Positions 1-64,000 of a stretch of DNA of 64,000 bases are shown in pieces (within the stretch, counting starts at the first letter, position 1; every line of letters begins with the position of its first letter). The DNA is taken from contig NZ_BOOW01000009.1 of the NCBI RefSeq assembly GCF_016863435.1, positions 124,001-188,000 of the forward strand. Reading direction: 5' to 3'. A program made the translations under genes and the position numbers. This stretch comes from Sinosporangium siamense (GTDB taxonomy: Bacteria; Actinomycetota; Actinomycetes; Streptosporangiales; Streptosporangiaceae). The notes under the pieces were generated by a model that made no database searches, had not been told where the DNA came from, and was given only the letters and a program-made list of their open reading frames with translations.

Positions 1-1
1 G

Positions 2-1753
2 CTCGCTTTCCTCCTTGAACCCGACCTCAGAGACGCCAAGGGCGGTCTGCGCGACGTCCAGGCGATGCAGGCCGTCGCCGCCGCGTGGGTGGCCTCCGCC
101 CCGGGGCCGCGTGTACGGGAGGCATATGAGCTTCTCCTGGACATCCGGCACGGTCTTCACGTCGTGACCTCACGCGGGGCCGACCGGCTGGTCCTGCAAG
201 AGCAGGACGCCGTGGCCGGCACCCTCGGCCTCATGGACGCCGAGGCGCTGATGCGCCGCCTCGCCGAGGCGGGCCGCACCATCGGCCACGCCTTCGACTC
301 CACCTGGCGCACCGTTGACCGGCTCCTATCCGGTCCGGCCCCCCGCGGGCGCCGCCCGCTCGCCGACGGCGTGGTCGAGCACGCCGGCGAAGTGGTGCTG
401 GCGCGCGGGGCCGACCCCCGCGACGACCCCACGCTCATCCTGCGGGCCGCCGCTGCCGCCGCAGGTGCGGGCCTGCCGCTCGCTCACGCGACCGTGACCC
501 TCCTCGCCGCCCAGTCGCCGCCGCTGCCCGTGCCGTGGCCGCCTGAGGCGCGTGACGCCCTCGTGGCGCTGCTCGGCGCCGGGCGCGCCGCCGTGCCGGT
601 GTGGGAGGAACTGGACCAGGCCGGGCTGCTGGTGCGCATCATCCCCGACTGGGAGCGTGTCCGCCATCGTCCGCAGCGCAGCCCCGTGCACCGCTTCACG
701 GTCGACCGCCACCTCATCGAGACCGCCGCGGGCGCGGCGTCCTTCACCCGTGACGTGGGCCGGCCCGACCTGCTGCTCATCTCCGCCCTCCTGCACGACA
801 TCGGCAAGGGCTGGCCGGGCGACCACTCGGTGACCGGTGAAGTGGTCGCGCGGGACATCGGCGTGCGCATGGGACTGCCCCCGGCCGACGTAGGCGTGCT
901 CGCCACAGTGGTCCGCCACCACCTTCTCCTCCCCGAGACCGCGACCCGCCGGGACCTCGACGACCCGGTGACCGTCTCCCGCGTGGCCGAGGCGGTGGGG
1001 TCGCGGGACGTCCTTGAGTTGCTGGCCGCGCTCGCCGTCGCCGACGGCAACGCCACCGGGCCCGCCGCGTGGAACACCTGGAAGTCCTCGCTCGTCGCCG
1101 ACCTCGTGCGCAGAGTGCGCTCGGTGTTGTCGGGTTCGCCGCCGCCCGCCCCCGTGTCGCCGCCGGAGGCGGCGCTGCCGGCCAGGCACGGAGGCTGTGC
1201 CGTACGCGTCAAGCAGGGCGCGGTGACGGTCGTCGCGCAGGACCGCCAGGGCCTGCTGTGGCGTGCGGCGGGGGTGCTCGCGGCGCACCGCCTCGTGGTG
1301 CGCGCGGCGTCGGCGGCGTCGGCCGGTGCGACGGCGGTCATCGAGTTCGCCGTGCTGCCTGAATACGGGTCGCCGCCCGATCCGGCGACGCTGGAGGCCG
1401 ACCTGAGACTGGTGCTCGCCGGGCGGCTGGACATCGAGCAGCGTCTGGCGGCGCGGGCCCGTTCGTCGCGTCCGTCGCGTGTGCCCGTCGCACCACCGAG
1501 AGTGACGCTTGTGGACGACGCCTCGGCCACGGCCACCGTCGTAGAAGTCCGGGCTCATGATCGTCCGGGCCTATTGTGGCGAATTGGTAGGGCATTTGGT
1601 GAATGTGCCCTTGACGTACGGGCCGCGCGCGTGGAGACTCTCGGCGCAGAGGCGGTTGACGTCTTCTACGTGGTGGACCGGACCGGCCGTCCGATCACAG
1701 ACGAGGCGCAGCGAAGCCAGATTCGTGATCAGGTTCTTACGGCTCTTCGGTAA
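2..1753 (+). CDS. glnD: PII uridylyltransferase / uridylyl-removing enzyme, 3' part
   Basis: GlnD senses glutamine and uridylylates or deuridylylates the PII protein GlnK to control nitrogen assimilation in the cytoplasm. The frame is open from base 2, so the gene is cut by the window edge. The first visible residues, LLEPDLRDAKGGLRD, match the end of the nucleotidyltransferase domain. An HD phosphohydrolase domain follows (ALLHDIGKGWPGDHS near codons 260-275 of the visible part), then two C-terminal ACT domains (QDRQGLLWRAAG and HDRPGLLWRIG). The catalytic nucleotidyltransferase motif lies outside the window. The family call is firm. In Streptomyces the next gene is ffh, but here ffh is 46 kb downstream. 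Confidence 0.95.
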   Translation, partial: LAFLLEPDLRDAKGGLRDVQAMQAVAAAWVASAPGPRVREAYELLLDIRHGLHVVTSRGADRLVLQEQDAVAGTLGLMDAEALMRRLAEAGRTIGHAFDSTWRTVDRLLSGPAPRGRRPLADGVVEHAGEVVLARGADPRDDPTLILRAAAAAAGAGLPLAHATVTLLAAQSPPLPVPWPPEARDALVALLGAGRAAVPVWEELDQAGLLVRIIPDWERVRHRPQRSPVHRFTVDRHLIETAAGAASFTRDVGRPDLLLISALLHDIGKGWPGDHSVTGEVVARDIGVRMGLPPADVGVLATVVRHHLLLPETATRRDLDDPVTVSRVAEAVGSRDVLELLAALAVADGNATGPAAWNTWKSSLVADLVRRVRSVLSGSPPPAPVSPPEAALPARHGGCAVRVKQGAVTVVAQDRQGLLWRAAGVLAAHRLVVRAASAASAGATAVIEFAVLPEYGSPPDPATLEADLRLVLAGRLDIEQRLAARARSSRPSRVPVAPPRVTLVDDASATATVVEVRAHDRPGLLWRIGRAFGECALDVRAARVETLGAEAVDVFYVVDRTGRPITDEAQRSQIRDQVLTALR

Positions 1754-1877
1754 ATAAATCTAGATGTTGTCACCTTTGTAACGATTAAGTCCGTTTCGCC
1801 TGGTAGCGGCTTGTGCGTCTTGACCTTGTGGTCGAATGAGCCCACTTGTGAACGAGGCTTGAGGGGTAGCGAGAGCG

Positions 1878-4800
1878 GTGACGACGGGTACAACCGAAAG
1901 TGGCCGTGCCAGGCGGGACCGTACAAAACGGTCATCTACACTCCGGCGTCTGGGACCGCGTTACTGGCGTGTGAGATCACGCCTCGCCGTGCTGATCCTC
2001 GTGCCTACGGCGGTCGGCGTGTTTCTCTCCGGCGCCCGGGTCGTGACCGCCGTGGAGGGCGTGTCCGAGCACCGCCGCGTCGGTCTGGCCGCCGAATACG
2101 CCGGGCACCTGCGCGATTTAGCTCATACGCTCGCGATCGAGCGGGACACCGGCACCTGGTGGGGAGCCTCCACCGACAAGGGCGAGCGGAGCGCGGCCTA
2201 CAAGGACGCGCAGGCGGCGGTCAAACGCAGCGTGAGCGCGGTGCGCGCCGACCTCGAACTTGTGGACGCCTCCTACGGCGATCGCGTGGACACCATGACC
2301 AAACGTGTACGCGGTGGCCTTGAGGCGATCGACAGTCTGCAAGACAAGCCCGACCCCGATCGCTTCACCTATCTCATCGCCGACCTGTTCCGGCTGCACG
2401 ACGCCTTCTCCCAGGTCAGCGACCAGAAGGAGCTGGGCGCGCAGTTCCGCGCCCTCGGCGCCCTGGCCAAAATCAAGGAGCAGGTGTCCATCCAGCGGGT
2501 GCGCATCCTGCGCGCGGCCTACGACAGGCGGCGCATCAACGACGACACGGTCCAGAAGTTCTTCGCCGACCGCGAGCGACTGCGCGAATACATCGCGCAA
2601 TATGGCAACGAGGTCGGCCCCCAAGGCGCCGACGAGCTCGCGAGCAAGCTGAACCACCCGACCTTCCACCGGGTCGAGATCGAACGCAGCCGCGCCATCT
2701 TCCTCGCGAACCAGGCGGTCGCCGCCAGTCGGCCGGTCCACAACCTGCTCAGCGACGTCACCGGGTGGTTCGACACCAACGGCGACGTGATTCAGCTGGT
2801 CGACCAGTTCGAGGACGAGGTCGCCGCGGAAGTGGCGGCCGAGACCAAGGAACTCGAGAGCGCGGAGATGCGCAACGCGCTCATCGCCGGTGCCTCGATC
2901 CTTGCCCTGCTGCTGCTCGTCCTGCTCACCACCGTGCTCATCGCGCGGTCGATGGTCACGCCGCTGCGGCGCCTGCGCAGCGAGGCCCTGGAGATCGCCG
3001 GTTTCCGCCTTCCCGACGTGGTCCGCAACCTCCGCCTGTCGACCGACGCCAAGCCGCCCGTGGTCGCGCCGATCTCGACGACGACCGAGGACGAGATCGC
3101 CGAAGTCGCCCAGGCATTCGACGAGGTGCACCGGCAGGCCGTGCGCCTCGCCGCCGAAGAGGCCGGACTGCGCAGCAACATCAACGCGATGTTCGTCAAC
3201 CTGTCCCGGCGCACCCAGACACTCGTCGAACGCCAGATCTCCCTCATCGACGGCCTGGAGAAGGGCGAGCAGGACGGCTCCCGTCTCGCGGACCTGTTCA
3301 AGCTCGACCACCTCGCCACCCGCATGCGGCGCAACAGTGAGAACCTCCTGGTCCTCGCCGGCCACGAGCCCAACCGGCGGCGCAGCCAGCCGGCCAAACT
3401 CGTGGACGTCGTGCGCGCCTCCCTGTCGGAGGTCGAGGACTACGAGCGGGTGCAGGTCAAGGTGCACCGGGCCACGGCCGTCGTGGGCTCGGCCGCCAAC
3501 GACGTGGTGCACCTGGTCGCCGAGCTGGTGGAGAACGCCATCCAGTTCTCGCCCAGGCACACCAAGGTCGTCGTCGGCAGCAGTCTCATCGAGGGCGGCG
3601 CGGCGCTCCTGACGGTCGTGGACAACGGCATCGGGATGACCCAGGAGGAGCTCGTCGAGGCCAACCGGCGCCTCTCCGAGCCGCCTGTGGTCGATGTGTC
3701 GGTCTCGCGGCGCATGGGCCTGTTCGTGGTCGGCCGGCTTGCGCTCCGGCACGGCATCCGCGTGCAGCTGCGGCCGGGCGAGGGCGGCGGCGTCGTCGCC
3801 ATGGTCCTGCTTCCGCCGGTCGTGGTCATCCAGGGGCAGCCCACGAACTCCGCTCCCATGGGCGGGCGTCCGGCGCAGAAGCCCGCCGAGAGCGCGCGTC
3901 CCTTCGGCGGGAGCACCACGGGACCCTTCGGCTCGGAGGGCACCGGGCCCTTCAGCCGGGAGGCGTCCCCGCTTCAGTCGTATTCGGGGGCTTCGTCGTT
4001 CGGCACAGGACCGGTGGAGTTCCCCTCGGGCCCGCTCGACCTGTCCGGGATGCCGCCGGGCGCCCACTCTGGGACCGGTCCGCAGCCGCTGGGAGGCACA
4101 GGCCCCCTGCCCGGCGCCGGCTCACCGGGTGCAGGAGCGTCGCCGGGCGCCAACGGAGGCGGGACCACCTCGGGCGGTCTGCCCCGCCGCTCACCCAAGC
4201 AGAAGCCGTCGGAGACCGGGAGCTTCTCCGTCGCCTCGGACTCCGGTGCCTTCACGCGCCCTGGCGAGTCCGACTCCGGTGGTTTCCCGCGTCCCGGGGC
4301 TTCGGACTCCGGTGCCTTCTCTCCGCCCCCTGTGTCGGACTCTGGGGGCTTCCCACGGCCTGGTGTGTCGGACTCCGGAGGCTTCCCCCACCCCGGTGTC
4401 TCCGACTCCGGCCCGCACCACATGCCGAGTGCGTCCGACTCCGGTCCGCATCGCATGCCGGGTTTGTCGGACTCCGGCTCGCACCGCATGCCCGGCGGGT
4501 CCGACACCGGAGGGCACGGCCTGCCGGGCGACACGGGTCCGTTCCGATTCGGCGGCGTGGCCGACACCGGTGCGCAGAGCGTGCCGGGTCCGGCCGACTC
4601 CGGCCCCTTCCGGCGTACGGCGGAGCCCGCCCAAGGCGGTGACCAAGCGCCGTCCTTCTCGGCCTGGGCCCCCACGGCCACCGGCGGGACATACGACAGC
4701 AGGTACGACGAGAAGACCCACGCCGACGACCCGGACACGGCGTCGATGCCCGCTGTAGATTTCTCCCCGCTTGAGGATGAAGGGGAGTTCCTGCCCATCT

Positions 4801-5225
4801 TCGCCTCGGTCGAGTCGGCGTGGTTCCGCCGTGCCGACCCAGAGGAAGACGGCGCCGCCTCGCAGGACACCACAACCGCCGAGCGGCGGCTGCCCACGCC
4901 CAGCCGCGTTCCCCCCGTCCAAGGGGGCGGGAACGACGGGTGGACGGGCGCGTCCGACGCGGGCTGGCGCGCCGCTCAGGCCGCCAGTCAGCCCGCCATG
5001 GGCGGCGTCACAGCCGCCGGGCTGCCGAAGCGCACCCCCAAAGCCAACCTCGTCCCAGGTACAGCCGCGCTCGGCGCGCCGACTCCCGCGCCGCCCGCCG
5101 CTCCCGTCTCGGCCGACCGCATCCGTAGCCGGATGTCGGGATTCCAACAGGGGGTACGGCGTGGCCGCGCCGAAATACGTGAGGAAAGCGCCCGCCCCCG
5201 GGCGGAAGAGGAGGAGAACTCGTGA
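1878..5225 (+). CDS. cvnA: Conservon 1 nitrate-sensor-like membrane histidine kinase CvnA
   Basis: This is the sensor-kinase subunit of a conservon, a membrane complex that couples a kinase-like sensor to a Ras-like GTPase. The protein has 1115 aa. A WRVRSRL motif precedes TM1 (about residues 36-52). An extracellular NIT-type helical sensor runs to TM2 (about 334-356), followed by HAMP, an H-box-like segment ([15 protein letters not shown], His near 478) and an HATPase domain with N-box ELVENA, DNGIGM and RMGLFVVG. The tail from about residue 680 looks disordered. It carries 11-residue SDSG repeats (about 787-900) and ends in the conserved motifs LPIFASVESAWF, GLPKRTPKANLVPG and RSRMSGFQQGVRR. 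The start is the GTG after GAGAGCG. It overlaps cvnB by GTGA. The signal sensed is unknown. Confidence 0.9.
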   Translation: MTTGTTESGRARRDRTKRSSTLRRLGPRYWRVRSRLAVLILVPTAVGVFLSGARVVTAVEGVSEHRRVGLAAEYAGHLRDLAHTLAIERDTGTWWGASTDKGERSAAYKDAQAAVKRSVSAVRADLELVDASYGDRVDTMTKRVRGGLEAIDSLQDKPDPDRFTYLIADLFRLHDAFSQVSDQKELGAQFRALGALAKIKEQVSIQRVRILRAAYDRRRINDDTVQKFFADRERLREYIAQYGNEVGPQGADELASKLNHPTFHRVEIERSRAIFLANQAVAASRPVHNLLSDVTGWFDTNGDVIQLVDQFEDEVAAEVAAETKELESAEMRNALIAGASILALLLLVLLTTVLIARSMVTPLRRLRSEALEIAGFRLPDVVRNLRLSTDAKPPVVAPISTTTEDEIAEVAQAFDEVHRQAVRLAAEEAGLRSNINAMFVNLSRRTQTLVERQISLIDGLEKGEQDGSRLADLFKLDHLATRMRRNSENLLVLAGHEPNRRRSQPAKLVDVVRASLSEVEDYERVQVKVHRATAVVGSAANDVVHLVAELVENAIQFSPRHTKVVVGSSLIEGGAALLTVVDNGIGMTQEELVEANRRLSEPPVVDVSVSRRMGLFVVGRLALRHGIRVQLRPGEGGGVVAMVLLPPVVVIQGQPTNSAPMGGRPAQKPAESARPFGGSTTGPFGSEGTGPFSREASPLQSYSGASSFGTGPVEFPSGPLDLSGMPPGAHSGTGPQPLGGTGPLPGAGSPGAGASPGANGGGTTSGGLPRRSPKQKPSETGSFSVASDSGAFTRPGESDSGGFPRPGASDSGAFSPPPVSDSGGFPRPGVSDSGGFPHPGVSDSGPHHMPSASDSGPHRMPGLSDSGSHRMPGGSDTGGHGLPGDTGPFRFGGVADTGAQSVPGPADSGPFRRTAEPAQGGDQAPSFSAWAPTATGGTYDSRYDEKTHADDPDTASMPAVDFSPLEDEGEFLPIFASVESAWFRRADPEEDGAASQDTTTAERRLPTPSRVPPVQGGGNDGWTGASDAGWRAAQAASQPAMGGVTAAGLPKRTPKANLVPGTAALGAPTPAPPAAPVSADRIRSRMSGFQQGVRRGRAEIREESARPRAEEEENS
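4236..4617 (+). repeat. Degenerate 11-codon SDSG repeats in cvnA1
   Basis: In-frame degenerate repeats encode units of the type SDSGGFPRPGV. There are eight SDSG cores followed by SDTG, ADTG and ADSG variants. They lie in the disordered tail of the first conservon kinase, between the ATPase domain and the conserved C-terminal motifs. The other three kinases in the window lack this repeat. Confidence 0.85.
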
Positions 5226-5647
5226 CCGTCCTGAGCCATGAGGCGCGCAGGTTCGATTGGTTGATCACAGAGTTCGTACGCGGCACGCCCGGTGTCGCGC
5301 ACGCAGTCGTCGTATCCGCCGACGGCCTGTGCCTCGCCACCTCTGAGGGTTTCCCGCCGGACCGCGCCGACCAGCTCGCCGCGGTCTCCGCGGGATTGCT
5401 CAGCCTTACGGTGGGGGCCGCCAGAGTCTTCGAAGGCGGCCCCGTCACCCAGACCGTCGTGGAGATGCAGCGCGGGCTGATGTTGGTGATGGCCATCAGC
5501 GACGGCTCCGTGCTCGCTCTGCTCGCCGCGCCGGACTGCGACATGGGGCTGGTCGCCTATCAAATGACGTTGCTGGTCGAGCGGGCCGGGCAGGCGCTGA
5601 CGCCGGCCCTTCGCGCGGAGCTTCAGGCGTCGAGGGGCGGTCGGTGA
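5222..5647 (+). CDS. cvnB: Conservon 1 roadblock/LC7 protein CvnB
   Basis: This 141-aa roadblock/LC7-fold protein belongs to the MglB-like class that binds and regulates small Ras-like GTPases. Recognisable features are the opening [20 protein letters not shown], the AADQLAAVSAG-like helix ([16 protein letters not shown]) and a [18 protein letters not shown] ending, which closely match CvnB2 and CvnB3 in this window. The GTG start overlaps the kinase stop (GTGA), so translation is probably coupled. Its expected role is as GAP or scaffold for CvnD at the membrane with CvnA. That role is inferred from family knowledge. Confidence 0.92.
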   Translation: MTVLSHEARRFDWLITEFVRGTPGVAHAVVVSADGLCLATSEGFPPDRADQLAAVSAGLLSLTVGAARVFEGGPVTQTVVEMQRGLMLVMAISDGSVLALLAAPDCDMGLVAYQMTLLVERAGQALTPALRAELQASRGGR

Positions 5648-5668
5648 GCGGGATGATGGGAGCCGGTC

Positions 5669-6031
5669 GTGCTCGGTGACGACGGCGCCGGGGACGAAGA
5701 GCCGCTCTTCCGTCCCTACGCTGTAACCGGTGGTCGCTCGGAGCCGCGCTACCATCTGGCAGTGGAGACTCTGGTTTCCTCGATGTCCATCCCAGATGAC
5801 GAGATGGCGCTGCTCACTCCTGAGCAGGAGACCATAGTCATGCTATGCCGATCATTTCGGTCGGTGGCCGAGATCTCCGCGTTGCTGAAGGTCCCGTTGG
5901 GGGTGGCCAGAGTGCTGGTGGCCGACATGGCAGACGAAAACCTCGTCCGCCTTCACCAGCCTCTCCTCAGCCAGGGACATCCAGACCTCAACATGCTCGA
6001 AAGGGTGCTCAGTGGACTTCGCAGGCTCTAA
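5669..6031 (+). CDS. cvnC: Conservon 1 DUF742 protein CvnC
   Basis: This 120-aa protein has the DUF742 signature: RPYAVTGGRS, then LCRSFRSVAEISALLKVPLG and a VLVADMADENLVRLHQ segment, ending in LERVLSGLRRL. The fold resembles a winged helix-turn-helix, but CvnC proteins are thought to act inside the conservon complex rather than as free repressors. The GTG start is 21 nt after cvnB. Its last seven codons overlap the start of cvnD in another frame, so the sequence encoding SGLRRL also encodes MDFAGS. The N terminus is shorter than in CvnC2 and CvnC3. Confidence 0.9.
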   Translation: MLGDDGAGDEEPLFRPYAVTGGRSEPRYHLAVETLVSSMSIPDDEMALLTPEQETIVMLCRSFRSVAEISALLKVPLGVARVLVADMADENLVRLHQPLLSQGHPDLNMLERVLSGLRRL

Positions 6032-6596
6032 CCACGGCGGCCTGACGTCGACCAAGATCGTGGTCGCGGGCGGGTTCGGCGTCGGCAAGACCACGTTCGT
6101 GGGCGCGGTGTCCGAGATCCTCCCGCTCACGACCGAAGCCGTGATGACCGACGCGAGCGCCGGTATCGACGACCTGGCCCACACTCCGAACAAGGCGACC
6201 ACCACCGTCGCCATGGACTTCGGACGCCTCTCCCTTGAGCGCGACCTGATCCTGTATCTCTTCGGAACGCCGGGTCAGCACCGCTTCTGGTTCATGTGGG
6301 ATGACCTGGTCAGAGGTGCGATCGGTGCCGTCGTCCTCATCGACACCCGCCGTCTCGCCGACAGCTTCCCGGCCATCGACTACTTCGAGGAGGCCCAGCT
6401 TCCTTTCGTCGTCGGTGTCAACGGGTGGGAGGGACAGTTCGCCCACAACGAGGCCGAGGTCCGCGAGGCGCTCGCCCTCGCACCGCACATCCCGATCGTC
6501 CGCTGTGACGCGCGCAGCCGGGAGTCGGTCAAAGCGACCTTGATCACACTTGTGGAGCACGTCGTCCGAGTACGGGCGGCCCACGTCCTCCTCTGA
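6012..6596 (+). CDS. cvnD: Conservon 1 Ras-like GTPase CvnD
   Basis: This 194-aa small GTPase carries the P-loop GGFGVGKTT near residues 19-27, the G3-like segment LFGTPGQHRFWFMWDD and a degenerate G4 region (VNGWEGQ instead of NKxD). It is the output switch of the conservon. Members of this family are kept inactive or active by CvnB, with which they are co-translated. The GTG start lies inside cvnC and overlaps it by 20 nt. It is 70-80% similar by eye to CvnD2 and CvnD3 but has clearly different synonymous codons. A strong hairpin follows about 30 nt after the stop. Confidence 0.92.
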   Translation: MDFAGSNHGGLTSTKIVVAGGFGVGKTTFVGAVSEILPLTTEAVMTDASAGIDDLAHTPNKATTTVAMDFGRLSLERDLILYLFGTPGQHRFWFMWDDLVRGAIGAVVLIDTRRLADSFPAIDYFEEAQLPFVVGVNGWEGQFAHNEAEVREALALAPHIPIVRCDARSRESVKATLITLVEHVVRVRAAHVLL

Positions 6597-6625
6597 CCAC
6601 GGCACCGCCCACGGCGTCCGCCATC

Positions 6626-6667
6626 CGCCTCATGCCCCGCCGGACCGATCCGCCGGGGCATGAGGCG
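6626..6667 (+). terminator. Hairpin terminator after conservon 1
   Basis: A perfect 14-bp inverted repeat (CGCCTCATGCCCCG at 6626-6639, its complement at 6654-6667) with a 14-nt loop lies 29 nt after cvnD1. There is no T tract, as is common in high-GC actinobacteria. Confidence 0.75.
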
Positions 6668-6960
6668 TACTCCGGCCCGCCTGAGCCACTGCGTGGGGCC
6701 GCCGCTTCACCGCCACCGGGCCGCTGTGGCCCCTGCCCGTCGCTTGGGCCGCTGTCGCCCGCCACAGGGCACGCCCTCACCGCTGGAACGTTGCCGTCCC
6801 GCCGGCGCCGCCTCGCGGGCGCCTCGCCGTACGAGCGTTGTCCGGGGTGATGGGGGAAGGACGCGGCCGGTGGGCTAGTCTGTCGGCCGTCTCCGCCTTG
6901 TCGTGGGGGTCGATGAACAACGCGCTCCGGCCGGGCGATCCCGGCAGAACAGGGAAAACG

Positions 6961-7791
6961 GTGAAGCTGCTCCACTCAGGGAAGGTCCGCGACGTCTACG
7001 AGGACCGTGGCGACATCATCCTGGTCGCCTCCGACCGTGTGTCGGTCTACGACGTGATCCTCCCCACACCTATCCCCGACAAGGGCAAGGTGCTCACGCA
7101 GCTTTCGCTCTGGTGGTTCGAGCAGCTCGCCGACCTGGTGCCCAACCACGTCATCTCGGCCGACGACGTGCCGGCGGAGTTCGCCGGGCGCGCCGTCCGC
7201 TGCCGCCGGCTTTCGATGGTGCAGGTCGAGTGCATCGCCAGGGGATATCTCGCCGGTCTCGGCCTCAAGGAATATCAGGCGAGCGGTTCGGTTTCCGGCG
7301 TGGCTCTGCCGCCCGGCCTGGTGGAGGGCTCGAAGCTGCCCGAGCCGGTGTTCACACCCACCACGAAGGCACCGCTCGGCGCCCACGACGAGTTCATCAC
7401 CTACGGCGACGTGGTGGCGCAGGAGGGCGAGGAGCTCGCCGCGGAGCTGCGCCGCCTCACCCTTGAGGTCTACCGCCGGGGCGCGGAGCTGGCCGCCGCG
7501 CGCGGCGTCGTCATCGCCGACACCAAGCTCGAGTTCGGCAAGGACGCCGAGGGCCGGCTCACCCTCGGCGACGAGGTGCTGACCTCCGACTCGTCGAGGT
7601 TCTGGCCCGCCGACCAGTGGGAGCCGGGCCGCCCGCAGTTCTCCTTCGACAAGCAGTTCGTGCGCGACTGGGCGGCGGGCACCGGCTGGGACAAGCGTGC
7701 CCCCGCCCCCGAAGTGCCCGACCACATCGTGGAGACCACCCGCGCCCGCTACATCGAGGCATACGAACGCATCACCGGTAAATCCTTCTGA
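6961..7791 (+). CDS. purC: Phosphoribosylaminoimidazole-succinocarboxamide synthase
   Basis: PurC joins CAIR and aspartate, with ATP, to make SAICAR in purine synthesis. The protein begins MKLLHSGKVRDVYEDRGD and contains the SDRVSVYDVILPTPIPDKG motif, ECIARGYLAG, FTPTTKAPLGAHDE and the DTKLEFG active-site region, giving about 276 aa, the usual actinobacterial length. I prefer the GTG at 6961, preceded by AGGGAAAAC, because homologues start at MKLLHSGK. An in-frame ATG at 6913 and upstream codons back to 6838 are possible but add residues atypical for the family. It stands alone here, away from other pur genes. Confidence 0.92.
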   Translation: MKLLHSGKVRDVYEDRGDIILVASDRVSVYDVILPTPIPDKGKVLTQLSLWWFEQLADLVPNHVISADDVPAEFAGRAVRCRRLSMVQVECIARGYLAGLGLKEYQASGSVSGVALPPGLVEGSKLPEPVFTPTTKAPLGAHDEFITYGDVVAQEGEELAAELRRLTLEVYRRGAELAAARGVVIADTKLEFGKDAEGRLTLGDEVLTSDSSRFWPADQWEPGRPQFSFDKQFVRDWAAGTGWDKRAPAPEVPDHIVETTRARYIEAYERITGKSF

Positions 7792-8230
7792 CACCGGCCA
7801 CGACCCGACCCGCGTCCAGGCCCCGCAGGCGTCCATGCCCTTGCCGCGCTCGTCCTGAGCCTCAGGTGTGCGCCGGCACGGTGTTCCTCCCGCGCCGGTC
7901 CGGGGCCATGCCGGCACGGTCCACCTGCCGGGGCCGAGCGGAAGGGCCCGGCAAGATACGGCGGATGCCGGCGCGGCCCACCCGCCGGGGAGGTCAGCTG
8001 ATGAGGTCCCAAGGATGCCGGCGGCGGCCTATCTCGCCCGGGGTGAGAATCAGCGCGGCAACGTCGTGCACTGCCGCGCCCGCCACTTCGCCTGCCGGTG
8101 CCAGGCGTCCCGCATCCCCACGCTCAGCCGGCCCGGCCACCTCGCCACACTCACCTCCCGGGCGGCGCACATCAGCCCCATGGCCGTCTGAAACGCCCCG
8201 CCGTTGCCGACATGGCGGCGGCGGGCTTGT
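7792..8230. other. Intergenic region after purC
   Basis: About 440 bp without a supportable gene. It is GC-rich and contains several loosely repeated GCCGGCACGG / GCCGGCGCGG words around 7870-7985, but no open frame with a ribosome site or recognisable product. It lies between purC and the convergent secreted-protein gene. Confidence 0.5.
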
Positions 8231-8278
8231 GCCGTACCTCTCCGTCCAGGCCACGATTCCGGGACGGAGAGGTACGGC
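8231..8278. terminator. Strong hairpin between purC and the secreted-protein gene
   Basis: A perfect 17-bp inverted repeat (left arm 8231-8247, right arm 8262-8278, 14-nt loop; arm core GTACCTCTCCGTCC) lies 9 nt beyond the stop of the minus-strand gene at 8288. It can fold on either strand and probably terminates both converging transcripts. Confidence 0.8.
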
Positions 8279-8287
8279 GGAGCCCGG

Positions 8288-9157
8288 TCAGCAGAGGATG
8301 ATCAGCCCGGTGATGACCGTGCAGTTGCGGCTCGCGGAGTCGTTGGCGGCGTTGGGGTCGGTGGTGGAGGAGGCGGTGCGGGTGGTGGTGACGGGGAGGG
8401 CCAGCCCGACGCTGAGCAGGCCCTGCTGGGCGGTGAACGAGCGGGTGGCGGTGGCGCCGCCCGCGACGGCGGGGATCGTGCAGGTCACCCGGTCGTCGGC
8501 GGTGGTGTGGAGGCAACCCGCGGGCAGGCTCGCGACCGAGGTCGTGCCGGCCGGGAGCTCCGTGGTCAGCACCACGTCGGCCGCGGCGCCGGGGCCGTTG
8601 TTGGTGGCGGAGGCGGTGACGCCGATGCGTCCGCCGAGGAGCGAGCCGGTGGTGCTGAGTCCGACAGCGATGTCGGCGTCGGTGCGCAGCACGGTGACGG
8701 TCGGGCCGTCCTGGGTGGCGTCGCCGCCGACCGACGTGCTGATCAACTGGTAGCGCACCACGAAGGTCGAGCCGGAGGGCACGGTGTCGTCTACGCGCAG
8801 CGTCAGCGATCCGGTGTAGGTGGTGCCGCCGACAAGGGTGCCGAGCGGCACCAGCGGCCCGAAGCCGTCCTCGGTGCACGCGCCGCCGAGGTTGCCGGTG
8901 CAGGATTCGACGCTGGTGAAGTCGTGGAGTCCGCCTAGCGGGTTGCCGAACTCCGTGTAGAAGCGCTGTGCGTAGTTCGTGCCGCTTCTTCGCGGGGTGG
9001 CGGTGAAGTCGATGGTGAAGGTGTCGCCGGGGGCGAGCGTTGTGGGGGCGACGGTGATGGTGGAGGCGGCGTGAGCCGTACCCGGCGTCATGAGGGTGGC
9101 GGCGGCCAGGAGGAGGGCGACCAGCAGCCGGGCGCCTCGCCGTGCGGTGGACGACAT
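8288..9157 (-). CDS. Secreted protein with DUF11-type repeat domain
   Basis: This 289-aa exported protein starts at the ATG after GGAAAGAGGTTCC. A classical signal peptide (MSSTARRGARLLVALLLAAA, then cleavage near GTAHA-A at about residue 30) is followed by a beta-rich region (STITVAPTTLAPGDTFTIDF). The second half contains the DUF11/conserved-repeat pattern (VTASATNNGPGAAADVVLT, ELPAGTTSVASLPAGC). Cysteines are paired in CTGNLGGAC. There is no LPxTG or C-terminal membrane anchor, so it is probably released or loosely attached to the wall. Function is unknown. It is transcribed alone, convergent with purC, and ends just before a strong hairpin. Confidence 0.75.
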   Translation of the reverse strand: MSSTARRGARLLVALLLAAATLMTPGTAHAASTITVAPTTLAPGDTFTIDFTATPRRSGTNYAQRFYTEFGNPLGGLHDFTSVESCTGNLGGACTEDGFGPLVPLGTLVGGTTYTGSLTLRVDDTVPSGSTFVVRYQLISTSVGGDATQDGPTVTVLRTDADIAVGLSTTGSLLGGRIGVTASATNNGPGAAADVVLTTELPAGTTSVASLPAGCLHTTADDRVTCTIPAVAGGATATRSFTAQQGLLSVGLALPVTTTRTASSTTDPNAANDSASRNCTVITGLIILC

Positions 9158-10202
9158 GGAACCTCTTTCCTTCGAAACGGAAAATCGACGGCATGAAGAC
9201 ATGATTCGGGGTACGGAAAATCCCGCGCGGGCCTCTGCGTGAAGTAAGACCGTGAAAGGGCCGACGACTCTCCGGAAACGGGCGGGCGGCTGTGGCCGGG
9301 CCCAGTCGAGATCGGGCGGGTGCGCCCAAGGCGTCGGTCGGCGATTGAGCGTGCGGCGGCAAGGACCTGTCGGGGGTCTTTATCCACGCACTTCTACGGC
9401 GGCGGCCCGCGGCCACGTGGGCGATCGCATATCAACTCGGTGAGTCATGGCCGCCGGCGATCGGGGGAGAGGCCGGTCGGTTCCGCCGGCATGTCGCCGC
9501 AGGGAGCGGTGCTTTCGCCCCTCGCGCGTGAGGTTTGCGTACTCGTCGATGTCTTCACAGATGGACAGGGTGTGATGGGCGGGCTCTGCCGTGGAGGACT
9601 ATGCCGTGGTGAGGCCGTGGCGCGGTGGTGGGCCTCATGCGTCTCGGATGCGCCGACAGCCGACCTGAGGGAGTCTCATGGCTATCCCCGGCCTTTGGGT
9701 CAATCGCACAGTCAGGATCGAATGTCACGTTATCGCTCGATCACGAACTGTAATACGCCGTGCGCGTGACGGCAATACAGAAAATCAATGACAACCGCAT
9801 GGTTGTCATGTGTGTCACACTCATGTGTGCAATTCTTCACGCCATTAAGATCATGAATGGCGGAGACGCCGGCTGTGGTTTCGGCCTGTTGTAATGTGTC
9901 GCCGGGGGGTTGAGAATGGCGGGTTTTCGCCTTACCGCCGTGACGGGCGCGTGGAGGTCGCCGCAGGGGCCACAAGGGCATGGCGGAGGTGCCGGCCCCC
10001 TCGCCCGGGCCGCCGGCGGGCAGCTGCCGTCCTGCCGGGCCGGGCCGTGGCCTCTGGTCCCCCGGGTCGGGCGGTCGAAGGGCGACGGGCGTCCTGCACT
10101 TGTTCCGTCCCGCACCCGCGCGACGTGCCGCGCGTCTCCGGTCGCGCGCGGTGGGATCGCCGGACCCCGGGAAGGGACGGCGGCCGTGGGGGGTGCCGGT
10201 GC
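9158..10202. other. Gene-poor 1-kb region
   Basis: No gene with a convincing start and product is visible. Open frames here lack ribosome sites and protein-like composition. A patch at about 9700-9900 is clearly lower in GC than its surroundings and holds two inverted repeats (9788-9809 and a 7-bp CGCCATT/AATGGCG pair near 9840-9862). It may contain promoters or an unrecognised small RNA. Confidence 0.45.
9788..9809. repeat. 22-bp palindrome in low-GC patch
   Basis: ATGACAACC and its exact complement GGTTGTCAT flank a GCAT centre. The position in a gene-poor, AT-richer patch suggests a protein-binding site or a small hairpin. No adjacent gene start explains it. Confidence 0.5.
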
Positions 10203-11153
10203 CTACTTCGGCATCCACCCCTTCCACACGATCTTGTTGCTGTCCACCCACCTCTTGGCGGCCTCGTCCGGCGGGAGCTCCTTGTTGGTGATGTCGTCCG
10301 CGACGGAGTTCTGGTGGTCGTTGGTCCAGTGGAAATTGCGGACGAGCTCATATGCCTTGCCGCCGGTGGCGGCGAACCGCTTGCTCACGATCTTGTCGAG
10401 CAGATAGGGCGGATAGTCGCAGGCGATCTTCTTCGGATCCTTGTCGCACCCGATGGCGTACGGCGGAAGATTGATCTTGGCGAGTTTCACCTGTGTGAAG
10501 AGCCACTGCGGTTCGTAGAAGTACATCAGCAGCGGCGTCTTGTCCTCCGAGGCGCGTTTGGCCGCCTTGATGAGCGCCGCCTCACTCCCGGCGTAGACGA
10601 CCTTGTAATTTAGGTCGAGGTTTTTGATGAGCGCGCTGTCGTTGGTGACGAACGACGGATCGCCGCTGAGGAACTGTCCCTGGCTCCCCGACTTCGAGGT
10701 TTTGAAGAGGTCGGCATACTTGTTGAGATTGCGCCAGTCGGTGATATCGGGATATCGGTCGACCATCCACTTCGGAACGTACCAACCGATAACCCCCTTG
10801 TTGCCGTTCGTCCCGGCGGACACGGCGACTTTCTTTTCCTCGATGTACTTCTTCTTCTCCGCCTCCCGCCCCCAGTTCTCGATGATGACGTCGACCTCGC
10901 CGTTCTCGATGCCCTCCCAGGATTTCGCCTCGTCCAGATGCTTCTTCTCCACCTCGTAGCCGAGTTCCTCGGCCAGCAGATAGGTGAGGACGGCGGCGCT
11001 GGCCTCGTAGCCGATCCACGGATTGATGGCCAGCCGCACCGTGCCCTTGCTCGGGGCCTCGGCCTTCTCGCTCGCACCGCCGCCGGTGCACCCGGCCAGC
11101 AGAAGCACGAACACGAGGGCCGAGGCCGCCGCTCTTCTTCCATGTGTTGCCAT
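10203..11153 (-). CDS. Glycine-betaine/proline-type ABC substrate-binding lipoprotein, second copy
   Basis: This 316-aa OpuAC/ProX-family lipoprotein captures quaternary ammonium compatible solutes for the importer encoded upstream. The ATG at 11153 follows AAGGGCATGCG and gives a lipoprotein signal with lipobox LLAGC (Cys22). The mature part contains NPWIGYEASAAVLTYLL, the DVIIENWG segment and GNKGVIGWYVPKWM, all shared with the neighbouring lipoprotein at 11318-12307, so the two are tandem paralogues. Longer in-frame upstream codons (to 11264) would bury the signal peptide and are rejected. It is the last gene of the importer cluster, 164 nt after the first lipoprotein, and may have separate expression. 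Confidence 0.88.
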   Translation of the reverse strand: MATHGRRAAASALVFVLLLAGCTGGGASEKAEAPSKGTVRLAINPWIGYEASAAVLTYLLAEELGYEVEKKHLDEAKSWEGIENGEVDVIIENWGREAEKKKYIEEKKVAVSAGTNGNKGVIGWYVPKWMVDRYPDITDWRNLNKYADLFKTSKSGSQGQFLSGDPSFVTNDSALIKNLDLNYKVVYAGSEAALIKAAKRASEDKTPLLMYFYEPQWLFTQVKLAKINLPPYAIGCDKDPKKIACDYPPYLLDKIVSKRFAATGGKAYELVRNFHWTNDHQNSVADDITNKELPPDEAAKRWVDSNKIVWKGWMPK

Positions 11154-11185
11154 CGCATGCCCTTGTCGAGTGCGGTCGTGTGCGG

Positions 11186-11222
11186 GCCGTGGCCTGCGGC
11201 GAACGCGCCACAGGGCCACGGC
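11186..11222 (-). terminator. Hairpin between the two betaine-binding lipoprotein genes
   Basis: A 9-bp inverted repeat (GCCGTGGCC at 11186-11194, GGCCACGGC at 11214-11222) with a 19-nt loop lies in the 164-nt gap. It could attenuate read-through and give the two lipoproteins different levels. No T tract is present. Confidence 0.4.
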
Positions 11223-11317
11223 GGGAGGGGTAAGGCCGGAGGGGTACGGCGAAGCCCGCCGCACCCGGAACCCGGAACGGCCGGTCGTGAGAGGCGGCCG
11301 GTCGGATCAGCCGAGGA

Positions 11318-12307
11318 TCACGCGGGCAGCCACGCCTGCCACTTGGCGGGGTTGGCGTCGATCCACTTCTTGGCGGCGTCCTCGGCGGACATGCCGTTGT
11401 TGGTGATGTCGTTGGCGACGGCGTTCTGGTCCTCGTTGGTCCACGTGAAGTTCTTGACCAGCTGGTAGGCCTTCCCGCCGGAGTCGGCGAACCGCTTGCT
11501 CACGATCTTGTCGAGGTCCAGCTCGGCGTAGTCGCAGGCGACCTTCTTGGGGTCGGTGTCGCACCCCTCGGTGTAAGGCGGCAGGTTGACCCGGGCCAGC
11601 TTGGTGCGGCTGAACAGCCAGTGCGGGTCCCAGAAGTAGAAGAGCAGCGCCTTTTGCTGCTCCTGGGCCTGCGTGGCCGACTGGATCAGCGCGGCCTCGC
11701 TGCCGCCCGTTACCACCTTGTAGTTCAGCTTGAGGTTCTTGATGATGGCCTCCTCGTTGCTGACGTACGAGGGGTCACCGAACAGAAGCTGGCCCTTGCC
11801 GCCGGACTCGGAGGTCTTGAACAGCTCGGCGTACTTGTTGAGGTTCCTGTAGTCGGTGATGCCGGGATATTTGTCCACCATCCACTGCGGGACATACCAC
11901 CCGATGACGCCCTTGTTCCCCGTCGAGCCCGCCTCGACCGCGACCTTCTTCTCCTCGATGAACTTCTTCTTGAGGTCGTCGTGTCCCCAGTTCTCGATGA
12001 TGACGTCGACCTCGCCGGTCTCGAACCCCTCCCACGAGACCTGCTCCTTCAACTCCTTCAGCTCGACCGTGTAGCCCAGCTTGTCCTTCAGCAGATGGGC
12101 GACCACGGCCGCGCTGGCCTCGTAGCCGACCCACGGGTTCACGGCCAGCCTGACCGTTCCCGCGGCCGCCGGAGCGCTCGCGCCGCCGGGCGAGGGCTGG
12201 GCGGTGGAGTTCGTGCCATCGGCCACTCGGGCGCCGCCGCAGGCGGTGACGGCGAGGCCGAGCGTGAGCACGCCGGCGAGCAGGCGAACTCTACTTCCGA
12301 TCCTCAT
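11318..12307 (-). CDS. proX: Glycine-betaine/proline-type ABC substrate-binding lipoprotein, first copy
   Basis: This 329-aa binding lipoprotein has the signal [20 protein letters not shown] followed by lipobox TAC (Cys23). The OpuAC domain has NPWVGYEASAAVVAHLL, DVIIENWGHDDLKKK and GVIGWYVPQWMVDKYPG. The ATG overlaps the permease stop (ATGA at 12304-12307), so it belongs to the proV-proW operon. A much longer frame running through this region is an artefact of the overlapping permease. The NPWxGYEAS and IENWG segments are typical for betaine-type binding pockets, but the exact solute cannot be read from sequence. Confidence 0.9.
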   Translation of the reverse strand: MRIGSRVRLLAGVLTLGLAVTACGGARVADGTNSTAQPSPGGASAPAAAGTVRLAVNPWVGYEASAAVVAHLLKDKLGYTVELKELKEQVSWEGFETGEVDVIIENWGHDDLKKKFIEEKKVAVEAGSTGNKGVIGWYVPQWMVDKYPGITDYRNLNKYAELFKTSESGGKGQLLFGDPSYVSNEEAIIKNLKLNYKVVTGGSEAALIQSATQAQEQQKALLFYFWDPHWLFSRTKLARVNLPPYTEGCDTDPKKVACDYAELDLDKIVSKRFADSGGKAYQLVKNFTWTNEDQNAVANDITNNGMSAEDAAKKWIDANPAKWQAWLPA

Positions 12308-14253
12308 GCGATCCTCATCTTCTGTTGTTGGGGCGAGGGGCGTCTCTCGGCGCCCTGAGTGATGCGGTCGAGCATGATTCCGAGCAGCACCGTGGCCGCG
12401 CCGGCCGCGAAGCCCATGCCGAAATCGCTGCTCTGGGAGAAGCCTGAGACGACGTCGAAGCCGAGCCCCCCGGCTCCGACCAGCCCGCCGACCACGACCA
12501 TGGCGAGCGTCATGACGATGCCCTGGTTGGCGGCGAGGAGGATGGCCCGCCTGGCCATGGGGAACTGCACCTTCCACAGGAGTTGCCGCGTGGTGGATCC
12601 GCTGGACAGCGCGGCCTCCACGACCGTCTGGGGCACTCCCTTGATGCCGTCCTCCACGAGCCGCACGACGGGCGGGACCGCGTAGACCACCGAGGCGAAC
12701 ACGGCGGTGAACCGCGTCGTGCCGAACAGCGCCAGCGCGGGCAGCAGATAGATGAAGGCCGGCATGGTCTGCGCGGCGTCCAGCAGCGGCCGCTGCAGGG
12801 CCGCGTAGCGCGGGTGCCGCGCCGCGGCGACACCGAGCGCCAGTCCCGCGAGCAGGGTGAGCACGACGGCCACGAGGACGGTCGTGAGCGTCTCCATCGA
12901 GTGCTCCCAGAGGCCGAGCAGCGCCACCGCCAGCAGGCAGCCGAGGGCGGTGAAGGCCGGTACAGCCCCGCTCACCCGCCAGGCGAGCACGAGTACGGCG
13001 AGAGCCACGAGCCACCACGGCGACGATGTGAGGAGGTTCTGCAGCGGGTTCAGCAGCCCCTCGGTCGCGATGTTCTTGATCGCCTCTGTGACGTCGTACC
13101 AGGCCGACTGCATCCACCGCACCGCGTCGTCCACGGGCGGGCCGATCCGCCACTCCCACGATTCGGGATACTCCGCGGGGAGGACGAACGACAGCCCGAT
13201 CCCGGCGGCCGCGAGGACCCCGGCCGCGCCGTACCGCGAGCGCCGCGGGGAGCGGGGGGCGGCGGTGGCCATCACCAGGCGGTCGAGCGCGATGCCCATG
13301 AAGACGATGGCGAGGCCCGCCGGCAGCATCACGCCGACGTTCGCCCTGGACAGGCCCCTGATGATGTCGGAGCCGAGGCCGGGGGCGGCGATCAGGGCGG
13401 CGATCACGACCATCGACAGCGCCATCATGATGGTCTGGTTGACGGCCAGCGTGATGGTGCGCCTGGCCATCGGCAGGTGCACCTTGCGCAGCGTCTGCCA
13501 GCGCGTCGCGCCCAGGGAGACCGACGCCTCGATCGCCGTGGGCGACACCTGTTCGACGGCCAGGGCGGTGATCCGGATGGCGGGCGGGATGGAATAGATC
13601 ATCGTCGCGACGGTCGCCGACGCCGGGCCGATCTGGAAGAACAGCACCATCGGCCCGAGATAGGCGAAGGTCGGCATGATCTGCATGACGTCCAGCGCGG
13701 GTGTGATCAACCTCCGCACCCGCCGCGACCGTCCCGCCCACACCCCGAGCGGCAGCCCCACAAGCAGGGACAACAGCACCGCGGTCAGGGTGAGCGCGAG
13801 GGTGTCGACGCTCGCGGCGAAGACGCCGAGCACCCCGAAGGAGGCGAAACCGAGCCCCGCCACGAGCGCCACGCGCCGGCCGCCGGCCAGCCACCCCGCC
13901 GCGGCCGTCAGGGCGATCAGCGCGGGCCACGGCAGCGCGTGCAGACCGGCCGAGACGGCGTCGAACAGGCCGCCGATGCCGAGGCGCAGATAGTTGATGA
14001 GATACAGGAACAGCGGGTTTTCGTTCCTGTTGTCGTCCACCCAGTCCCGCACGTCGTTCAAAAACAGGAACGGCGCCGCCCCGTCGTCGTGAGGGAGCGT
14101 CGCCGTTCCACGAAAGACCAGGTAGAGCCCGGCGGCCACCGCCACGCCCACCACCGGGAGCACGAAGCGGGGCAAGCGCTCACGTGGGCGCCGCCGTACC
14201 GCCGGGGGCGGGGCCGGGGGGACGGCGGGCGACACCGTCGCCTGCGCCGTCAC
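12304..14253 (-). CDS. proW: Double-length ABC permease for quaternary amines (two fused ProW-type halves)
   Basis: At 649 aa this is about twice a normal ProW. It contains two complete permease domains. The first has [12 protein letters not shown], a [19 protein letters not shown] segment and the EAA loop [20 protein letters not shown]. The second has [32 protein letters not shown] and [20 protein letters not shown]. Each is followed by a [12 protein letters not shown]- or [12 protein letters not shown]-type helix. One polypeptide can therefore supply both transmembrane halves of the transporter. The GTG start overlaps the proV stop (GTGA) and the end overlaps proX (ATGA). The two halves have diverged clearly, so the fusion is not recent. 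Confidence 0.9.
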
Positions 14254-15362
14254 GATCTGCTCCTCGACCCGGGACGCGGCCGCTCGGGGCGGGCCGCCAT
14301 CGCGGCGAGGATGTCGAGCCGGTCGACCACGCCGACGAGGCTCCCGCCCTCCACGACCCGGATGGGTCTGGCGGATCCGAGCACCGCCGGCACTGCGTCC
14401 TTGATGATCGTTTCCGCGTTCATGACCGGGCCGTCGAGGTGTTCGTTCTCGGCGGGGGTACGGCAGATCCAGCGCAGCGAGAGCACCTCGCTCTTGGCCA
14501 CGTCCCGCACGAAGTCCGCCACGTAGTCGTCGGCCGGGGCGGCCACCAGCTCTTCCGGCGTGCCCAGTTGCACGACGGCCCCGTCCCGCATGATGGCGAT
14601 ACGCTGACCCAGTTTGAGGGCTTCCGACAGGTCGTGGGTGATGAAGACCATGGTCTTGCCGACGTCCCGGTGCAGGCGCACAACCTCGGCCTGCATGTCC
14701 CGGCGGATGAGCGGGTCCAGCGCACTGAACGGCTCGTCGAACAGCATGACCTGCGGATCCACGGCGAGAGCGCGGGCCAGGCCGACACGCTGCTGCATGC
14801 CGCCCGACAGCTGGTCGGGGTAGGACTGCGCGTGGCCGGCCAGGCCCACCAGGGAGAGGATCTCCTCGGCCCTGCGGTGACGTTCGGCCTTGGGGACCCG
14901 CTGGATCTCCAGGCCGTAGGCCACGTTGTCCACGACCCGCCGGTGCGGGAGCAGGCCGAAGTGCTGGAAGACCATGCTGACGCGGTGGCGGCGCAGCTCG
15001 CGGAGGGCCGCCGGGGACGCGGAGCACACGTCTTCACCGGCTATGTGGATCTTTCCGGCGGTGGGTTCGATGAGCCTGGTCAGGCAGCGTACGAGGGTGG
15101 ATTTACCGCTTCCGGAGAGTCCCATGACGACGAACATCTCTCCGGCGCGCACCTCGAAGGTGACATCCCTGACTGCGGCCGTACATCCGGTTTTCTCAAG
15201 CAATGCGTTGGGATCAAGGTGAATGTCGGGGCCGTTGAGCACTCGATCGGCCCGGGGACCGAAAATCTTCCACAGTCCGCGCACGTCGATCGCGGTACTG
15301 CCCGATGGTCTGGCAGCCGGATCCGGAACCTGCCGCGCGGCTTCCACTGTCTCCTCTAACAC
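14250..15362 (-). CDS. proV: ABC ATPase for quaternary amine uptake with CBS-type tail
   Basis: This ATPase energises betaine/proline-type import. It has the ProV N-terminal hallmark ([16 protein letters not shown]), Walker [10 protein letters not shown], signature LSGGMQQRV, Walker [14 protein letters not shown] and H-loop ITHDLSEA. The C-terminal part ([33 protein letters not shown]) looks like the CBS region that senses ionic strength in this family. The start is uncertain. The GTG at 15362 follows ACGAGG and is used here; an upstream GTG at 15434 lacks a ribosome site, and homologues often begin near TAIDVRG. It is the first gene of the operon, divergent from conservon 2. Confidence 0.88.
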
Positions 15363-15659
15363 GCTTGGCCTCGTGATTCTTCTTGAGAGGACTCGCCGGT
15401 TCCGAGTTTTCGAGGGTTGAGGGCGCTGCGCCACAAGATATGACCGAAATGCTCTCGACTACAACGTTGTGATCTTCCGGAGATCTATGTGCTTCTTTCA
15501 CGTTACGGGAGCGCGTATCTGTGGAACGATGCAAACAGGCATAGGCGGACACGATGTGACTTCTATGCCCATCTGTCCTCTGGTGTACTTCCGATCATGT
15601 CGGGGAAAGACCCTAGTGAGGCTGCGTACATCACAAATGAATGTTTGTAGGTCAATGTT

Positions 15660-15697
15660 CGGTTGGCCGCACTGGTGAAGTTGTGTTCCAATTACCC
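15660..15697 (+). promoter_or_regulatory. 38-nt element upstream of conservon 2, shared with conservon 3
   Basis: This 38-nt stretch begins CGGTTGGCCG and ends TGTGTTCCAATTACCC. It is matched without gaps at 34003-34040 upstream of conservon 3 (32 of 38 bases by hand count). It lies 85 nt before the proposed start of cvnA2, against 88 nt in unit 3. It is probably a promoter or regulator site. The rest of the upstream regions are not similar apart from CGGCGAGAGGTT just before each start. Confidence 0.6.
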
Positions 15698-15782
15698 GCA
15701 CTTGCTGGATTTTCCCTGAGGTCTTGGGGACCGACAGGCCGCGAGGCTTCATATACGCCGCTTCGGCGAGAGGTTGCGTTCG

Positions 15783-18746
15783 GTGAGTACAGAGATGCGG
15801 CAGAGCGTCCAGGGTGGTGGCGACGGTAAGACGCGGGTGCCGCCTTCCACCCTTCTGGCAGAGGAAGAGGCCGGCGGTGGCTGGCGGCTGCGCAACTGGC
15901 GGGTGCGGTCACGGCTGGTCGCCATGATCCTTGTCCCGACAACCGCCGCCGTGCTGCTCGGCGGTGTCCAGGTCGTTTCCTCCGTGAACGCCGCCTCCGA
16001 CTATCAACGGGTCAACGAACTCGCCAGGCTGTCCGAGCGCATCTCCGCCCTCACCCACGAACTCGCAGGTGAACGCAGCCGTATCGCCTGGTTCATCGCC
16101 CAGGACCGTCCCGGGCGCGTCTTACCCTCGGTGCGCGACCAGATAGACCGGGTGGACCGCGCGGTCGGGCAGGTGCGCTCCGTGGCGAGCGCCATCCGCG
16201 AAGGCGCCAGGGGCCGCGCCCAGGACGAGGTCGAGACAGCCCTGAACCGCCTGGAGGACCTCGCCGCCCTCCGCAACCAGGCCATTCAGTCGACCCTCCT
16301 GCCCGACGCCGCCATCAGCGCCTACACCCAGGTCATCGCCGACCTGCTCTCGCTCCACGACGAAATCGGCAAGGGCAGCGCCGACGACGTGCTGTTCGCC
16401 CGCTCCATGACGCTCACGGCCCTCGCCAAGGCCAAGGAGAGCGCCGCCCTCCGGCAGGCGCTGCTCACCGCGGTCCTCGTCAACGGGCGCTTTGAGCAGC
16501 AGCAACTCGAAGACTTCCTCGGCGCGATGTCGCGCGAGGAGAACGAACTCAAGAACTTCGCCGCCGAGGCCACCAGCGACGAACGCAGGTTCTTCGACGA
16601 GACCGTGCGGGGCAGGCCCTCCGACCGCGCCGAATCTCTCCAGGAACTCGTGCTGATCCGCAGCAGCATCGACGTGCCCCTGCGAGGACTGGACCTTTCC
16701 AAGTCGGACGACGCCCGCGAGTGGTTCGAGGCCATGGCCGTGGTCGTCGACCGGATGCGCGTCGTCGAGCAGCGCCACACCAAGTCCATCGTCACACGCA
16801 GCCAGGACCTCAGCGACCAGGAGCGCGGCCAGGCCGTGATGGCCGCCGGGGCGGTCGGCGCCCTGCTGCTCGCCGTACTCCTCATCACCAGCGGGGTGGC
16901 GCGCTCCCTGGTGCGGCCGCTGCGCAGGCTGCGCAGCGAGGCCCTGGAGATCGCCGGCGACCGGCTGCCCGACTTCGTGCAGCGGGTGCGCGAGACCCGC
17001 GACGCCGAGGCGGAAATCGAGGTCCCGCCGATCGGCATCTTCTCGCGCGACGAGGTGGGGCAGGTCGCGCGGGCCTTCGACGAGGTGCACCGCGAGGCGG
17101 TACGGCTGGCCGGGGACGAGGCCAGGCTCCGCGGCAACATCAACGCGATGTTCGTCAACCTCTCCCGCCGCAGCCAGACCCTCGTCGAACGCCAGCTCAC
17201 CCTCATCGAGCGCCTGGAACAGGGCGAGCGGGACGACAGGCGCCTCGCGGACCTGTTCAAACTCGACCACCTCGCCACCCGTATGCGGCGCAACAGCGAG
17301 AACCTCCTGGTTCTCGCCGGCCAGGAGGCGGCACGCAAGTGGAGCCAGCCGGTCGAGCTGAACGACGTCGTGCGCGCCTCCCTGTCTGAGGTGGAGAGCT
17401 ACGACCGGGTGGTCACCCACGGGCAGGCCGAGGTCGCCATCGGCGGCCAGGCCGTCAGCGACATCGTGCACCTGCTCGCCGAACTCGTGGAGAACGCAGT
17501 CTCCTTCTCCCCGCGTGACACCATGGTGGTCGTCACCAGCAACCACATCGAGGGCGGCGGGGGCGTCATGCTCTCGGTGACCGACCAGGGCATCGGCATG
17601 ACGCCCGACGAGCAGGCGCAGGCCAACTGGCGGCTGGCCAACCCCCCGGTGGTGGACGTGTCGGTCTCCCGGCGGATGGGCCTGTTCGTGGTCGGCAGGC
17701 TGGCCTTACGGCACGGCGTGCGTGTCCAGCTCAGGCCGCACGAAGCGGGCGGTCTCACCGCGATGGTGGTGATCCCGGAGAAGCTTGTCGCCCCCATCCC
17801 CGGCGCCGCGAAGTACGCCCAGCCCGCTCAGCCCGCCTTCCCCTCGATGAACCCGCCCGCCGGAGGGTCGGCCTACCCCGGGCCCGGACATCCCTCGGGC
17901 GGCTACGACCTCCCACCGTTCGGCGACTCGGGGACACCCGTCATCCCCCAGCAGGGCCGCTCCGAGACGTTCTCCTCCGGCTCCCTGGGCTCCTCGGGGC
18001 CCCCGCTGCCCCGGCGCAAGGCGCCGCCGCTGTCCGCGCCCCCGTCGGCCCCCTCCTTACCGACGCCGTCCTCATCGTCCCCGGCCCCCGTCCCGCACTC
18101 CACTCCGCTGACCCCGCCCCCGCGCGTGCCCGCCCCGGGCGACTCGGGTGAGCAGACCTGGTTCACGTCGACCAACCCGCTCTCCCTCCCCCCGTCCGCG
18201 CAGGACGCCGGCGTCGTCAGCATGGCCCACGAACCCGGCCCCTTCCCCGTGATGGACGTGGACTCCTCGACCTACCCCCCGGGCTCGCTCTACGGGCGCG
18301 GGGCCGACCCGACCGGCCCTCTCCCACGCGTGGAGACCTCGGCGTTCGACAACTCCGGCGACGACTACCTGCCGATCTTCGCCGCCGTCGAATCCGACTG
18401 GTTCAAGAAGGGCGGCGCCCGATCCACCGCGGGCGACCAGTCGGCGGACACGTCGGAACCCGTGTGGCAGTCGTTGTCCGACGAGGGTTGGAAGGCGGCG
18501 GAGGCGGCCAGCGAACCCTCCCTCGGCGGGCTCACCGCGTCGGGACTGCCCAAGCGCAAACCGCGGGCCAACCTTGTGCCCGGTTCCGCGAAGTCGCGGT
18601 CCACCCCTTCCACGCCGGTGCCGATGCCGAAGCTTTCGCCAGACCATGTACGCAGTCGATTGTCTAGTTTCCAACAGGGCATCATGAGGGCCCGCGCGGA
18701 GGCCTCCGAGCCCGGCCGCGCCGAGGCCGTCGAGGAGGACCCGTGA
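15783..18746 (+). CDS. cvnA: Conservon 2 nitrate-sensor-like membrane histidine kinase CvnA
   Basis: This sensor kinase of the second conservon has 987 aa from the GTG at 15783, placed 9 nt after GAGAGG; an in-frame TTG at 15774 abuts the ribosome site and is less likely. The domains are NWRVRSRL plus TM1, an extracellular NIT helical region, TM2 near [26 protein letters not shown] (His near 496), and an HATPase domain with [17 protein letters not shown] and RMGLFVVG. The Pro/Ser-rich tail lacks long tandem repeats but keeps [27 protein letters not shown] and [17 protein letters not shown]. It overlaps cvnB by GTGA. Confidence 0.9.
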
Positions 18747-19165
18747 GGGATATGAGCCAGGCAGCCAGAGACGTCAACTGGCTGGTCAGCGGTTTCGTGG
18801 ATGAGGTACCGGGAGTCGCCCACGCGGTCGTGGTGTCCTCCGACGGCCTGCCTTTGGCCTTCTCCCGGGCCTTCCCCAAGGACCGCGCCGACCAGCTCGC
18901 GGCGGTCGCGGCGGGATTGATCAGTTTGACCCAGGGCGCGTCACGCGTCTTCGAAGGCGGTGCCGTCAGCCAGACCGTCGTCGAGATGCAGCGGGGACTG
19001 CTGCTGATCATGTCGATCAGCGACGGCTCGTGCCTCGCCGTACTCGCGGCACCCGACTGCGACATGGGACTGGTTGCTTATCAGATGACGATCCTGGTCG
19101 AAAGAGCAGGCCAGGTGCTTACACCGGCGGTGCGGGCCGAGCTTCAGGCATCGCATCCCTGGTGA
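18743..19165 (+). CDS. cvnB: Conservon 2 roadblock/LC7 protein CvnB
   Basis: This 140-aa roadblock/LC7 protein is the expected regulator and scaffold for CvnD2. It reads [39 protein letters not shown], and ends [16 protein letters not shown]. It is nearly the same as CvnB3 (37530-37952) over its whole length and more distant from CvnB1, which matches the closer kinship of units 2 and 3. The GTG start overlaps the kinase stop codon (GTGA), so the two are probably made in fixed ratio. Confidence 0.92.
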
Positions 19166-19185
19166 CAGCGTGACGGGAGGACATC

Positions 19186-19671
19186 GTGGCGCGCTATGAC
19201 GAGGAGCCGATGTACGGCGGGGCCTCGCGAAACCCGCCTGCACGTGACGCCTATCCCGACTATGGAGAGGCTTCCGTGCCCTATGGCTCCTCCTACGGTG
19301 AACCCCCGCCGGGCCACAGCGAACTCAGCCCCGAGGAGACCAGCTCCCTCGTGCGCATGTACGCCGTCACCGGAGGACGCACCGCCCCGCAGACCGATCT
19401 GGCCATCGAGGCGCTCGTCTCCTCGGCCACCTCGGCGCAGCTCGGGCTGAAGTTCACCAAGGAATACCGGGCGATCAGCGAACTCTGCCGCCAGGTGCGA
19501 TCCGTAGCGGAGATATCCGCACTGCTCAGCATCCCGCTGGGCGTGGCACGGGTGCTGATCGCCGACATGGAGGCCGAGGGGCTGGTGAGGGTCTACCAGC
19601 CGCATTTGGACGCTGGGCAACCGGATCTGAATTTGCTGGAAAGGGTACTCAGTGGACTTCGCAGGCTCTAG
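19186..19671 (+). CDS. cvnC: Conservon 2 DUF742 protein CvnC
   Basis: This 161-aa DUF742 protein has a longer Tyr/Pro/Gly-rich N terminus (PMYGGASRNPPARDAYPDYG) than the other three copies, then the core VRMYAVTGGRTAPQT, LCRQVRSVAEISALLSIPLG, VLIADMEAEGLVRVYQ and LERVLSGLRRL. The GTG at 19186 has a strong site (GACGGGAGG) 6 nt upstream. The last codons overlap cvnD in a second frame. The role within the CvnA-B-C-D complex is known only from family context. Confidence 0.9.
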   Translation: MARYDEEPMYGGASRNPPARDAYPDYGEASVPYGSSYGEPPPGHSELSPEETSSLVRMYAVTGGRTAPQTDLAIEALVSSATSAQLGLKFTKEYRAISELCRQVRSVAEISALLSIPLGVARVLIADMEAEGLVRVYQPHLDAGQPDLNLLERVLSGLRRL

Positions 19672-20227
19672 TCGGGGCGGAGGGCTCACCTCGACGAAGA
19701 TCGTCGTCGCCGGTGGGTTCGGTGTCGGGAAGACGACGTTCGTCGGCGCGGTGTCGGAGATTCTCCCTCTCACCACCGAGGCTTTGATGACCAACGCCAG
19801 TGCGGGCATCGACGACCTCGCCTTCACCCCCGACAAGGCCACCACGACGGTGGCGATGGACTTCGGCCGTGTCTCGCTCGACCAGGATTTGATCCTTTAC
19901 CTCTTCGGGACGCCGGGTCAGCATCGGTTCTGGTTCATGTGGGACGACTTGGTGCGCGGCGCGATCGGGGCGGTCGTGCTGGCCGACACCCGCCGGTTGT
20001 CCGACAGTTTCCCGGCCATCGACTACTTCGAGGAGGCGGGGCTCCCGTTCATCGTCGGGGTCAACGGCTGGGAGGGGCAGTTTCTGCACCGGGAGGAGGA
20101 GGTGCGCGACGCCCTGACCCTCGCCCCTCACATCCCCATCGTGCGCACCGACGCCAGAGCCAGAGAATCGGTCAAGACCACCCTCATCACGCTGGTGGAG
20201 CACGCCTTGACGATCCGTTCGTACTGA
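19652..20227 (+). CDS. cvnD: Conservon 2 Ras-like GTPase CvnD
   Basis: This 191-aa GTPase has P-loop GGFGVGKTT, the LFGTPGQHRFWFMWDD G3 region and the VNGWEGQ degenerate G4. The GTG start lies within cvnC. The stretch 19839-20073 is almost identical in DNA to cvnD3 (38597-38831), including synonymous sites, while flanking parts of the two genes have diverged, which suggests gene conversion. A strong terminator follows 50 nt after the stop. Confidence 0.92.
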   Translation: MDFAGSSRGGGLTSTKIVVAGGFGVGKTTFVGAVSEILPLTTEALMTNASAGIDDLAFTPDKATTTVAMDFGRVSLDQDLILYLFGTPGQHRFWFMWDDLVRGAIGAVVLADTRRLSDSFPAIDYFEEAGLPFIVGVNGWEGQFLHREEEVRDALTLAPHIPIVRTDARARESVKTTLITLVEHALTIRSY

Positions 20228-20277
20228 CCTCGCCGCTCGAGGGACGGCTTTTCGAGGACTCGACTTTCCCGCGACAT

Positions 20278-20317
20278 CGACCGAACGCCGGCGCTCAGGC
20301 ACGCCGGCGTTCGGTCG
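20278..20317. terminator. Bidirectional terminator between conservon 2 and tetR
   Basis: A perfect 16-bp stem (CGACCGAACGCCGGCG at 20278-20293, complement at 20302-20317) with an 8-nt loop is followed by TTT. It sits between converging genes and can serve both. Confidence 0.85.
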
Positions 20318-20324
20318 TTTCGCC

Positions 20325-20885
20325 TTATGCCCGCACGGCCTTGGTGAACGCCCGCAGGCAGACCGCCAGGGCGTCGTGCTTGCGCGCGCCGTTGACCCTG
20401 GTGTGAGTCCACGCCGCGAAGAGGCAGGACCAGAGGAACTGTTCGATCCACTCGGCTGGCAGCGAGCGGTCGAGGACACCTTCGGCGTGGCCGCGCTCGA
20501 TCAGCGGAAGCAGCTGACGAGTGCCGGAGCCGTCGTCGGCCGCCTCCTTTTCGGAGCCGCCCTGGTAGGCGAGCATGAGGATGTCGCCCAGCTCGAAATA
20601 TTCCTCCAGCACGCGGGTCAGCGCCCGCACCACGTCTCCCTCGTCGACCCGCGCCCGCTCCGTGGCCTCCTCGACCCGCTCGTAGGCGTAGACGGAGAGG
20701 GCCTCCAGTAGGTCGGTGCGCTCGGCGAAGTAACGCTGGAGGGTGCTGCGGGACACCCCGGCGGCGCGTGCGACCTCGCCGAGTGAGGCGGAGGGGTTGT
20801 CGGTGAGCACGGTGACGGCCGCGTCGAGGATGGCCTGCCGTGTCCGCGCACGTGTGCGGGTCTCTCCAGCATCGGTTCGCACCAC
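20325..20885 (-). CDS. TetR-family transcriptional regulator
   Basis: This 186-aa repressor has a TetR N-terminal helix-turn-helix (ARTRQAILDAAVTVLTDNP, EVARAAGVSRSTLQRYF) and a divergent ligand-binding half with EEYFELGDILMLAYQGG. The GTG at 20885 is used; a second GTG follows directly. It is divergent from an ABC exporter gene with only a 60-80-nt gap, the usual layout for a drug-responsive TetR and its target pump. The gap and exporter start contain AGTGA direct repeats (around 20950-20970) that could be an operator. The ligand is unknown. Confidence 0.88.
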   Translation of the reverse strand: MVRTDAGETRTRARTRQAILDAAVTVLTDNPSASLGEVARAAGVSRSTLQRYFAERTDLLEALSVYAYERVEEATERARVDEGDVVRALTRVLEEYFELGDILMLAYQGGSEKEAADDGSGTRQLLPLIERGHAEGVLDRSLPAEWIEQFLWSCLFAAWTHTRVNGARKHDALAVCLRAFTKAVRA

Positions 20886-20948
20886 ATCATGCTAACAGCG
20901 TCGGGCGCGACTTGCCGAAAACAGGTCAACGATGCTCTACTTTTTGTC

Positions 20949-22796
20949 ATGAGTGACTCGTTAGTGAGTTCGCATGAATCAATTCGATTGGACAGGGTGC
21001 GACTTCTCTGGAGTCTCGCCCGCCCCCACTGGAGGACCCTCGCCCTCGGACTGCTCCTCGCGCTGCTCGGATCGGCCCTGGAACTCGCCGCGCCGATGGC
21101 CACCAAACTGGTCCTCGACTCCCTCAACGGCTCACTGCAACTCGCCTGGCCGGTCACGATCCTGCTCGGCCTGCTCGTGCTCGGCGCCCTGATCGCCGTC
21201 TGGCAGGGGTTCCTCCTCGGCGGCCTCGCCGAGCGCGTCATCCTCGGTGCCCGCGAGTCGCTCGTGCGCCGCTACCTCCGGATCGAGCTGCTCCCGCTGA
21301 CCCAGAGGCCCGCGGGGGAGCTGATCACCCGGGTCACCTCCGACACCGTGCTGCTGCGCGAGGCGGTCACCTCCAGCGTCATCGGGCTTGTCAACGGGAC
21401 GGTCCTGCTGATCGGGATCCTGGTGCTGATGGGGACGCTCGACCTGGTGCTCCTCGGCATCTGCACCGGCGCCGTCGTCGTGGTGGGCGCCGCCTTCATG
21501 ACGCTGATGCCCGCCATCGCGAAGGCGTACGAGAAGGCGCAGGAGTCCCTCGGCCACATGGGCGGCCTGCTCGAAGGCGCGCTGCGGGCGCTGCGCACGG
21601 TCAAGGCGAGCCGGGCCGAGGAGCCGATCGGCGACCGGATCCTGGCCGGCGCCCGCACGGCGGCCGCGCACGGGGTGCGGGCGGTGCGCCGGGAGACGGT
21701 CGCCTGGGTCGTCGTCTACTCGGGCATTCAACTCGCGGTCATCGCGGTCCTCGCCGTCGGCGCGTGGCGGGTGTCGGCCGGGCTGCTGGAGGTGTCCAGC
21801 CTGATCGCGTTCCTGCTCTACGCCTTCGCCCTCATGGGGCCCATCGAGGAACTCTCCCGGCAGGCCTCCGCTCTCCAATCGGGGGTGGCCGCCGCCGCAC
21901 GCATTCGCGAGGTCGAGGCGCTTCCGCTGGAGGCCGGGCACGGCGGAGACGTACCGGGCGCCGGTGTGCGGGCCCCTGCCGTACGGCACCGCCCCGGTGT
22001 GCGGGCCCGGGTGGTTCTTCCGCAGGATCCGGAGCGGCCCGTCGCCGAGTTGCGCGCGGTGACCGCGCGTTATGCGCCCGATGCCGAGCCCGCGGTCCGG
22101 GGGGTCGACCTCGCCGTGCCCCGGCGTGGTCACATGGCGCTCGTCGGGCCCTCAGGTGCGGGCAAGACAACGGTGTTCTCGCTGCTGCTGCGCTTCCTGC
22201 ATCCGGAGAGCGGACAACTGCTTGTGGACGGTGTTCCCTACGACGAGCTCGCCCCGCCGGACATCCGCGCTCACTTCGCCTATGTGGAGCAGGACGCCCC
22301 CGTCATCCCCGGCAGCATCCGCGACAACCTTCTCATCTCCCACCCGGAGGCGACCGCCGAGGACATGTGGCGCGTCCTCGGCGATGTACGGCTGGCGCGG
22401 CACATCGAGGAATTGAGCGAAGGGCTGGACACGCCGCTGACCTCGACCTCGCTCTCGGGCGGGCAGCGCCAGCGCATCGCCCTGGCCCGGGCGCTCCTGC
22501 ACGCCCCCGGCATATTGCTCCTCGACGAGGCGACGGCGCAGGTCGACGCGGTCACCGAGGCGGCGATCGGGGAATGTGTGCGCCGCCACGCCGAACGGTC
22601 AGCCGTCGTCACCATCGCGCATCGGTTGTCCACGGTCGTCCACGCCGACCGGATCGTGGTGATGGACGCCGGACGGGTGCGTGCCGCGGGGACACACGGG
22701 GAGCTGCTCCGTGCGGACGCGCTATACCGGGAGCTCGTCACGGCCCTGCACATCGCGGACGCCCCCGCGGAGCCGGTCGAGGCGCGGGCCGACTGA
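20949..22796 (+). CDS. ABC exporter, fused membrane and ATPase domains
   Basis: This 615-aa half-transporter has six predicted membrane segments in the N-terminal half (from LALGLLLALLGSALELAAPM) and a C-terminal ATPase with Walker A GPSGAGKTT, Q-loop region, LSGGQRQR signature, Walker B ILLLDEAT and H-loop IAHR. It is expected to work as a dimer exporting a lipid, peptide or drug. The ATG at 20949 (MSDSLVSSHES) is chosen over the ATG at 20889, which overlaps the promoter gap with tetR. A poorly conserved His/Arg/Pro-rich linker lies between the domains (about residues 330-360). Divergent tetR suggests substrate-induced expression. Confidence 0.87.
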   Translation: MSDSLVSSHESIRLDRVRLLWSLARPHWRTLALGLLLALLGSALELAAPMATKLVLDSLNGSLQLAWPVTILLGLLVLGALIAVWQGFLLGGLAERVILGARESLVRRYLRIELLPLTQRPAGELITRVTSDTVLLREAVTSSVIGLVNGTVLLIGILVLMGTLDLVLLGICTGAVVVVGAAFMTLMPAIAKAYEKAQESLGHMGGLLEGALRALRTVKASRAEEPIGDRILAGARTAAAHGVRAVRRETVAWVVVYSGIQLAVIAVLAVGAWRVSAGLLEVSSLIAFLLYAFALMGPIEELSRQASALQSGVAAAARIREVEALPLEAGHGGDVPGAGVRAPAVRHRPGVRARVVLPQDPERPVAELRAVTARYAPDAEPAVRGVDLAVPRRGHMALVGPSGAGKTTVFSLLLRFLHPESGQLLVDGVPYDELAPPDIRAHFAYVEQDAPVIPGSIRDNLLISHPEATAEDMWRVLGDVRLARHIEELSEGLDTPLTSTSLSGGQRQRIALARALLHAPGILLLDEATAQVDAVTEAAIGECVRRHAERSAVVTIAHRLSTVVHADRIVVMDAGRVRAAGTHGELLRADALYRELVTALHIADAPAEPVEARAD

Positions 22797-22845
22797 GGGC
22801 ACCCGGCTTATCGCGATCTGGTCCGCCGGGCCGAATGCCGCGGAA

Positions 22846-22889
22846 GCTCGTCGGGAGTTCGTCGGGAGTTCGTCGGGAGTTCGGCGGGA
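22846..22889. repeat. Four tandem 11-bp repeats
   Basis: Four head-to-tail copies of GTTCGTCGGGA (first copy GCTCGTCGGGA, last GTTCGGCGGGA) lie between the exporter stop and the end of the convergent DUF1707 gene. This looks like slippage expansion in a spacer. Confidence 0.8.
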
Positions 22890-22893
22890 GTCG

Positions 22894-23751
22894 TCAGGAG
22901 AAGGAGGCGGAGCAGTGGCCCGCGCCCGGCTCCTCCGGGGTGGCGGTGGCCACGATCTGCCCGTCGATCAGGATGGTGCAGGTGAGCGTGGGGGGCTTAC
23001 GTCCGCTCCGCTTGCTGGGCAGGGCGTCGGCCGACAGGGTCACCGTACGTCCGGGGACGAGGTGGAAGTTCGCCATGCCCCGGTAGGGCAGTTCCGTTGT
23101 GCCGTCCATGTTGGGGGGCCGCTCCTCGACGACGGTTCCCATCCTGTGCACGGTGGAGCGGATGCGGCCACGAAGCTTGCTGTCGCTGTCGCTGGTTACC
23201 ACGAGTTCGACCACGCTCCGGGGGCCGCCGAAGATGTCCCCGTCGTGGTGCTCGTGGCGGTCCATGGCGCCGAGGAAGGTGCCATAGGCCAGCACTCCGG
23301 CCGCCGTCAGGCCGCTGACCACGGCGATCTGCCCGCCTGAGCCGAACTTGCCGGCCTTCTTGCCCCGTGTCACAAGTGCCATGACGGCGAAGACGATGCC
23401 CGGGATGAACGTGACGCCCTCGGTGAGGAAACCGAGCCCGGTGCAGACCAGGGCGGCGGGCAGGTAGAAGCCGCCGGAGGAACGTGTCTTGCGCTGTGCG
23501 GGGGCGGGCGCCGGGGCGGGCGCGGGCCGCGCCTCGGGGTAGTGCTCGACCGCCGGCCGGTGCAGCGGCATGCCGGGGATCGGGGGCAGGTCGTGGAAGA
23601 GGGCGTAGAGGTCGCCCCACGTCACCGCCGTCTGCGCGGCCGTGATCCGGTGGCTCAGCGTCTCGTCGTCCAGTCGCCCCACGGCGTAGTGCTCTCGTAA
23701 GAGGGCACAGGCGCGATCGCGTTCTCCGTTTGATACGCGAATGTGGTGCAC
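22894..23751 (-). CDS. DUF1707 membrane protein with MmpS-like C-terminal domain
   Basis: This 285-aa protein starts with the DUF1707 pattern (VSNGERDRACALLREHYAVG, then LDDETLSHRITAAQTA). An Ala/Pro linker, two hydrophobic segments (FYLPAALVCTGLGFLTEGV and about residues 140-165) and an outward C-terminal domain follow. The last part (VVELVVTSDSD, ANFHLVPGRTVTLSADA, LTCTILIDGQIVATATPEE) resembles the beta-sandwich of MmpS accessory proteins, including the late Cys pair. That resemblance is my reading and not a database result. The GTG start has GGGGGAGG upstream. It is a single gene, convergent with the exporter. Function is unknown. Confidence 0.75.
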   Translation of the reverse strand: MHHIRVSNGERDRACALLREHYAVGRLDDETLSHRITAAQTAVTWGDLYALFHDLPPIPGMPLHRPAVEHYPEARPAPAPAPAPAQRKTRSSGGFYLPAALVCTGLGFLTEGVTFIPGIVFAVMALVTRGKKAGKFGSGGQIAVVSGLTAAGVLAYGTFLGAMDRHEHHDGDIFGGPRSVVELVVTSDSDSKLRGRIRSTVHRMGTVVEERPPNMDGTTELPYRGMANFHLVPGRTVTLSADALPSKRSGRKPPTLTCTILIDGQIVATATPEEPGAGHCSASFS

Positions 23752-24036
23752 GTGACCTCCCCCAGGCTGATCAACTGGAAGTAGGCTACCCCAGCATGGG
23801 CGATTTGATGAGTCCTTCGTGTTTTGTTGGATTGGCCGATCTGTGAGGTGTGAAGTGGCATCCGCTATGCGGAACTACTTGTGTATTGCTTTGTACATGC
23901 GGTCAAGATAATCGGTCTCATCGGGTAAGAGCGCTGATGACCTGGGCAAATGCCGGTCTGCGGCGTGCGGCTGCCCCGGAACAGGGGACGACGTTCCCGA
24001 ATCCAGGATTTGAAATCCGAAGGGGCCGAGGAAACC
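23752..24036. other. Promoter side of the DUF1707 gene
   Basis: This gap has no supportable gene. The part next to 23751 carries the ribosome site of the minus-strand gene. At 23832-23843 the 12-mer TTGGCCGATCTG, followed by GGTGTG, repeats part of the element found upstream of conservon 3. The remainder is moderately AT-rich and unannotated. Confidence 0.45.
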
Positions 24037-24074
24037 CGCGGCCCCCGGCGAAGTGAAATTCCCCGAGGGCCGCG
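24037..24074 (-). terminator. Weak hairpin after the SIS-domain gene
   Basis: An 8-bp inverted repeat (CGCGGCCC at 24037-24044, GGGCCGCG at 24067-24074) with a 22-nt loop lies 17 nt beyond the minus-strand stop. It is possibly the terminator of the kinase-SIS operon. Confidence 0.45.
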
Positions 24075-24090
24075 AATAGAAGTGCCGGCG

Positions 24091-25050
24091 CTAGGAAGAA
24101 GGCCCCCACCAGTGCGCGGCCACCAGTTCGGCGACCAGCACCTCGGTGAGCAACGCGACCTCGGGATCGTCGTCGCCCGCGTAACGGAGGCAACGCGTGG
24201 CCCCGTCCACATCGCCCCCCACGGCGAGGACGGTGGACTTCCGCTGCCGCACCCAGTCCATCGCCTGTCCGTCGTAGCGCGACCCGGGATACAGGATCGC
24301 CCGATAATCCAGGGTCTTGGTGAGATAGACATCGACGTGCGCCCAGTCACCGGTCTCGCAGGCGTCCGCCTGCCGCCGCGGCCCCTCGCGGAACATCAGC
24401 GCCGACTGCTCGGCGGACGACAGCCGCTCGGCGGGCGCGATGGCGTAGACCCCGTGCGGTCCCTCGAGCAGCGCGCACACCTCCTCCAGCCACTCGCCGC
24501 GCCGGTCGAGCAGATCGGCCGAGGCCTCCGCCACACGCGTGAGCAGCGCCCCGAGGTCGAACGGCCGGCCTGTGAGACGCGCGGCCAGGCCCAGCAGCAG
24601 CGCGAGCGTGTGCTGGAAGGTGCGGCAGGCCACGCCGCCCGCCTCCAGCCCGGCCGCCATCGGCACCACCACATCGGCGCACTCGGCGACCTTCGACCCC
24701 GGGGTGTTGGTCAGGGCGACGACGAACGCCTGGCCCGCATAGCGTTCGAGCGCGTCCAGGGTCTCCACGCTCCCGCCGGTGGCCGAGATCGGCACGACGA
24801 GTGTGCCGGGGGCCGCAGGGTAGGACAACGAGGCCGAGCCGTACTCCGCAACGGCGTCGATCCCGGCGGCGCGCAGCCGCAGCGCGGCGACGCCGGCGGC
24901 ATACCGCGAGCTGCCCATGCCGAGGAACACGACGCGCCGCACCTCCGAGGGCAGCGCGGCGAACGGGTCGCCCGCGCGCAGCGCGTCGGCGAGGTCGGCC
25001 AGCGCGGTGGGCTTGGCCTCGAGGTCGGCGAGGTAGAGGGCGGGGTTCAC
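24091..25050 (-). CDS. SIS-domain sugar isomerase-like protein (GlmS isomerase-like)
   Basis: This 319-aa protein has two SIS lobes resembling the isomerase half of glucosamine-6-phosphate synthase without the glutaminase domain. Visible are FLGMGSSRYAAGVAALRLR, PISATGGSVETLDALER and FREGPRRQADACETGDWA. It probably binds or converts an amino-sugar phosphate. The GTG start overlaps the stop of the upstream kinase gene (GTGA), so the two are co-translated. The pairing of a glucosamine kinase with a SIS protein suggests uptake of glucosamine into the GlcN-6-P / Fru-6-P pool, either as isomerase or deaminase-like partner. Activity has not been shown here. Confidence 0.82.
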   Translation of the reverse strand: MNPALYLADLEAKPTALADLADALRAGDPFAALPSEVRRVVFLGMGSSRYAAGVAALRLRAAGIDAVAEYGSASLSYPAAPGTLVVPISATGGSVETLDALERYAGQAFVVALTNTPGSKVAECADVVVPMAAGLEAGGVACRTFQHTLALLLGLAARLTGRPFDLGALLTRVAEASADLLDRRGEWLEEVCALLEGPHGVYAIAPAERLSSAEQSALMFREGPRRQADACETGDWAHVDVYLTKTLDYRAILYPGSRYDGQAMDWVRQRKSTVLAVGGDVDGATRCLRYAGDDDPEVALLTEVLVAELVAAHWWGPSS

Positions 25051-26225
25051 GGGGAGGACTCCTTCGGATACCAGGTGCGCAGCACACCCATCGGGGCATA
25101 GCGCCAGCGCGGCAGATGGCGTGCGGCGTAAATCAGTTCCCTGCACTCCTGCTCGATCGCGAACGGGCGCAGCAGGGAACGGTCGAACAAGTAGGAGTGG
25201 CAGCGCCCGGCCAGCCGGGAGGTGTAGGCGGCCAGCAGCCCGTCCCGCGCCGCCGCGGCCCAGCGGGCGGCGTCGTCGCGGGGGGTGCCCTTGCGCCTGA
25301 TCGCCACCTGGGCGACGTGTTCGAGGCTGGTGCCGAGCTGGGCGAGGTCGCGGGCGGCGGGCTGGAAGTGGTCGCCCGCCGCGACGGTCGGGTTGCCGTC
25401 GAAGTCGATCACCGCGTAGCCGTTGCGCCACCGCAGGATCTGCCCGGCGTGCAGGTCTCCGTGGATGCGGATCAGCGGCGGGCAGGTCGCGCCCGCGAGC
25501 GGCGCGAGCCCGGCGCGCAGGGCCTCGGCGCGGGCGGCGAGCCAGGCGCCGTCGTCCCCGCCGGTCAGCGCGAGCGCCTCGGCGAGTGCTCCTTCGGCCC
25601 GGGTGTGTACGGCACGGGCCCACTCGTCCACACGCTCGCCGTCGGGCCCGTGGCGTACCGGCACCGGGAGTGACGACGACGGCGTGGCGAGGGCGACGTG
25701 CAGGTCGGCGGTGAGGACGCCGAGTTCGGCGGCGAAGCCGGACCGCCCGGCCGCCGCCTCGTCCACGCACCACTCCCATCCGTCGCGGGCGTCCGGCAGG
25801 TAGCCGGTGACGAGTGCGACCAGCGTGCCGCCGGCTCCGCCGTACCCGGGTGCGGCGGGATGGGCCGGCGCTCTGCGTATGAGGGCGGCGTACGGCGGGG
25901 CGGTGGCGGTGAAGCCGACCTCGGCGAGGTGGGCGAGCATCGCCGGGCCGGGCTGGGGGAGCGGGAGGGGAGGGGTGAGCCACTTGACGACGACAACCTC
26001 GCCGACGACCACCGAGTGGTTGGTCTGGTCGACGCTGAAACCCCGTTCGACGTGTGGGAACGTTCCTGCGGGGAGCGGCTGGAAGTGCCGGAACTCGAAC
26101 GGGCCGGGACCGGAATCCCCGGTGGCGAGCGAGGTGAGCAGCTCAGCCGAGAGGCCGTCGCCGGCTTTCGGCGCCCGTTCGCCCAGGGAGATCAGGCGTG
26201 TCCAAACTGAACTCGAATTCAACAC
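25047..26225 (-). CDS. Probable glucosamine kinase (aminoglycoside-phosphotransferase fold)
   Basis: This kinase of up to 392 aa has an APH/maltokinase-like fold. The N-terminal lobe has TNHSVVVGEVVVVKWL; the catalytic loop is IRIHGDLHAGQILRWRNGY; the metal site is VIDFDGNP. The arrangement HGDLHAGQILR next to a SIS-domain gene matches the actinobacterial glucosamine kinases described from Streptacidiphilus jiangxiensis, which phosphorylate glucosamine with ATP. That comparison is from memory. The GTG at 26225 has a poor ribosome site, so the real start may be further in. It overlaps the SIS gene by GTGA. It is divergent from the polyamine operon. A maltokinase-type activity is the main alternative. 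Confidence 0.78.
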   Translation of the reverse strand: MLNSSSVWTRLISLGERAPKAGDGLSAELLTSLATGDSGPGPFEFRHFQPLPAGTFPHVERGFSVDQTNHSVVVGEVVVVKWLTPPLPLPQPGPAMLAHLAEVGFTATAPPYAALIRRAPAHPAAPGYGGAGGTLVALVTGYLPDARDGWEWCVDEAAAGRSGFAAELGVLTADLHVALATPSSSLPVPVRHGPDGERVDEWARAVHTRAEGALAEALALTGGDDGAWLAARAEALRAGLAPLAGATCPPLIRIHGDLHAGQILRWRNGYAVIDFDGNPTVAAGDHFQPAARDLAQLGTSLEHVAQVAIRRKGTPRDDAARWAAAARDGLLAAYTSRLAGRCHSYLFDRSLLRPFAIEQECRELIYAARHLPRWRYAPMGVLRTWYPKESSP

Positions 26226-26267
26226 TCAACCCATACATCCAGCTAACAATGTCATGAAAAGTCTTGC

Positions 26268-26282
26268 CGATGTTGATATCGA
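26268..26282. promoter_or_regulatory. Candidate operator upstream of the polyamine operon
   Basis: CGATGTTGATATCGA at this place matches 13 of 15 bases of CGATGTTGAAAACGA at 30934-30948, just upstream of the tetR gene that closes the polyamine operon. A shared site at both promoters suggests the TetR protein binds here. This is inference from pattern only. Confidence 0.45.
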
Positions 26283-26380
26283 CTGCAACACTCCATCTTT
26301 GGTCTGCCGTGCCCTGTCTCGCTCTCATCGGCCCGAGCGACCGTTTCGTACGATTCCTGAATCTAGAAGGAGTAGCGGTC

Positions 26381-27505
26381 GTGTCCCGAATCCGGTACAC
26401 CCGTCGTCTTCCGGCAGCCGTCGCGGCTGCCGGTGCCCTACTCGCCGTGGCCGCCTGCGGCGGCCAGTCGGGAGACACAAGCACCGCAGCCGCTCCCAAC
26501 GCTCCAGCTCGTCTCGACCCCAACGCGAACCTCGCGAAACAGAAGCTGACGATCTCGATCTGGGACGGTTACAGCCCGGAGGACCTGCCCAAGCGGGTGA
26601 AGGACAAGTTCGGCACTTCGATGGAGGTCGCCAAGCACGCGACCAACGAAGAGGTCATGGGCAAGCTCACCGCCGGCGCCGACAGCGGCATCGACGTGGC
26701 CTTCGTATCCGGGCAATACGCGCAGGCCCTCAACGAGGCCGGGCTGCTTGAACCGCTCCACCCCGAGCTGATCCCGAACCTCGCGAACCTCTACCCCGAG
26801 GCCACGCAGCTCTCCTACGACAAGGGCAACAAGTTCTCCGTGCCCTACACCTGGGGCACCACCGGGATCTGCTACCGCACGGACCTGGTGGAGACCGCGC
26901 CCACGAGCTGGAAGGACCTGCTGGAGCCGGCCGACGACGTCAAGGGCAAGATCACCTTGATGACCACCGAGCGCTGGCTGGCCCTGCCCGCCATCAAAGC
27001 GCTCAACTATTCGGTGAACACCACCGACGACGCGCAGCTGCAGAAGGTGCGCGACCTGCTCACCTCGGCCAAGGAGCACCTGCTCGCCTTCGACGACACC
27101 ACCTTCGGCGACCGCCTGAAGAAGGGCGAGGCCGTGATGGTGGAGGCGTGGGACGGATGGTGCCCCACCTCGGAGAAGAACATCAAGTTCGTCGTGCCCA
27201 AGGAGGGCAGCGATCTCTGGGTCGACACGATGGTGGTGCTGAAGTCCTCCAAGAACAAGGAGGCCGCGCACGCGCTCATCAACTACATCCTGGACCCGGA
27301 GATCCACAGCTGGGCGGCGGAGAACATCCTCTACAAGGTGCCCAACAAGGCCGCCATGGAGAAGGTGAAGCCCGAGCTGAAGGCGAAGGACTCCCCGCTC
27401 GCGATGACCCCGGCCCAGCTCCTGCAGGGTGAGCCGATCATCGACCTCGGCAAGGACTCGCAGAAGTACACCCGCCTGTCGACCGAGGTCGCGGCGAAGA
27501 ACTAG
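26381..27505 (+). CDS. potD: Spermidine/putrescine-type ABC binding lipoprotein
   Basis: This 374-aa periplasmic-type binding lipoprotein of the PotD family delivers polyamines to the PotBC channel. The GTG at 26381 follows AGAAGGAGTAGC; the lipobox LAVAAC places the lipid Cys at residue 26. The mature domain shows LTISIWDGYSPEDLPKRV, GIDVAFVSGQYAQAL, VPYTWGTTGICYRTD and VMVEAWDGWCP. The WDGYSP and WGTTGICYR segments are typical of polyamine binders; true substrate breadth is uncertain. An upstream in-frame ATG at 26264 would destroy the signal peptide. It is the first gene of potDBCA. Confidence 0.9.
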   Translation: MSRIRYTRRLPAAVAAAGALLAVAACGGQSGDTSTAAAPNAPARLDPNANLAKQKLTISIWDGYSPEDLPKRVKDKFGTSMEVAKHATNEEVMGKLTAGADSGIDVAFVSGQYAQALNEAGLLEPLHPELIPNLANLYPEATQLSYDKGNKFSVPYTWGTTGICYRTDLVETAPTSWKDLLEPADDVKGKITLMTTERWLALPAIKALNYSVNTTDDAQLQKVRDLLTSAKEHLLAFDDTTFGDRLKKGEAVMVEAWDGWCPTSEKNIKFVVPKEGSDLWVDTMVVLKSSKNKEAAHALINYILDPEIHSWAAENILYKVPNKAAMEKVKPELKAKDSPLAMTPAQLLQGEPIIDLGKDSQKYTRLSTEVAAKN

Positions 27506-27514
27506 GCCCTACCG

Positions 27515-28438
27515 GTGTCCACGACCAAAGAGCACGACGTCGCGACGCGACCGGCGCCCCGCGAGGGCCCGCGCCGGCCGCGCCGCACGCGTGGTTCGGG
27601 GAGGTTCTTCGCGGGGCTGGTCTTCCTCGGGCCGGGTCTCACCTATCTGATCGTGCTGCTGATGATCCCGCTCGCGCTGGTGCTCAGCTACTCGATCTTC
27701 CAGCGGGGCCGCTTCGGCGGTGTGGTCTACGAGCCCACCGGGGAGAACTTCACCCGCCTGCTGGACCCGCTCTACCTGGACGTGGTGCTGGGCTCGCTCA
27801 AGCTGGCCACGATCGCGACCCTGATCGCCCTGCTCGTCGGCTATCCCACGGCCTACATGATCGCGATGCTGCCGCGCAAATGGAAGACGATCGCCCTGGT
27901 GGCGATCGTGCTGCCGTTCTGGACGAACTTCCTGGTGCGCGTCTACGCCTGGATCGTGCTGCTCAGCGGGCCCGGAGTCGTCAACACCGCGCTCATCGAC
28001 CTGGGCCTGATCGACGAACCCCTCGAATTCCTCTACAACCAGGGCACGATCGTCACCGGGCTCGTCTACTCGTATCTCCCGCTCATGGTGCTGCCGCTCT
28101 ATGCCGCCATCGAGAAGCTCGACCCCACGCTCCGTGAGGCGTCGGCCAACCTCGGCGCCCGCCCCGCGCGCACCTTTTTCTCCGTGACGCTGCCGCTGAC
28201 CGTGCCGGGTGTGCTCACCGGCTGCCTGTTCGTCTTCGTGCCGAGCTTCGGCAACTTCATCATCCCCGAACTGCTCGGCGGAGGCCGGTCCATCATGGTG
28301 GGCAACCTCATCAGGGACCAGTTCCTGAAGGCGCGCGACTGGCCGTTCGGCGCGACCCTGGCTCTGGCGCTGGTCGCGGTGCTCGTCGCCCTGCTGCTGG
28401 CGCAGGCGTGGGCGGCCAGGAGGTACAGCCGTGCGTAA
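27515..28438 (+). CDS. potB: Polyamine ABC permease, PotB type
   Basis: This 307-aa inner-membrane permease starts 9 nt after potD with GTG. A cytoplasmic Arg-rich N terminus is followed by about six membrane helices, including FFAGLVFLGPGLTYLIVLLM. The EAA loop reads EASANLGARPARTFFSVTLP, the contact site for the PotA ATPase. The PFWTNFLVRVYAWIVLL stretch is characteristic of PotB. It pairs with PotC, whose ATG overlaps its end. Confidence 0.93.
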   Translation: MSTTKEHDVATRPAPREGPRRPRRTRGSGRFFAGLVFLGPGLTYLIVLLMIPLALVLSYSIFQRGRFGGVVYEPTGENFTRLLDPLYLDVVLGSLKLATIATLIALLVGYPTAYMIAMLPRKWKTIALVAIVLPFWTNFLVRVYAWIVLLSGPGVVNTALIDLGLIDEPLEFLYNQGTIVTGLVYSYLPLMVLPLYAAIEKLDPTLREASANLGARPARTFFSVTLPLTVPGVLTGCLFVFVPSFGNFIIPELLGGGRSIMVGNLIRDQFLKARDWPFGATLALALVAVLVALLLAQAWAARRYSRA

Positions 28439-29204
28439 ACCGCGCCTGCTCCACGTGCCGTTCTGGCTCACCTACGTGTTCCTCTACGCCCCCATCGTGG
28501 TGCTCGTCGCCATGTCGGTGAACTCAGGGGACTCTCCGTATTCCTTCGACGGCTTCAGCCTCAAGTGGTATGGAGCGCTCGCGCAGAACGAGGACATCAG
28601 AGAGGGCCTGGTCAACACGCTGATCGTGGCGCTGGCCACGACGGTGCTCGCCACCGTGCTCGGCACCCTGCTCGCGGTCGGCATGGCACGTTACACCCGC
28701 TCGCGCACGCTGGACGCCATCGGGCTGCTGCCCGCCGTACTGCCCGACCTGGTGCTCGCCATCGGATTGCTCGTCCTCTACTCGGCGGTCCAGATGACGC
28801 TGGGCCTGCACTCGGTGCTTCTCGCCCACGTCGTGTTCGGCATGGCCTTCGTCGCCGCCGTGGTGCGCACCCGCCTGTCCCACGGCGACACCACCCTGGA
28901 GGAGGCCTCCCGGGACCTCGGCGCGGGCGCGGTGACGACCTTCCTGCGCATCACGCTGCCGCAGCTCGCCCCGGGCATCGCGGCGGGGGCGCTGCTCGCC
29001 TTCACCCTGTCGGTCGACGAGTTCGTCATCGCCTTCTTCACCTCGGCGCCGACCGAGCCGACCCTGCCCGTCGTCATCTACTCGATGGTCCGCTTCGGCG
29101 TCACACCCGAGATCAACGCGCTGGCGACGCTCCTGCTCGCGGTGAGCTTCACCGTCGTCATCGCCGCCCAGCGCATGACCCGTCTCACGGAGTCCCTGTC
29201 ATGA
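28431..29204 (+). CDS. potC: Polyamine ABC permease, PotC type
   Basis: This 257-aa second permease has six helices. It contains FSLKWYGALAQNEDIREGLV and the EAA loop EASRDLGAGAVTTFLRITLP, with the SVDEFVIAFFTSAP segment common to PotC proteins. The GTG start overlaps potB by 8 nt, and its stop overlaps potA (ATGA). It forms the channel heterodimer with PotB. Confidence 0.93.
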   Translation: MRKPRLLHVPFWLTYVFLYAPIVVLVAMSVNSGDSPYSFDGFSLKWYGALAQNEDIREGLVNTLIVALATTVLATVLGTLLAVGMARYTRSRTLDAIGLLPAVLPDLVLAIGLLVLYSAVQMTLGLHSVLLAHVVFGMAFVAAVVRTRLSHGDTTLEEASRDLGAGAVTTFLRITLPQLAPGIAAGALLAFTLSVDEFVIAFFTSAPTEPTLPVVIYSMVRFGVTPEINALATLLLAVSFTVVIAAQRMTRLTESLS

Positions 29205-30250
29205 CCGACACAATCGTCGCGGTGGAAGGCGTCAGCCGGAGGTTCGGCGAGGTGACGGCCCTCGACGATGTCTCCTTCGACATCAAGCAGGGAGAGTTCT
29301 TCGCGCTGCTCGGCCCGAGCGGGTGCGGCAAGACGACGCTGCTGCGGGTCCTCGCCGGATTCGAGGCGCCCGACGCGGGCACGGTGACGCTGGACGGCGC
29401 CGACCTGCTCGCCATGCCCCCGCACAAACGGCCGGTCAACCTCATGTTCCAGTCCTACGCGCTGTTCCCCCACATGAGCGTGGCCAAGAACATCGCCTAC
29501 GGGCTGGAGCGGGAGAGGCTGCGGCGCGCCGAGGTGAAGACCCGCGTCGAGGAGGTGCTGGAGACGGTCGGGCTGACCGAGCAGGCAGGCCGCAAACCGC
29601 ACCAGCTCTCCGGCGGCCAGCGCCAGCGGGTCGCACTGGCCCGCGCCATCGTCAAACGACCGCGGCTGCTGCTGCTCGACGAGCCGCTGTCGGCACTGGA
29701 TAAGAAGGTGCGCGGCGGTATGCAACTCGAACTCAAGCGGCTGCAGACCGAGGTGGGCATCACCTTTATCGTGGTCACCCACGACCAGGAGGAGGCGATG
29801 TCGCTGGCCGACCGCATCGCGGTCTTCGAGAAGGGCAAGGTGCTCCAGGTGGACGCGCCGGTCGCGCTCTATGAGCGGCCGCGCACCCGCTTCGTCGCCG
29901 ACTTCGTCGGTGACAACAACCTCTTCGACGGTACGGCGCGGCCTGACGGCCTCGAAGCCGTGCACCTCGGCCTGCTCCCCAGCGCCACCCCCGCCCCCGA
30001 CGGCACCGCCGCTGTGCTCGCCGTGCGCCCGGAGCGGGTGAAACTCGGCGCCCCAGGCACCGGCCTGCTCAACGGCACGGTGGTGGACGTCAGCTTCTAC
30101 GGCGGCGTCTCCCATGTGTCGGTGCGGGTGCCTGGCCATGAGAACCCCGTGCTGGTCGCCTCGCAGGGCGCGAGCCAGGTGCAGGCGGGCGCGCAGGTGG
30201 GACTGGCGTGGGGGCCCGCCGACGCCGTGCTGGTGCCGGCGGACCGCTGA
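29201..30250 (+). CDS. potA: Polyamine ABC transporter ATPase
   Basis: This 349-aa ATPase has Walker A GPSGCGKTT, Q-loop LMFQSYALFPHMSV, signature LSGGQRQRV, Walker B LLLLDEPLSALDKK and H-loop VTHDQEEAM, then a C-terminal TOBE-type regulatory domain (VRPERVKLG, DVSFYGGVSHVSVRV). The ATG at 29201 overlaps the potC stop. A longer frame beginning in potC is an overlapping artefact. It completes the importer, and the convergent tetR gene lies 60 nt downstream. Confidence 0.94.
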   Translation: MTDTIVAVEGVSRRFGEVTALDDVSFDIKQGEFFALLGPSGCGKTTLLRVLAGFEAPDAGTVTLDGADLLAMPPHKRPVNLMFQSYALFPHMSVAKNIAYGLERERLRRAEVKTRVEEVLETVGLTEQAGRKPHQLSGGQRQRVALARAIVKRPRLLLLDEPLSALDKKVRGGMQLELKRLQTEVGITFIVVTHDQEEAMSLADRIAVFEKGKVLQVDAPVALYERPRTRFVADFVGDNNLFDGTARPDGLEAVHLGLLPSATPAPDGTAAVLAVRPERVKLGAPGTGLLNGTVVDVSFYGGVSHVSVRVPGHENPVLVASQGASQVQAGAQVGLAWGPADAVLVPADR

Positions 30251-30310
30251 GCGGAGCGGCCGGTGGAGACGAGCATGCGGGCCCCGGCGGCGCCGGAGCG
30301 GCGCGCGCGG

Positions 30311-30913
30311 TCACTTGAGCGGGCAGCCGGTCATGCCCCGTGCGTAGGAGAGAATCAGCTCGGTGGCCTCGTCCGGGCCGATGGTCGGATGGCGGGCCGT
30401 GATGCGATAGCCGTACGCGTCCTCCAGCGCCACCAGATTGCGCGCGACCGTGAGCGGCTCGTCGACCAGCGTGAACACCCCAAGTGCGGCCCCCGTGTCG
30501 AGGATGCTCTGGTACATCGACACCTGCCGGTCGTAGAGCGTGGTCAGCAGCAGGCCGTAGATCCGGTTGCGGCCCGCCGCGCCGCCGAGCTCGTTGAGCA
30601 GGCGCACATCCGGGTCGAGAGGTCCGGTGGGCAGGCCCGAGCGGATCGTCACGACGAGCTTCTCGCGCGGATCCGTGATCTTGGAGATCTGCCGGAGCCG
30701 CTGCTCGTAGAAACGCTCGGTGCTCGCGTGGTGGGCCTCGACCAGCAGCTCGCCGAGGTCGGGATAGTGATAGAGCACAGCCCCGGAGGTGAGCCCGGCC
30801 TCCTCGGCGACGTGGTTGAGGTGCACACCCTCGATGCCGTGGCGGATGACGGCACGCCGCGCGGCCTCGATGAGGTCCAGCCGCCGGTCGGCCCGGCTCT
30901 TGCGCGGGGTCAT
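30311..30913 (-). CDS. TetR-family regulator of the polyamine locus (probable)
   Basis: This 200-aa TetR regulator starts at the ATG at 30913, which has GGAGG 5 nt upstream; a longer frame to 31003 has no ribosome site. The HTH is LIEAARRAVIRHGIEGVHLN, VAEEAGLTSGAVLYHYP. The C-terminal half includes LDTGAALGVFTLVDEPLTVA. It lies convergent with potA and divergent from the glycosyltransferase gene. A 15-bp motif occurs both in its own upstream region and upstream of potD, which suggests control of both sides by polyamine or a derivative. The effector is unknown. Confidence 0.85.
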   Translation of the reverse strand: MTPRKSRADRRLDLIEAARRAVIRHGIEGVHLNHVAEEAGLTSGAVLYHYPDLGELLVEAHHASTERFYEQRLRQISKITDPREKLVVTIRSGLPTGPLDPDVRLLNELGGAAGRNRIYGLLLTTLYDRQVSMYQSILDTGAALGVFTLVDEPLTVARNLVALEDAYGYRITARHPTIGPDEATELILSYARGMTGCPLK

Positions 30914-30933
30914 GCGCGCCTCCGTATTTACAT

Positions 30934-30948
30934 CGATGTTGAAAACGA
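30934..30948. promoter_or_regulatory. Candidate operator upstream of tetR and the glycosyltransferase gene
   Basis: CGATGTTGAAAACGA, overlapping the 10-bp palindrome ACATCGATGT, lies 21 nt upstream of the tetR start and 13 of its 15 bases match the site at 26268-26282. It could autoregulate tetR and control the divergent gene. Confidence 0.45.
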
Positions 30949-31076
30949 ACGACTTGTGCCGATCGCAGCCTGCCGCCAGGCGCACGCTCGGTACGGACTC
31001 CATGGTGACGCGGAGTCGACCTTCCCGCTAGTGCAAAAACTGAACCCCTATTCAATAAAGTTGAGCTGGAGTCATG

Positions 31077-32366
31077 ATGTCTGAGCGACCCCTCACGATT
31101 CTGTTCATGCCCGAGAGCGCCTACGGACCGACGAACAACTGCATCGGGGTCGGCGACATCCTCCGCCGGCGCGGTCACCGGGTCGTCTTCGCCGCCGAAG
31201 CGACGTGGAAGGGCAAGCTGACCGCGCTCGGCTTCGAGGAGGACCTCGTCGACCTCGCCCCGCCCGCCGAGGAGGAGCAGGACCCCGGCCAATTCTGGAA
31301 GGACTTCATCCGCGACACCGCGCCGGAATACCGCAAGAGCACCAAGGAACAGCTCGAAACCGTCACCAAGCCCATCTGGGAAGCCCTCATCGACGGCGCG
31401 AAGTACTGCGAGCCCCAGCTCAAGGCCATTATCGAGCGGGTGAACCCCGACGTCATCGTCGAGGACAACGTCATCCTCTTCCCCGCCCTGGTGACCGCGG
31501 GCAAGCCGTACGTGCGCATCGTCTCCTGCAACCCGCTGGAGGTCAGGGGCGAGAACGTCGCCCCGGTCTTCTCAGGACTCCCGGCCGCCGACCGCGGCGA
31601 GTGGGACGACTTCCGCGCGGAATACGACCGCACCCACCGCGAGCTCTGGACCGCCTTCAACGAGTGGGCCGTCGAGCAGGGCGCCCCGCCGCTGCCCGAC
31701 CTCGACTTCATCCCCGAGGGCGACCTGAACCTCTACGTCTATCCCGAGGCCCTCGACTACGTGGACGCGCGCCCGCTGGGGGACACCTGGCACCGGCTCG
31801 ACTCCTCGGTGCGGGAGACCGACGAGGAGTTCCAGATCCCCGCCGCGCTCGCCGCCAAGGAGGGCGCACTCGTCTACTTCTCCCTGGGGTCGCTCGGCTC
31901 GGCCGACGTCGAGCTGATGCAGCGTGTCATCGACGTGCTGGCCACCACCCCGCACCGCTACATCGTGTCCAAGGGACCGCTCCACGAGGAGATCAAGCTC
32001 GCCGACAACATGTGGGGCGCGGAGTTCGTCCCGCAGACGAAGATCATCCCCCAGGCGGACCTCGTCATCACCCACGGCGGCAACAACACCACCACCGAGG
32101 CCATGCACTTCGGCAAGCCGATGATCCTGCTGCCGCTCTTCTGGGATCAGTACGACAACGCCCAGCGTGTCCACGAGCTGGGCTTCGGTGTGCGCCTGTC
32201 GACCTACACCTTCGCCGACGAGGAACTGACCGGCGCACTCGACCGCCTGCTCGGCGACACCGAGCTGCGGGCGAGGCTCGCCGCCGCGGGCGAGGAGATC
32301 CGCGGGCGCGACGGGCTGCGCAAGGCGGCCGACCTGATCGAGCGGGCCGGGCGCACCTCGGCCTGA
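31077..32366 (+). CDS. UGT/MGT-type glycosyltransferase
   Basis: This is a GT-B fold transferase of about 429 aa. The N-terminal acceptor half begins LTILFMPESAYGPTNNCIG. The C-terminal nucleotide-sugar half has VYFSLGSLGSADVELMQ, FVPQTKIIPQADLVITHGG and the signature NTTTEAMHFGKPMILLPLF. It probably transfers a sugar from an NDP donor to a small acceptor. Two adjacent ATG codons are possible (31074 and 31077); the second sits 5 nt after GGAG. Its neighbours are a polyamine importer, TetR and an aminobutyraldehyde-type dehydrogenase, so the acceptor may be a polyamine-related compound, but no sequence feature proves this. Confidence 0.83.
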   Translation: MSERPLTILFMPESAYGPTNNCIGVGDILRRRGHRVVFAAEATWKGKLTALGFEEDLVDLAPPAEEEQDPGQFWKDFIRDTAPEYRKSTKEQLETVTKPIWEALIDGAKYCEPQLKAIIERVNPDVIVEDNVILFPALVTAGKPYVRIVSCNPLEVRGENVAPVFSGLPAADRGEWDDFRAEYDRTHRELWTAFNEWAVEQGAPPLPDLDFIPEGDLNLYVYPEALDYVDARPLGDTWHRLDSSVRETDEEFQIPAALAAKEGALVYFSLGSLGSADVELMQRVIDVLATTPHRYIVSKGPLHEEIKLADNMWGAEFVPQTKIIPQADLVITHGGNNTTTEAMHFGKPMILLPLFWDQYDNAQRVHELGFGVRLSTYTFADEELTGALDRLLGDTELRARLAAAGEEIRGRDGLRKAADLIERAGRTSA

Positions 32367-32440
32367 TATTAACCGGACAAACCGGGCCTTCGCCGTACAT
32401 CTGCACCGCTGGAAGGCTTGGAATTCGCTGTGAATCTGCG

Positions 32441-32473
32441 CGCGGCCGGGGCGGTGCCCCGACCCCGGCCGCG
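32441..32473 (+). terminator. Hairpin between glycosyltransferase and dehydrogenase genes
   Basis: A perfect 11-bp stem (CGCGGCCGGGG at 32441-32451, complement at 32463-32473) with an 11-nt loop lies 75 nt after the glycosyltransferase stop. It suggests at least partial termination before the dehydrogenase gene. Confidence 0.6.
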
Positions 32474-32527
32474 AGCGGTGCTCGTCCCCAGTGAGGCGGC
32501 CTCGCTCGGCCGCCGTGAGAGATCGAG

Positions 32528-33934
32528 ATGCGCAACCTGATCAACCCGGCGACCGGCCGGTCATTCGGCGAGATTCCTGACACGTCTATTGAAGAGGTGG
32601 GCGCCGCCGTCACCGCCGCCCGCGCGGCCTTCGAGGAGTGGTCGGCCCTCACCCCCGCGGAGCGCTCCAGAGTGCTGCTGCGCCTCGCCGACCTGGTCGA
32701 ATCCCACGCCGGCGAACTCACCCGCCTAGAGGTCGAGGAGACCGGCAAACCCGTCGCCGTCTTCCGCGAGGGCGAACTCCCCTTCGCCGTCGACAACCTG
32801 CGGTTCTTCGCCGGAGCCGCCAGGTCCCTCGACGGCACGGGCGCCGGCACCTTCAGCGCGGGCTACACCTCCATGCTGCTCCGGCGGCCGGTGGGCGTCG
32901 TCGCCTCCATCGCCCCGTGGAACTTCCCGTTCGTCATGGCCATCTGGAAGATCGGTCCCGCGCTGGCGGCCGGCAACGCCGTCGTGATCAAGCCCGCCCC
33001 GCAGACGCCGAGCACGACTCTGCGGCTGGCCGAGCTTGTGGCCGAGGCCGGAGCCCCCGAGGGCCTCGTGCGCGCCGTCACCGGCGACGCCGAGGTCGGC
33101 GAGGCGCTCGTCACCCACCCCGGCGTCGACATGGTCAGCGTCACCGGCTCCACCGAGACCGGCCGCGCCGTCATGCGCGGCGCCGCGGGCTCACTCAAGC
33201 GTGTGCACCTGGAGCTCGGCGGCAAGGCCCCTGCCCTGGTGTTCGCCGACGCCGACCTGCCCGCCATGGCGCGCGGCGTCTCGATGGGCGCGACCTACAA
33301 CACCGGCCAGGACTGCACCGCGGCGACCCGCGTCTACGTGCAGCGCGAGGTGTACGCCGAAGCCGTGGAGGCCCTGCGCGCCACCCTGGCGGCGATCACC
33401 GTGGGCGACCCCGCAGGCCCCGCGACCGACATCGGCCCGCTGATCTCGGCCGCCCACCGGGAGCGGGTGCACGGATTCGTCGAGCGCGCGGTCGCCGAGG
33501 GCGCCTCCGTCGTGGCCGGGGGAGCGCCGCTGCCCGGCCCGGGGTTCTACTATCCGCCGACGTTGGTGACGGGCGCGCGGCAGGACAGCGAGATCGTCCA
33601 GGGCGAGATTTTCGGTCCCGTGCTCGTCGTGCTCCCCTTCGACGAGGAGGACGACGCCGTGCGCCTCGCCAACGATTCGAGGTATGGCCTGGCCTCCTCG
33701 GTGTGGTCCCGCGACGTCTCGCGGGCGCTACGCGTGTGCCACCGCCTCGACGCGGGGGTGACCTGGGTGAACGATCACCTTCCGCTGGCCTCGGAAGCGC
33801 CGCACGGGGGCGTCAAGGGCAGCGGATTCGGCAAGGATATGAGCCAGGAGGCGGTCCTGGAATACTCCGTGACCAGGCATTTGATGATCAAACATGCCTC
33901 TCCGGTGGAGCATACCGCCTTCCGCCCCGCTTAG
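32528..33934 (+). CDS. Gamma-aminobutyraldehyde-type aldehyde dehydrogenase
   Basis: This 468-aa NAD(P)-dependent aldehyde dehydrogenase has the fold motif SIAPWNFPFVMAIWKIGPAL, the NAD site VTGSTETGRAVM, catalytic Glu in LELGGKAP, catalytic Cys in NTGQDCTAATR and the C-terminal EAPHGGVKGSGFGKDMS. The WVNDHLPLASEAPHGG stretch fits enzymes that oxidise 4-aminobutyraldehyde from putrescine breakdown. With the polyamine importer nearby, it probably feeds GABA into succinate metabolism. No polyamine transaminase or oxidase is present in this window. The ATG follows a GAGAGATCGAG spacer. Confidence 0.88.
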   Translation: MRNLINPATGRSFGEIPDTSIEEVGAAVTAARAAFEEWSALTPAERSRVLLRLADLVESHAGELTRLEVEETGKPVAVFREGELPFAVDNLRFFAGAARSLDGTGAGTFSAGYTSMLLRRPVGVVASIAPWNFPFVMAIWKIGPALAAGNAVVIKPAPQTPSTTLRLAELVAEAGAPEGLVRAVTGDAEVGEALVTHPGVDMVSVTGSTETGRAVMRGAAGSLKRVHLELGGKAPALVFADADLPAMARGVSMGATYNTGQDCTAATRVYVQREVYAEAVEALRATLAAITVGDPAGPATDIGPLISAAHRERVHGFVERAVAEGASVVAGGAPLPGPGFYYPPTLVTGARQDSEIVQGEIFGPVLVVLPFDEEDDAVRLANDSRYGLASSVWSRDVSRALRVCHRLDAGVTWVNDHLPLASEAPHGGVKGSGFGKDMSQEAVLEYSVTRHLMIKHASPVEHTAFRPA

Positions 33935-34002
33935 TTGATCATCCAACTAGTGGGGGATTGTGTCGCAAAAGCAGTATTTGGTCATCTTTAATGTCCTGTG
34001 TG

Positions 34003-34040
34003 CGGTTGGCCGATCTGGTCGGGGTGTGTTCCAATTACCC
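34003..34040 (+). promoter_or_regulatory. 38-nt element upstream of conservon 3, shared with conservon 2
   Basis: This ungapped counterpart of the element at 15660-15697 matches 32 of 38 bases by hand count. It starts CGGTTGGCCG and ends TGTGTTCCAATTACCC, 88 nt before the cvnA3 start. The GGCGAGAGGTTC ribosome-site region further down is also shared. Confidence 0.6.
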
Positions 34041-34128
34041 TCGCCTATGGACGTCCCCCACGTCCCGTGCGCCCCACGCGTGACTTGATCTCCGTGCACG
34101 CAAGGTTCGGCGAGAGGTTCGAAATTCA

Positions 34129-37100
34129 GTGAGGACGGAAAATCCCTGGAACACCGCAGGTTCCGGGGCTGACACCGGTGGCCCGGCTCCGCAGCAGGCG
34201 GCGCCTCCGCCTGCCCCACCCGTGCCGCCTGCCCCGCGCAGAGACGGCGGCCGGTTCCGGCTGGCGAACTGGCGTGTGCGGTCGCGTCTCGTGGCCCTCA
34301 TCCTCATTCCCACGGCTGTGGCCGTGCTGCTCGCCGGCATCCAGCTGACCACCTCCATCAGCACGTCCGCGCATTACCAGCGGGTCATCCAGGTGGCCGA
34401 GCTGGCGGAGCGGATCGGCGCGCTCACCCACGAACTCGGGCGGGAGCGCGCCCTCACCGCGTGGGCCATCGCCGACGAGGCGCGGCGCACGGCCCGCCTG
34501 AAGACGGTCACCGAGCACTACAAGCAGGTCGACAAGATCGCCTCCGAGGTGACCAAACTCGCCTCGGCGATCGACCACAACCACTCGTCCCGTGTCCGGA
34601 ACGAGGCCGACCAGGTGCTCCGCTGGACGCGAGGACTCCCGGGTCTCCGCAAGAAGATCACCGAGGACACCGTCCCCCCGCGCGCGGCCATCGTGCTCTA
34701 CTCGCGGATCGTCGGCGACCTCCAGCAGCTCCAGGGCGAGCTCGGCACCGAAGGCGAGCAGGTGGGCCTCATCGGCACCGCCACCGCCACGGGCGCGCTC
34801 GACCGAGTGAAGGAGGAGGTCTCCCGGCAGCAGGCCATCCTGCTCGTAGCCCTCGTGGGCGGCGGCGGCGCGATGGACCACGACGACCTGTCGGACTTCC
34901 TCGGCTCGTGGAACCGGCAGCAGTCCGAGCTGGCCGTCTTCGAGCGGGAGGCCACGGCGGCCGACCAGGCGTTCTACCGGGCCACCGTTCGCGGACTCCA
35001 GGTGAACGAGGCCGACGCGCTCAGGCAGCGCGCCCTCGCGCAGTTCCGCGAGTTCCAGCGGGTCGACGACCTCGTCTTGAACCGCACCCTGAACTGGGAC
35101 ATCCGGCACTGGTACAACACCACGAACGCGACGATCGACCGGCTGCGCCAGGTCGAGGAACGTATGGGCGCCTCGATGGTGACCCAGACCCACGGGTTCC
35201 AGGAGGAGGCTCGCGGTGACGCGGTCTTCAACGGCGTCCTGATTCTGCTCCTGCTGCTGCTCGTCATCGGCGTCACCTTCGCCGTGGCCGGTTCGCTGGT
35301 GCGCCCGCTGCGCCGCCTGCGCATCGAGGCACTCAACATCGCCGGCACCAGGTTGCCCGAGACCGTCCGCGTGTTGCGTGAATCCCCGGACAACGTCGAC
35401 ACACCGCAGGTCGGCTCCATCGCCATCACCTCGGTCGACGAGATCGGCGAGGTGGCCCGCGCCTTCGACGAGGTCCACCGCGAGGCGGTGCGCATGGCGG
35501 CCGAGGAGTCCCGCCTCCGCAACAACATCAACGCGATGTTCGTCAACCTGTCCCGCCGCAGCCAGACGCTCGTCGAGCGCCAGCTCAGCCTGATCGAAGG
35601 CCTTGAGCAGGGCGAACCCGACGAGAACCGGCTCGGCGACCTGTTCAAACTCGACCACCTCGCCACCCGCATGCGGCGCAACAGCGAAAACCTGCTGGTC
35701 CTCGCCGGTCAGGAGCCCGCCCGCCGGTGGAGCCAGCCCATCCAGCTCGTGGACGTCGCCCGCGCCTCCCTGTCGGAGGTCGAGAGCTACGAGCGTGTCG
35801 CCCTGCAGGTCCAGTCGGGCGTGGCGGTGGCCGGCCAGGCGGTCAGCGACGTCGTCCACCTCCTCGCCGAGCTGGTGGAGAACGCGACCTCCTTCTCGCC
35901 GCGCGAGACCAAGGTCACCGTGGCGAGCAACCGCATCGAGGGCGGCGGAGTGATGGTCTCCGTCAGCGACCTCGGCATCGGCATGACCCAGGACGAGCTC
36001 GCCCAGGCCAACTGGCGCCTCGCCAACCCGCCCACCGTGGACGTGTCGGTGTCCCGGCGCATGGGTCTGTTCGTGGTCGGCCGCCTCGCGCTGCGGCACG
36101 GCATCCGCGTGCAGCTCCGCCAGCAGGACGTCGGCGGCCTCACCGCGATGGTGCTGCTGCCCGACACCCTCATCGCGCTCCCCGCGGGGGCGAAGCAGCC
36201 GGGCGGGTCCAGCCAGACGGGTGGTTTCCCGTCGTTCGGCACGAGTCCGAACCCGTTCGAGATCCCGAATCCGTTCGAGATGCCGAACCCGTTCGACTCG
36301 CCCTTCGACATGTCCTCCACGTCAGGGACGTTCGACCTGGCGTCGGCGTCGGGCACGCACAACGTGGCCTCCCCCTCGGACGCGCTCGACGCGCCGGTGC
36401 TGGCCAGCCCGACGGCCTTCGACACGCCGCCGGCCACCAAGTCCGATCCGCTGACGGCGTCGGACCCCTTTGGCACGGACCTGTTTGGGAAATCCGATCC
36501 CTTCGCCAAGTCGGATCCGTTTGGGACTGACTCATTTGGCAAGTCCGATCCCTTTGGTACGTCCGATTTTGGGTCGTCCGATCGTGCCGCCGGGTCGGAC
36601 CCGTTCGCCAAGTCCGATCCCTTCGGCACCTCCGACCCGTTCGGCAAGTCCGATCCGTTCGGCACCGCGGACCCCTTCGCCAAGTCCGATCCGTTCGACA
36701 CCTCGTCGACGGGGGAGCGCGATCTGTTCGCCTCGCCGGGTTCGGGGGCTTCGCCGTACGGCGGCACCCCGGTGGACACCGCGTGGCCGGGCAGCTTGCC
36801 CGCGCCCGGCAGCACCTCGTGGCCGAGCCTCGGCGACGACCGTGAGCCCCCCGCCTTCAGCGGGCTCGGCGGCGTCGGGGAGACCACCGGCGGCGGCACG
36901 CTCGCCGGGGGAGACCCGCACGCCAGTGGCGCCTGGTCGGTCCCGTCGTCGTTCGACGCCGCGCGATTCGACGCGTTCGGCCGCACCGACGAGGCCGACC
37001 ACACCGGTCCGCTGCCGAGGGTGGATTCGCCCATGGACACGGGCGAGAACGAGTTCCTGCCCATCTTCGCCGCGGTGGAGAGCGACTGGTTCCGCAAGGT

Positions 37101-37533
37101 CGCGCCCGACGACCTGGTGATCGGCGACGATCCGCTGACCGACCGGGACAGCCCGGAGACCACGGAGATTCCGGCGATCACCGACAGCCTGCCGATCGCC
37201 GAGTCCCGCCGGTCGGCGTGGGCATCGCCGGCCGACAGCGGCTGGCAAGCGGCGCAAGCCGCATCCACTCCCACCATGGGCGGGATGACCACATCCGGCC
37301 TGCCGAAGCGTGTGCCGAAGGCCAACCTGGTGCCTGGCAGCGCGCCTGGCGGGAAGTCCGATCAGACGGCGGCGTCCGCGGTGCCCATGCCACCGCCGTC
37401 GCTCTCACCCGACCGGGTGCGGAGCCGTCTGTCCAGCTTCCAGCAGGGTGTGCGCCAGGCGCGAGGTGAGATCAGCGGCGAACTGCCGCTGCCTCGGCAG
37501 CCTGATCACGGAAACAATAAGGAGGGCTCGTGA
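34129..37533 (+). CDS. cvnA: Conservon 3 nitrate-sensor-like membrane histidine kinase CvnA
   Basis: This 1134-aa sensor kinase is the longest of the four. It has NWRVRSRL plus TM1 (about residues 50-66), an extracellular NIT helical sensor, TM2 (about 365-385), [19 protein letters not shown] (His near 510), and HATPase motifs ELVENATSFSP, DLGIGM and RMGLFVVG. In the G1 box the usual Asn is replaced (SDLGIGM). The tail holds an NPFE block and ten DPF units (about 772-860), then [28 protein letters not shown] and [17 protein letters not shown]. The GTG start lies 11 nt after GAGAGG. It overlaps cvnB by GTGA. Confidence 0.9.
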   Translation: MRTENPWNTAGSGADTGGPAPQQAAPPPAPPVPPAPRRDGGRFRLANWRVRSRLVALILIPTAVAVLLAGIQLTTSISTSAHYQRVIQVAELAERIGALTHELGRERALTAWAIADEARRTARLKTVTEHYKQVDKIASEVTKLASAIDHNHSSRVRNEADQVLRWTRGLPGLRKKITEDTVPPRAAIVLYSRIVGDLQQLQGELGTEGEQVGLIGTATATGALDRVKEEVSRQQAILLVALVGGGGAMDHDDLSDFLGSWNRQQSELAVFEREATAADQAFYRATVRGLQVNEADALRQRALAQFREFQRVDDLVLNRTLNWDIRHWYNTTNATIDRLRQVEERMGASMVTQTHGFQEEARGDAVFNGVLILLLLLLVIGVTFAVAGSLVRPLRRLRIEALNIAGTRLPETVRVLRESPDNVDTPQVGSIAITSVDEIGEVARAFDEVHREAVRMAAEESRLRNNINAMFVNLSRRSQTLVERQLSLIEGLEQGEPDENRLGDLFKLDHLATRMRRNSENLLVLAGQEPARRWSQPIQLVDVARASLSEVESYERVALQVQSGVAVAGQAVSDVVHLLAELVENATSFSPRETKVTVASNRIEGGGVMVSVSDLGIGMTQDELAQANWRLANPPTVDVSVSRRMGLFVVGRLALRHGIRVQLRQQDVGGLTAMVLLPDTLIALPAGAKQPGGSSQTGGFPSFGTSPNPFEIPNPFEMPNPFDSPFDMSSTSGTFDLASASGTHNVASPSDALDAPVLASPTAFDTPPATKSDPLTASDPFGTDLFGKSDPFAKSDPFGTDSFGKSDPFGTSDFGSSDRAAGSDPFAKSDPFGTSDPFGKSDPFGTADPFAKSDPFDTSSTGERDLFASPGSGASPYGGTPVDTAWPGSLPAPGSTSWPSLGDDREPPAFSGLGGVGETTGGGTLAGGDPHASGAWSVPSSFDAARFDAFGRTDEADHTGPLPRVDSPMDTGENEFLPIFAAVESDWFRKVAPDDLVIGDDPLTDRDSPETTEIPAITDSLPIAESRRSAWASPADSGWQAAQAASTPTMGGMTTSGLPKRVPKANLVPGSAPGGKSDQTAASAVPMPPPSLSPDRVRSRLSSFQQGVRQARGEISGELPLPRQPDHGNNKEGS
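36442..36708 (+). repeat. In-frame DPF repeats in cvnA3
   Basis: A run of units such as KSDPFGT, KSDPFAK and TSDPFGK gives ten DPF triplets in about 88 codons. TTT Phe codons, rare elsewhere in the window, appear several times here, and neighbouring units share DNA words, so the array probably grew by slippage. Confidence 0.85.
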
Positions 37534-37952
37534 GGGAGCTGAGCCAGGGAGCTCGCGGGGTCAACTGGCTGATCACCGACTTTGTGAATAATGTGCCGGG
37601 CGTCGCGCATGCGGTCGTCGTATCGGCCGACGGATTGCCACTCGCCTATTCCGAGGGCTTTCCCAAGGACCGTGCCGACCAGCTTGCGGCGGTCGCGGCC
37701 GGGTTGATCAGTTTGACTCAAGGTGCGTCGCGCGTATTTGAGGGCGGCTCGGTGACGCAGACGGTTGTCGAGATGCAACGGGGGCTATTGTTGATCATGT
37801 CGATCAGTGATGGTTCCTGCCTTGGTGTGTTGGCCGCCCCTGACTGCGATATGGGCCTCGTGGCTTATCAGATGACGCTTCTTGTAGAGCGGGCGGGCCA
37901 GGTGCTCACCCCTGCCGTGCGCGCTGAACTCCAGGCGTCACATCCCCGCTGA
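37530..37952 (+). CDS. cvnB: Conservon 3 roadblock/LC7 protein CvnB
   Basis: This 140-aa roadblock/LC7 regulator begins MRELSQGARGVNWLITDFVN and ends [16 protein letters not shown]. It differs from CvnB2 at only a limited number of positions, but many third positions differ, with more A/T-ending codons here than in most of the window. The GTG overlaps the kinase stop. It is expected to bind CvnD3 and possibly, given its similarity, CvnD2. Confidence 0.92.
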   Translation: MRELSQGARGVNWLITDFVNNVPGVAHAVVVSADGLPLAYSEGFPKDRADQLAAVAAGLISLTQGASRVFEGGSVTQTVVEMQRGLLLIMSISDGSCLGVLAAPDCDMGLVAYQMTLLVERAGQVLTPAVRAELQASHPR

Positions 37953-37973
37953 CCGGGGTGACAGGAGAACAAC

Positions 37974-38429
37974 ATGGTTGGACAGAGTTGGGCTGGTGAT
38001 AACGCTCCGTTGGGCGGTGGATCTACATATTCCCCAGCGGATGGCACGTATGGATACGAAGGTGCACAGCCCGCGGCGACCCCTCCACAGGAGCCCAGTT
38101 CCCTGGTCCGGCCCTATGCCGTGACCGGTGGCCGCACGGCGCCGCGGACCAAGCTGGCCATGGAAGCGTTGGTGTCGTCCATGGCATCACCGCATCAGGA
38201 TCTTTCTTCGTACACTCCCGAGTATCAGGCGATCATCTCGCTGTGCCGGCAGGTGCGCTCGGTGGCGGAGATCTCCGCCATGTTGCGCATGCCGCTCGGC
38301 GTGGCACGGATCCTGATCGCGGATATGGAGGCCGAGGGCCTGCTCCGCCTGCACCAGCCGAAGCTCGATGCGGGCAAGCCGGATCTCAACCTGCTGGAAA
38401 GGGTGCTAAGTGGACTTCGCAGGCTCTAG
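37974..38429 (+). CDS. cvnC: Conservon 3 DUF742 protein CvnC
   Basis: This 151-aa protein has a Gly/Thr/Tyr-rich N terminus followed by the DUF742 core VRPYAVTGGRTAPRTKLAME, LCRQVRSVAEISAMLRMPLG, ILIADMEAEGLLRLHQ and LERVLSGLRRL. The ATG lies 6 nt after CAGGAGAAC. Its end overlaps cvnD3 by 20 nt in another frame, the same arrangement as in units 1 and 2. Confidence 0.9.
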   Translation: MVGQSWAGDNAPLGGGSTYSPADGTYGYEGAQPAATPPQEPSSLVRPYAVTGGRTAPRTKLAMEALVSSMASPHQDLSSYTPEYQAIISLCRQVRSVAEISAMLRMPLGVARILIADMEAEGLLRLHQPKLDAGKPDLNLLERVLSGLRRL

Positions 38430-39006
38430 CCGGGGCGGAGGACTCACCTCGACGAAGATCGTCGTCGCGGGCGGGTTCGGCGTCGGCAAGACAACCTTCG
38501 TAAAGGCGGTCTCCGAGATTCTCCCCCTCACCACTGAGGCGGTGATGACCGATGCGAGCGCCGGCATCGACGATCTCGGATTAACCCCCAACAAGACCAC
38601 CACGACGGTGGCGATGGACTTCGGCCGTGTCTCGCTCGACCGGGACCTGATCCTTTACCTCTTCGGGACGCCGGGTCAGCATCGGTTCTGGTTCATGTGG
38701 GACGACTTGGTGCGCGGCGCGATCGGGGCGGTCGTGCTGGCCGACACCCGCCGCTTGTCCGACAGTTTCCCGGCCATCGACTACTTCGAGGAGGCGGGGC
38801 TCCCGTTCATCATCGGGGTCAACGGCTGGGACGGGCACTACCCCCATGGGGACGACGAGGTGCGTGAGGCACTCACGCTCGCGCCCAACATCCCCATCAT
38901 GCGGGTGGACGCGCGGGTCAGGGACTCCGTGAAGAGCACCCTGATCTCACTCGTCGAGCACGCGCTGACCATGCGCATGGCCGTCCCCGGCTGGGGCGGC
39001 CGTTAG
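38410..39006 (+). CDS. cvnD: Conservon 3 Ras-like GTPase CvnD
   Basis: This 198-aa GTPase has P-loop GGFGVGKTT, then LFGTPGQHRFWFMWDD and VNGWDGH in place of a canonical NKxD. A short extra C-terminal tail (TMRMAVPGWGGR) is not present in CvnD2. The central 235 nt are nearly identical to cvnD2 at DNA level, pointing to recent gene conversion between the units. A GC-rich hairpin overlaps the stop. Confidence 0.92.
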   Translation: MDFAGSSRGGGLTSTKIVVAGGFGVGKTTFVKAVSEILPLTTEAVMTDASAGIDDLGLTPNKTTTTVAMDFGRVSLDRDLILYLFGTPGQHRFWFMWDDLVRGAIGAVVLADTRRLSDSFPAIDYFEEAGLPFIIGVNGWDGHYPHGDDEVREALTLAPNIPIMRVDARVRDSVKSTLISLVEHALTMRMAVPGWGGR

Positions 39007-39046
39007 GCGGTCCCCCGCCGGGCCCACGGCCCAGGCGGGGGCCGCC
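39006..39046. terminator. Hairpin between conservon 3 and the methyltransferase gene
   Basis: A GC-rich inverted repeat (GGCGGTCCCCCGCC at 39006-39019 against GGCGGGGGCCGCC at 39034-39046, with one bulge) lies directly after cvnD3 and before the convergent methyltransferase stop. Confidence 0.6.
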
Positions 39047-39093
39047 CACCACCGGGTTCCACCCTGCTCGGTCTCAGGCTCTCAAACGGCGGC

Positions 39094-40098
39094 TCAGACG
39101 GGGACCGCCTCGATCAGCGCGGCCTGTCCCGGCAGGTCCACCACGCGCGACACCGCCAATCCGGCCTTGCCCAGCAGCGTGCCGTATTCCGAATGTGTCC
39201 GCTCGGTTCCCTCACCGAAGAGTGCGAGCATGCGGATGTCGACGTCTTTCCCCAGGTGGGGGGAGTCATCGTCGGGCAGGACATACTCCAGCACGAGCAG
39301 GCGCGCCCGGCTCCCCATCGCCCGCCGCACCGACCCGAGCACACGTGTCGCGTCCGCGTCGTCCCAGTTGTGGATCACACTGGCCAGCAGGTAGACGTCG
39401 CCCCCTTCGGGCACCGCGTCGAAGAAGTCCCCTTCGACGAAGCGGGTCCGTTCCGCCACCCCCTCGGCCGACAGGCACTCCCGCGCCACCGGAACCACCG
39501 AGGGCAGGTCGAACAGCACGCCCCGCATCTCGGGATGGGCCCGCAACACCGACGCGAGCATGTGCCCCCGCCCGCCGGCCACGTCGATCAGAGTGCCCAC
39601 CCCGGAGAAGTCATAACACCGGGGCAGCCCCTCGATGACCGCCAAGGACCGCGCCACCATGTAGTCATCGAAAATGCGCCCCGAATCCGGATTAGCCGCA
39701 AGATAGTTGTAGAGCGGCCCAAAACGCTCGACGAACACCGACCGCCCCCGCCGCACCGTCTCCGGCACCGAGCCGAGCGCCGTCCAGAAGGCATGCTCAC
39801 CCAGCATGCGTACGGCGGCGCGCTGTGAGCCCGGCACCCCGCCGCGCAGCCGCGCCCCGTGGCGGGTGAGCACGAAGGCGTCCTCCGCCGTGCGCTCCAC
39901 GATGCCGAAGGACGCGAGATGCCGCAGCACCCGCCGCAACGACGGCGCGTGCGCGCCGCACCGGCCGGCCAGCTCGGCCACCGTGAGCGGCCCGTCCGCC
40001 AGGTGGTCGGCGCAGCCGAGCTCGGCCATCGTCGACAACGAGGCGAATCTGGAAAGGCCTAGCAGGGTCTCCCATATGGGGTCGTCCTCGGAGGTCAC
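39094..40098 (-). CDS. SAM-dependent O-methyltransferase
   Basis: This 334-aa enzyme has the acetylserotonin/natural-product O-methyltransferase layout. A winged-helix dimerisation region comes first (LAGRCGAHAPSLRRVLRHLA), then the SAM site TLIDVAGGRGHMLASVL, acidic loop LFDLPSVVP and the catalytic-His segment SVIHNWDD. It transfers a methyl group to a hydroxyl of an unknown small molecule. The GTG start overlaps the stop of the ABC ATPase gene (GTGA), so it is the last gene of a NitT/TauT-type importer operon. This is an unusual companion and suggests that the imported compound is the substrate or shares its pathway. Confidence 0.88.
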   Translation of the reverse strand: MTSEDDPIWETLLGLSRFASLSTMAELGCADHLADGPLTVAELAGRCGAHAPSLRRVLRHLASFGIVERTAEDAFVLTRHGARLRGGVPGSQRAAVRMLGEHAFWTALGSVPETVRRGRSVFVERFGPLYNYLAANPDSGRIFDDYMVARSLAVIEGLPRCYDFSGVGTLIDVAGGRGHMLASVLRAHPEMRGVLFDLPSVVPVARECLSAEGVAERTRFVEGDFFDAVPEGGDVYLLASVIHNWDDADATRVLGSVRRAMGSRARLLVLEYVLPDDDSPHLGKDVDIRMLALFGEGTERTHSEYGTLLGKAGLAVSRVVDLPGQAALIEAVPV

Positions 40099-40862
40099 TG
40101 TGACTCCTTGTCCACGGGTCGGCCCCGGACCAGTTTTCCGACTTCCGCGCGCAGCCGTACAAAGGCCTCAAGCTCGCGGGTCGCGATCTGGTCGCGGGGA
40201 AACGGCAGGTCCACCGCGAGGTCTTGCACGACCCTCGCGGGCGCCCGGGTCAGCACCACCACCCGGTCCCCGACATAGACGCTCTCGTCGATGTCGTGTG
40301 TGATGAGCAGAATGCTCATGTTGTGGGTCGCGCGCACGGCGAGCAGTAAATCCTCAAGTTCCTCCCTGGTCTGGGCGTCCACAGAGGCGAAGGGCTCGTC
40401 CATCAGCAGCAGGGCCGGGCGGAAGGCGAGGGCCCGCGCGATGGCCACCCGCTGCTGCATGCCGCCCGACATCTCGAAGGGGTATTTGCCGGCGGCCCCG
40501 CCCAGCCCGACCTGTTCCAGCGCCGCGCGGGCGGCGTCCCGCCGCTCGCGCCGGGACAGGCCCTTGCGCCGCAGCGGAAGCGCCACGTTGGCCGCGGCCG
40601 ACATCCAGGGGAACAGCGAGCGGCTGTAGTCCTGGAAGACCACGGCGAGGTCGTCCGGGGTCTGCGCCACCGGCACCCCGTTGATGAGAACCTGACCCGC
40701 GGCGGGGCGGACAAGCCCCGCGATCGAGCGCAACAGTGTCGACTTGCCGCAGCCGGAAGGGCCGACCACCGACACCAGCTCCCCGTCTCCCACAGTCAGA
40801 TCGACGCCGTCAAGGACGTGGTGCGATCCGTAGGCATGGGCCAGGTTGTCTACCTTGAGCAC
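40095..40862 (-). CDS. ABC ATPase, NitT/TauT/Ssu family
   Basis: This 255-aa ATPase has Walker A GPSGCGKST, Q-loop VVFQDYSRSLFPWM, signature MSGGMQQRV, Walker B LLLMDEPFASVD and H-loop ITHDIDES. The Q-loop motif with SLFPWM is typical of importers for nitrate, sulfonates, taurine or pyrimidine-type thiamine precursors. The GTG at 40862 has GAGAGGAG upstream. It sits between two permease genes and an O-methyltransferase that it overlaps. Confidence 0.92.
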   Translation of the reverse strand: MLKVDNLAHAYGSHHVLDGVDLTVGDGELVSVVGPSGCGKSTLLRSIAGLVRPAAGQVLINGVPVAQTPDDLAVVFQDYSRSLFPWMSAAANVALPLRRKGLSRRERRDAARAALEQVGLGGAAGKYPFEMSGGMQQRVAIARALAFRPALLLMDEPFASVDAQTREELEDLLLAVRATHNMSILLITHDIDESVYVGDRVVVLTRAPARVVQDLAVDLPFPRDQIATRELEAFVRLRAEVGKLVRGRPVDKESQ

Positions 40863-40877
40863 GGAACTCCTCTCGTC

Positions 40878-41693
40878 TCAGGTCACTCCTCCCGTCTCGG
40901 GCCGTCCAGGCCCGGATCGCCGCGTCCCCGGCACATGCCGTTCGACCACGACGAACAGGCTGTTCAGCGCATAACCCAGCACGCCCAGGAGCAGGATCGT
41001 CCCCCACACACCGGGCGAGTCGAAGTTCCGCTGCGCCACCAGGAGCTGATAGCCGATCCCGTCACTGCCCACCAGTTCGGAGATCACCATGAGGATCAAG
41101 GCCAGCGACAGGCTCAGCCGCAGGCCCGCGAAGATCTTCGGTGCGGCGGCGGGCAGGACGACGCGGAGGAGGCGCTCGTGCCGTCGCAGACCGAACACCG
41201 CTGCCGTGTCCAGATAGCCCCGATCCACCGATCTGGCGCCTTCCATGGCGTTCAGGAGCACGGGCCAGATCACCCCGAACACGATGACCGCCAGCTGGGT
41301 CTGGGTACTCGACCTGAACACCAGGACAAACGGGGTGATCAGCAGTGGGGGAGGGATGGCCCTTCCGAAATGCAGCAACGGCTCCACATAGTGCGACGCC
41401 ACGGCCGACCGTCCCAACGCCACTCCCGCCACCACTCCGAGTAGCGACGCCAGCAGCCAGCCGGTGAACATGCGGCCGAGGCCCGGCAGGAGTTCGGACA
41501 ACGTGTCGTCGCTGAGGAACAGGCGTGAGGGCGGGCCGGACAACCACAACTCGCGCATCCGGGCCACGATCAGCGACGGCGCGGGAAAATCGATCTTCCC
41601 CGCCGCCCGCGCTCCCGCCTCCCACAGCAGCACGACGAGCACGACCAGCCAAAACCGCCCCGCGAACCTCCGTAGCCGGCCCGCCGCCTTCAC
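40878..41693 (-). CDS. ABC permease, NitT/TauT/Ssu family (second)
   Basis: This 271-aa permease starts at the GTG at 41693, which overlaps the stop of the first permease gene (GTGA); the longer frame to 41789 is not needed. It has about six helices (FWLVVLVVLLWEAGARAAG first), the EAA-type loop DTAAVFGLRRHERLLRVVLP and LRLSLSLALILMVISELVG. It pairs with the permease upstream, since two different permease chains appear to form the channel. Confidence 0.88.
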   Translation of the reverse strand: MKAAGRLRRFAGRFWLVVLVVLLWEAGARAAGKIDFPAPSLIVARMRELWLSGPPSRLFLSDDTLSELLPGLGRMFTGWLLASLLGVVAGVALGRSAVASHYVEPLLHFGRAIPPPLLITPFVLVFRSSTQTQLAVIVFGVIWPVLLNAMEGARSVDRGYLDTAAVFGLRRHERLLRVVLPAAAPKIFAGLRLSLSLALILMVISELVGSDGIGYQLLVAQRNFDSPGVWGTILLLGVLGYALNSLFVVVERHVPGTRRSGPGRPETGGVT

Positions 41694-42466
41694 GACGCCA
41701 CCCCGCTGCGGAGGTGGTGCCAGCGGAATACCCGGCGTTCGGCGGCCACCAGGGCGGCGTTGCACGCCATGCCGCCGAGGCCGGCCCACAGGACGGCGGC
41801 GAGCATGAGGTCGGTGCGGTTGCCGCTGCCCGCCCGGATGACGAACACCCCGAGCCCTTCCGCGCCACCGGCGAGCAGTTCGGCGCTGACGGCCAGGACG
41901 AGCGCGATGCCGGCCGACAGCCGGACACCGGTCACGATGAAGGGAGCGGTGCTCGGCAGGCTCACCCGCAACAACACCGAGGCCCGGCCGAAGCCGAAGG
42001 CGCGCAGCGAGTCCTTGGCGAGGGGGTCCACCTCGCGCAAGCCGTACACCGTGTTGATCAGGATGGGCCAGAGCGATGCGTACACGATCACCGAGACCTT
42101 CATCAGGAAATCGTCGGGCACCAGCAGGATCGCGAGGGGGATGAGGGCCACCGAGGGGATCGGGCGCAGGAACTCAAGCAGCGGCCGCGTGGCCCGCTCC
42201 ACACCCGGCAGCGACCCCAGCAGCACCCCCAGGGGCACCGCCAGGGCGATCGCGAGGGCCAGGCCGCCGAGCCAGCGGGAGACGGTGCCGGTCAGGCCCG
42301 CCGTGAACACCGGATCGGCCGGCAGCAGGGCCGCCTCCCTCAACACGACGGACGGGGGCGGCAGCAGCCGGGCGTCGAGAAGACCGGTCCTGATCGCGGC
42401 CTCGGCGGCGGCGAGGAACCCCGCGACGCCTACGGCGCCGCGGAGTGTCCGCGCTCCAATCGTCAT
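41690..42466 (-). CDS. ABC permease, NitT/TauT/Ssu family (first)
   Basis: This 258-aa permease has the family features FLRPIPSVALIPLAILLV, the EAA loop DSLRAFGFGRASVLLRVSLP and VRLSAGIALVLAVSAELL. The ATG at 42466 lies 13 nt after the binding-protein stop. Most importers of this family use one permease as a homodimer; here two related but clearly different genes lie side by side, so a heterodimer is likely. Confidence 0.88.
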   Translation of the reverse strand: MTIGARTLRGAVGVAGFLAAAEAAIRTGLLDARLLPPPSVVLREAALLPADPVFTAGLTGTVSRWLGGLALAIALAVPLGVLLGSLPGVERATRPLLEFLRPIPSVALIPLAILLVPDDFLMKVSVIVYASLWPILINTVYGLREVDPLAKDSLRAFGFGRASVLLRVSLPSTAPFIVTGVRLSAGIALVLAVSAELLAGGAEGLGVFVIRAGSGNRTDLMLAAVLWAGLGGMACNAALVAAERRVFRWHHLRSGVAS

Positions 42467-42479
42467 CGCGGCGGGCGCG

Positions 42480-43472
42480 TCACGGAGTCGCGGCCGGTTG
42501 GGGCGCCAGCAGTGTGGTGACGTCGAGTTTCCCGGTGAGAATGCCGTACTCGGCCATCAGGTCGGCCACGCGCTGCAAACGGGTTTCGTTAAGCGTGGTG
42601 GGGAAGGTGCCGAGCGTGATCACCGCCGCGGTCTCCTTTTTGATCGATGTGTAGGTCGGGACGATCGCCTCCACCTCCTTGCGGTCCTTGGCGGCGATCT
42701 CCTGCCCCCTGGCCAGGGCCCGCTGGAACGCGGCCAGCGTCTTGGGGTTGTTCTTGGCGAATTCCTCGGTGGTCATCCATCCGGCGATCGGGAAGTTCGC
42801 CGTCTGGCCGGACATCGTGTCCACGAGCTTGCGGGTGCCGAGGTCGGACTGCGTGACGGTGATGAAGGGCTCGGTCATCCACGCGGCGTCCACCTGGCCC
42901 GTGGTCAGCGCCGCCGCCATCTGCGGGAACTGAAATTCCTTGAAGGTCACGTCGTCCTTTGTCAACCCGGCCACCTTCAACGTCGCCGTCACGGCGAGGG
43001 TGCCGATGTTGTTGAAGGTGTTGACCGCGATGGTCTTGCCCTTCAAGTCGGCGGGCGTCTGGATGGGGGAGTTTTTCGGCACCATCAAAACAAAGGTATT
43101 CGGCCCGGCCTGATATGCGTCGGCGATCAGTTTTAGCTTCTCCCCCTTGCTCACCGCGCTGAACGTGGACACGTAGTTGGTCTGGGAGATGTCCAAGATC
43201 TCGCTCTTGAGCGAGTTGACGGCCACGGCGCCGCCCTGGATGGTCACGGGTTCAATGGTGAGCCCTTCTTCTTTGAAGAAGCCCTTGGTGTTGGCGATGT
43301 AGAGTGCGGCTGGGTCCGGAATCGGAATCGCGCCGACCTTTAACTTGGTTTTCTCCAGACCGTTATTGGCCGCAGCCTTCATGGAATCCGTAGAGCCACC
43401 CCCGCAGGCGGCCAAGGCCAGCGTGACCGCTACCCCGAGGACGAAGGTGAGAGCTCCAGACGTGCGCCTCAT
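42480..43472 (-). CDS. ABC substrate-binding lipoprotein, NitT/TauT/Ssu family
   Basis: This 330-aa lipoprotein has signal MRRTSGALTFVLGVAVTLA and lipobox LAAC (Cys23). The mature domain resembles NMT1/THI5 and SsuA binders: VGAIPIPDPAALYIANTKGF, FKEEGLTIEPVTIQGG, LKGKTIAVNTFNNIGTLAV and DAAWMTEPFITVTQ. The ATG at 43472 follows TAGGAGAACCG. The substrate cannot be read reliably; sulfonate, pyrimidine or an aromatic acid are all possible. It is the first gene of the operon that ends with an O-methyltransferase. Confidence 0.88.
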   Translation of the reverse strand: MRRTSGALTFVLGVAVTLALAACGGGSTDSMKAAANNGLEKTKLKVGAIPIPDPAALYIANTKGFFKEEGLTIEPVTIQGGAVAVNSLKSEILDISQTNYVSTFSAVSKGEKLKLIADAYQAGPNTFVLMVPKNSPIQTPADLKGKTIAVNTFNNIGTLAVTATLKVAGLTKDDVTFKEFQFPQMAAALTTGQVDAAWMTEPFITVTQSDLGTRKLVDTMSGQTANFPIAGWMTTEEFAKNNPKTLAAFQRALARGQEIAAKDRKEVEAIVPTYTSIKKETAAVITLGTFPTTLNETRLQRVADLMAEYGILTGKLDVTTLLAPQPAATP

Positions 43473-43983
43473 CGGTTCTCCTATAGGTGAGAGGGAGTCA
43501 CCTTTCTTCGACACGCCGGTTGGCGTGCCCGAACAACGGGCGTGAGCGTAGCGGACAAAGATCGAACCCCACCAAGATTTCACAGCATATGTGCAGTGAG
43601 TGGAGCATAGTCGGCTTGGTGCTGGCAATGAAAAGAGTGTGACCTATAGAGCTTTGGCGCGTTCTAAAGTGCTACTTGTCCGAATATTTTGGGCTGTATT
43701 ACGGAACCGCTGACAGACCTGTCACATCACTGCATGCTGGTTGTGCGGATTATTTGGAACGCTTCAAGACTTGCGGGTTATCTACAGAAGGTAGGAGGCT
43801 TGTGTTCAAATTGCTCCCCTGCTCGCCTGTAATCACCCCTGCTCCCGGATCACGGGAACTCGGAGGACGCGACCGGACCGCACATTCGGAACGCGCCCAC
43901 GGGATCCGTCTACGGGGCAAGGGCCTTTGCAATGCAGGCCGGGCGCCTTCCTCCGGCGCACAGCCCGTGAGAGGTCGTGACCA
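43473..43983. promoter_or_regulatory. Divergent promoter region between ABC importer and conservon 4
   Basis: About 510 bp with AT-rich stretches (43560-43780) and no supportable gene. It must hold the importer promoter on the minus strand and the conservon 4 promoter on the plus strand. At 43801-43816 a TGTGTTCAAATTGCTC stretch partly matches the end of the element shared by conservons 2 and 3, but the first half of that element is missing. Confidence 0.5.
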
Positions 43984-46971
43984 TTGAGGCCCGCAGCGAA
44001 CCCCTCGAACGCAGCGGCGATCCCGCCTGCCGCCGCGGCCCCGGCGGCCGGACACTTACGCCAGGGCGACGACGGCGGCTCACCGGCGGCCGGGGCGGCG
44101 CGGGGTCAGGCCCTCGATGTGGGGAGCCGGCTCGCACCGCACAACTGGCGGGTGCGCACCCGGCTGATCGCCCTCATCGTGGTTCCCACGGCTGTGGCCG
44201 TACTCCTCGGCAGCCTGCGCGTCTTCACTTCCGTGAGCAGCGCCACCGAGTACGGCAGAGCCGAGGTGGCGGCGCAGTTCGTCGGCCTCCTCGGGGACCT
44301 GTCCCACGAACTGCAATATGAACGCGACCTCTCCGCCCGCTTCGTGGCGGCCGGGCGCCGGAGCGACGACGAAGCGCAGGTCACCGAGCAAAGACTTGTC
44401 GTCGACACCGCCGTCACCCGGATGAAATATCAATCCGGGCTCATCGGCGACGCACTTTCGGACAGCGCGAGGGGCAAACTCAGCCACGTCACGGGCCGGC
44501 TCGAAGGCCTCGTCTCCCTGCGCGCCGTCGTCTCCAAGAGCCGCATGCCTCCGCTGCCCGTGATCGAGAAATACTCGTTCACGCTGGAGGACATCATCGG
44601 TCTCTACGACGAGATGGTGCAGGGCAGCGGCGACGAGTCCTTCACCGCCACCCGCGCCGCGCTCACCGCCCTGGCACGGGCCAAGGAGGAGGGATCCAAG
44701 CAGCGCGGGATCCTGGCCGTGGGGATCACCGCCGGGCGGCTCGACCCCGCCGAGAACGAGGCGTACAACCAGGCCCGATCCCGGCAGAGCAGCGCCCTTG
44801 ATACCTTCCTCGTCACGGCCTCCGCCGAGCAGCGCCAGCTTTACAGCGACACCGTGACCGGCCAGCGCATCGACCGCGCCGCCTTTCTCGCCATGCGCGC
44901 GACCGTACTCCAGGACCAGGGCCTCTCCCTCAAAGAGCTTGCGCCCGGCGACGACCTCAGCCGCTGGTTCGAGGCCATGAACGAGACCCTCACCCGCATG
45001 CACAAGGTCGAGCGGGACCTCTCGGACTCGCTCGCCCTGCACAGCCGCGACGTGCGGGCCTCCGACACCAGCCTCGCCCTGGTCAACGCGAGCGTCGTCG
45101 CCGGACTGCTGGTGCTGGTCCTCGTCATCACCCTGTTCATGGCCCGCTCCCTGGTGCTGCCGCTGCGGCGGCTGCGCAGCGAGGCCCTGGAGGTGGCCGA
45201 GATCCGCCTCCCCACCGTCGTGGAGAAACTCCGCGAAGCCTCCCCGGGCACCGAACCCCCACAAGTGCAGCCCATGAGAGTGGTCTCGGCCGACGAGATC
45301 GGCGAGGTCGCGCGGGCCTTCGACGAGGTGCACCGCGAAGCCGTACGGCTGGCCGGAGAGGAATCCCGGCTCCGCGGCAACATCAACGCGATGTTCGTCA
45401 ACCTCTCCCGCCGCACCCAGACCCTCGTCGAGCGGCAAATCTCCCTGATCGACGGCCTTGAGCAGGGAGAAGGCGATGAGAAACGGCTGGACGACCTGTT
45501 TAAACTCGACCACCTGGCCACCCGCATGCGCAGGAACAGCGAGAACCTCCTGGTTCTCGCCGGTCAGGAGCCACCTCGCCGGTGGAGCCGGCCGGTGGAG
45601 CTCGTGGACGTCGTGCGGGCCTCCCTTTCGGAGGTCGAGAACTACGAGCGCGTGAACATCCGGGTCCCCTCCGGCATCACCGTCAGCGGCCTGGCCGTCA
45701 ACGACGTCATCCACCTGCTCGCCGAGCTGGTCGAGAACGCCATCTCCTTCTCGCCGCGCGAGACGCGCGTGATTGTGGCCGCCAACCGCATCGACGGGGG
45801 AGCGGTCATGCTGCTCATCACAGACTCGGGCATCGGCATGACCGGCGACGAGCTCACGAATGCGAACTGGCGCCTCAGCAACCCACCCAACGTGGACGTC
45901 TCGGTCTCGCGGCGCATGGGGCTGTTCGTGGTGTCCAAACTCGCCCGCAGGCACCACATCCGCGTGCAACTCCGCCCGCATGACACAGGCGGCCTGACCG
46001 CCATGGTCCTCCTGCCGGACGCACTCACCGGCGTCGGCACCCAGGCGATGTTCGGCGCAGGGTACGGTCTGCCGGCCTCAGCCGATTCCGGACTCAGCGA
46101 ACTGCAGTCCGCCCCTTCCCACGGTCCCAAGGACGCGGGCGGCTCGTGGAACCCCGAACTCACCCCCGCCGGCGGCACCCCGTGGCCGCCCCGGGCGGGG
46201 CAGTCGAAGGACTGGAATTTCGCGGTGGAGTCCCTGCTCCCGGCCCCGGTCCCGGCCGTCGCCGAACCGCAGGAGACCGTGGACCGGTGGTACGACGACC
46301 GCGGCGGCTTCCCGCCCCCGCCCGTCGACCACCTGGAGCACGTGGTCAGGCCCGACCCGGCGTCCGACACCTTCCCGCCGCACCTGCCGATCGGGGGGTT
46401 CGTCGACCAGGAAGCCGCGACGGGCCCGCTGCCCCCGCTGCCGCCCGACCCGGCGTTCGGCCCCCCACAGCACTCGTCCCCCGTGCGTGAGCTGCCCCAT
46501 CTGCCCTCCTCCCGGCTTTCGAACCCCGGGCGGGAGGAGGAGTTCCTCCCGATCTTCGCCTCCATCGAGTCCGCGTGGTTCCGCCAGACGCGCACCGACG
46601 ACGATCAGCCGGAATCCGACAAGCCGCCGCAGGACTGGGACGCCGTCGCCTCCGACCCCGGCTGGAACGCGGCCGAGGTCGTCAACGCCCCGGTCAACGA
46701 GGGCTCCACCGCCTCCGGACTGCCCAAGCGGGTGCCGAAGGCCAACCTGGTGCCCGGAGCGGCGGAGCCGCTCTCCGAGCAGAAGACGCCGAAACCGGAG
46801 CCGGCCTCTCCCGAGCGGATGCGCAGCAGACTTGCCGAATATCAGCAGGGCATCAAGGCCGCCCGCGCCGACATAGGCGACGGCAAGGTGCGGCTACCTG
46901 GCCCCTCGGGAGAGGAGCAGGCCGACGACGATTCCTCGGCGGATCCGCCCGCCGAGGAGGGGACGGAGTGA
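43984..46971 (+). CDS. cvnA: Conservon 4 nitrate-sensor-like membrane histidine kinase CvnA
   Basis: This 995-aa sensor kinase probably starts at TTG 43984, 8 nt after GAGAGG. It has NWRVRTRL plus TM1, an extracellular NIT helical region, TM2 near [35 protein letters not shown] (His near 510) and HATPase motifs ELVENAISFSP, DSGIGM and RMGLFVVS. The tail has no strong repeats but keeps EFLPIFASIESAWF, GLPKRVPKANLVPG and RSRLAEYQQGIKAARAD. Despite an intact kinase, the unit lacks cvnB and cvnD. Its stop overlaps a 49-codon ORF by GTGA, exactly as the other kinases overlap cvnB. Confidence 0.88.
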   Translation: MRPAANPSNAAAIPPAAAAPAAGHLRQGDDGGSPAAGAARGQALDVGSRLAPHNWRVRTRLIALIVVPTAVAVLLGSLRVFTSVSSATEYGRAEVAAQFVGLLGDLSHELQYERDLSARFVAAGRRSDDEAQVTEQRLVVDTAVTRMKYQSGLIGDALSDSARGKLSHVTGRLEGLVSLRAVVSKSRMPPLPVIEKYSFTLEDIIGLYDEMVQGSGDESFTATRAALTALARAKEEGSKQRGILAVGITAGRLDPAENEAYNQARSRQSSALDTFLVTASAEQRQLYSDTVTGQRIDRAAFLAMRATVLQDQGLSLKELAPGDDLSRWFEAMNETLTRMHKVERDLSDSLALHSRDVRASDTSLALVNASVVAGLLVLVLVITLFMARSLVLPLRRLRSEALEVAEIRLPTVVEKLREASPGTEPPQVQPMRVVSADEIGEVARAFDEVHREAVRLAGEESRLRGNINAMFVNLSRRTQTLVERQISLIDGLEQGEGDEKRLDDLFKLDHLATRMRRNSENLLVLAGQEPPRRWSRPVELVDVVRASLSEVENYERVNIRVPSGITVSGLAVNDVIHLLAELVENAISFSPRETRVIVAANRIDGGAVMLLITDSGIGMTGDELTNANWRLSNPPNVDVSVSRRMGLFVVSKLARRHHIRVQLRPHDTGGLTAMVLLPDALTGVGTQAMFGAGYGLPASADSGLSELQSAPSHGPKDAGGSWNPELTPAGGTPWPPRAGQSKDWNFAVESLLPAPVPAVAEPQETVDRWYDDRGGFPPPPVDHLEHVVRPDPASDTFPPHLPIGGFVDQEAATGPLPPLPPDPAFGPPQHSSPVRELPHLPSSRLSNPGREEEFLPIFASIESAWFRQTRTDDDQPESDKPPQDWDAVASDPGWNAAEVVNAPVNEGSTASGLPKRVPKANLVPGAAEPLSEQKTPKPEPASPERMRSRLAEYQQGIKAARADIGDGKVRLPGPSGEEQADDDSSADPPAEEGTE

Positions 46972-47117
46972 ACACGTGCCATAACAGGCTGTTCGGCGAG
47001 GCTGCCCGTCTCGCCGATTCGGCACATATCCATCGTGACTGGGAGGTTTTCGCGGGCCTGGAAATGGATACCCGACGTAGGGCGCGTGCTAGGCGTCGGC
47101 TGAGCCAAGGGAGGTAG
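46968..47117 (+). CDS. 49-codon ORF in the cvnB position of conservon 4
   Basis: This short frame starts with GTG overlapping the kinase stop (GTGA) and ends 4 nt before cvnC4. The 49-aa product begins VNTCHNRLFGEAARLADSAH and ends in an Arg-rich stretch (TRRRARARRRLSQGR). It shows no similarity to the roadblock domain of CvnB1-3. It may be a new small partner protein, or merely the scar left by deletion of cvnB that keeps cvnC coupled to the kinase. Its end carries the AAGGGAGG site for cvnC4. Confidence 0.5.
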   Translation: MNTCHNRLFGEAARLADSAHIHRDWEVFAGLEMDTRRRARARRRLSQGR

Positions 47118-47121
47118 CGGC

Positions 47122-47526
47122 TTGAAGGGGCAGGGATGGGACGACCGGCGAGACGATGATCGGGGTGCGGTCGAGCCAGCACATTCCGAACCGATGTCGC
47201 CGGTGCGCCCCTACGCCATGACAAGGGGACGTACGGCACCGCGTATCGATTTGGCGGTCGAAGCACTGGTGTCTTCGGCTACGGTGCAGAATTCCGATGC
47301 CTCCCTCTACACCCCGGAATATCAGGCGATCAGCGTGTTGTGCCGACAGGTCCGGTCGGTGGCGGAGATCTCGGCTCTGCTCCGCATTCCCCTCGGCGTC
47401 ATCCGGGTCGTGATCGCGGACATGGCCGAGGAGGGGCTTGTCATCCTGCACCAACCGCAACTCAACGCGGGCACACCTGAGCTGGGGCTCTTGGAACGCG
47501 TCCTGATCGGGCTCCGCCGGTTGTAA
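47122..47526 (+). CDS. cvnC: Conservon 4 DUF742 protein CvnC
   Basis: This 134-aa DUF742 protein starts at TTG 47122 with AAGGGAGG upstream. The core is VRPYAMTRGRTAPRIDLAVE, LCRQVRSVAEISALLRIPLG, VVIADMAEEGLVILHQ and LERVLIGLRRL. In the other units the codons for LSGLRRL contain the GTG start of cvnD; here S is replaced by I and the GTG is absent, matching the loss of cvnD. It is the last gene before ffh. Confidence 0.88.
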   Translation: MKGQGWDDRRDDDRGAVEPAHSEPMSPVRPYAMTRGRTAPRIDLAVEALVSSATVQNSDASLYTPEYQAISVLCRQVRSVAEISALLRIPLGVIRVVIADMAEEGLVILHQPQLNAGTPELGLLERVLIGLRRL

Positions 47527-47832
47527 CACCTCGTACTCTGGCCACTTCGCTCTCCCCACGCCTCACATGGCGAGGCTCCCACCTGGGGTGGGTGGTGTGG
47601 TTTGCTTGATGTGCCTGTTTCCCCCCTCGGTGCCTTCTGAGGCTTGTGCCGTGCTCCTGTGGGCGTTGTGCCTCGCGCTCCCGTCCCCTCGCTGCCTTTG
47701 GCCCCGTCCCCTCAGGGCTCCGATGGCCGACCGGAATCCGCGAGAAACCCCGGCGACGCCGTGAGCGGATAGGCTGGGAGGCCAAGTCGCAGACCAACCA
47801 GGATCTTTTCGCTTCGAGGACTGGCCAATCAC
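47527..47832. other. Gap between conservon 4 and ffh
   Basis: About 300 bp without a supportable gene. A short hairpin (CCCACC at 47578-47583 with GGTGGG at 47587-47592) may end conservon 4 transcription weakly. The rest should contain the ffh promoter. There is no trace of a cvnD GTPase in any frame. Confidence 0.5.
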
Positions 47833-49398
47833 GTGTTCGAGACGCTTTCCGACCGGCTGACATCGGTCTTCTCCTCCCTTCGTGCCAAAGGACGGCTGTC
47901 CGACGCCGACATCGACGCCACCTGCCGCGAGATTCGCATCGCCCTGCTTGAGGCCGACGTCGCGCTTCCCGTGGTGAAGGCGTTCGTCGCCCAGGTCAAG
48001 GAGCGTGCCCGCGGCGTCGAGGTGTCCCAGGCACTCAACCCCGCGCAGCAAGTCGTCAAGATCGTCAACGAAGAGCTGATCCAGATCCTGGGCGGTGAGA
48101 CCCGGCGGCTCCGCTACGCCAAGAACCCGCCCTCGGTGATCATGCTCGCAGGTCTGCAGGGTGCCGGTAAGACGACCCTCGCCGGCAAACTCGCCCGCTG
48201 GTTGCGCGAGCAGGGCCACGTGCCCCTGCTGGTCGCCTGTGACCTGCAGCGCCCCAACGCGGTCCAGCAGCTTCAGGTCATGGCCGAGCGCGCCGAGGTC
48301 GCGGTCTACGCCCCCGAGCCCGGCAACGGCGTCGGCGACCCCATCGCGGTCGCCCGCCAGTCGCTTGAGCACGCCACCCGCCAGCAGCACGACATCGTGG
48401 TCATCGACACCGCCGGACGCCTCGGCATCGACCAGGAGATGATGCAGCAGGCCGCAGACATCCGCGCCGCGGTCAACCCCGACGAGGTCCTCTTCGTCGT
48501 CGACGCCATGATCGGTCAGGACGCGGTCACCACCGCCCAGGCGTTCATGGACGGCGTGGGCTTCGACGGCGTCGTGCTCACCAAGCTCGACGGCGACGCC
48601 CGCGGCGGTGCCGCGCTCTCCGTGCGCCACATCACCGGCAAGCCCATCATGTTCGCCTCCACAGGCGAAAAGCTCGATGATTTTGACGTCTTCCACCCCG
48701 ACCGGATGGCATCCCGCATCCTGGACATGGGTGACGTCCTCACCCTCATCGAGCAGGCTCAGCGCACGTTCGACGAGCAGGAGGCGGCCAAGGTCGCCGG
48801 CAAGCTCGCCTCCGGCGACAACTTCACGCTTGAGGACTTCCTTGAGCAGATGATGATGGTGCGCCGGATGGGCCCCATCAAGAACCTCCTCGGCATGATG
48901 CCCGGCATGGGGCAGATGCGCGATCAGCTCAACGAGATCGACGATCGCCACCTCGACCGCATCGCCGCGATCATCCGTTCCATGACCCCCGGCGAGCGGG
49001 CCGACCCCAAGATGATCAACGGCTCCCGCCGGGCCCGCATCGCCAAGGGGTCCGGCGTCACCGTGACCGAGGTCGGCAACCTCGTCATCCGCTTCTTCGA
49101 GGCCCAGAAGATGATGAAGCGCGTGGCCGGCGGCATCGGCCTCCCCGGCATGCCGGGCGGGCGCAAGGGCAAGGCCGCCGCCCAGCAGAAGAAGGGCAAG
49201 AAGGGGCGCAGGGTCAGCGGCGACCCCCGCAAGGCCGCCCTCGGCAAGGCCGGGGCGGGCTCCTCCGCCGACGGCGGCGCCCAGCCCAAGCAGCCGGGCC
49301 TCGGCGCGCTGGGCAACCTCGGCGGCAAGCTGCCTCCGGGGCTCGAGCTTCCTCCGGGCTTTGATCCGTCTAAGTTCAAGTTCCCGGGTCAGAAGTAG
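47833..49398 (+). CDS. ffh: Signal recognition particle GTPase Ffh
   Basis: This 521-aa SRP54 protein binds signal peptides and SRP RNA and delivers ribosomes to FtsY. It has the N domain (LSDRLTSVFSSLRAKGRL), the GTPase with P-loop GLQGAGKTT, DTAGRLGID and TKLDGDARGGAALS, and a Met-rich M domain (EQMMMVRRMG, NLLGMMPGMGQMRDQ). A Gly/Lys-rich tail of about 80 residues is typical of actinobacteria. The GTG at 47833 follows a weak site. A strong terminator follows. Confidence 0.97.
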   Translation: MFETLSDRLTSVFSSLRAKGRLSDADIDATCREIRIALLEADVALPVVKAFVAQVKERARGVEVSQALNPAQQVVKIVNEELIQILGGETRRLRYAKNPPSVIMLAGLQGAGKTTLAGKLARWLREQGHVPLLVACDLQRPNAVQQLQVMAERAEVAVYAPEPGNGVGDPIAVARQSLEHATRQQHDIVVIDTAGRLGIDQEMMQQAADIRAAVNPDEVLFVVDAMIGQDAVTTAQAFMDGVGFDGVVLTKLDGDARGGAALSVRHITGKPIMFASTGEKLDDFDVFHPDRMASRILDMGDVLTLIEQAQRTFDEQEAAKVAGKLASGDNFTLEDFLEQMMMVRRMGPIKNLLGMMPGMGQMRDQLNEIDDRHLDRIAAIIRSMTPGERADPKMINGSRRARIAKGSGVTVTEVGNLVIRFFEAQKMMKRVAGGIGLPGMPGGRKGKAAAQQKKGKKGRRVSGDPRKAALGKAGAGSSADGGAQPKQPGLGALGNLGGKLPPGLELPPGFDPSKFKFPGQK

Positions 49399-49416
49399 GC
49401 CGGAGAGATCTGATAA

Positions 49417-49451
49417 GCGTTCGGCCCCGCGGGTGTCGCGGGGCCGAACGC
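49417..49451 (+). terminator. Rho-independent terminator of ffh
   Basis: A perfect 15-bp stem (GCGTTCGGCCCCGCG at 49417-49431, complement at 49437-49451) with a 5-nt loop is followed directly by TTTTC. It lies 18 nt after the ffh stop. Confidence 0.92.
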
Positions 49452-49704
49452 TTTTCTTCGTCATTCAGGGGAGTCCGGCTTGAGGGCGTTAGTCGGCGGC
49501 GGCGTTCCATCGCCATCCAGTCAAGATCGCATAAGCGGGTACGGCAGGAGCCCGATGGAGGTGTGCCGAGTGGGGCCGCCTGGGGGCGCTTCTCTCACGC
49601 GGCACAGTGCTTGCGGTTCTGACGGCGGGGGCCCTTGTGCACCGCCGGGGCTTCCCCAAGGGCTTTGCGCGGCTTTTCGCCCACCCGTGTCCGGTGTAGC
49701 CGGG

Positions 49705-50814
49705 TCACCTGTCCGGCTCTGATGTGGCCGACGCGCTGGGGTTGGCCGAAGGCGCGGATCTCCGTTTCCTCCGGCTTCCGCCGTACAGTGCCGCTGCCCC
49801 CAGGCCGAGGGCGGCCACTCCAAACGCACCCGTGACGCCGATTTGTGCGCCTGTGAAGGGAAGCTCCGGACCGTGCAGGTCATATGGGCCGTAGACCCGG
49901 CCGGCACTGTAGGTGTGCACCTTGTCTTCCTCGTCGACGTGTCCGGTGCCGCAGTCGTCGTCGCGATCGTCGCGGCATTCGTGATGTGATGGCCGGTGCT
50001 TGCTGGGGATCGGGTTAGGCGTGCGGATATGCGGCGGTTCGGGGGTGGGGGCCGGGGGAGTGGGGGTAGGGCTTGGGCTCGGCTCGGTGCCGCAGGTCGC
50101 CCGCGCGTCGCCCAGCGAGACCGAGACGAGTGGGCCGTCGTGGACGACCCTTCCCTCCACGTTCAGCAGCCGGCCCGCGACCGAGATCGTCGTGCGTGCC
50201 GAGGCGGTGAGGGGCGTCGCGGCCTCTTGGAACCGGTTCAGCGTGGCGGTCGGCGTGCCGGTGGCGACGCTGGGATAGCCGATTTGAGAGCCGGTGACCG
50301 GAATGCTGCTCTCGCCGTCCCCGATGAGGACATTCGCGACCATCGGCACATTGACCGCGGCCTGCACCGTCGAGGCACCCGGCGGAGCGCATCGGGCGGA
50401 CGTGTGCAGGGACGCGACACTGATCAAATCCGGCCCACCTGGCTTGAGCCGTACGCTCGTCACATTGTGGGTGTTCTCCGCGCTCCATCGGCTCGTCGCC
50501 GGGTCGCCCATGGTTGTCGTGTTCGTGGCGGCGATGCTCACCAGGCTTCGCACATTGTCCGGATCGACGGAGAGATCGGCCGTGGTGACGCCCCCGCCGG
50601 CACCCGTCGCGACAGCACCCCATGTGCCGTCGAATCCCGGCTGCGGCAGGGCGGGCACACCCTCCATGTGCAGTCGCACGGCAGTGGCGTCCGACGAATC
50701 CCCGTCCGCGTGCACCGGCCCAAGGCCGATCAAGGTGGAGAGCACGGCTATCGCCGCGGCCCCCAGCGTGGCACCGGACGCCCAGGTGAACGGGGGTGCG
50801 GACGTGCTGCTCAT
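49705..50814 (-). CDS. Secreted surface protein with C-terminal LPxTG-like sorting signal
   Basis: This 369-aa protein has a signal peptide (hydrophobic core LGAAAIAVLSTLIGLG, cleavage near VHA-D). A beta-rich domain of about 200 residues with two Cys positions follows, resembling choice-of-anchor-P type actinobacterial proteins. A Pro/Thr/Ser-rich linker and a His/Asp/Glu-rich patch (KHRPSHHECRDDRDDDCG) come next. The C terminus is a sorting signal: LPFTG, a hydrophobic helix and a GGSRRKRR charged tail. A sortase would anchor it to the wall. The ATG at 50814 has GGGAGA upstream. It is transcribed opposite to ffh and rpsP. Function is unknown. Confidence 0.78.
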   Translation of the reverse strand: MSSTSAPPFTWASGATLGAAAIAVLSTLIGLGPVHADGDSSDATAVRLHMEGVPALPQPGFDGTWGAVATGAGGGVTTADLSVDPDNVRSLVSIAATNTTTMGDPATSRWSAENTHNVTSVRLKPGGPDLISVASLHTSARCAPPGASTVQAAVNVPMVANVLIGDGESSIPVTGSQIGYPSVATGTPTATLNRFQEAATPLTASARTTISVAGRLLNVEGRVVHDGPLVSVSLGDARATCGTEPSPSPTPTPPAPTPEPPHIRTPNPIPSKHRPSHHECRDDRDDDCGTGHVDEEDKVHTYSAGRVYGPYDLHGPELPFTGAQIGVTGAFGVAALGLGAAALYGGSRRKRRSAPSANPSASATSEPDR

Positions 50815-51157
50815 GCGTGATCTCCCATGGTCTTGCATTAAAGGGAGGGAGCGGGGAACGTTATGCGGGGCGACACGCGGTGGGCAGGGGAATTACCGAC
50901 CTGAGGGAAAACGAGGGGAAAGCCTTTTCGGCGCGGTGTGTTCCGTCCCGCCGGGGGGCAGGGTTCTGATGATCGGCGTGGTGAGTGTACGGTCGCACCC
51001 CTGTTCGTCTGGCACAATGGTGCGTTGGAACATCGTGGCCATGCGGGTGCCCTCTCACCCCCGCTGGATCGCGCCTGTCCCTCGGGCGGTCTCGCGTCGT
51101 GCCCCACTCGATGAGATGCCGTTCACTCACGCTTAAAGTCCAGGAGAGACCACACCC
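50815..51157. promoter_or_regulatory. Divergent promoter region upstream of rpsP
   Basis: About 340 bp between the surface-protein start and rpsP, with no supportable gene. It should hold the ribosomal operon promoter and a leader; AGGAGA lies 13 nt before the rpsP GTG. No clear riboswitch fold was recognised. Confidence 0.5.
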
Positions 51158-51625
51158 GTGGCAGTCAAGATCAAGCTCAAGCGGCTCGGCATGATCCGCA
51201 ACCCGCAGTACCGCATCGTCATCGCCGACAGCCGCACCAAGCGCGACGGTCGGGCGATCGAGGAGATCGGTCTTTACCACCCGAAGGAGACCCCCTCGCG
51301 CATCGAGGTCGACTCCGAGCGGGCGCAATACTGGCTGGGTGTCGGCGCGCAGCCGACCGAGCCCGTGCTCAAGATCTTCAAGCTCACCGGCGACTGGCAG
51401 AAGTTCAAGGGCCTGCCCGCCCCCGAGCCGCTGAAGGTGGCCGAGCCCAAGGCCGACCGCCACGCGGTTTACGAGGCGGCCGCCAAGGAGGCCCTCGGCG
51501 GTGACACCGGTGCGCCGGCCACCACCCCGAAGAAGACCAAGAAGACCGTCAAGGCCGACGAGCCCGCGGCCGAGACCCCGGCCGCTGAGCCGGCGGCAGA
51601 GACCAAGCCGGAAGGCGAGGCCTGA
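51158..51625 (+). CDS. rpsP: 30S ribosomal protein S16
   Basis: This 155-aa S16 starts at GTG and begins [20 protein letters not shown] with [20 protein letters not shown], the conserved S16 core. The Ala/Lys/Glu/Pro-rich tail of about 60 residues is a known actinobacterial extension, longer than in E. coli (82 aa). It leads the operon rpsP-khpA-rimM-trmD-rplS. Confidence 0.97.
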
Positions 51626-51626
51626 G

Positions 51627-51869
51627 GTGATCGAGGAGGCCCTCGAGCACCTGGTTAAGGGCATCGTCGAGCATTCCGACGACGTCCGGGTCCGCGCACG
51701 CCGCATTCGCAGCGGGCGCGTGCTTGAGGTCCGGGTCCACCCTGAGGACCTCGGCAAGGTCATCGGACGTGGCGGTCGCACGGCCAAGGCCCTGCGCACC
51801 GTGGTCAACGCGCTGGCGGAGGGCAAATACGTCCGGGTCGACCTGCTCGACCTCCACGAGGTCCGCTAG
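51627..51869 (+). CDS. khpA: KH-domain RNA-binding protein KhpA
   Basis: This 80-aa KH protein binds RNA and sits, as usual, between rpsP and rimM. It reads VIEEALEHLVKGIVEHSDDV and has the GKVIGRGGRTAKALRTVVNA nucleic-acid loop (GxxG as GRGG). The GTG start is one base after the rpsP stop. Longer frames that start within rpsP are artefacts. Confidence 0.93.
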   Translation: MIEEALEHLVKGIVEHSDDVRVRARRIRSGRVLEVRVHPEDLGKVIGRGGRTAKALRTVVNALAEGKYVRVDLLDLHEVR

Positions 51870-51890
51870 GTCGTCCGCAAGGCATGTCAG

Positions 51891-51922
51891 GAGCGGCCCA
51901 CGACTTCGGTCGTGGGCCGCTC
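51891..51922 (+). terminator. Hairpin with TTCG tetraloop after khpA
   Basis: A perfect 14-bp stem (GAGCGGCCCACGAC at 51891-51904, complement at 51909-51922) is closed by a TTCG loop, 21 nt after khpA. There is no T tract; it may terminate or attenuate before rimM. Confidence 0.75.
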
Positions 51923-52022
51923 AGCCGTTGCACACCCCTCGCTCGGACCGGACATCCGGCTCGGAGAGGATGGAAACGGCGCCTCTGTTATCCGCTATTG
52001 ATCGCATAAGGACAGTTTTCAC

Positions 52023-52541
52023 GTGCAGCTTGTCGTGGGCCGCATCGGCCGACCACACGGACTCCGCGGCGAGGTGACCGTCGAGGTGCGCACCGACGAC
52101 CCCGGCCTGCGCTTCGCCATCGGCACCGCCATCGCCACCCAGCCCGCCGAGACCGGCCCCCTCGTCGTCGAGACCACACGGTGGCACCAGAGCACGCTGC
52201 TCGTGCGCTTCGAGGGCGTGGGCGACCGCGACGGCGCCGAGAGCCTCCGCGGCACCATGCTCGTGATCGACTCCGCGGACATCCCGCTCAGCGACGACCC
52301 CGACGAGTTCCACGACCACCAGTTGATCGGCCTGGCCGTCGAGACCGTCGAGGGGGAGGCCGTCGGCGAGGTGGCCGATGTGCTCCACCACGGCCAAGAT
52401 CTCCTCGTGGTGCGCAAGAAGCAGGGCGGCGACGCCTACATCCCCTTTGTGAAGGCCCTGGTGCCCGTCATAGACGTCGAAGCCGGCCGCCTGGTCGTCG
52501 ACGCCCCGCCCGGCCTTCTGGACGCGAACGAGACCGACTGA
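52023..52541 (+). CDS. rimM: 16S rRNA processing protein RimM
   Basis: This 172-aa ribosome maturation factor assists 30S head assembly. It begins [19 protein letters not shown], the family hallmark, and its C-terminal PRC-barrel part has [27 protein letters not shown] and [20 protein letters not shown]. The GTG start has AAGGA 11 nt upstream. Its stop lies 4 nt before trmD. Confidence 0.96.
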
Positions 52542-52545
52542 TCCC

Positions 52546-53310
52546 GTGCGCATCGACATCATCTCCATCTTCCCCGAATACTTCGCCCCGCTCGACGTCT
52601 CCCTGATCGGCAAGGCGCGCGAACGCGGCACTCTGGACGTCCGCCTGCACCAGTTGCGCGACTGGACCCACGACATCCACCGCACTGTGGACGACACCCC
52701 CTACGGCGGCGGTCCCGGCATGGTGATGAAACCCGAACCCTGGGGTGAGGCGATCGACGCCGTCCTCGCAGGCGAGGCCGAGGGCCCGCGACTGATCGTG
52801 CCGACCCCCAGCGGCCGCCCCTTCACCCAGGGCCTCGCCCTCGACCTCGCCGCCGAACCCTGGCTGCTGTTCGCCTGCGGGCGCTACGAGGGCATCGACT
52901 CCCGCGTCATGGCGGAATACGGCTCCCGCCTGCGTGTCGACGAGGTCAGCATCGGCGACTATGTCCTGGCCGGCGGTGAAGTGGCCGTGCTCGTGATGGT
53001 CGAGGCGATCGGCCGGCTCCTGCCCGGAGTGCTGGGAAACGCCCAATCGGTCTCGGACGACTCCTTCGCCCCCGGCACCATGGCCAACCTCCTGGAAGGG
53101 CCGGTCTTCACCAAACCCCCCGTCTGGCGCGGCCGCGAGGTGCCCCCCATCCTCCTGTCCGGCCACCACGGCAAGATCGCCAGATGGCGGCGGGACGAGG
53201 CGCTGCGCCGCACCGCCGCCAACCGCCCCGAGCTGCTGGCCGGGCTCGGCCCGGAAACCCTCGACAAACACGACCGAGCGGTGCTCGCGGAGCTTGACTT
53301 CCCGGGCTGA
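52546..53310 (+). CDS. trmD: tRNA (guanine-N1)-methyltransferase
   Basis: TrmD methylates G37 in tRNAs using SAM. This 254-aa protein has [20 protein letters not shown], the [18 protein letters not shown] motif, the trefoil-knot SAM site ([14 protein letters not shown], then [18 protein letters not shown]) and YPPxLLSGHH-like [15 protein letters not shown]. It has full family length. The GTG start is tightly linked to rimM. Confidence 0.97.
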
Positions 53311-53498
53311 TTTCAGGTCTGGGTGGAAAATATGGCAGACTGAAGCGCTGCTGTCGGCCTTGGTGCCGACGTGGCATGGCCGGCCGGTTTCAGGTTCGGC
53401 CCGATGACTTAATCGCCCAGCGCGTGTGTCCCCTTCGTCGCGGTGCTCCGCACAGCCGAGTGGACCTCCGCGCGCTCACGTAATGAGGGACCGCTGTC

Positions 53499-53861
53499 AT
53501 GCACACGCAGATCCAGGAGATCGAGAAGGCCTCGATGCGCAGCGACATTCCGGCCTTTCGCCCGGGTGACACGCTGGAGGTCCACGTTCGAGTCGTCGAG
53601 GGCAACCGGTCGCGCATCCAGGTTTTCAAGGGCTTCGTGCTGCGCCGCCAGGGCGGCGGCATCCGTGAGACCTTCACCGTGCGCAAGGTGAGCTACGGCG
53701 TCGGCGTCGAGCGGACCTTCCCGGTGCACAGCCCCGTCATCGAGAAGATCGACCTCGTGACCCGCGGTGACGTCCGCCGCGCCAAGCTTTACTACATGCG
53801 CGACCTGCGCGGCAAGGCCGCCCGCATCCGCGAGAAGCGGGACGCGGTGCCTGCCAAGTAA
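53499..53861 (+). CDS. rplS: 50S ribosomal protein L19
   Basis: This 120-aa L19 has [40 protein letters not shown] and the ending [19 protein letters not shown]. The 188-nt leader after trmD (53311-53498) contains a short GTCGGC/GCCGAC hairpin near 53352 and may allow separate control. The ATG start follows AATGAGGGACCGCTGTC. A terminator follows the stop. Confidence 0.97.
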
Positions 53862-53884
53862 GGCATCTCACCTTCCGGTCGACT

Positions 53885-53913
53885 CGGCCCGCCTGCCCTT
53901 GGGGCGCGGGCCG
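53885..53913 (+). terminator. Terminator after rplS
   Basis: An 8-bp GC stem (CGGCCCGC at 53885-53892, GCGGGCCG at 53906-53913) with a 13-nt loop is followed by TTT. It lies 24 nt after the rplS stop. Confidence 0.75.
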
Positions 53914-53916
53914 TTT

Positions 53917-54595
53917 CGCGTTCCCTCTTCACGGACCTTTCGGGGGCCTTACGGGGGTCTGGTGGGGCATGCTCGCTGGGGTTCCTGCTTCGCCCTGCCC
54001 GTTACCTTTCTGATCCTCCCCGTGGACCGCTGATCCTCCCCGTGGACCGCTGACCGTCCCCGTGGACCGCTGTCGCCGCGGGGCGTCAGGCGTGCCCGCC
54101 GACCGTCACTTCGCCGACAGCCGGCGCCGGCACACCCTCCAGTACCTCGCCGACCCGCTCGGCCGCCCGCCGCAATCCGGTCGACCGCGAGGCGTCCAGC
54201 CGTACCAGGGGCTCCACCGTGACGGCGATCCTCCGGCCCCGGCCGGCACGCTCTCAGCACCTCGGCCACCCGCTCAATTGCCCACAGCGGTAATGCGGAG
54301 GATGTGAAATCTGAGCCCTGTGAGGCTTATCGCGTGGTTTCGCAAAGCCTGCGGGTTATGCCAGGCCGCATGGCGGGGGAGCGTGCGACTGGGCTTCGCC
54401 GTACCGGCTCTTAAAGTCGGAGGGACAATCCTCACTAAGCGGAGAACCTTTCCGACATTCGTGATGGATGCCGTACGGCACGGCCGTGAGGACGGCACTC
54501 GGCACCATATCGAGTTGGTCATCATCTAGGCTCGTCAGAGATGGCAGCAGGATCCGGGGTGCACCGCGGCAGCGGGTGGCCCTGCCGAGGACGAG
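53917..54595. other. Gap between rplS and lepB
   Basis: About 680 bp without a convincing gene. It holds three 20-bp tandem repeats (54011-54070). On the minus strand, a frame ending at 54086 reads protein-like (VTVEPLVRLDASRSTGLRRA, then AAERVGEVLEGVPAPA) but has no clear start, so it may be a gene remnant. The lepB promoter should lie near 54480-54580. Confidence 0.5.
54011..54070. repeat. Three tandem 20-bp repeats
   Basis: Three consecutive copies of TGATCCTCCCCGTGGACCGC; the first two are identical and the third differs at two positions (TGACCGTCCCC...). They lie in the rplS-lepB gap. Confidence 0.9.
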
Positions 54596-55399
54596 GTGGA
54601 CGTGGTCGCCGAAGACACCCAGAAGCCGGCTAAGCGTGGCGGCAAGGCGAAGAAGGGCTCGTTCTGGAGAGAACTGCCGGTTCTTGTCGTCGTCGCACTT
54701 GTGCTCGCTCTGTTGATCAAGACGTTTGTGGTTCAGGCGTTCTACATCCCGTCCGAGTCGATGGAGAACACCCTCCTCACCAACGACCGGGTGCTGGTCA
54801 ACAAGCTCGTCTACCACACCCGCGACATCGAGCGCGGAGACGTGGTCGTCTTCTCCGGAGTGGACTCCTGGGACAGCGAGGTCAAGCTTGAGGAGCCGTC
54901 CAACCCCTTCGCGGCATTCTTCCGGTGGGTCGGCACGGCCTTCGGTGTGGTGCCCGGGGAGAAGGACTACATCAAGCGAGTCATCGGCGTCGGCGGTGAC
55001 ACCGTCAAATGTTGCGACGACAAGCGACGTGTGACGGTCAACGGCGTCCCGCTCGACGAGCAGAGCTACCTCTATCCCGGCGATGTTCCGTCCACCACCC
55101 CCTTCGAGGTGAAGGTCGAGAAGGGGCGCCTCTGGGTGATGGGCGACCACCGGTCGGTGTCGCTCGACTCCCGCACGCACATCGGTGACCCCGGCGGCGG
55201 CACCATCCCCGTGGACAAGGTCGTCGGCCGCGCCTTCGTGATCGTCTGGCCGTTCTCGCGGGCTGCGGTCCTGCCGATCCCCGAGACCTTCGCCCAGCCC
55301 GCCCTCAACGCCGCGGCGGGCGCGGCCCCGCTACTCGTAGGGTTCGCGGGTGCGGTCCCTCTGATGCTCCTGCGCCGGCGCCGGCTGCTTAAGCGCTGA
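54596..55399 (+). CDS. lepB: Type I signal peptidase (first copy)
   Basis: This 267-aa membrane protease removes signal peptides of exported proteins. A Lys-rich N terminus is followed by a membrane helix (VLVVVALVLALLIKTFVV), the catalytic Ser in [10 protein letters not shown], the catalytic Lys in [11 protein letters not shown], and box E GDHRSVSLDSR. A second hydrophobic segment and RRRRLLKR end are present. The GTG at 54596 has GAGG 5 nt upstream. A second lepB lies 53 nt downstream. Confidence 0.95.
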   Translation: MDVVAEDTQKPAKRGGKAKKGSFWRELPVLVVVALVLALLIKTFVVQAFYIPSESMENTLLTNDRVLVNKLVYHTRDIERGDVVVFSGVDSWDSEVKLEEPSNPFAAFFRWVGTAFGVVPGEKDYIKRVIGVGGDTVKCCDDKRRVTVNGVPLDEQSYLYPGDVPSTTPFEVKVEKGRLWVMGDHRSVSLDSRTHIGDPGGGTIPVDKVVGRAFVIVWPFSRAAVLPIPETFAQPALNAAAGAAPLLVGFAGAVPLMLLRRRRLLKR

Positions 55400-55452
55400 C
55401 AGCTTCCCGCAGCGGCCGAATCATCCCCTCGTCGACCGGTAGCCTCAATGCC

Positions 55453-56142
55453 ATGACCGCCACTGAGAACATCGGACCGGATGAACCCGCCTCACCCCAG
55501 CGGGGCGCCGGATCCGCTGAGACCCCGGAGTCGGCCGAGAAGGCCGACTCCGACGCACAGGAGAGCGCGGAGCCGCCGAAGAAGAAGCGCGGCAAACGTG
55601 GCGCCGTGGTGGAGTTGCTGGCCTTGGTCGTCGTCGGCGTCGTTACAGCGATGCTCCTCCAGGCCTTTGTGGTCAAGCCCTTCTGGATCCCCTCAGAGTC
55701 GATGGAGAACACCCTGCTCGTGAGCGACCGCGTGCTGGTCAACCGGCTCGACGGCACCACTGAGCGCGGGGACATCGTGGTGTTCAAGGGGTGGGACGGT
55801 CTCGACACCATCAAACGTGTGATCGGCGTCGGCGGCGACACCATCAAGTGTTGTGATGACAAACAGCGGATCACGGTGAACGGTCACCCTCTGGAGGAGA
55901 AGTCCTACATCCACCCCGATGACTTCCCAAGTGACCCCTTCGAGGTGAAGGTGCCGCAGGGGCGGTTGTGGCTGATGGGTGATCATCGTTCCCGGTCGGT
56001 CGACTCCCGCAGCCATCAGGAGGCCAAGGGAGACGGCACGATCTCCGAGGACGACGTGATCGGCCACGCCTTCGCGATCTACTGGCCGCTGTCCCGTGCC
56101 AAGTTCCTCTCAACGCCCGACAGTTTTAGCAAGCTGCCATAA
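55453..56142 (+). CDS. lepB: Type I signal peptidase (second copy)
   Basis: This 229-aa signal peptidase has an acidic/Glu-rich N-terminal extension of about 45 residues, one membrane helix ([20 protein letters not shown]), Ser in [10 protein letters not shown], Lys in [10 protein letters not shown] and [13 protein letters not shown]. Unlike the first copy it lacks a C-terminal membrane segment and a roughly 25-residue insertion after box C. It is probably a tandem duplicate with overlapping substrates; Streptomyces also has several clustered copies. A small coupled ORF follows at once. Confidence 0.95.
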
Positions 56143-56337
56143 GTGTCGATTCAGGCGTACCCTGTCTTCATGCTCGTGGTGCTCATGGTCTTGCTCGCAT
56201 GGGTCCACATCGGCCGGGCCACTCGTGCCGCCGATGCCCTCCACGTGAGGGGTCTCCCCAGGGAGGTCCGTCGCGCCGGAGGGTTCTGGGCGGCGGTCCC
56301 GTGCGCAAGTCCCCTTCCACACCGCGTGGTGCCATGA
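56143..56337 (+). CDS. Small membrane protein, hypothetical
   Basis: This 64-aa frame starts with GTG directly after the lepB stop and its TGA overlaps the rnhB ATG (ATGA). It begins with a membrane helix ([19 protein letters not shown]) and continues with a basic stretch ([12 protein letters not shown]). The exact fit between two genes with coupling at both ends supports translation, but I do not recognise the family. It may serve mainly to couple rnhB to the signal peptidase gene. Confidence 0.55.
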
Positions 56338-57020
56338 GCGTGACCTTCCGCCCCCGCCCCAGCGTCGTCAGGCGCGACGCGGGCCTCTACGGCTATGAGC
56401 GGGCCCTGGCCCGGCGAGGACTGGGCCCCATCGCCGGCGTGGACGAAGCAGGCCGGGGTGCGTGCGCCGGCCCCCTCGTGGTCGCCGCCGTGGTGCTGGG
56501 CCGCCCGATCGACGGCCTCGGCGACTCCAAACTGCTCACCGCCGCCACGCGGGAGCGCCTCTTCGACCGGATCACCGCGACCGCCAAGGACATCGGCGTC
56601 GTGGTCGTGCCCCCCGGCGAGATCGACGCCCGCGGCCTCCACAAGTGCAACGTCGAAGGCATGAGGCGAGCCGTGGCCAGGCTATCCTGTGACCTTGGCT
56701 ATGTGCTTACCGACGGGTTCCCGGTGCCCGGCATGCCGGCGCCCTCCCTGGCGGTCTGGAAGGGCGACCAGGTCGCGGCTTGCGTGGCGGCCGCCTCGAT
56801 CGTGGCCAAGGTCACCAGGGACCGGATGATGTCCGACCTGGACCAGCGTTATCCCCAATACGGCTTTGCCGTACACAAGGGTTATGTCACCCCCGGTCAT
56901 CGCCGCGCACTCAGCGCCCACGGCCCCTGCCAGGACCACCGCTTCTCCTTCGTAACGGTGGCGCGAGCAGGGCGGGGCGGTGAGATGGGTGAGAATGAAG
57001 TGGGGGCTGGTGTCGCCTGA
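56334..57020 (+). CDS. rnhB: Ribonuclease HII
   Basis: This 228-aa enzyme cleaves RNA in RNA-DNA hybrids and removes single ribonucleotides. The catalytic DEAGRG motif ([19 protein letters not shown]) comes first, then [30 protein letters not shown] and the [13 protein letters not shown] region; the Asp/Glu active-site set is intact. The ATG at 56334 overlaps the preceding small ORF. A longer frame from 56199 reads through that ORF and is rejected. Confidence 0.95.
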
Positions 57021-57059
57021 TTCGGGTGGCACTGAGCGAGGTGCGACAGGAGGATCCGC

Positions 57060-57383
57060 ATGAGCGCAGAGGATCTCGAAAAATACGAGACCGAGATGGA
57101 GCTGCAGCTCTACCGCGAATATCGCGATGTCGTCAGCCTGTTTACCTATGTCGTCGAGACTGAACGGCGCTTTTACCTGACCAATTCCGTGGATCTCGAC
57201 GTGCGTACGGCCGAGAACGGCGACGTGTTCTTCGACGTGAAGATGCACGATGCGTGGGTATGGGATATGTACCGCCCAGCCCGCTTCGTCAAGAACGTCC
57301 GCGTCGTCACGTTCAAGGACGTCAACGTGGAAGAACTCGCCAAGCCCGACCTGGAGATGCCTAAGGAAGGCTTCTCAGGCTGA
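57060..57383 (+). CDS. DUF2469 family protein
   Basis: This 107-aa highly conserved actinobacterial protein of unknown role is always found near rnhB and yraN. It reads MSAEDLEKYETEMELQLYRE, then YVVETERRFYLTNSVDL and FFDVKMHDAWVWDMYRPARF. The ATG has AGGAGG 6 nt upstream. A terminator follows 30 nt after the stop. Confidence 0.93.
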   Translation: MSAEDLEKYETEMELQLYREYRDVVSLFTYVVETERRFYLTNSVDLDVRTAENGDVFFDVKMHDAWVWDMYRPARFVKNVRVVTFKDVNVEELAKPDLEMPKEGFSG

Positions 57384-57413
57384 CCCTCGCCGGGCTGGCC
57401 CTGCACCGGTTCT

Positions 57414-57437
57414 GGCGAACGCACCTCCGCGTTCGCC
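57414..57437 (+). terminator. Hairpin terminator after the DUF2469 gene
   Basis: A perfect 9-bp stem (GGCGAACGC at 57414-57422, complement at 57429-57437) with a 6-nt loop lies 30 nt after the stop. Confidence 0.75.
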
Positions 57438-57910
57438 TCGGTGTGCTTCAGCCATCCCTCGTGGCTATAGTCGGCTATCCGGCCTGGTTTTAGGACGATC
57501 TTCTCGGGGCCTGTTTGGTCTGTTTTGCCTCTCATGGCCGCCGGATTCGGTTTTGCGGTCGTCTATGGGCTGTAGGGGCCTGGCGTCGCAGGGCGTACTC
57601 GGCCGATCATGATGGCCTTCATCCACGCCGCCGCCCTCCTCCTCAACTGGCCGGCCTCCTTGGCTACCTCTGTCCTCCTCGTAACTCTGGACAAACCGGT
57701 GACTCTGGTGGGTGGAACCTCCTGATCACCTAAGTCGCGATGTAGTGCGGACTTGTCATGAACCCACAGGTGGAGGCGCCTGGTTCAGGCGAGTTATCCA
57801 CAGGAAACCCCTCCCAAATCGACCCCCGAAAAGGTTGTCCCCAGAATGCGGCTGGACGGCCCGGCGATCTCTGGTTTTAGGCCAAGCTCTGTGGCCGAGG
57901 GGGTGGTCCC
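57438..57910 (+). promoter_or_regulatory. Upstream region of yraN-comM-dprA with DnaA-box-like sites
   Basis: About 470 bp without a gene. A TTATCCACA nonamer at 57794-57802 matches the DnaA box consensus exactly, and a near match TTGTCCCCA is at 57835-57843. The T-rich text around 57480-57560 has no good frame. The promoter of yraN-comM is expected here. Confidence 0.5.
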
Positions 57911-58288
57911 ATGGTCGCCAAGCACGAGCTGGGACGCAGTGGAGAACAGATGGCCGTCGACTATCTGGTGGCCCGGGGCATGCAGATACTCGACCGCAAC
58001 TGGCGGTGTCGTTACGGCGAGCTCGACGTGGTCGCGCGTGACCGCAGCGAGCTGGTCGTGATCGAGGTCAAGACAAGATCTGGGCGCAGACACGGCTCGG
58101 CCTTCGAGTCCGTGACGACCGACAAGCTGCGACGAATCCGGGCGCTGGCGGCCCGCTGGGCACAGGCACAACGGCTGGCGGCAGGTCCAGGAAACTGCAT
58201 CGCCTTTAGCGCGATCCGCGTGGATGTCGTCGCCCTTGAACGCATCGGTGCCACTTACACCATTCGGCATGACCGGGGGGTGGCCTAA
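57911..58288 (+). CDS. yraN: UPF0102 nuclease-like protein YraN
   Basis: This 125-aa protein has an endonuclease-like fold: GRSGEQMAVDYLVARGM, LDRNWRCRYGELDVVARD and VVIEVKTRSG, where the E-x-D...EVK set resembles Holliday-junction-resolvase type metal sites. Its function is poorly defined. The ATG at 57911 has GAGGGGG upstream. It is directly followed by comM and then dprA, all DNA-processing genes. Confidence 0.93.
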   Translation: MVAKHELGRSGEQMAVDYLVARGMQILDRNWRCRYGELDVVARDRSELVVIEVKTRSGRRHGSAFESVTTDKLRRIRALAARWAQAQRLAAGPGNCIAFSAIRVDVVALERIGATYTIRHDRGVA

Positions 58289-59824
58289 ATGGCAGTCGCG
58301 CGCACCCATTGCGTGGCGATCGTCGGAGTCGGCGGGCACACCGTCGAGGTCGAGGCCGACATCGGCAACGGACTGGCCGGCATGCACCTCATCGGCCTGC
58401 CCGACACCGCTCTCAGCGAAGCCCGCGACCGCGTCAGGTCGGCCTTGGTCAACAGCCGTTTCCCATGGCCCGACACCCGCATCACCGTAAGCCTGTTCCC
58501 CGCGACCCTGCCCAAGCGGGGCAGCCAATTCGACCTCGCGGTAGCCGTGGCCATACTGGGCGCGGCCGGCGTCGTGCCCGTCGACCGCGTGGCCGAGCAC
58601 TACTTCCTCGGCGAGCTTGGCCTCGACGGCCGGCTGAGGCCCGTCCGCGGCCTGCTCCCGGCAGTGCTAGCGGCGGCCGAAGCCGGCTGCCCCACGGTCG
58701 TGGTGCCCGCGGCCAACGCGGCTGAGGCGTCCTTGGTGCCCGACATCACGATCGTCCCCATGAACGACCTGCGCTCCCTCGTGGACTGGCTCCAGAAGGA
58801 CGATCCCATTTCCGATATGCCGGTGGTGATCCGTCAACCAGGGGAGTCCAGCGACGGAGACACCACCGCGGACCTCTGCGAAGTGGTCGGTCAACCTATA
58901 GGACGTCGAGCCCTTGAAGTCTGCGCCGCCGGAGGCCACAACCTTTGGATGCTGGGCCCACCCGGCACCGGCAAGACCATGCTCGCCGAACGCATGCCCA
59001 CACTGCTCCCACCCCTGGAGCGCGATCACGCCCTGGAGGTCACAGCCATCCACTCCGTCGCCGGAGTGCTTCCTCCCGACTGCCCTTTGCTCACCCGCGC
59101 GCCCTTCATCAGTCCCCACCACACCGCGACCGTGGCCTCCGTGGTCGGCGGAGGCACCGGCATGATCAGGCCAGGAGCCGTCTCCCTCGCCCACAGAGGA
59201 ATCCTGTTCCTAGACGAGGCCCCCGAGTTCCCAAGAAGCGTCCTAGATTCCCTACGCCAACCCCTGGAGTCCGGCTTCGTCACAGTGTCGAGAGCCTCCG
59301 GCACCGTGACCTTCCCCGCCCGCTTCACCCTGATCCTCGCCGCCAACCCCTGCCCATGCACCCAGGCATCCGAACAGGGCGAGGCCTGCCGCTGCACCCC
59401 AACCGTCCGCCGCCGATACCTAGGCCGCCTATCCGGCCCCCTCCTAGACCGCATCGACGTCAAGATCACAGTAGCCCGCTCCTCCCGCAGCGAACTCCTG
59501 GCCGATCGAAGCTTCGTAGAGTCCAGCAAAACCGTGGCAGAACGCGTCCTCCTGGCCCGCAGGAGAAGTGCCCGCCGCCTAGCCTCCACCCCGTGGAGAA
59601 CCAACGCCGAGATCCCCTCCAGCGCCCTCCACTCCGACTTCCGCCCCCCAGACGAAGCCATGAAGCCCCTAACCGCCTGCCTGGACAACGGCTCCCTCAG
59701 CGCCCGAGGCCTAGACCGAGTAGTACGCGTCGCGTGGAGCATGAGCGACCTGTCCGGAAAGCGTTGCCCAGGCCCGGAGGAGACCGCCGGCGCCCTTGCA
59801 CTTTGGCTGGGGATGGACCTGTGA
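58289..59824 (+). CDS. comM: ComM/YifB AAA+ ATPase (Mg-chelatase-like)
   Basis: This 511-aa AAA+ protein belongs to the ComM family, a helicase that promotes branch migration during integration of DNA in natural transformation. The N-terminal lon-like domain reads VEADIGNGLAGMHLIGLPD. The ATPase has Walker A GPPGTGKTM, Walker B ILFLDEAPEF and PARFTLILAANPCPC. The C-terminal domain holds RGLDRVVRVAWSMSDL. The ATG abuts the yraN stop. In relatives dprA overlaps the comM stop; here a short out-of-frame GTG ORF occupies that place and dprA starts later. Confidence 0.95.
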   Translation: MAVARTHCVAIVGVGGHTVEVEADIGNGLAGMHLIGLPDTALSEARDRVRSALVNSRFPWPDTRITVSLFPATLPKRGSQFDLAVAVAILGAAGVVPVDRVAEHYFLGELGLDGRLRPVRGLLPAVLAAAEAGCPTVVVPAANAAEASLVPDITIVPMNDLRSLVDWLQKDDPISDMPVVIRQPGESSDGDTTADLCEVVGQPIGRRALEVCAAGGHNLWMLGPPGTGKTMLAERMPTLLPPLERDHALEVTAIHSVAGVLPPDCPLLTRAPFISPHHTATVASVVGGGTGMIRPGAVSLAHRGILFLDEAPEFPRSVLDSLRQPLESGFVTVSRASGTVTFPARFTLILAANPCPCTQASEQGEACRCTPTVRRRYLGRLSGPLLDRIDVKITVARSSRSELLADRSFVESSKTVAERVLLARRRSARRLASTPWRTNAEIPSSALHSDFRPPDEAMKPLTACLDNGSLSARGLDRVVRVAWSMSDLSGKRCPGPEETAGALALWLGMDL

Positions 59825-59888
59825 CCGCGATCGTGTGCCGGACCAAGCACCGGACGTGGCTGAAGCGGACCTCTGACCGGCCGATTAC

Positions 59889-62816
59889 GTGCCGGTCTCT
59901 GGTGGATGGAGCGGATCAACGGTGACCTCGCCAATGCTTCGAGAAACAGCCCACGCCTTCGACGGTGTGGGCGGTCGGCCCAACCAGGAGGAAGGGGAAG
60001 CCGCAGTCCATCACAGGGCAACCGCACGGACACTCCACCGCCTCGGCGACCTCACTTATGGCGAGCGGACACTACATGGCGATAGCCGAGAGAGAACACC
60101 ATGCGTTCTGGTGTCCCACCAACACAAGGGACCAGACCACAGAAAGGTCGAGCCAGATGACTTTGCCATGGAGAAGGCCGCCCCTGTCACCGCGGAAAGC
60201 GGGCCAGCGAGAGGAGAGCACTACTGGGGTCATCCAGGCGATGAGGGCTGGTTCGAGATAGAGAAGGCTCCTCAGCTGGGGCTGGACGACCCATATGTCT
60301 GGGGGATTCATGGTGGAGAGAAGTCGGATGTGTCGGGGGTTGCTCATCGATGGGATTCGAGCGACGCATTCCCCTGGAGCACTCCCGGTGAAGAGGGGCA
60401 GCCAGGAGTGGAAGGTCTTGCTCCATCAGGTCCAGTGACTTCTTCCCCCGCGGGAGTTCCTGAAAGCGAAAGTCGAGTCGGACCAGAGAGCGCCCCTCAG
60501 GTGGGCTCAGGTGGCATGCAACACCAGAGCAATCACGGTGCAGAGAGCCAGCCGGAAGAAGTTCGTCATCTGGGTACGGGTAAAGATGAGTCTGTCCTAG
60601 TCATGGGCGCGGGTTTCGCCTCCCCGCCGGTCGATAGACCAGTGTCCGATTCGGCCGTAGGCCATGACCCCCTGCCGGCCTCAGATCCATGCGTCGAGCC
60701 GGGAGGCTCAAGCGCCGACCGTGCCTCGCCTTCCAATACGGATCCCGTTTCCGGCGGCTTCTTGCCGACTTCCGATCCCAGGGCCGACTTCAAACCGATT
60801 GGTGCCTTGGGTACCGGTTGCACGTCGGGTGCTGATCCCGGGCAGGTGTCAGGTCCCGGTTTCACGACGGACTCTGGTGCGGATGCTAGCTCTGTGCCCG
60901 TTTCGGTGTTGGGCTCTGGCTGTGCGGCGGATTCTCCTTGTCTGTCGGCGTTCGATCCAGACACTGGGGATTCCAGCTGTGCCTCGGGTTCGGGTTCACG
61001 TTCGGACTCTGGCTGTGCTCAGGTTTCTAGTTCGGAAACTGACGTGGGTGTCGCCTCAGGCGTTGGTTCCGCATCAGTCTCCGAACTGAACCCTGGCCGT
61101 GACCGTGCCTCGGGTTCCGACTTTCGGCAACTCTCCGTTCAGGGCTCTAGCCGTCCCCAACCTTCACATCTGGGCCTTGCCTCGGGGAACATCGCGAATC
61201 TGGAGGATGCCTTGGCTATCCCGGACGTCGATTGCTCACATCCGGGCCTTGCTTTGGGGGAAGTCGCGGATGGTGGCGGCGATGGCCATGCCTGCCCAAC
61301 CAGCACGTCCACTGCGAGCCCTCGTCCCCAATCGGCTCGCGGTGATGCTGGTGCCGTACCGAACTCCGATTCGGCTTTCGAGTGTGATCAGAGCCTTGAC
61401 CACGTATCGGGATCTGATTCTGCATCGGGTTCTGAGCTTGAGCTCATACGGGGTTCTGAGCCTGAGATTGAGGCTGGGAGTGGGATCGGTCCCGAAGTCG
61501 GCGGTCTGCAGTCGGCCGGCGATCAGTCCCGTGAGCTAGGGGATCGAACTGACAGGGCGGCTTCTGAAAGGAGCGCCGATCCCATGCCTTCGGCTGCTCC
61601 TGGTGGAGGAAAGAGCAGTCACCGGCGGGAGGCGGTCGCTCGGGCCGCGCTCATGAGGATGTGTGAAGCGGGCGATCAGGTGATGGGGCGACTGGTTGAA
61701 GCCCAAGGCGCGGTCGATGCCTTCGATCGCATTCGTCTGCATGAACTGCCGTCTGAGTTCGTCGATGAGGAGATGGCACGGGCGCGAAAGCAGAGACGTA
61801 CGTTCGACGCGGCCAAGCTGATCAGTGCGTGGACGAATCGGCTCGACAGTGCTGACCCGCTCACGGATCTTCGGATAGGGGAGGAACAGGGAGGAAGGCT
61901 TGTCGTGCCTGGGGATGTCGAATGGCCGACACAGCTCGATGATCTTGAGACTGGCCAACCCTTGGGACTGTGGCTTCACGGTTCTGCGGATCTGCGATTC
62001 TCCTGTCTACGTTCGGTGGGGGTCGTAGGGGCGCGGGCAGCGACGCCCTACGGAACCCACGTCGCCACCGAGATCGCCGCCGGTCTGAGCAGTGCGGGGT
62101 GGGGAGTTGTCTCGGGTGGCGCATATGGGATCGACGGGGCAGCACATCGTGGGGCGCTGGCCGGAGCGACCCCGACGGTGGCTGTGCTCGCCTGCGGGGC
62201 TGACGTCTGCTACCCAAGCGGACACCAGGACCTGTTCGCAGCGATCCGAAAATCCGGCCTGATCGTGAGTGAATGCCCTCCAGGAGTTCGCCCGACGAGA
62301 GCACGTTTCCTAGTGCGCAACCGTCTGATCGCCGCCCTCTCACGAGGCACACTCGTTGTGGAGGCCGCCCTGCGCAGTGGAGCTCTCAACACCGCCGCAC
62401 ATGCGTTGGCACTCAAGCGCCACCTCGGTGCCGTGCCGGGTCCAATCACCTCTCTCAACTCAGCCGGCTGCCACCGACTGATTCGAGATGCGAAAGCCAC
62501 ATGTGTCACCTCATGCGAGGAGATGATCGACCTGGTAGGAGTGCTTGGCGAGGAGGCCGCAGTCGAACAGGGCGGCCCAGTGGTGCCCCATGACGTTCTG
62601 TCTCCCAACACGCGCCTGGTCTTGGACGCCGTCCCAGCCCGTAGGGGCGCAGGCCCGGCAACTATCGCCACTACCGCCGGAGTCGACCTACCTACCGCGC
62701 TGAGTTCTCTCGGCAGCCTGGCCGCTGCAGGATATGTCGAGCGCGTGCCACAGGGGTGGCGCCTACGCCACACCCGGAACACACGGCATTCGCCAAGCTC
62801 GTCTGCGTCGGGTTGA
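59889..62816 (+). CDS. dprA: DNA-processing protein DprA with very long low-complexity N-terminal frame
   Basis: DprA protects single-stranded DNA and loads RecA. The C-terminal 400 residues are a normal DprA: AALMRMCEAGDQVMGRLVEA, then the Rossmann core VGVVGARAATPYGTHVATEI, GAYGIDGAAHRGAL, RFLVRNRLIAALSRGTLVVE and a winged C-terminal domain. Upstream, the same frame stays open for 565 codons with Ser/Gly/Asp-rich text (ASGSGSRSDSGCAQVSS) and lower GC than its neighbours. A plausible independent start is ATG 61584, with AAAGGAG about 10 nt before it, giving a standard 410-aa DprA. I cannot decide whether the long frame is translated; the GTG at 59889 has no strong ribosome site. Confidence 0.8.
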   Translation: MPVSGGWSGSTVTSPMLRETAHAFDGVGGRPNQEEGEAAVHHRATARTLHRLGDLTYGERTLHGDSRERTPCVLVSHQHKGPDHRKVEPDDFAMEKAAPVTAESGPARGEHYWGHPGDEGWFEIEKAPQLGLDDPYVWGIHGGEKSDVSGVAHRWDSSDAFPWSTPGEEGQPGVEGLAPSGPVTSSPAGVPESESRVGPESAPQVGSGGMQHQSNHGAESQPEEVRHLGTGKDESVLVMGAGFASPPVDRPVSDSAVGHDPLPASDPCVEPGGSSADRASPSNTDPVSGGFLPTSDPRADFKPIGALGTGCTSGADPGQVSGPGFTTDSGADASSVPVSVLGSGCAADSPCLSAFDPDTGDSSCASGSGSRSDSGCAQVSSSETDVGVASGVGSASVSELNPGRDRASGSDFRQLSVQGSSRPQPSHLGLASGNIANLEDALAIPDVDCSHPGLALGEVADGGGDGHACPTSTSTASPRPQSARGDAGAVPNSDSAFECDQSLDHVSGSDSASGSELELIRGSEPEIEAGSGIGPEVGGLQSAGDQSRELGDRTDRAASERSADPMPSAAPGGGKSSHRREAVARAALMRMCEAGDQVMGRLVEAQGAVDAFDRIRLHELPSEFVDEEMARARKQRRTFDAAKLISAWTNRLDSADPLTDLRIGEEQGGRLVVPGDVEWPTQLDDLETGQPLGLWLHGSADLRFSCLRSVGVVGARAATPYGTHVATEIAAGLSSAGWGVVSGGAYGIDGAAHRGALAGATPTVAVLACGADVCYPSGHQDLFAAIRKSGLIVSECPPGVRPTRARFLVRNRLIAALSRGTLVVEAALRSGALNTAAHALALKRHLGAVPGPITSLNSAGCHRLIRDAKATCVTSCEEMIDLVGVLGEEAAVEQGGPVVPHDVLSPNTRLVLDAVPARRGAGPATIATTAGVDLPTALSSLGSLAAAGYVERVPQGWRLRHTRNTRHSPSSSASG

Positions 62817-63170
62817 GTGGTGGTTGCGTGGGTCTGGCTCTGCGCACTTCCTGGGGCGCCTGGTTTGCGCTGGTTACTCCGCCGTGATGGTAGTTGTGAT
62901 CAATCTGTCTACCAGGGGCTTTTCTCTGCTCGGGGATTTGCGGGCTTGCTCTGTTCGGTTATCTGTTGGCCTTGGGGAAAGTGCTCGCGGGGGAAATAGT
63001 GGCTTGTTGTTCTGGGGATTGACTTATATGGCTAGTTTCATTGGGTTGTTGTGGAATTACGCAATCTAAACGTGGGGTATATGTCTGGAGGCTTGTACGT
63101 GGGGGTGGGGGGCGATATGGCACATTGTCGATCTTGTTGGCTTGCTGGTGGGTATGTGTTCGTTGGTGTT

Positions 63171-63195
63171 GGGGTGTTGGGGTGTTGGGTTTGGG
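63171..63195 (+). other. G-quadruplex-type motif
   Basis: Four G runs of 4, 4, 3 and 3 bases are separated by TGTT, TGTT and TTT, a textbook quadruplex pattern with short loops. It lies about 350 nt upstream of xerC. Confidence 0.7.
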
Positions 63196-63306
63196 TAAGG
63201 CGGCCCTGAATCTAGTGGGACCTGTATTTCTGGTCGTGTATCGGTGACGCTTGGCTGCACCTGGGGGGTTACGGAGAGGGCGCTGTCCTTGACGGAACGC
63301 CGTGGT

Positions 63307-63332
63307 GGGTGGTGGTTTGGGGTGGGTTGGGG
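63307..63332 (+). other. Second G-quadruplex-type motif
   Basis: Runs GGG, GGGG, GGG and GGGG are separated by loops of 9, 1 and 2 nt, about 215 nt upstream of xerC. It is weaker than the motif at 63171 because of the long first loop. Confidence 0.5.
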
Positions 63333-63545
63333 TTCCTGCTGGGCTTGTCGGTCGTGGAGGCTGGGGGTGGCGGGTTCCGGTGGGATGTCGAGGGTTTTCT
63401 CGTATATTGCCGTGTATTGCGTGGAAAAACGCCGAAAGTTGGAGAGGGGCGTTAGGTCTGTTTGAGTAGCATGGCGATCATCGCAACCACCGGTGTGAGG
63501 TGCTTGTGAGAGTGTGCTAGTCGAACAGAGTCGCGTGGAGGGAAA

Positions 63546-64000
63546 ATGGCTGCTGAGGGGAGGTTTAGGGGCGGGACTCAAATGGATGGGAGTAGTGAGT
63601 CTCCGGGATTCGAGCAGGTCGCGGGGGAGTTTCGGCGACACCTAGAGCTCGAGCGGAATCTCTCGTTTAACACCATTCGGGGCTATATGTCGGATCTAGC
63701 GGGATTTGTGGCCCACATTCGTTCCGAGGGTGAGGTGACGCTCCCCTCTATCGACGTTCACGTGATGCGTGAGTGGCTGGCCCTGCAGCACGATGCCGGC
63801 AGGTCGCGTGCGACCCTTGCGCGGCGGACCGCATTCCTGCGCACCTTCACCGCTTTTGCTCACCGCCGCGGCTGGCTGCGTCGGGATCCTGGGCTTCTCC
63901 TCGGTACGGCGAAGGCCACCAGGGCGTTGCCCGAAGTCCTCAACCGGTACGAGGCGAAGGCTGTGCTCGATCGTGGGCTTGTCGGGGTCGCCAAGGACGT
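63546..64000 (+). CDS. xerC: Tyrosine recombinase XerC-like, 5' part
   Basis: This is the N-terminal 151 codons of a tyrosine recombinase; the catalytic domain lies beyond the window. After a Gly/Ser-rich start (MAAEGRFRGGTQMDGSSESP) comes the core-binding SAM-like domain: FRRHLELERNLSFNTIRGYM, ATLARRTAFLRTFTAFAHRR and RALPEVLNRYEAKAVLDRG. XerC works with XerD to resolve chromosome dimers at dif. The position after dprA is standard in actinobacteria. The ATG at 63546 follows GGAGGGAAA; an in-frame ATG at 63582 is the alternative. Confidence 0.9.
   Translation, partial: MAAEGRFRGGTQMDGSSESPGFEQVAGEFRRHLELERNLSFNTIRGYMSDLAGFVAHIRSEGEVTLPSIDVHVMREWLALQHDAGRSRATLARRTAFLRTFTAFAHRRGWLRRDPGLLLGTAKATRALPEVLNRYEAKAVLDRGLVGVAKD

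Follow-up and report, generated by a model that had tools for sequence, protein, structure and literature searches.

A reading frame that runs without a stop for hundreds of codons into dprA raises the question of whether the DNA upstream of this gene in Sinosporangium siamense (Streptosporangiaceae) encodes part of the DprA protein or is open for some other reason. The locus was analysed in a window of 64,000 nucleotides (NCBI RefSeq assembly GCF_016863435.1, contig NZ_BOOW01000009.1, positions 124,001 to 188,000), and coordinates below are those of the window, all features lying on the + strand. An ORF at 57911–58288, which we take to be yraN, directly abuts yifB (58289–59824, stop TGA at 59822–59824), which encodes a Mg chelatase-like AAA ATPase (TIGR00368, 485.5 bits against a cut-off of 362.4) and is called ComM in some bacteria. 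The dprA-frame ORF follows at 59889–62816 (975 codons, first start GTG, stop at 62814–62816). A preliminary description of this DNA had reported 565 stop-free codons upstream of ATG 61584, and the ORF was indeed found there: the only dprA-frame stop between yifB and ATG 61584 is at 59874, and the frame is open from that point to 62814–62816.

The preliminary description had also considered the open frame unlikely to be due to chance, which the stop counts bore out. Over the stretch of 584 codons that ends at DprA residue 16, 17.5 stops were expected from base composition, 13.8 from a codon-position-specific composition model and 13.5 from a first-order Markov model, which gave a minimum of three in 2000 simulations; none was observed. 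The other frames of the yifB–dprA gap contain 28 and 7 stops (forward) and 14, 15 and 10 stops (reverse). Chance opening of the dprA frame was rejected on account of the zero count against 13.5 expected and the stops in the other frames. The 565-aa stretch is rich in Ser, Gly and Asp, as had been described (S 81, G 81 and D 46 of 565 residues, with A 55 and P 50), and the lower GC content noted earlier was also seen (0.61–0.64 in 500-bp windows versus 0.68 for the whole window), dprA itself being below average as well.

DprA is a widely conserved protein that dimerises and loads RecA onto single-stranded DNA, and in most, but not all, DprA proteins the Rossmann core is flanked by SAM-type and winged-helix domains. 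The window protein scored 208.4 bits with the DprA family model TIGR00732, above the curated cut-off of 191.15; with the enterobacterial-type model NF008007 it scored 144.8 bits, below that model's own cut-off of 495. Its structure was modelled with AlphaFold2 as the 960-aa form starting at ATG 59934, using an alignment with 45 relatives. The model showed no helix or strand before residue 558 and a confident three-domain DprA after it, in which the N-terminal helical (SAM-type) domain (61605–61844, helices at model residues 558–637, pLDDT about 95) and the C-terminal winged-helix (DML1) domain (62604–62765, model residues 891–944) flank the Rossmann core (61857–62537; PF02481, 217.8 bits). The winged-helix domain gave a weak Pfam match (HTH_IclR) under the cut-off, and the top Foldseek matches of the model were 3maj (E 7.6e-22) and 3uqz (E 3.4e-18); solved DprA structures were matched at the sequence level as well. 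The pLDDT was below 50 at 565 of the 960 residues, nearly all before residue 556, as would be expected both from the lack of aligned sequence there, the relatives having been trimmed to DprA, and from disorder. Compared with DprA/Smf proteins (TIGR00732, PF02481; 3maj, 3uqz, 4ljk), the window protein thus has the same Rossmann core, N-terminal helical domain and C-terminal winged helix, but about 554 extra residues in front that are predicted to be disordered. The accessible part of a survey of DprA domains describes SAM, RF and DML1 domains and mentions no such arm (PMC9769556), and no report of one was found in the open-licence PMC literature, subscription papers being outside the scope of the search. 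A ComEC-type protein with a Competence domain (PF03772, E 4.9e-44) is likewise present in the genome; as PF03772 also matched in 10 of 14 control genomes, this says little on competence.

The degenerate repeats mentioned in the preliminary description proved to comprise four direct-repeat families (spacings 93, 405, 72, 384 and 24), and nine self-matches reached threshold 11 in the stretch, where shuffled sequences gave 1.0 on average. All nine lags are divisible by three (nominal p 5e-5, the matches not all being independent), while in the controls, at threshold 12, yifB gave three self-matches and dprA one, none of them in phase. The best internal duplication is 36 nt long at a lag of 72 (61164–61199 and 61236–61271); others have lags of 150 (60377–60403 and 60527–60553) and 24 (61427–61442 and 61451–61466), and three degenerate 25-nt repeats starting at 60911, 61004 and 61409 (60911–61433) are spaced by 93 and 405. 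The stop-free frame, the composition, the in-phase repeats and the low pLDDT together suggest that 59922–61583 (554 codons) encodes an intrinsically disordered N-terminal arm.

The junction was then compared among relatives. In addition to the window, 140 family loci were fetched from the upper part of the match list (331 of 341 genomes matched), so the sample leans to the kin of the window; at least four contig-edge matches and some weaker ones were left aside. Of these 141 loci, four had no detectable N-terminal domain and two had no yifB, leaving 135 measured. The gap from the yifB stop to DprA residue 16 spans 2 to 1990 bp and is long (200 bp or more) in 69 of the 135, whereas the control junction yraN–yifB is that long in none of 127 measured loci (maximum 196). 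The dprA frame is stop-free in 43 of the 69 long gaps (68 relatives and the window) against 4, 9, 16, 12 and 13 for the other frames, contains 76 stops in total against 239, 286, 217, 260 and 244, and has strictly the fewest stops of the three forward frames in 44 gaps against 2 and 7, all three counts being uncorrected for kinship. The window gap is not among the 43 because of the stop at 59874. In the longest stop-free gap (L164, 1830 bp), the other two forward frames contain 19 and 9 stops and the reverse frames 7, 3 and 11. The check that had been proposed for the arm, namely that the frame be kept open in relatives with diverged DNA, therefore came out in its favour. Among 45 named loci mostly outside the family (L036–L080; L037, a Planomonospora, is inside), 25 were measurable and seven had a gap of 200 bp or more, implying that the family is not the only place where long gaps occur; none of the 25 had a linker insert of 40 aa or more.

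Stops in a sister species had been named as evidence that would speak against the arm. The nearest genome is that of Sinosporangium album (L001/L279), of the same genus, whose DprA is 71% identical. S. album has three dprA-frame stops in the first 88 bases after yifB, and then an ATG with a ribosome site followed by 136 open codons. This predicted start lies at +109 from the yifB stop, the same offset as ATG 59934 in the window, and has a duplex energy of −12.4. Homology between the arms of the two species was rejected, since the local alignment score of 56 compares with a shuffled mean of 49 and maximum of 65.6.

Over the 135 loci, 58 were labelled as N-terminal extensions (at least 60 open codons), 53 as short, 18 as linker inserts and six as untranslated spacers (378 to 1097 bp). 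Arm length among relatives ranges from nearly nothing to about 600 aa. The linker inserts lie between the SAM and Rossmann domains, are 42–254 aa long and contain no stops. On a quick tree of the 135 DprA cores the extension label required 22 changes, at least 13 of them forced by well-supported branches, and the linker-insert label 10, at least seven forced; these counts are approximate because the extension label includes some loci that probably start near the core (e.g. L269, L277, L141 and L196).

In 44 loci, tandem arrays made up 20.8% of the DNA in extensions and 0.0% of that in the core. Once overlapping arrays had been removed, the unit length was divisible by three for 56 of the 61 arrays found in open extensions and for all 18 in linker inserts, but for only six of 23 in untranslated stretches at the same junctions (those lying before the last stop and measuring at least 240 bp; Fisher p 7e-9). 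Because the open stretches had been chosen for openness, both gap sets were pooled, and 62 of the 84 arrays were multiples of three (p 4e-14). Composition was compared between frames in the 44 extensions that are 100 codons or longer. The dprA frame was on average low in Cys, Trp and large hydrophobic residues and high in disorder-promoting residues, differing from the mean of the other five frames in six measures (p 2e-6 to 1e-13), and it had on average the least Cys + Trp and the most disorder-promoting residues of all frames (p about 1e-13); for Arg, one reverse frame was as low. Fifteen untranslated control stretches showed no difference in four of the six measures and a marginal one in two (p 0.041 and 0.048), and the effect held for all 58 gaps of 300 bp or more in the four measures tried (p 2e-7 to 3e-9). 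In the window, Cys + Trp and large-hydrophobic fractions are lowest in the dprA frame, and disorder-promoting residues reach 0.755, a near-tie with 0.746 in one reverse frame. Array and composition tests on open stretches are nevertheless partly conditioned on openness, and codon phase and low complexity could outlast a loss of translation for a while.

To examine selection, eight pairs of loci with BLAST matches in their gaps were available, of which seven entered the dN/dS analysis, five the pN/pS analysis and four the relocation test. The reading phase was kept in four of five close pairs (879/879, 478/481, 368/379 and 680/712 columns), and in only 89 of 152 columns in the fifth (L158/L160). 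Indel lengths between close pairs depended on the aligner: with MAFFT, 13 of 13 were multiples of three in three pairs and lengths were mixed in four further pairs, and with BLASTN they were mixed. Codon alignments of seven pairs gave arm dN/dS values of 0.44–0.76, suggestive of purifying selection on arm residues, but the wrong-frame control in five pairs removed this signal: in nucleotide alignments, pN/pS in the dprA frame was 0.71–1.02 and not consistently below that of the wrong frames. The dN/dS of the DprA core was 0.06–0.13 (seven pairs). With pN/pS near wrong-frame values and most pairs in phase, the results imply that the frame is kept rather than the residues. When the observed substitutions were relocated (four pairs, one direction), 7.1 stops were expected, with a minimum of one in 2000, and one was observed, between L153 and L192, which is likely to be an alignment artefact; per-pair P(0) values were 0.05 to 0.38, which is supportive but not strong for stop-avoidance.

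In the window, a 34-codon leader ORF (59821–59925) begins at a GTG that overlaps the yifB stop (GTGA) and ends in a TGA that overlaps GTG 59922 (again GTGA). As GTG 59821 is out of the dprA frame, and the stop of its ORF overlaps an in-frame GTG preceded by GGAG (59908–59911, ten bases upstream), GTG 59922 (59922–59924) is the preferred start of the long form. Its duplex energy of −10.6 was matched by about 1.3% of 627 background codons, namely NTG codons from the interior of the window's 22 clear ORFs. The long DprA of S. siamense therefore most likely starts here; it would have 964 aa (98.7 kDa) and the N-terminus MTSP, similar to predicted arm N-termini in several relatives (e.g. MTPP, MTPS and MSTP). 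The alternative ATG 59934 (59934–59936), 109 nt after the yifB stop, has a duplex energy of −7.4. Of the 53 short loci, 42 have a dprA start that is in frame and overlaps the yifB stop; the same holds for 21 of 58 extension, 8 of 18 linker-insert and none of the six untranslated-spacer loci. In 46 loci the gap is 90% open or more; in these open loci, start codons lying up to 120 bases from the yifB stop had a mean duplex energy of −6.11 against −2.65 for other codons there (p 3e-13), and a 5′ site of −7 or better was present in 24 and absent from 22.

Taken together, these results make it probable, to our mind clearly so, that the open frame encodes a genuine arm at the N-terminus of DprA, one grown by in-frame duplication, hypervariable and disordered. 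What can be read from the DNA itself is the open frame, the repeat phase, the composition, the ribosome sites near yifB in relatives and the recurrence; translation of the arm, the start codon used in S. siamense, slippage and the lack of a specific function are inferred. The preliminary description had suggested that the frame, if translated, would give DprA a large disordered arm, and the open frames of relatives, the repeat phase and the composition lend support to this. The evidence favours a known protein family, DprA, carrying a new feature, a disordered arm on an otherwise ordinary member. The dprA start often overlaps the yifB stop in this family, and in the mechanism we propose the DNA from this junction to the SAM domain would be prone to tandem duplication, presumably by replication slippage or unequal recombination. 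Where growth occurs after the start codon, only whole-codon, stop-free duplications would be kept, and a long hypervariable disordered arm of up to about 600 residues would come to stand before an ordinary SAM–Rossmann–winged-helix DprA; where it occurs before the start codon, the outcome would be a spacer that is not translated, with repeats indifferent to codon phase. The linker between the SAM and Rossmann domains would be a second site where growth is tolerated. In S. siamense the long form would be the 964-aa product of GTG 59922, perhaps with a short form from ATG 61584 beside it.

Repeat-based variation in the length of disordered protein regions, arising by slippage, is a general phenomenon. 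The DprA arms resemble such regions in low complexity, tandem-repeat origin and growth by whole codons. They differ from the general case in that they affect a recombination mediator and cluster at a single operon junction and a single linker between domains, in their many recurrences within one family, and in that this junction also holds untranslated spacers, which provide an internal control.

A short form may also be made. The preliminary description had pointed to AAAGGAG before ATG 61584, and this internal ribosome-site-like element is present (61567–61586, with AAAGGAG at 61567–61573). Its duplex energy of −12.0 was reached by two of the 627 internal NTG codons and by none of 183 ATG codons, so a short product (410 aa, 42.7 kDa) beside the long one is a serious possibility. 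The corresponding alternative, that both the 964-aa and the 410-aa proteins are made in a ratio set by read-through from yifB, is compatible with the arm described above, to which it adds a second start, and we regard it as tenable although somewhat short of an even chance. Both window sites score well. For start codons no more than 20 codons from the core, the mean duplex energy across the 46 open loci was −6.62, against −4.46 for non-start codons there (p 1e-4), and the enrichment persisted in the 30 loci whose gaps measure at least 400 bp (p 0.0065); a near-core site of −7 or better was found in 15 of the 46, and sites at both ends in nine. However, part of this signal is compositional because the near-core stretch is purine-rich (non-start codons averaged −4.46 there and −3.20 in mid-gap), and some loci may have only a near-core start. 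Moreover, ATG codons were not significantly denser near the core (p 0.23), and S. album has no near-core start among its three best candidates.

Another possibility is that the arm has a selected function, for example in tuning DprA oligomers, in tethering to RecA or SSB, or in forming condensates on single-stranded DNA, with only its bulk properties conserved. Repeated appearance at two domain borders (58 extensions and 18 linker inserts in 135 loci), a disorder-like composition that is held, and the lack of comparable growth at the neighbouring yraN–yifB junction are in keeping with this. The wide range of arm lengths, the 53 short loci, the lack of alignable arm sequence between sister species and the pN/pS near 1 weigh against it, and we consider such a function rather unlikely. 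A more specific version, in which the arm is selected for length, charge and disorder, and long and short forms from two starts tune the assembly of DprA on single-stranded DNA, is more doubtful still; if it were true, differences in recombination between species would arise through an arm whose sequence is no longer recognisable even among members of one genus. As the frame and the disorder-like residues are kept while the sequence is hardly constrained, the real but variable arm favoured here is most likely a tether that is merely tolerated, not a domain for specific binding.

It could also be argued that only the short form is made and that the upstream stretch, once a coding extension, was abandoned not long ago, or else is a spacer held open by its repetitive composition. 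The strong site at ATG 61584 would fit, as would the codon usage of the arm, which is not genome-like (−0.43 bits per codon, compared with +0.04 for yifB and −0.25 for dprA). A reverse frame over the arm scores better (−0.13 bits per codon), but for dprA, too, one of the reverse frames scores above the true one, and the arms of the 13 relatives listed likewise have low third-position GC. Six relatives do have untranslated spacers, and the best sites of L269, L274 and L277 are near the core. A long-abandoned frame, however, should have gathered stops, yet none is present against 13.5 expected, and the in-phase lags of all nine repeats and the disorder-like composition of precisely the dprA frame are hard to square with this view, which we judge improbable. 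A separate gene or noncoding RNA between yifB and dprA, for which the gap would be large enough, was rejected as very improbable, since there is no stop before dprA in the frame, the 565 aa matched no Pfam family, the gap gave only two Rfam matches (20 and 17.1 bits, far under the gathering scores of 50 and 45), and no other copy was found in the same genome at E 0.01.

A disordered arm longer than DprA itself, arising many times in one bacterial family, would be unexpected for this protein. Because repeat arrays that appear translated and untranslated occur at one and the same junction, the family offers a natural experiment on how selection for the reading frame shapes minisatellites. There is also a warning here for automatic annotation, which may shorten DprA proteins of this kind by choosing an internal start.

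Comparison of the 135 labelled yifB-dprA loci (the window and its relatives, designated by L-numbers) showed that the linker between the SAM and Rossmann domains is a second insertion site in DprA, as exemplified by L257, L248, L230, L238 and L210. Linker inserts of 42-254 residues, all stop-free, were present in 18 of these loci, and every tandem array found within them (18/18) had units that are multiples of a codon. Minisatellite-like arrays were also seen in untranslated DNA, in the yifB-dprA gap upstream of the last dprA-frame stop, in L166, L161, L186, L269 and L144. Across all stretches upstream of that stop, the unit was not divisible by three in 17 of 23 arrays. Outside these 135 loci, a match to the DprA N-terminal domain was not detectable in L254, L255, L256 and L275, which may carry large inserts or a SAM domain that has diverged or been lost.

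In the window, the stretch 3′ of dprA (62817-63545) has reduced GC and its two strands differ markedly in composition, with GC skew reaching 0.46 and AT skew near −0.4; it is followed by an ORF starting at 63546, which may encode a XerC-type recombinase. At the other end of dprA, a 34-codon ORF (59821-59925) bridges the yifB stop and the GTG at 59922 through two GTGA overlaps, and is a possible coupling leader. Among the 46 loci with a yifB-dprA gap at least 90% open in the dprA frame, in-frame starts no more than 20 codons from the DprA core have ribosome sites stronger than local composition accounts for, a hint that several relatives may also initiate internally.
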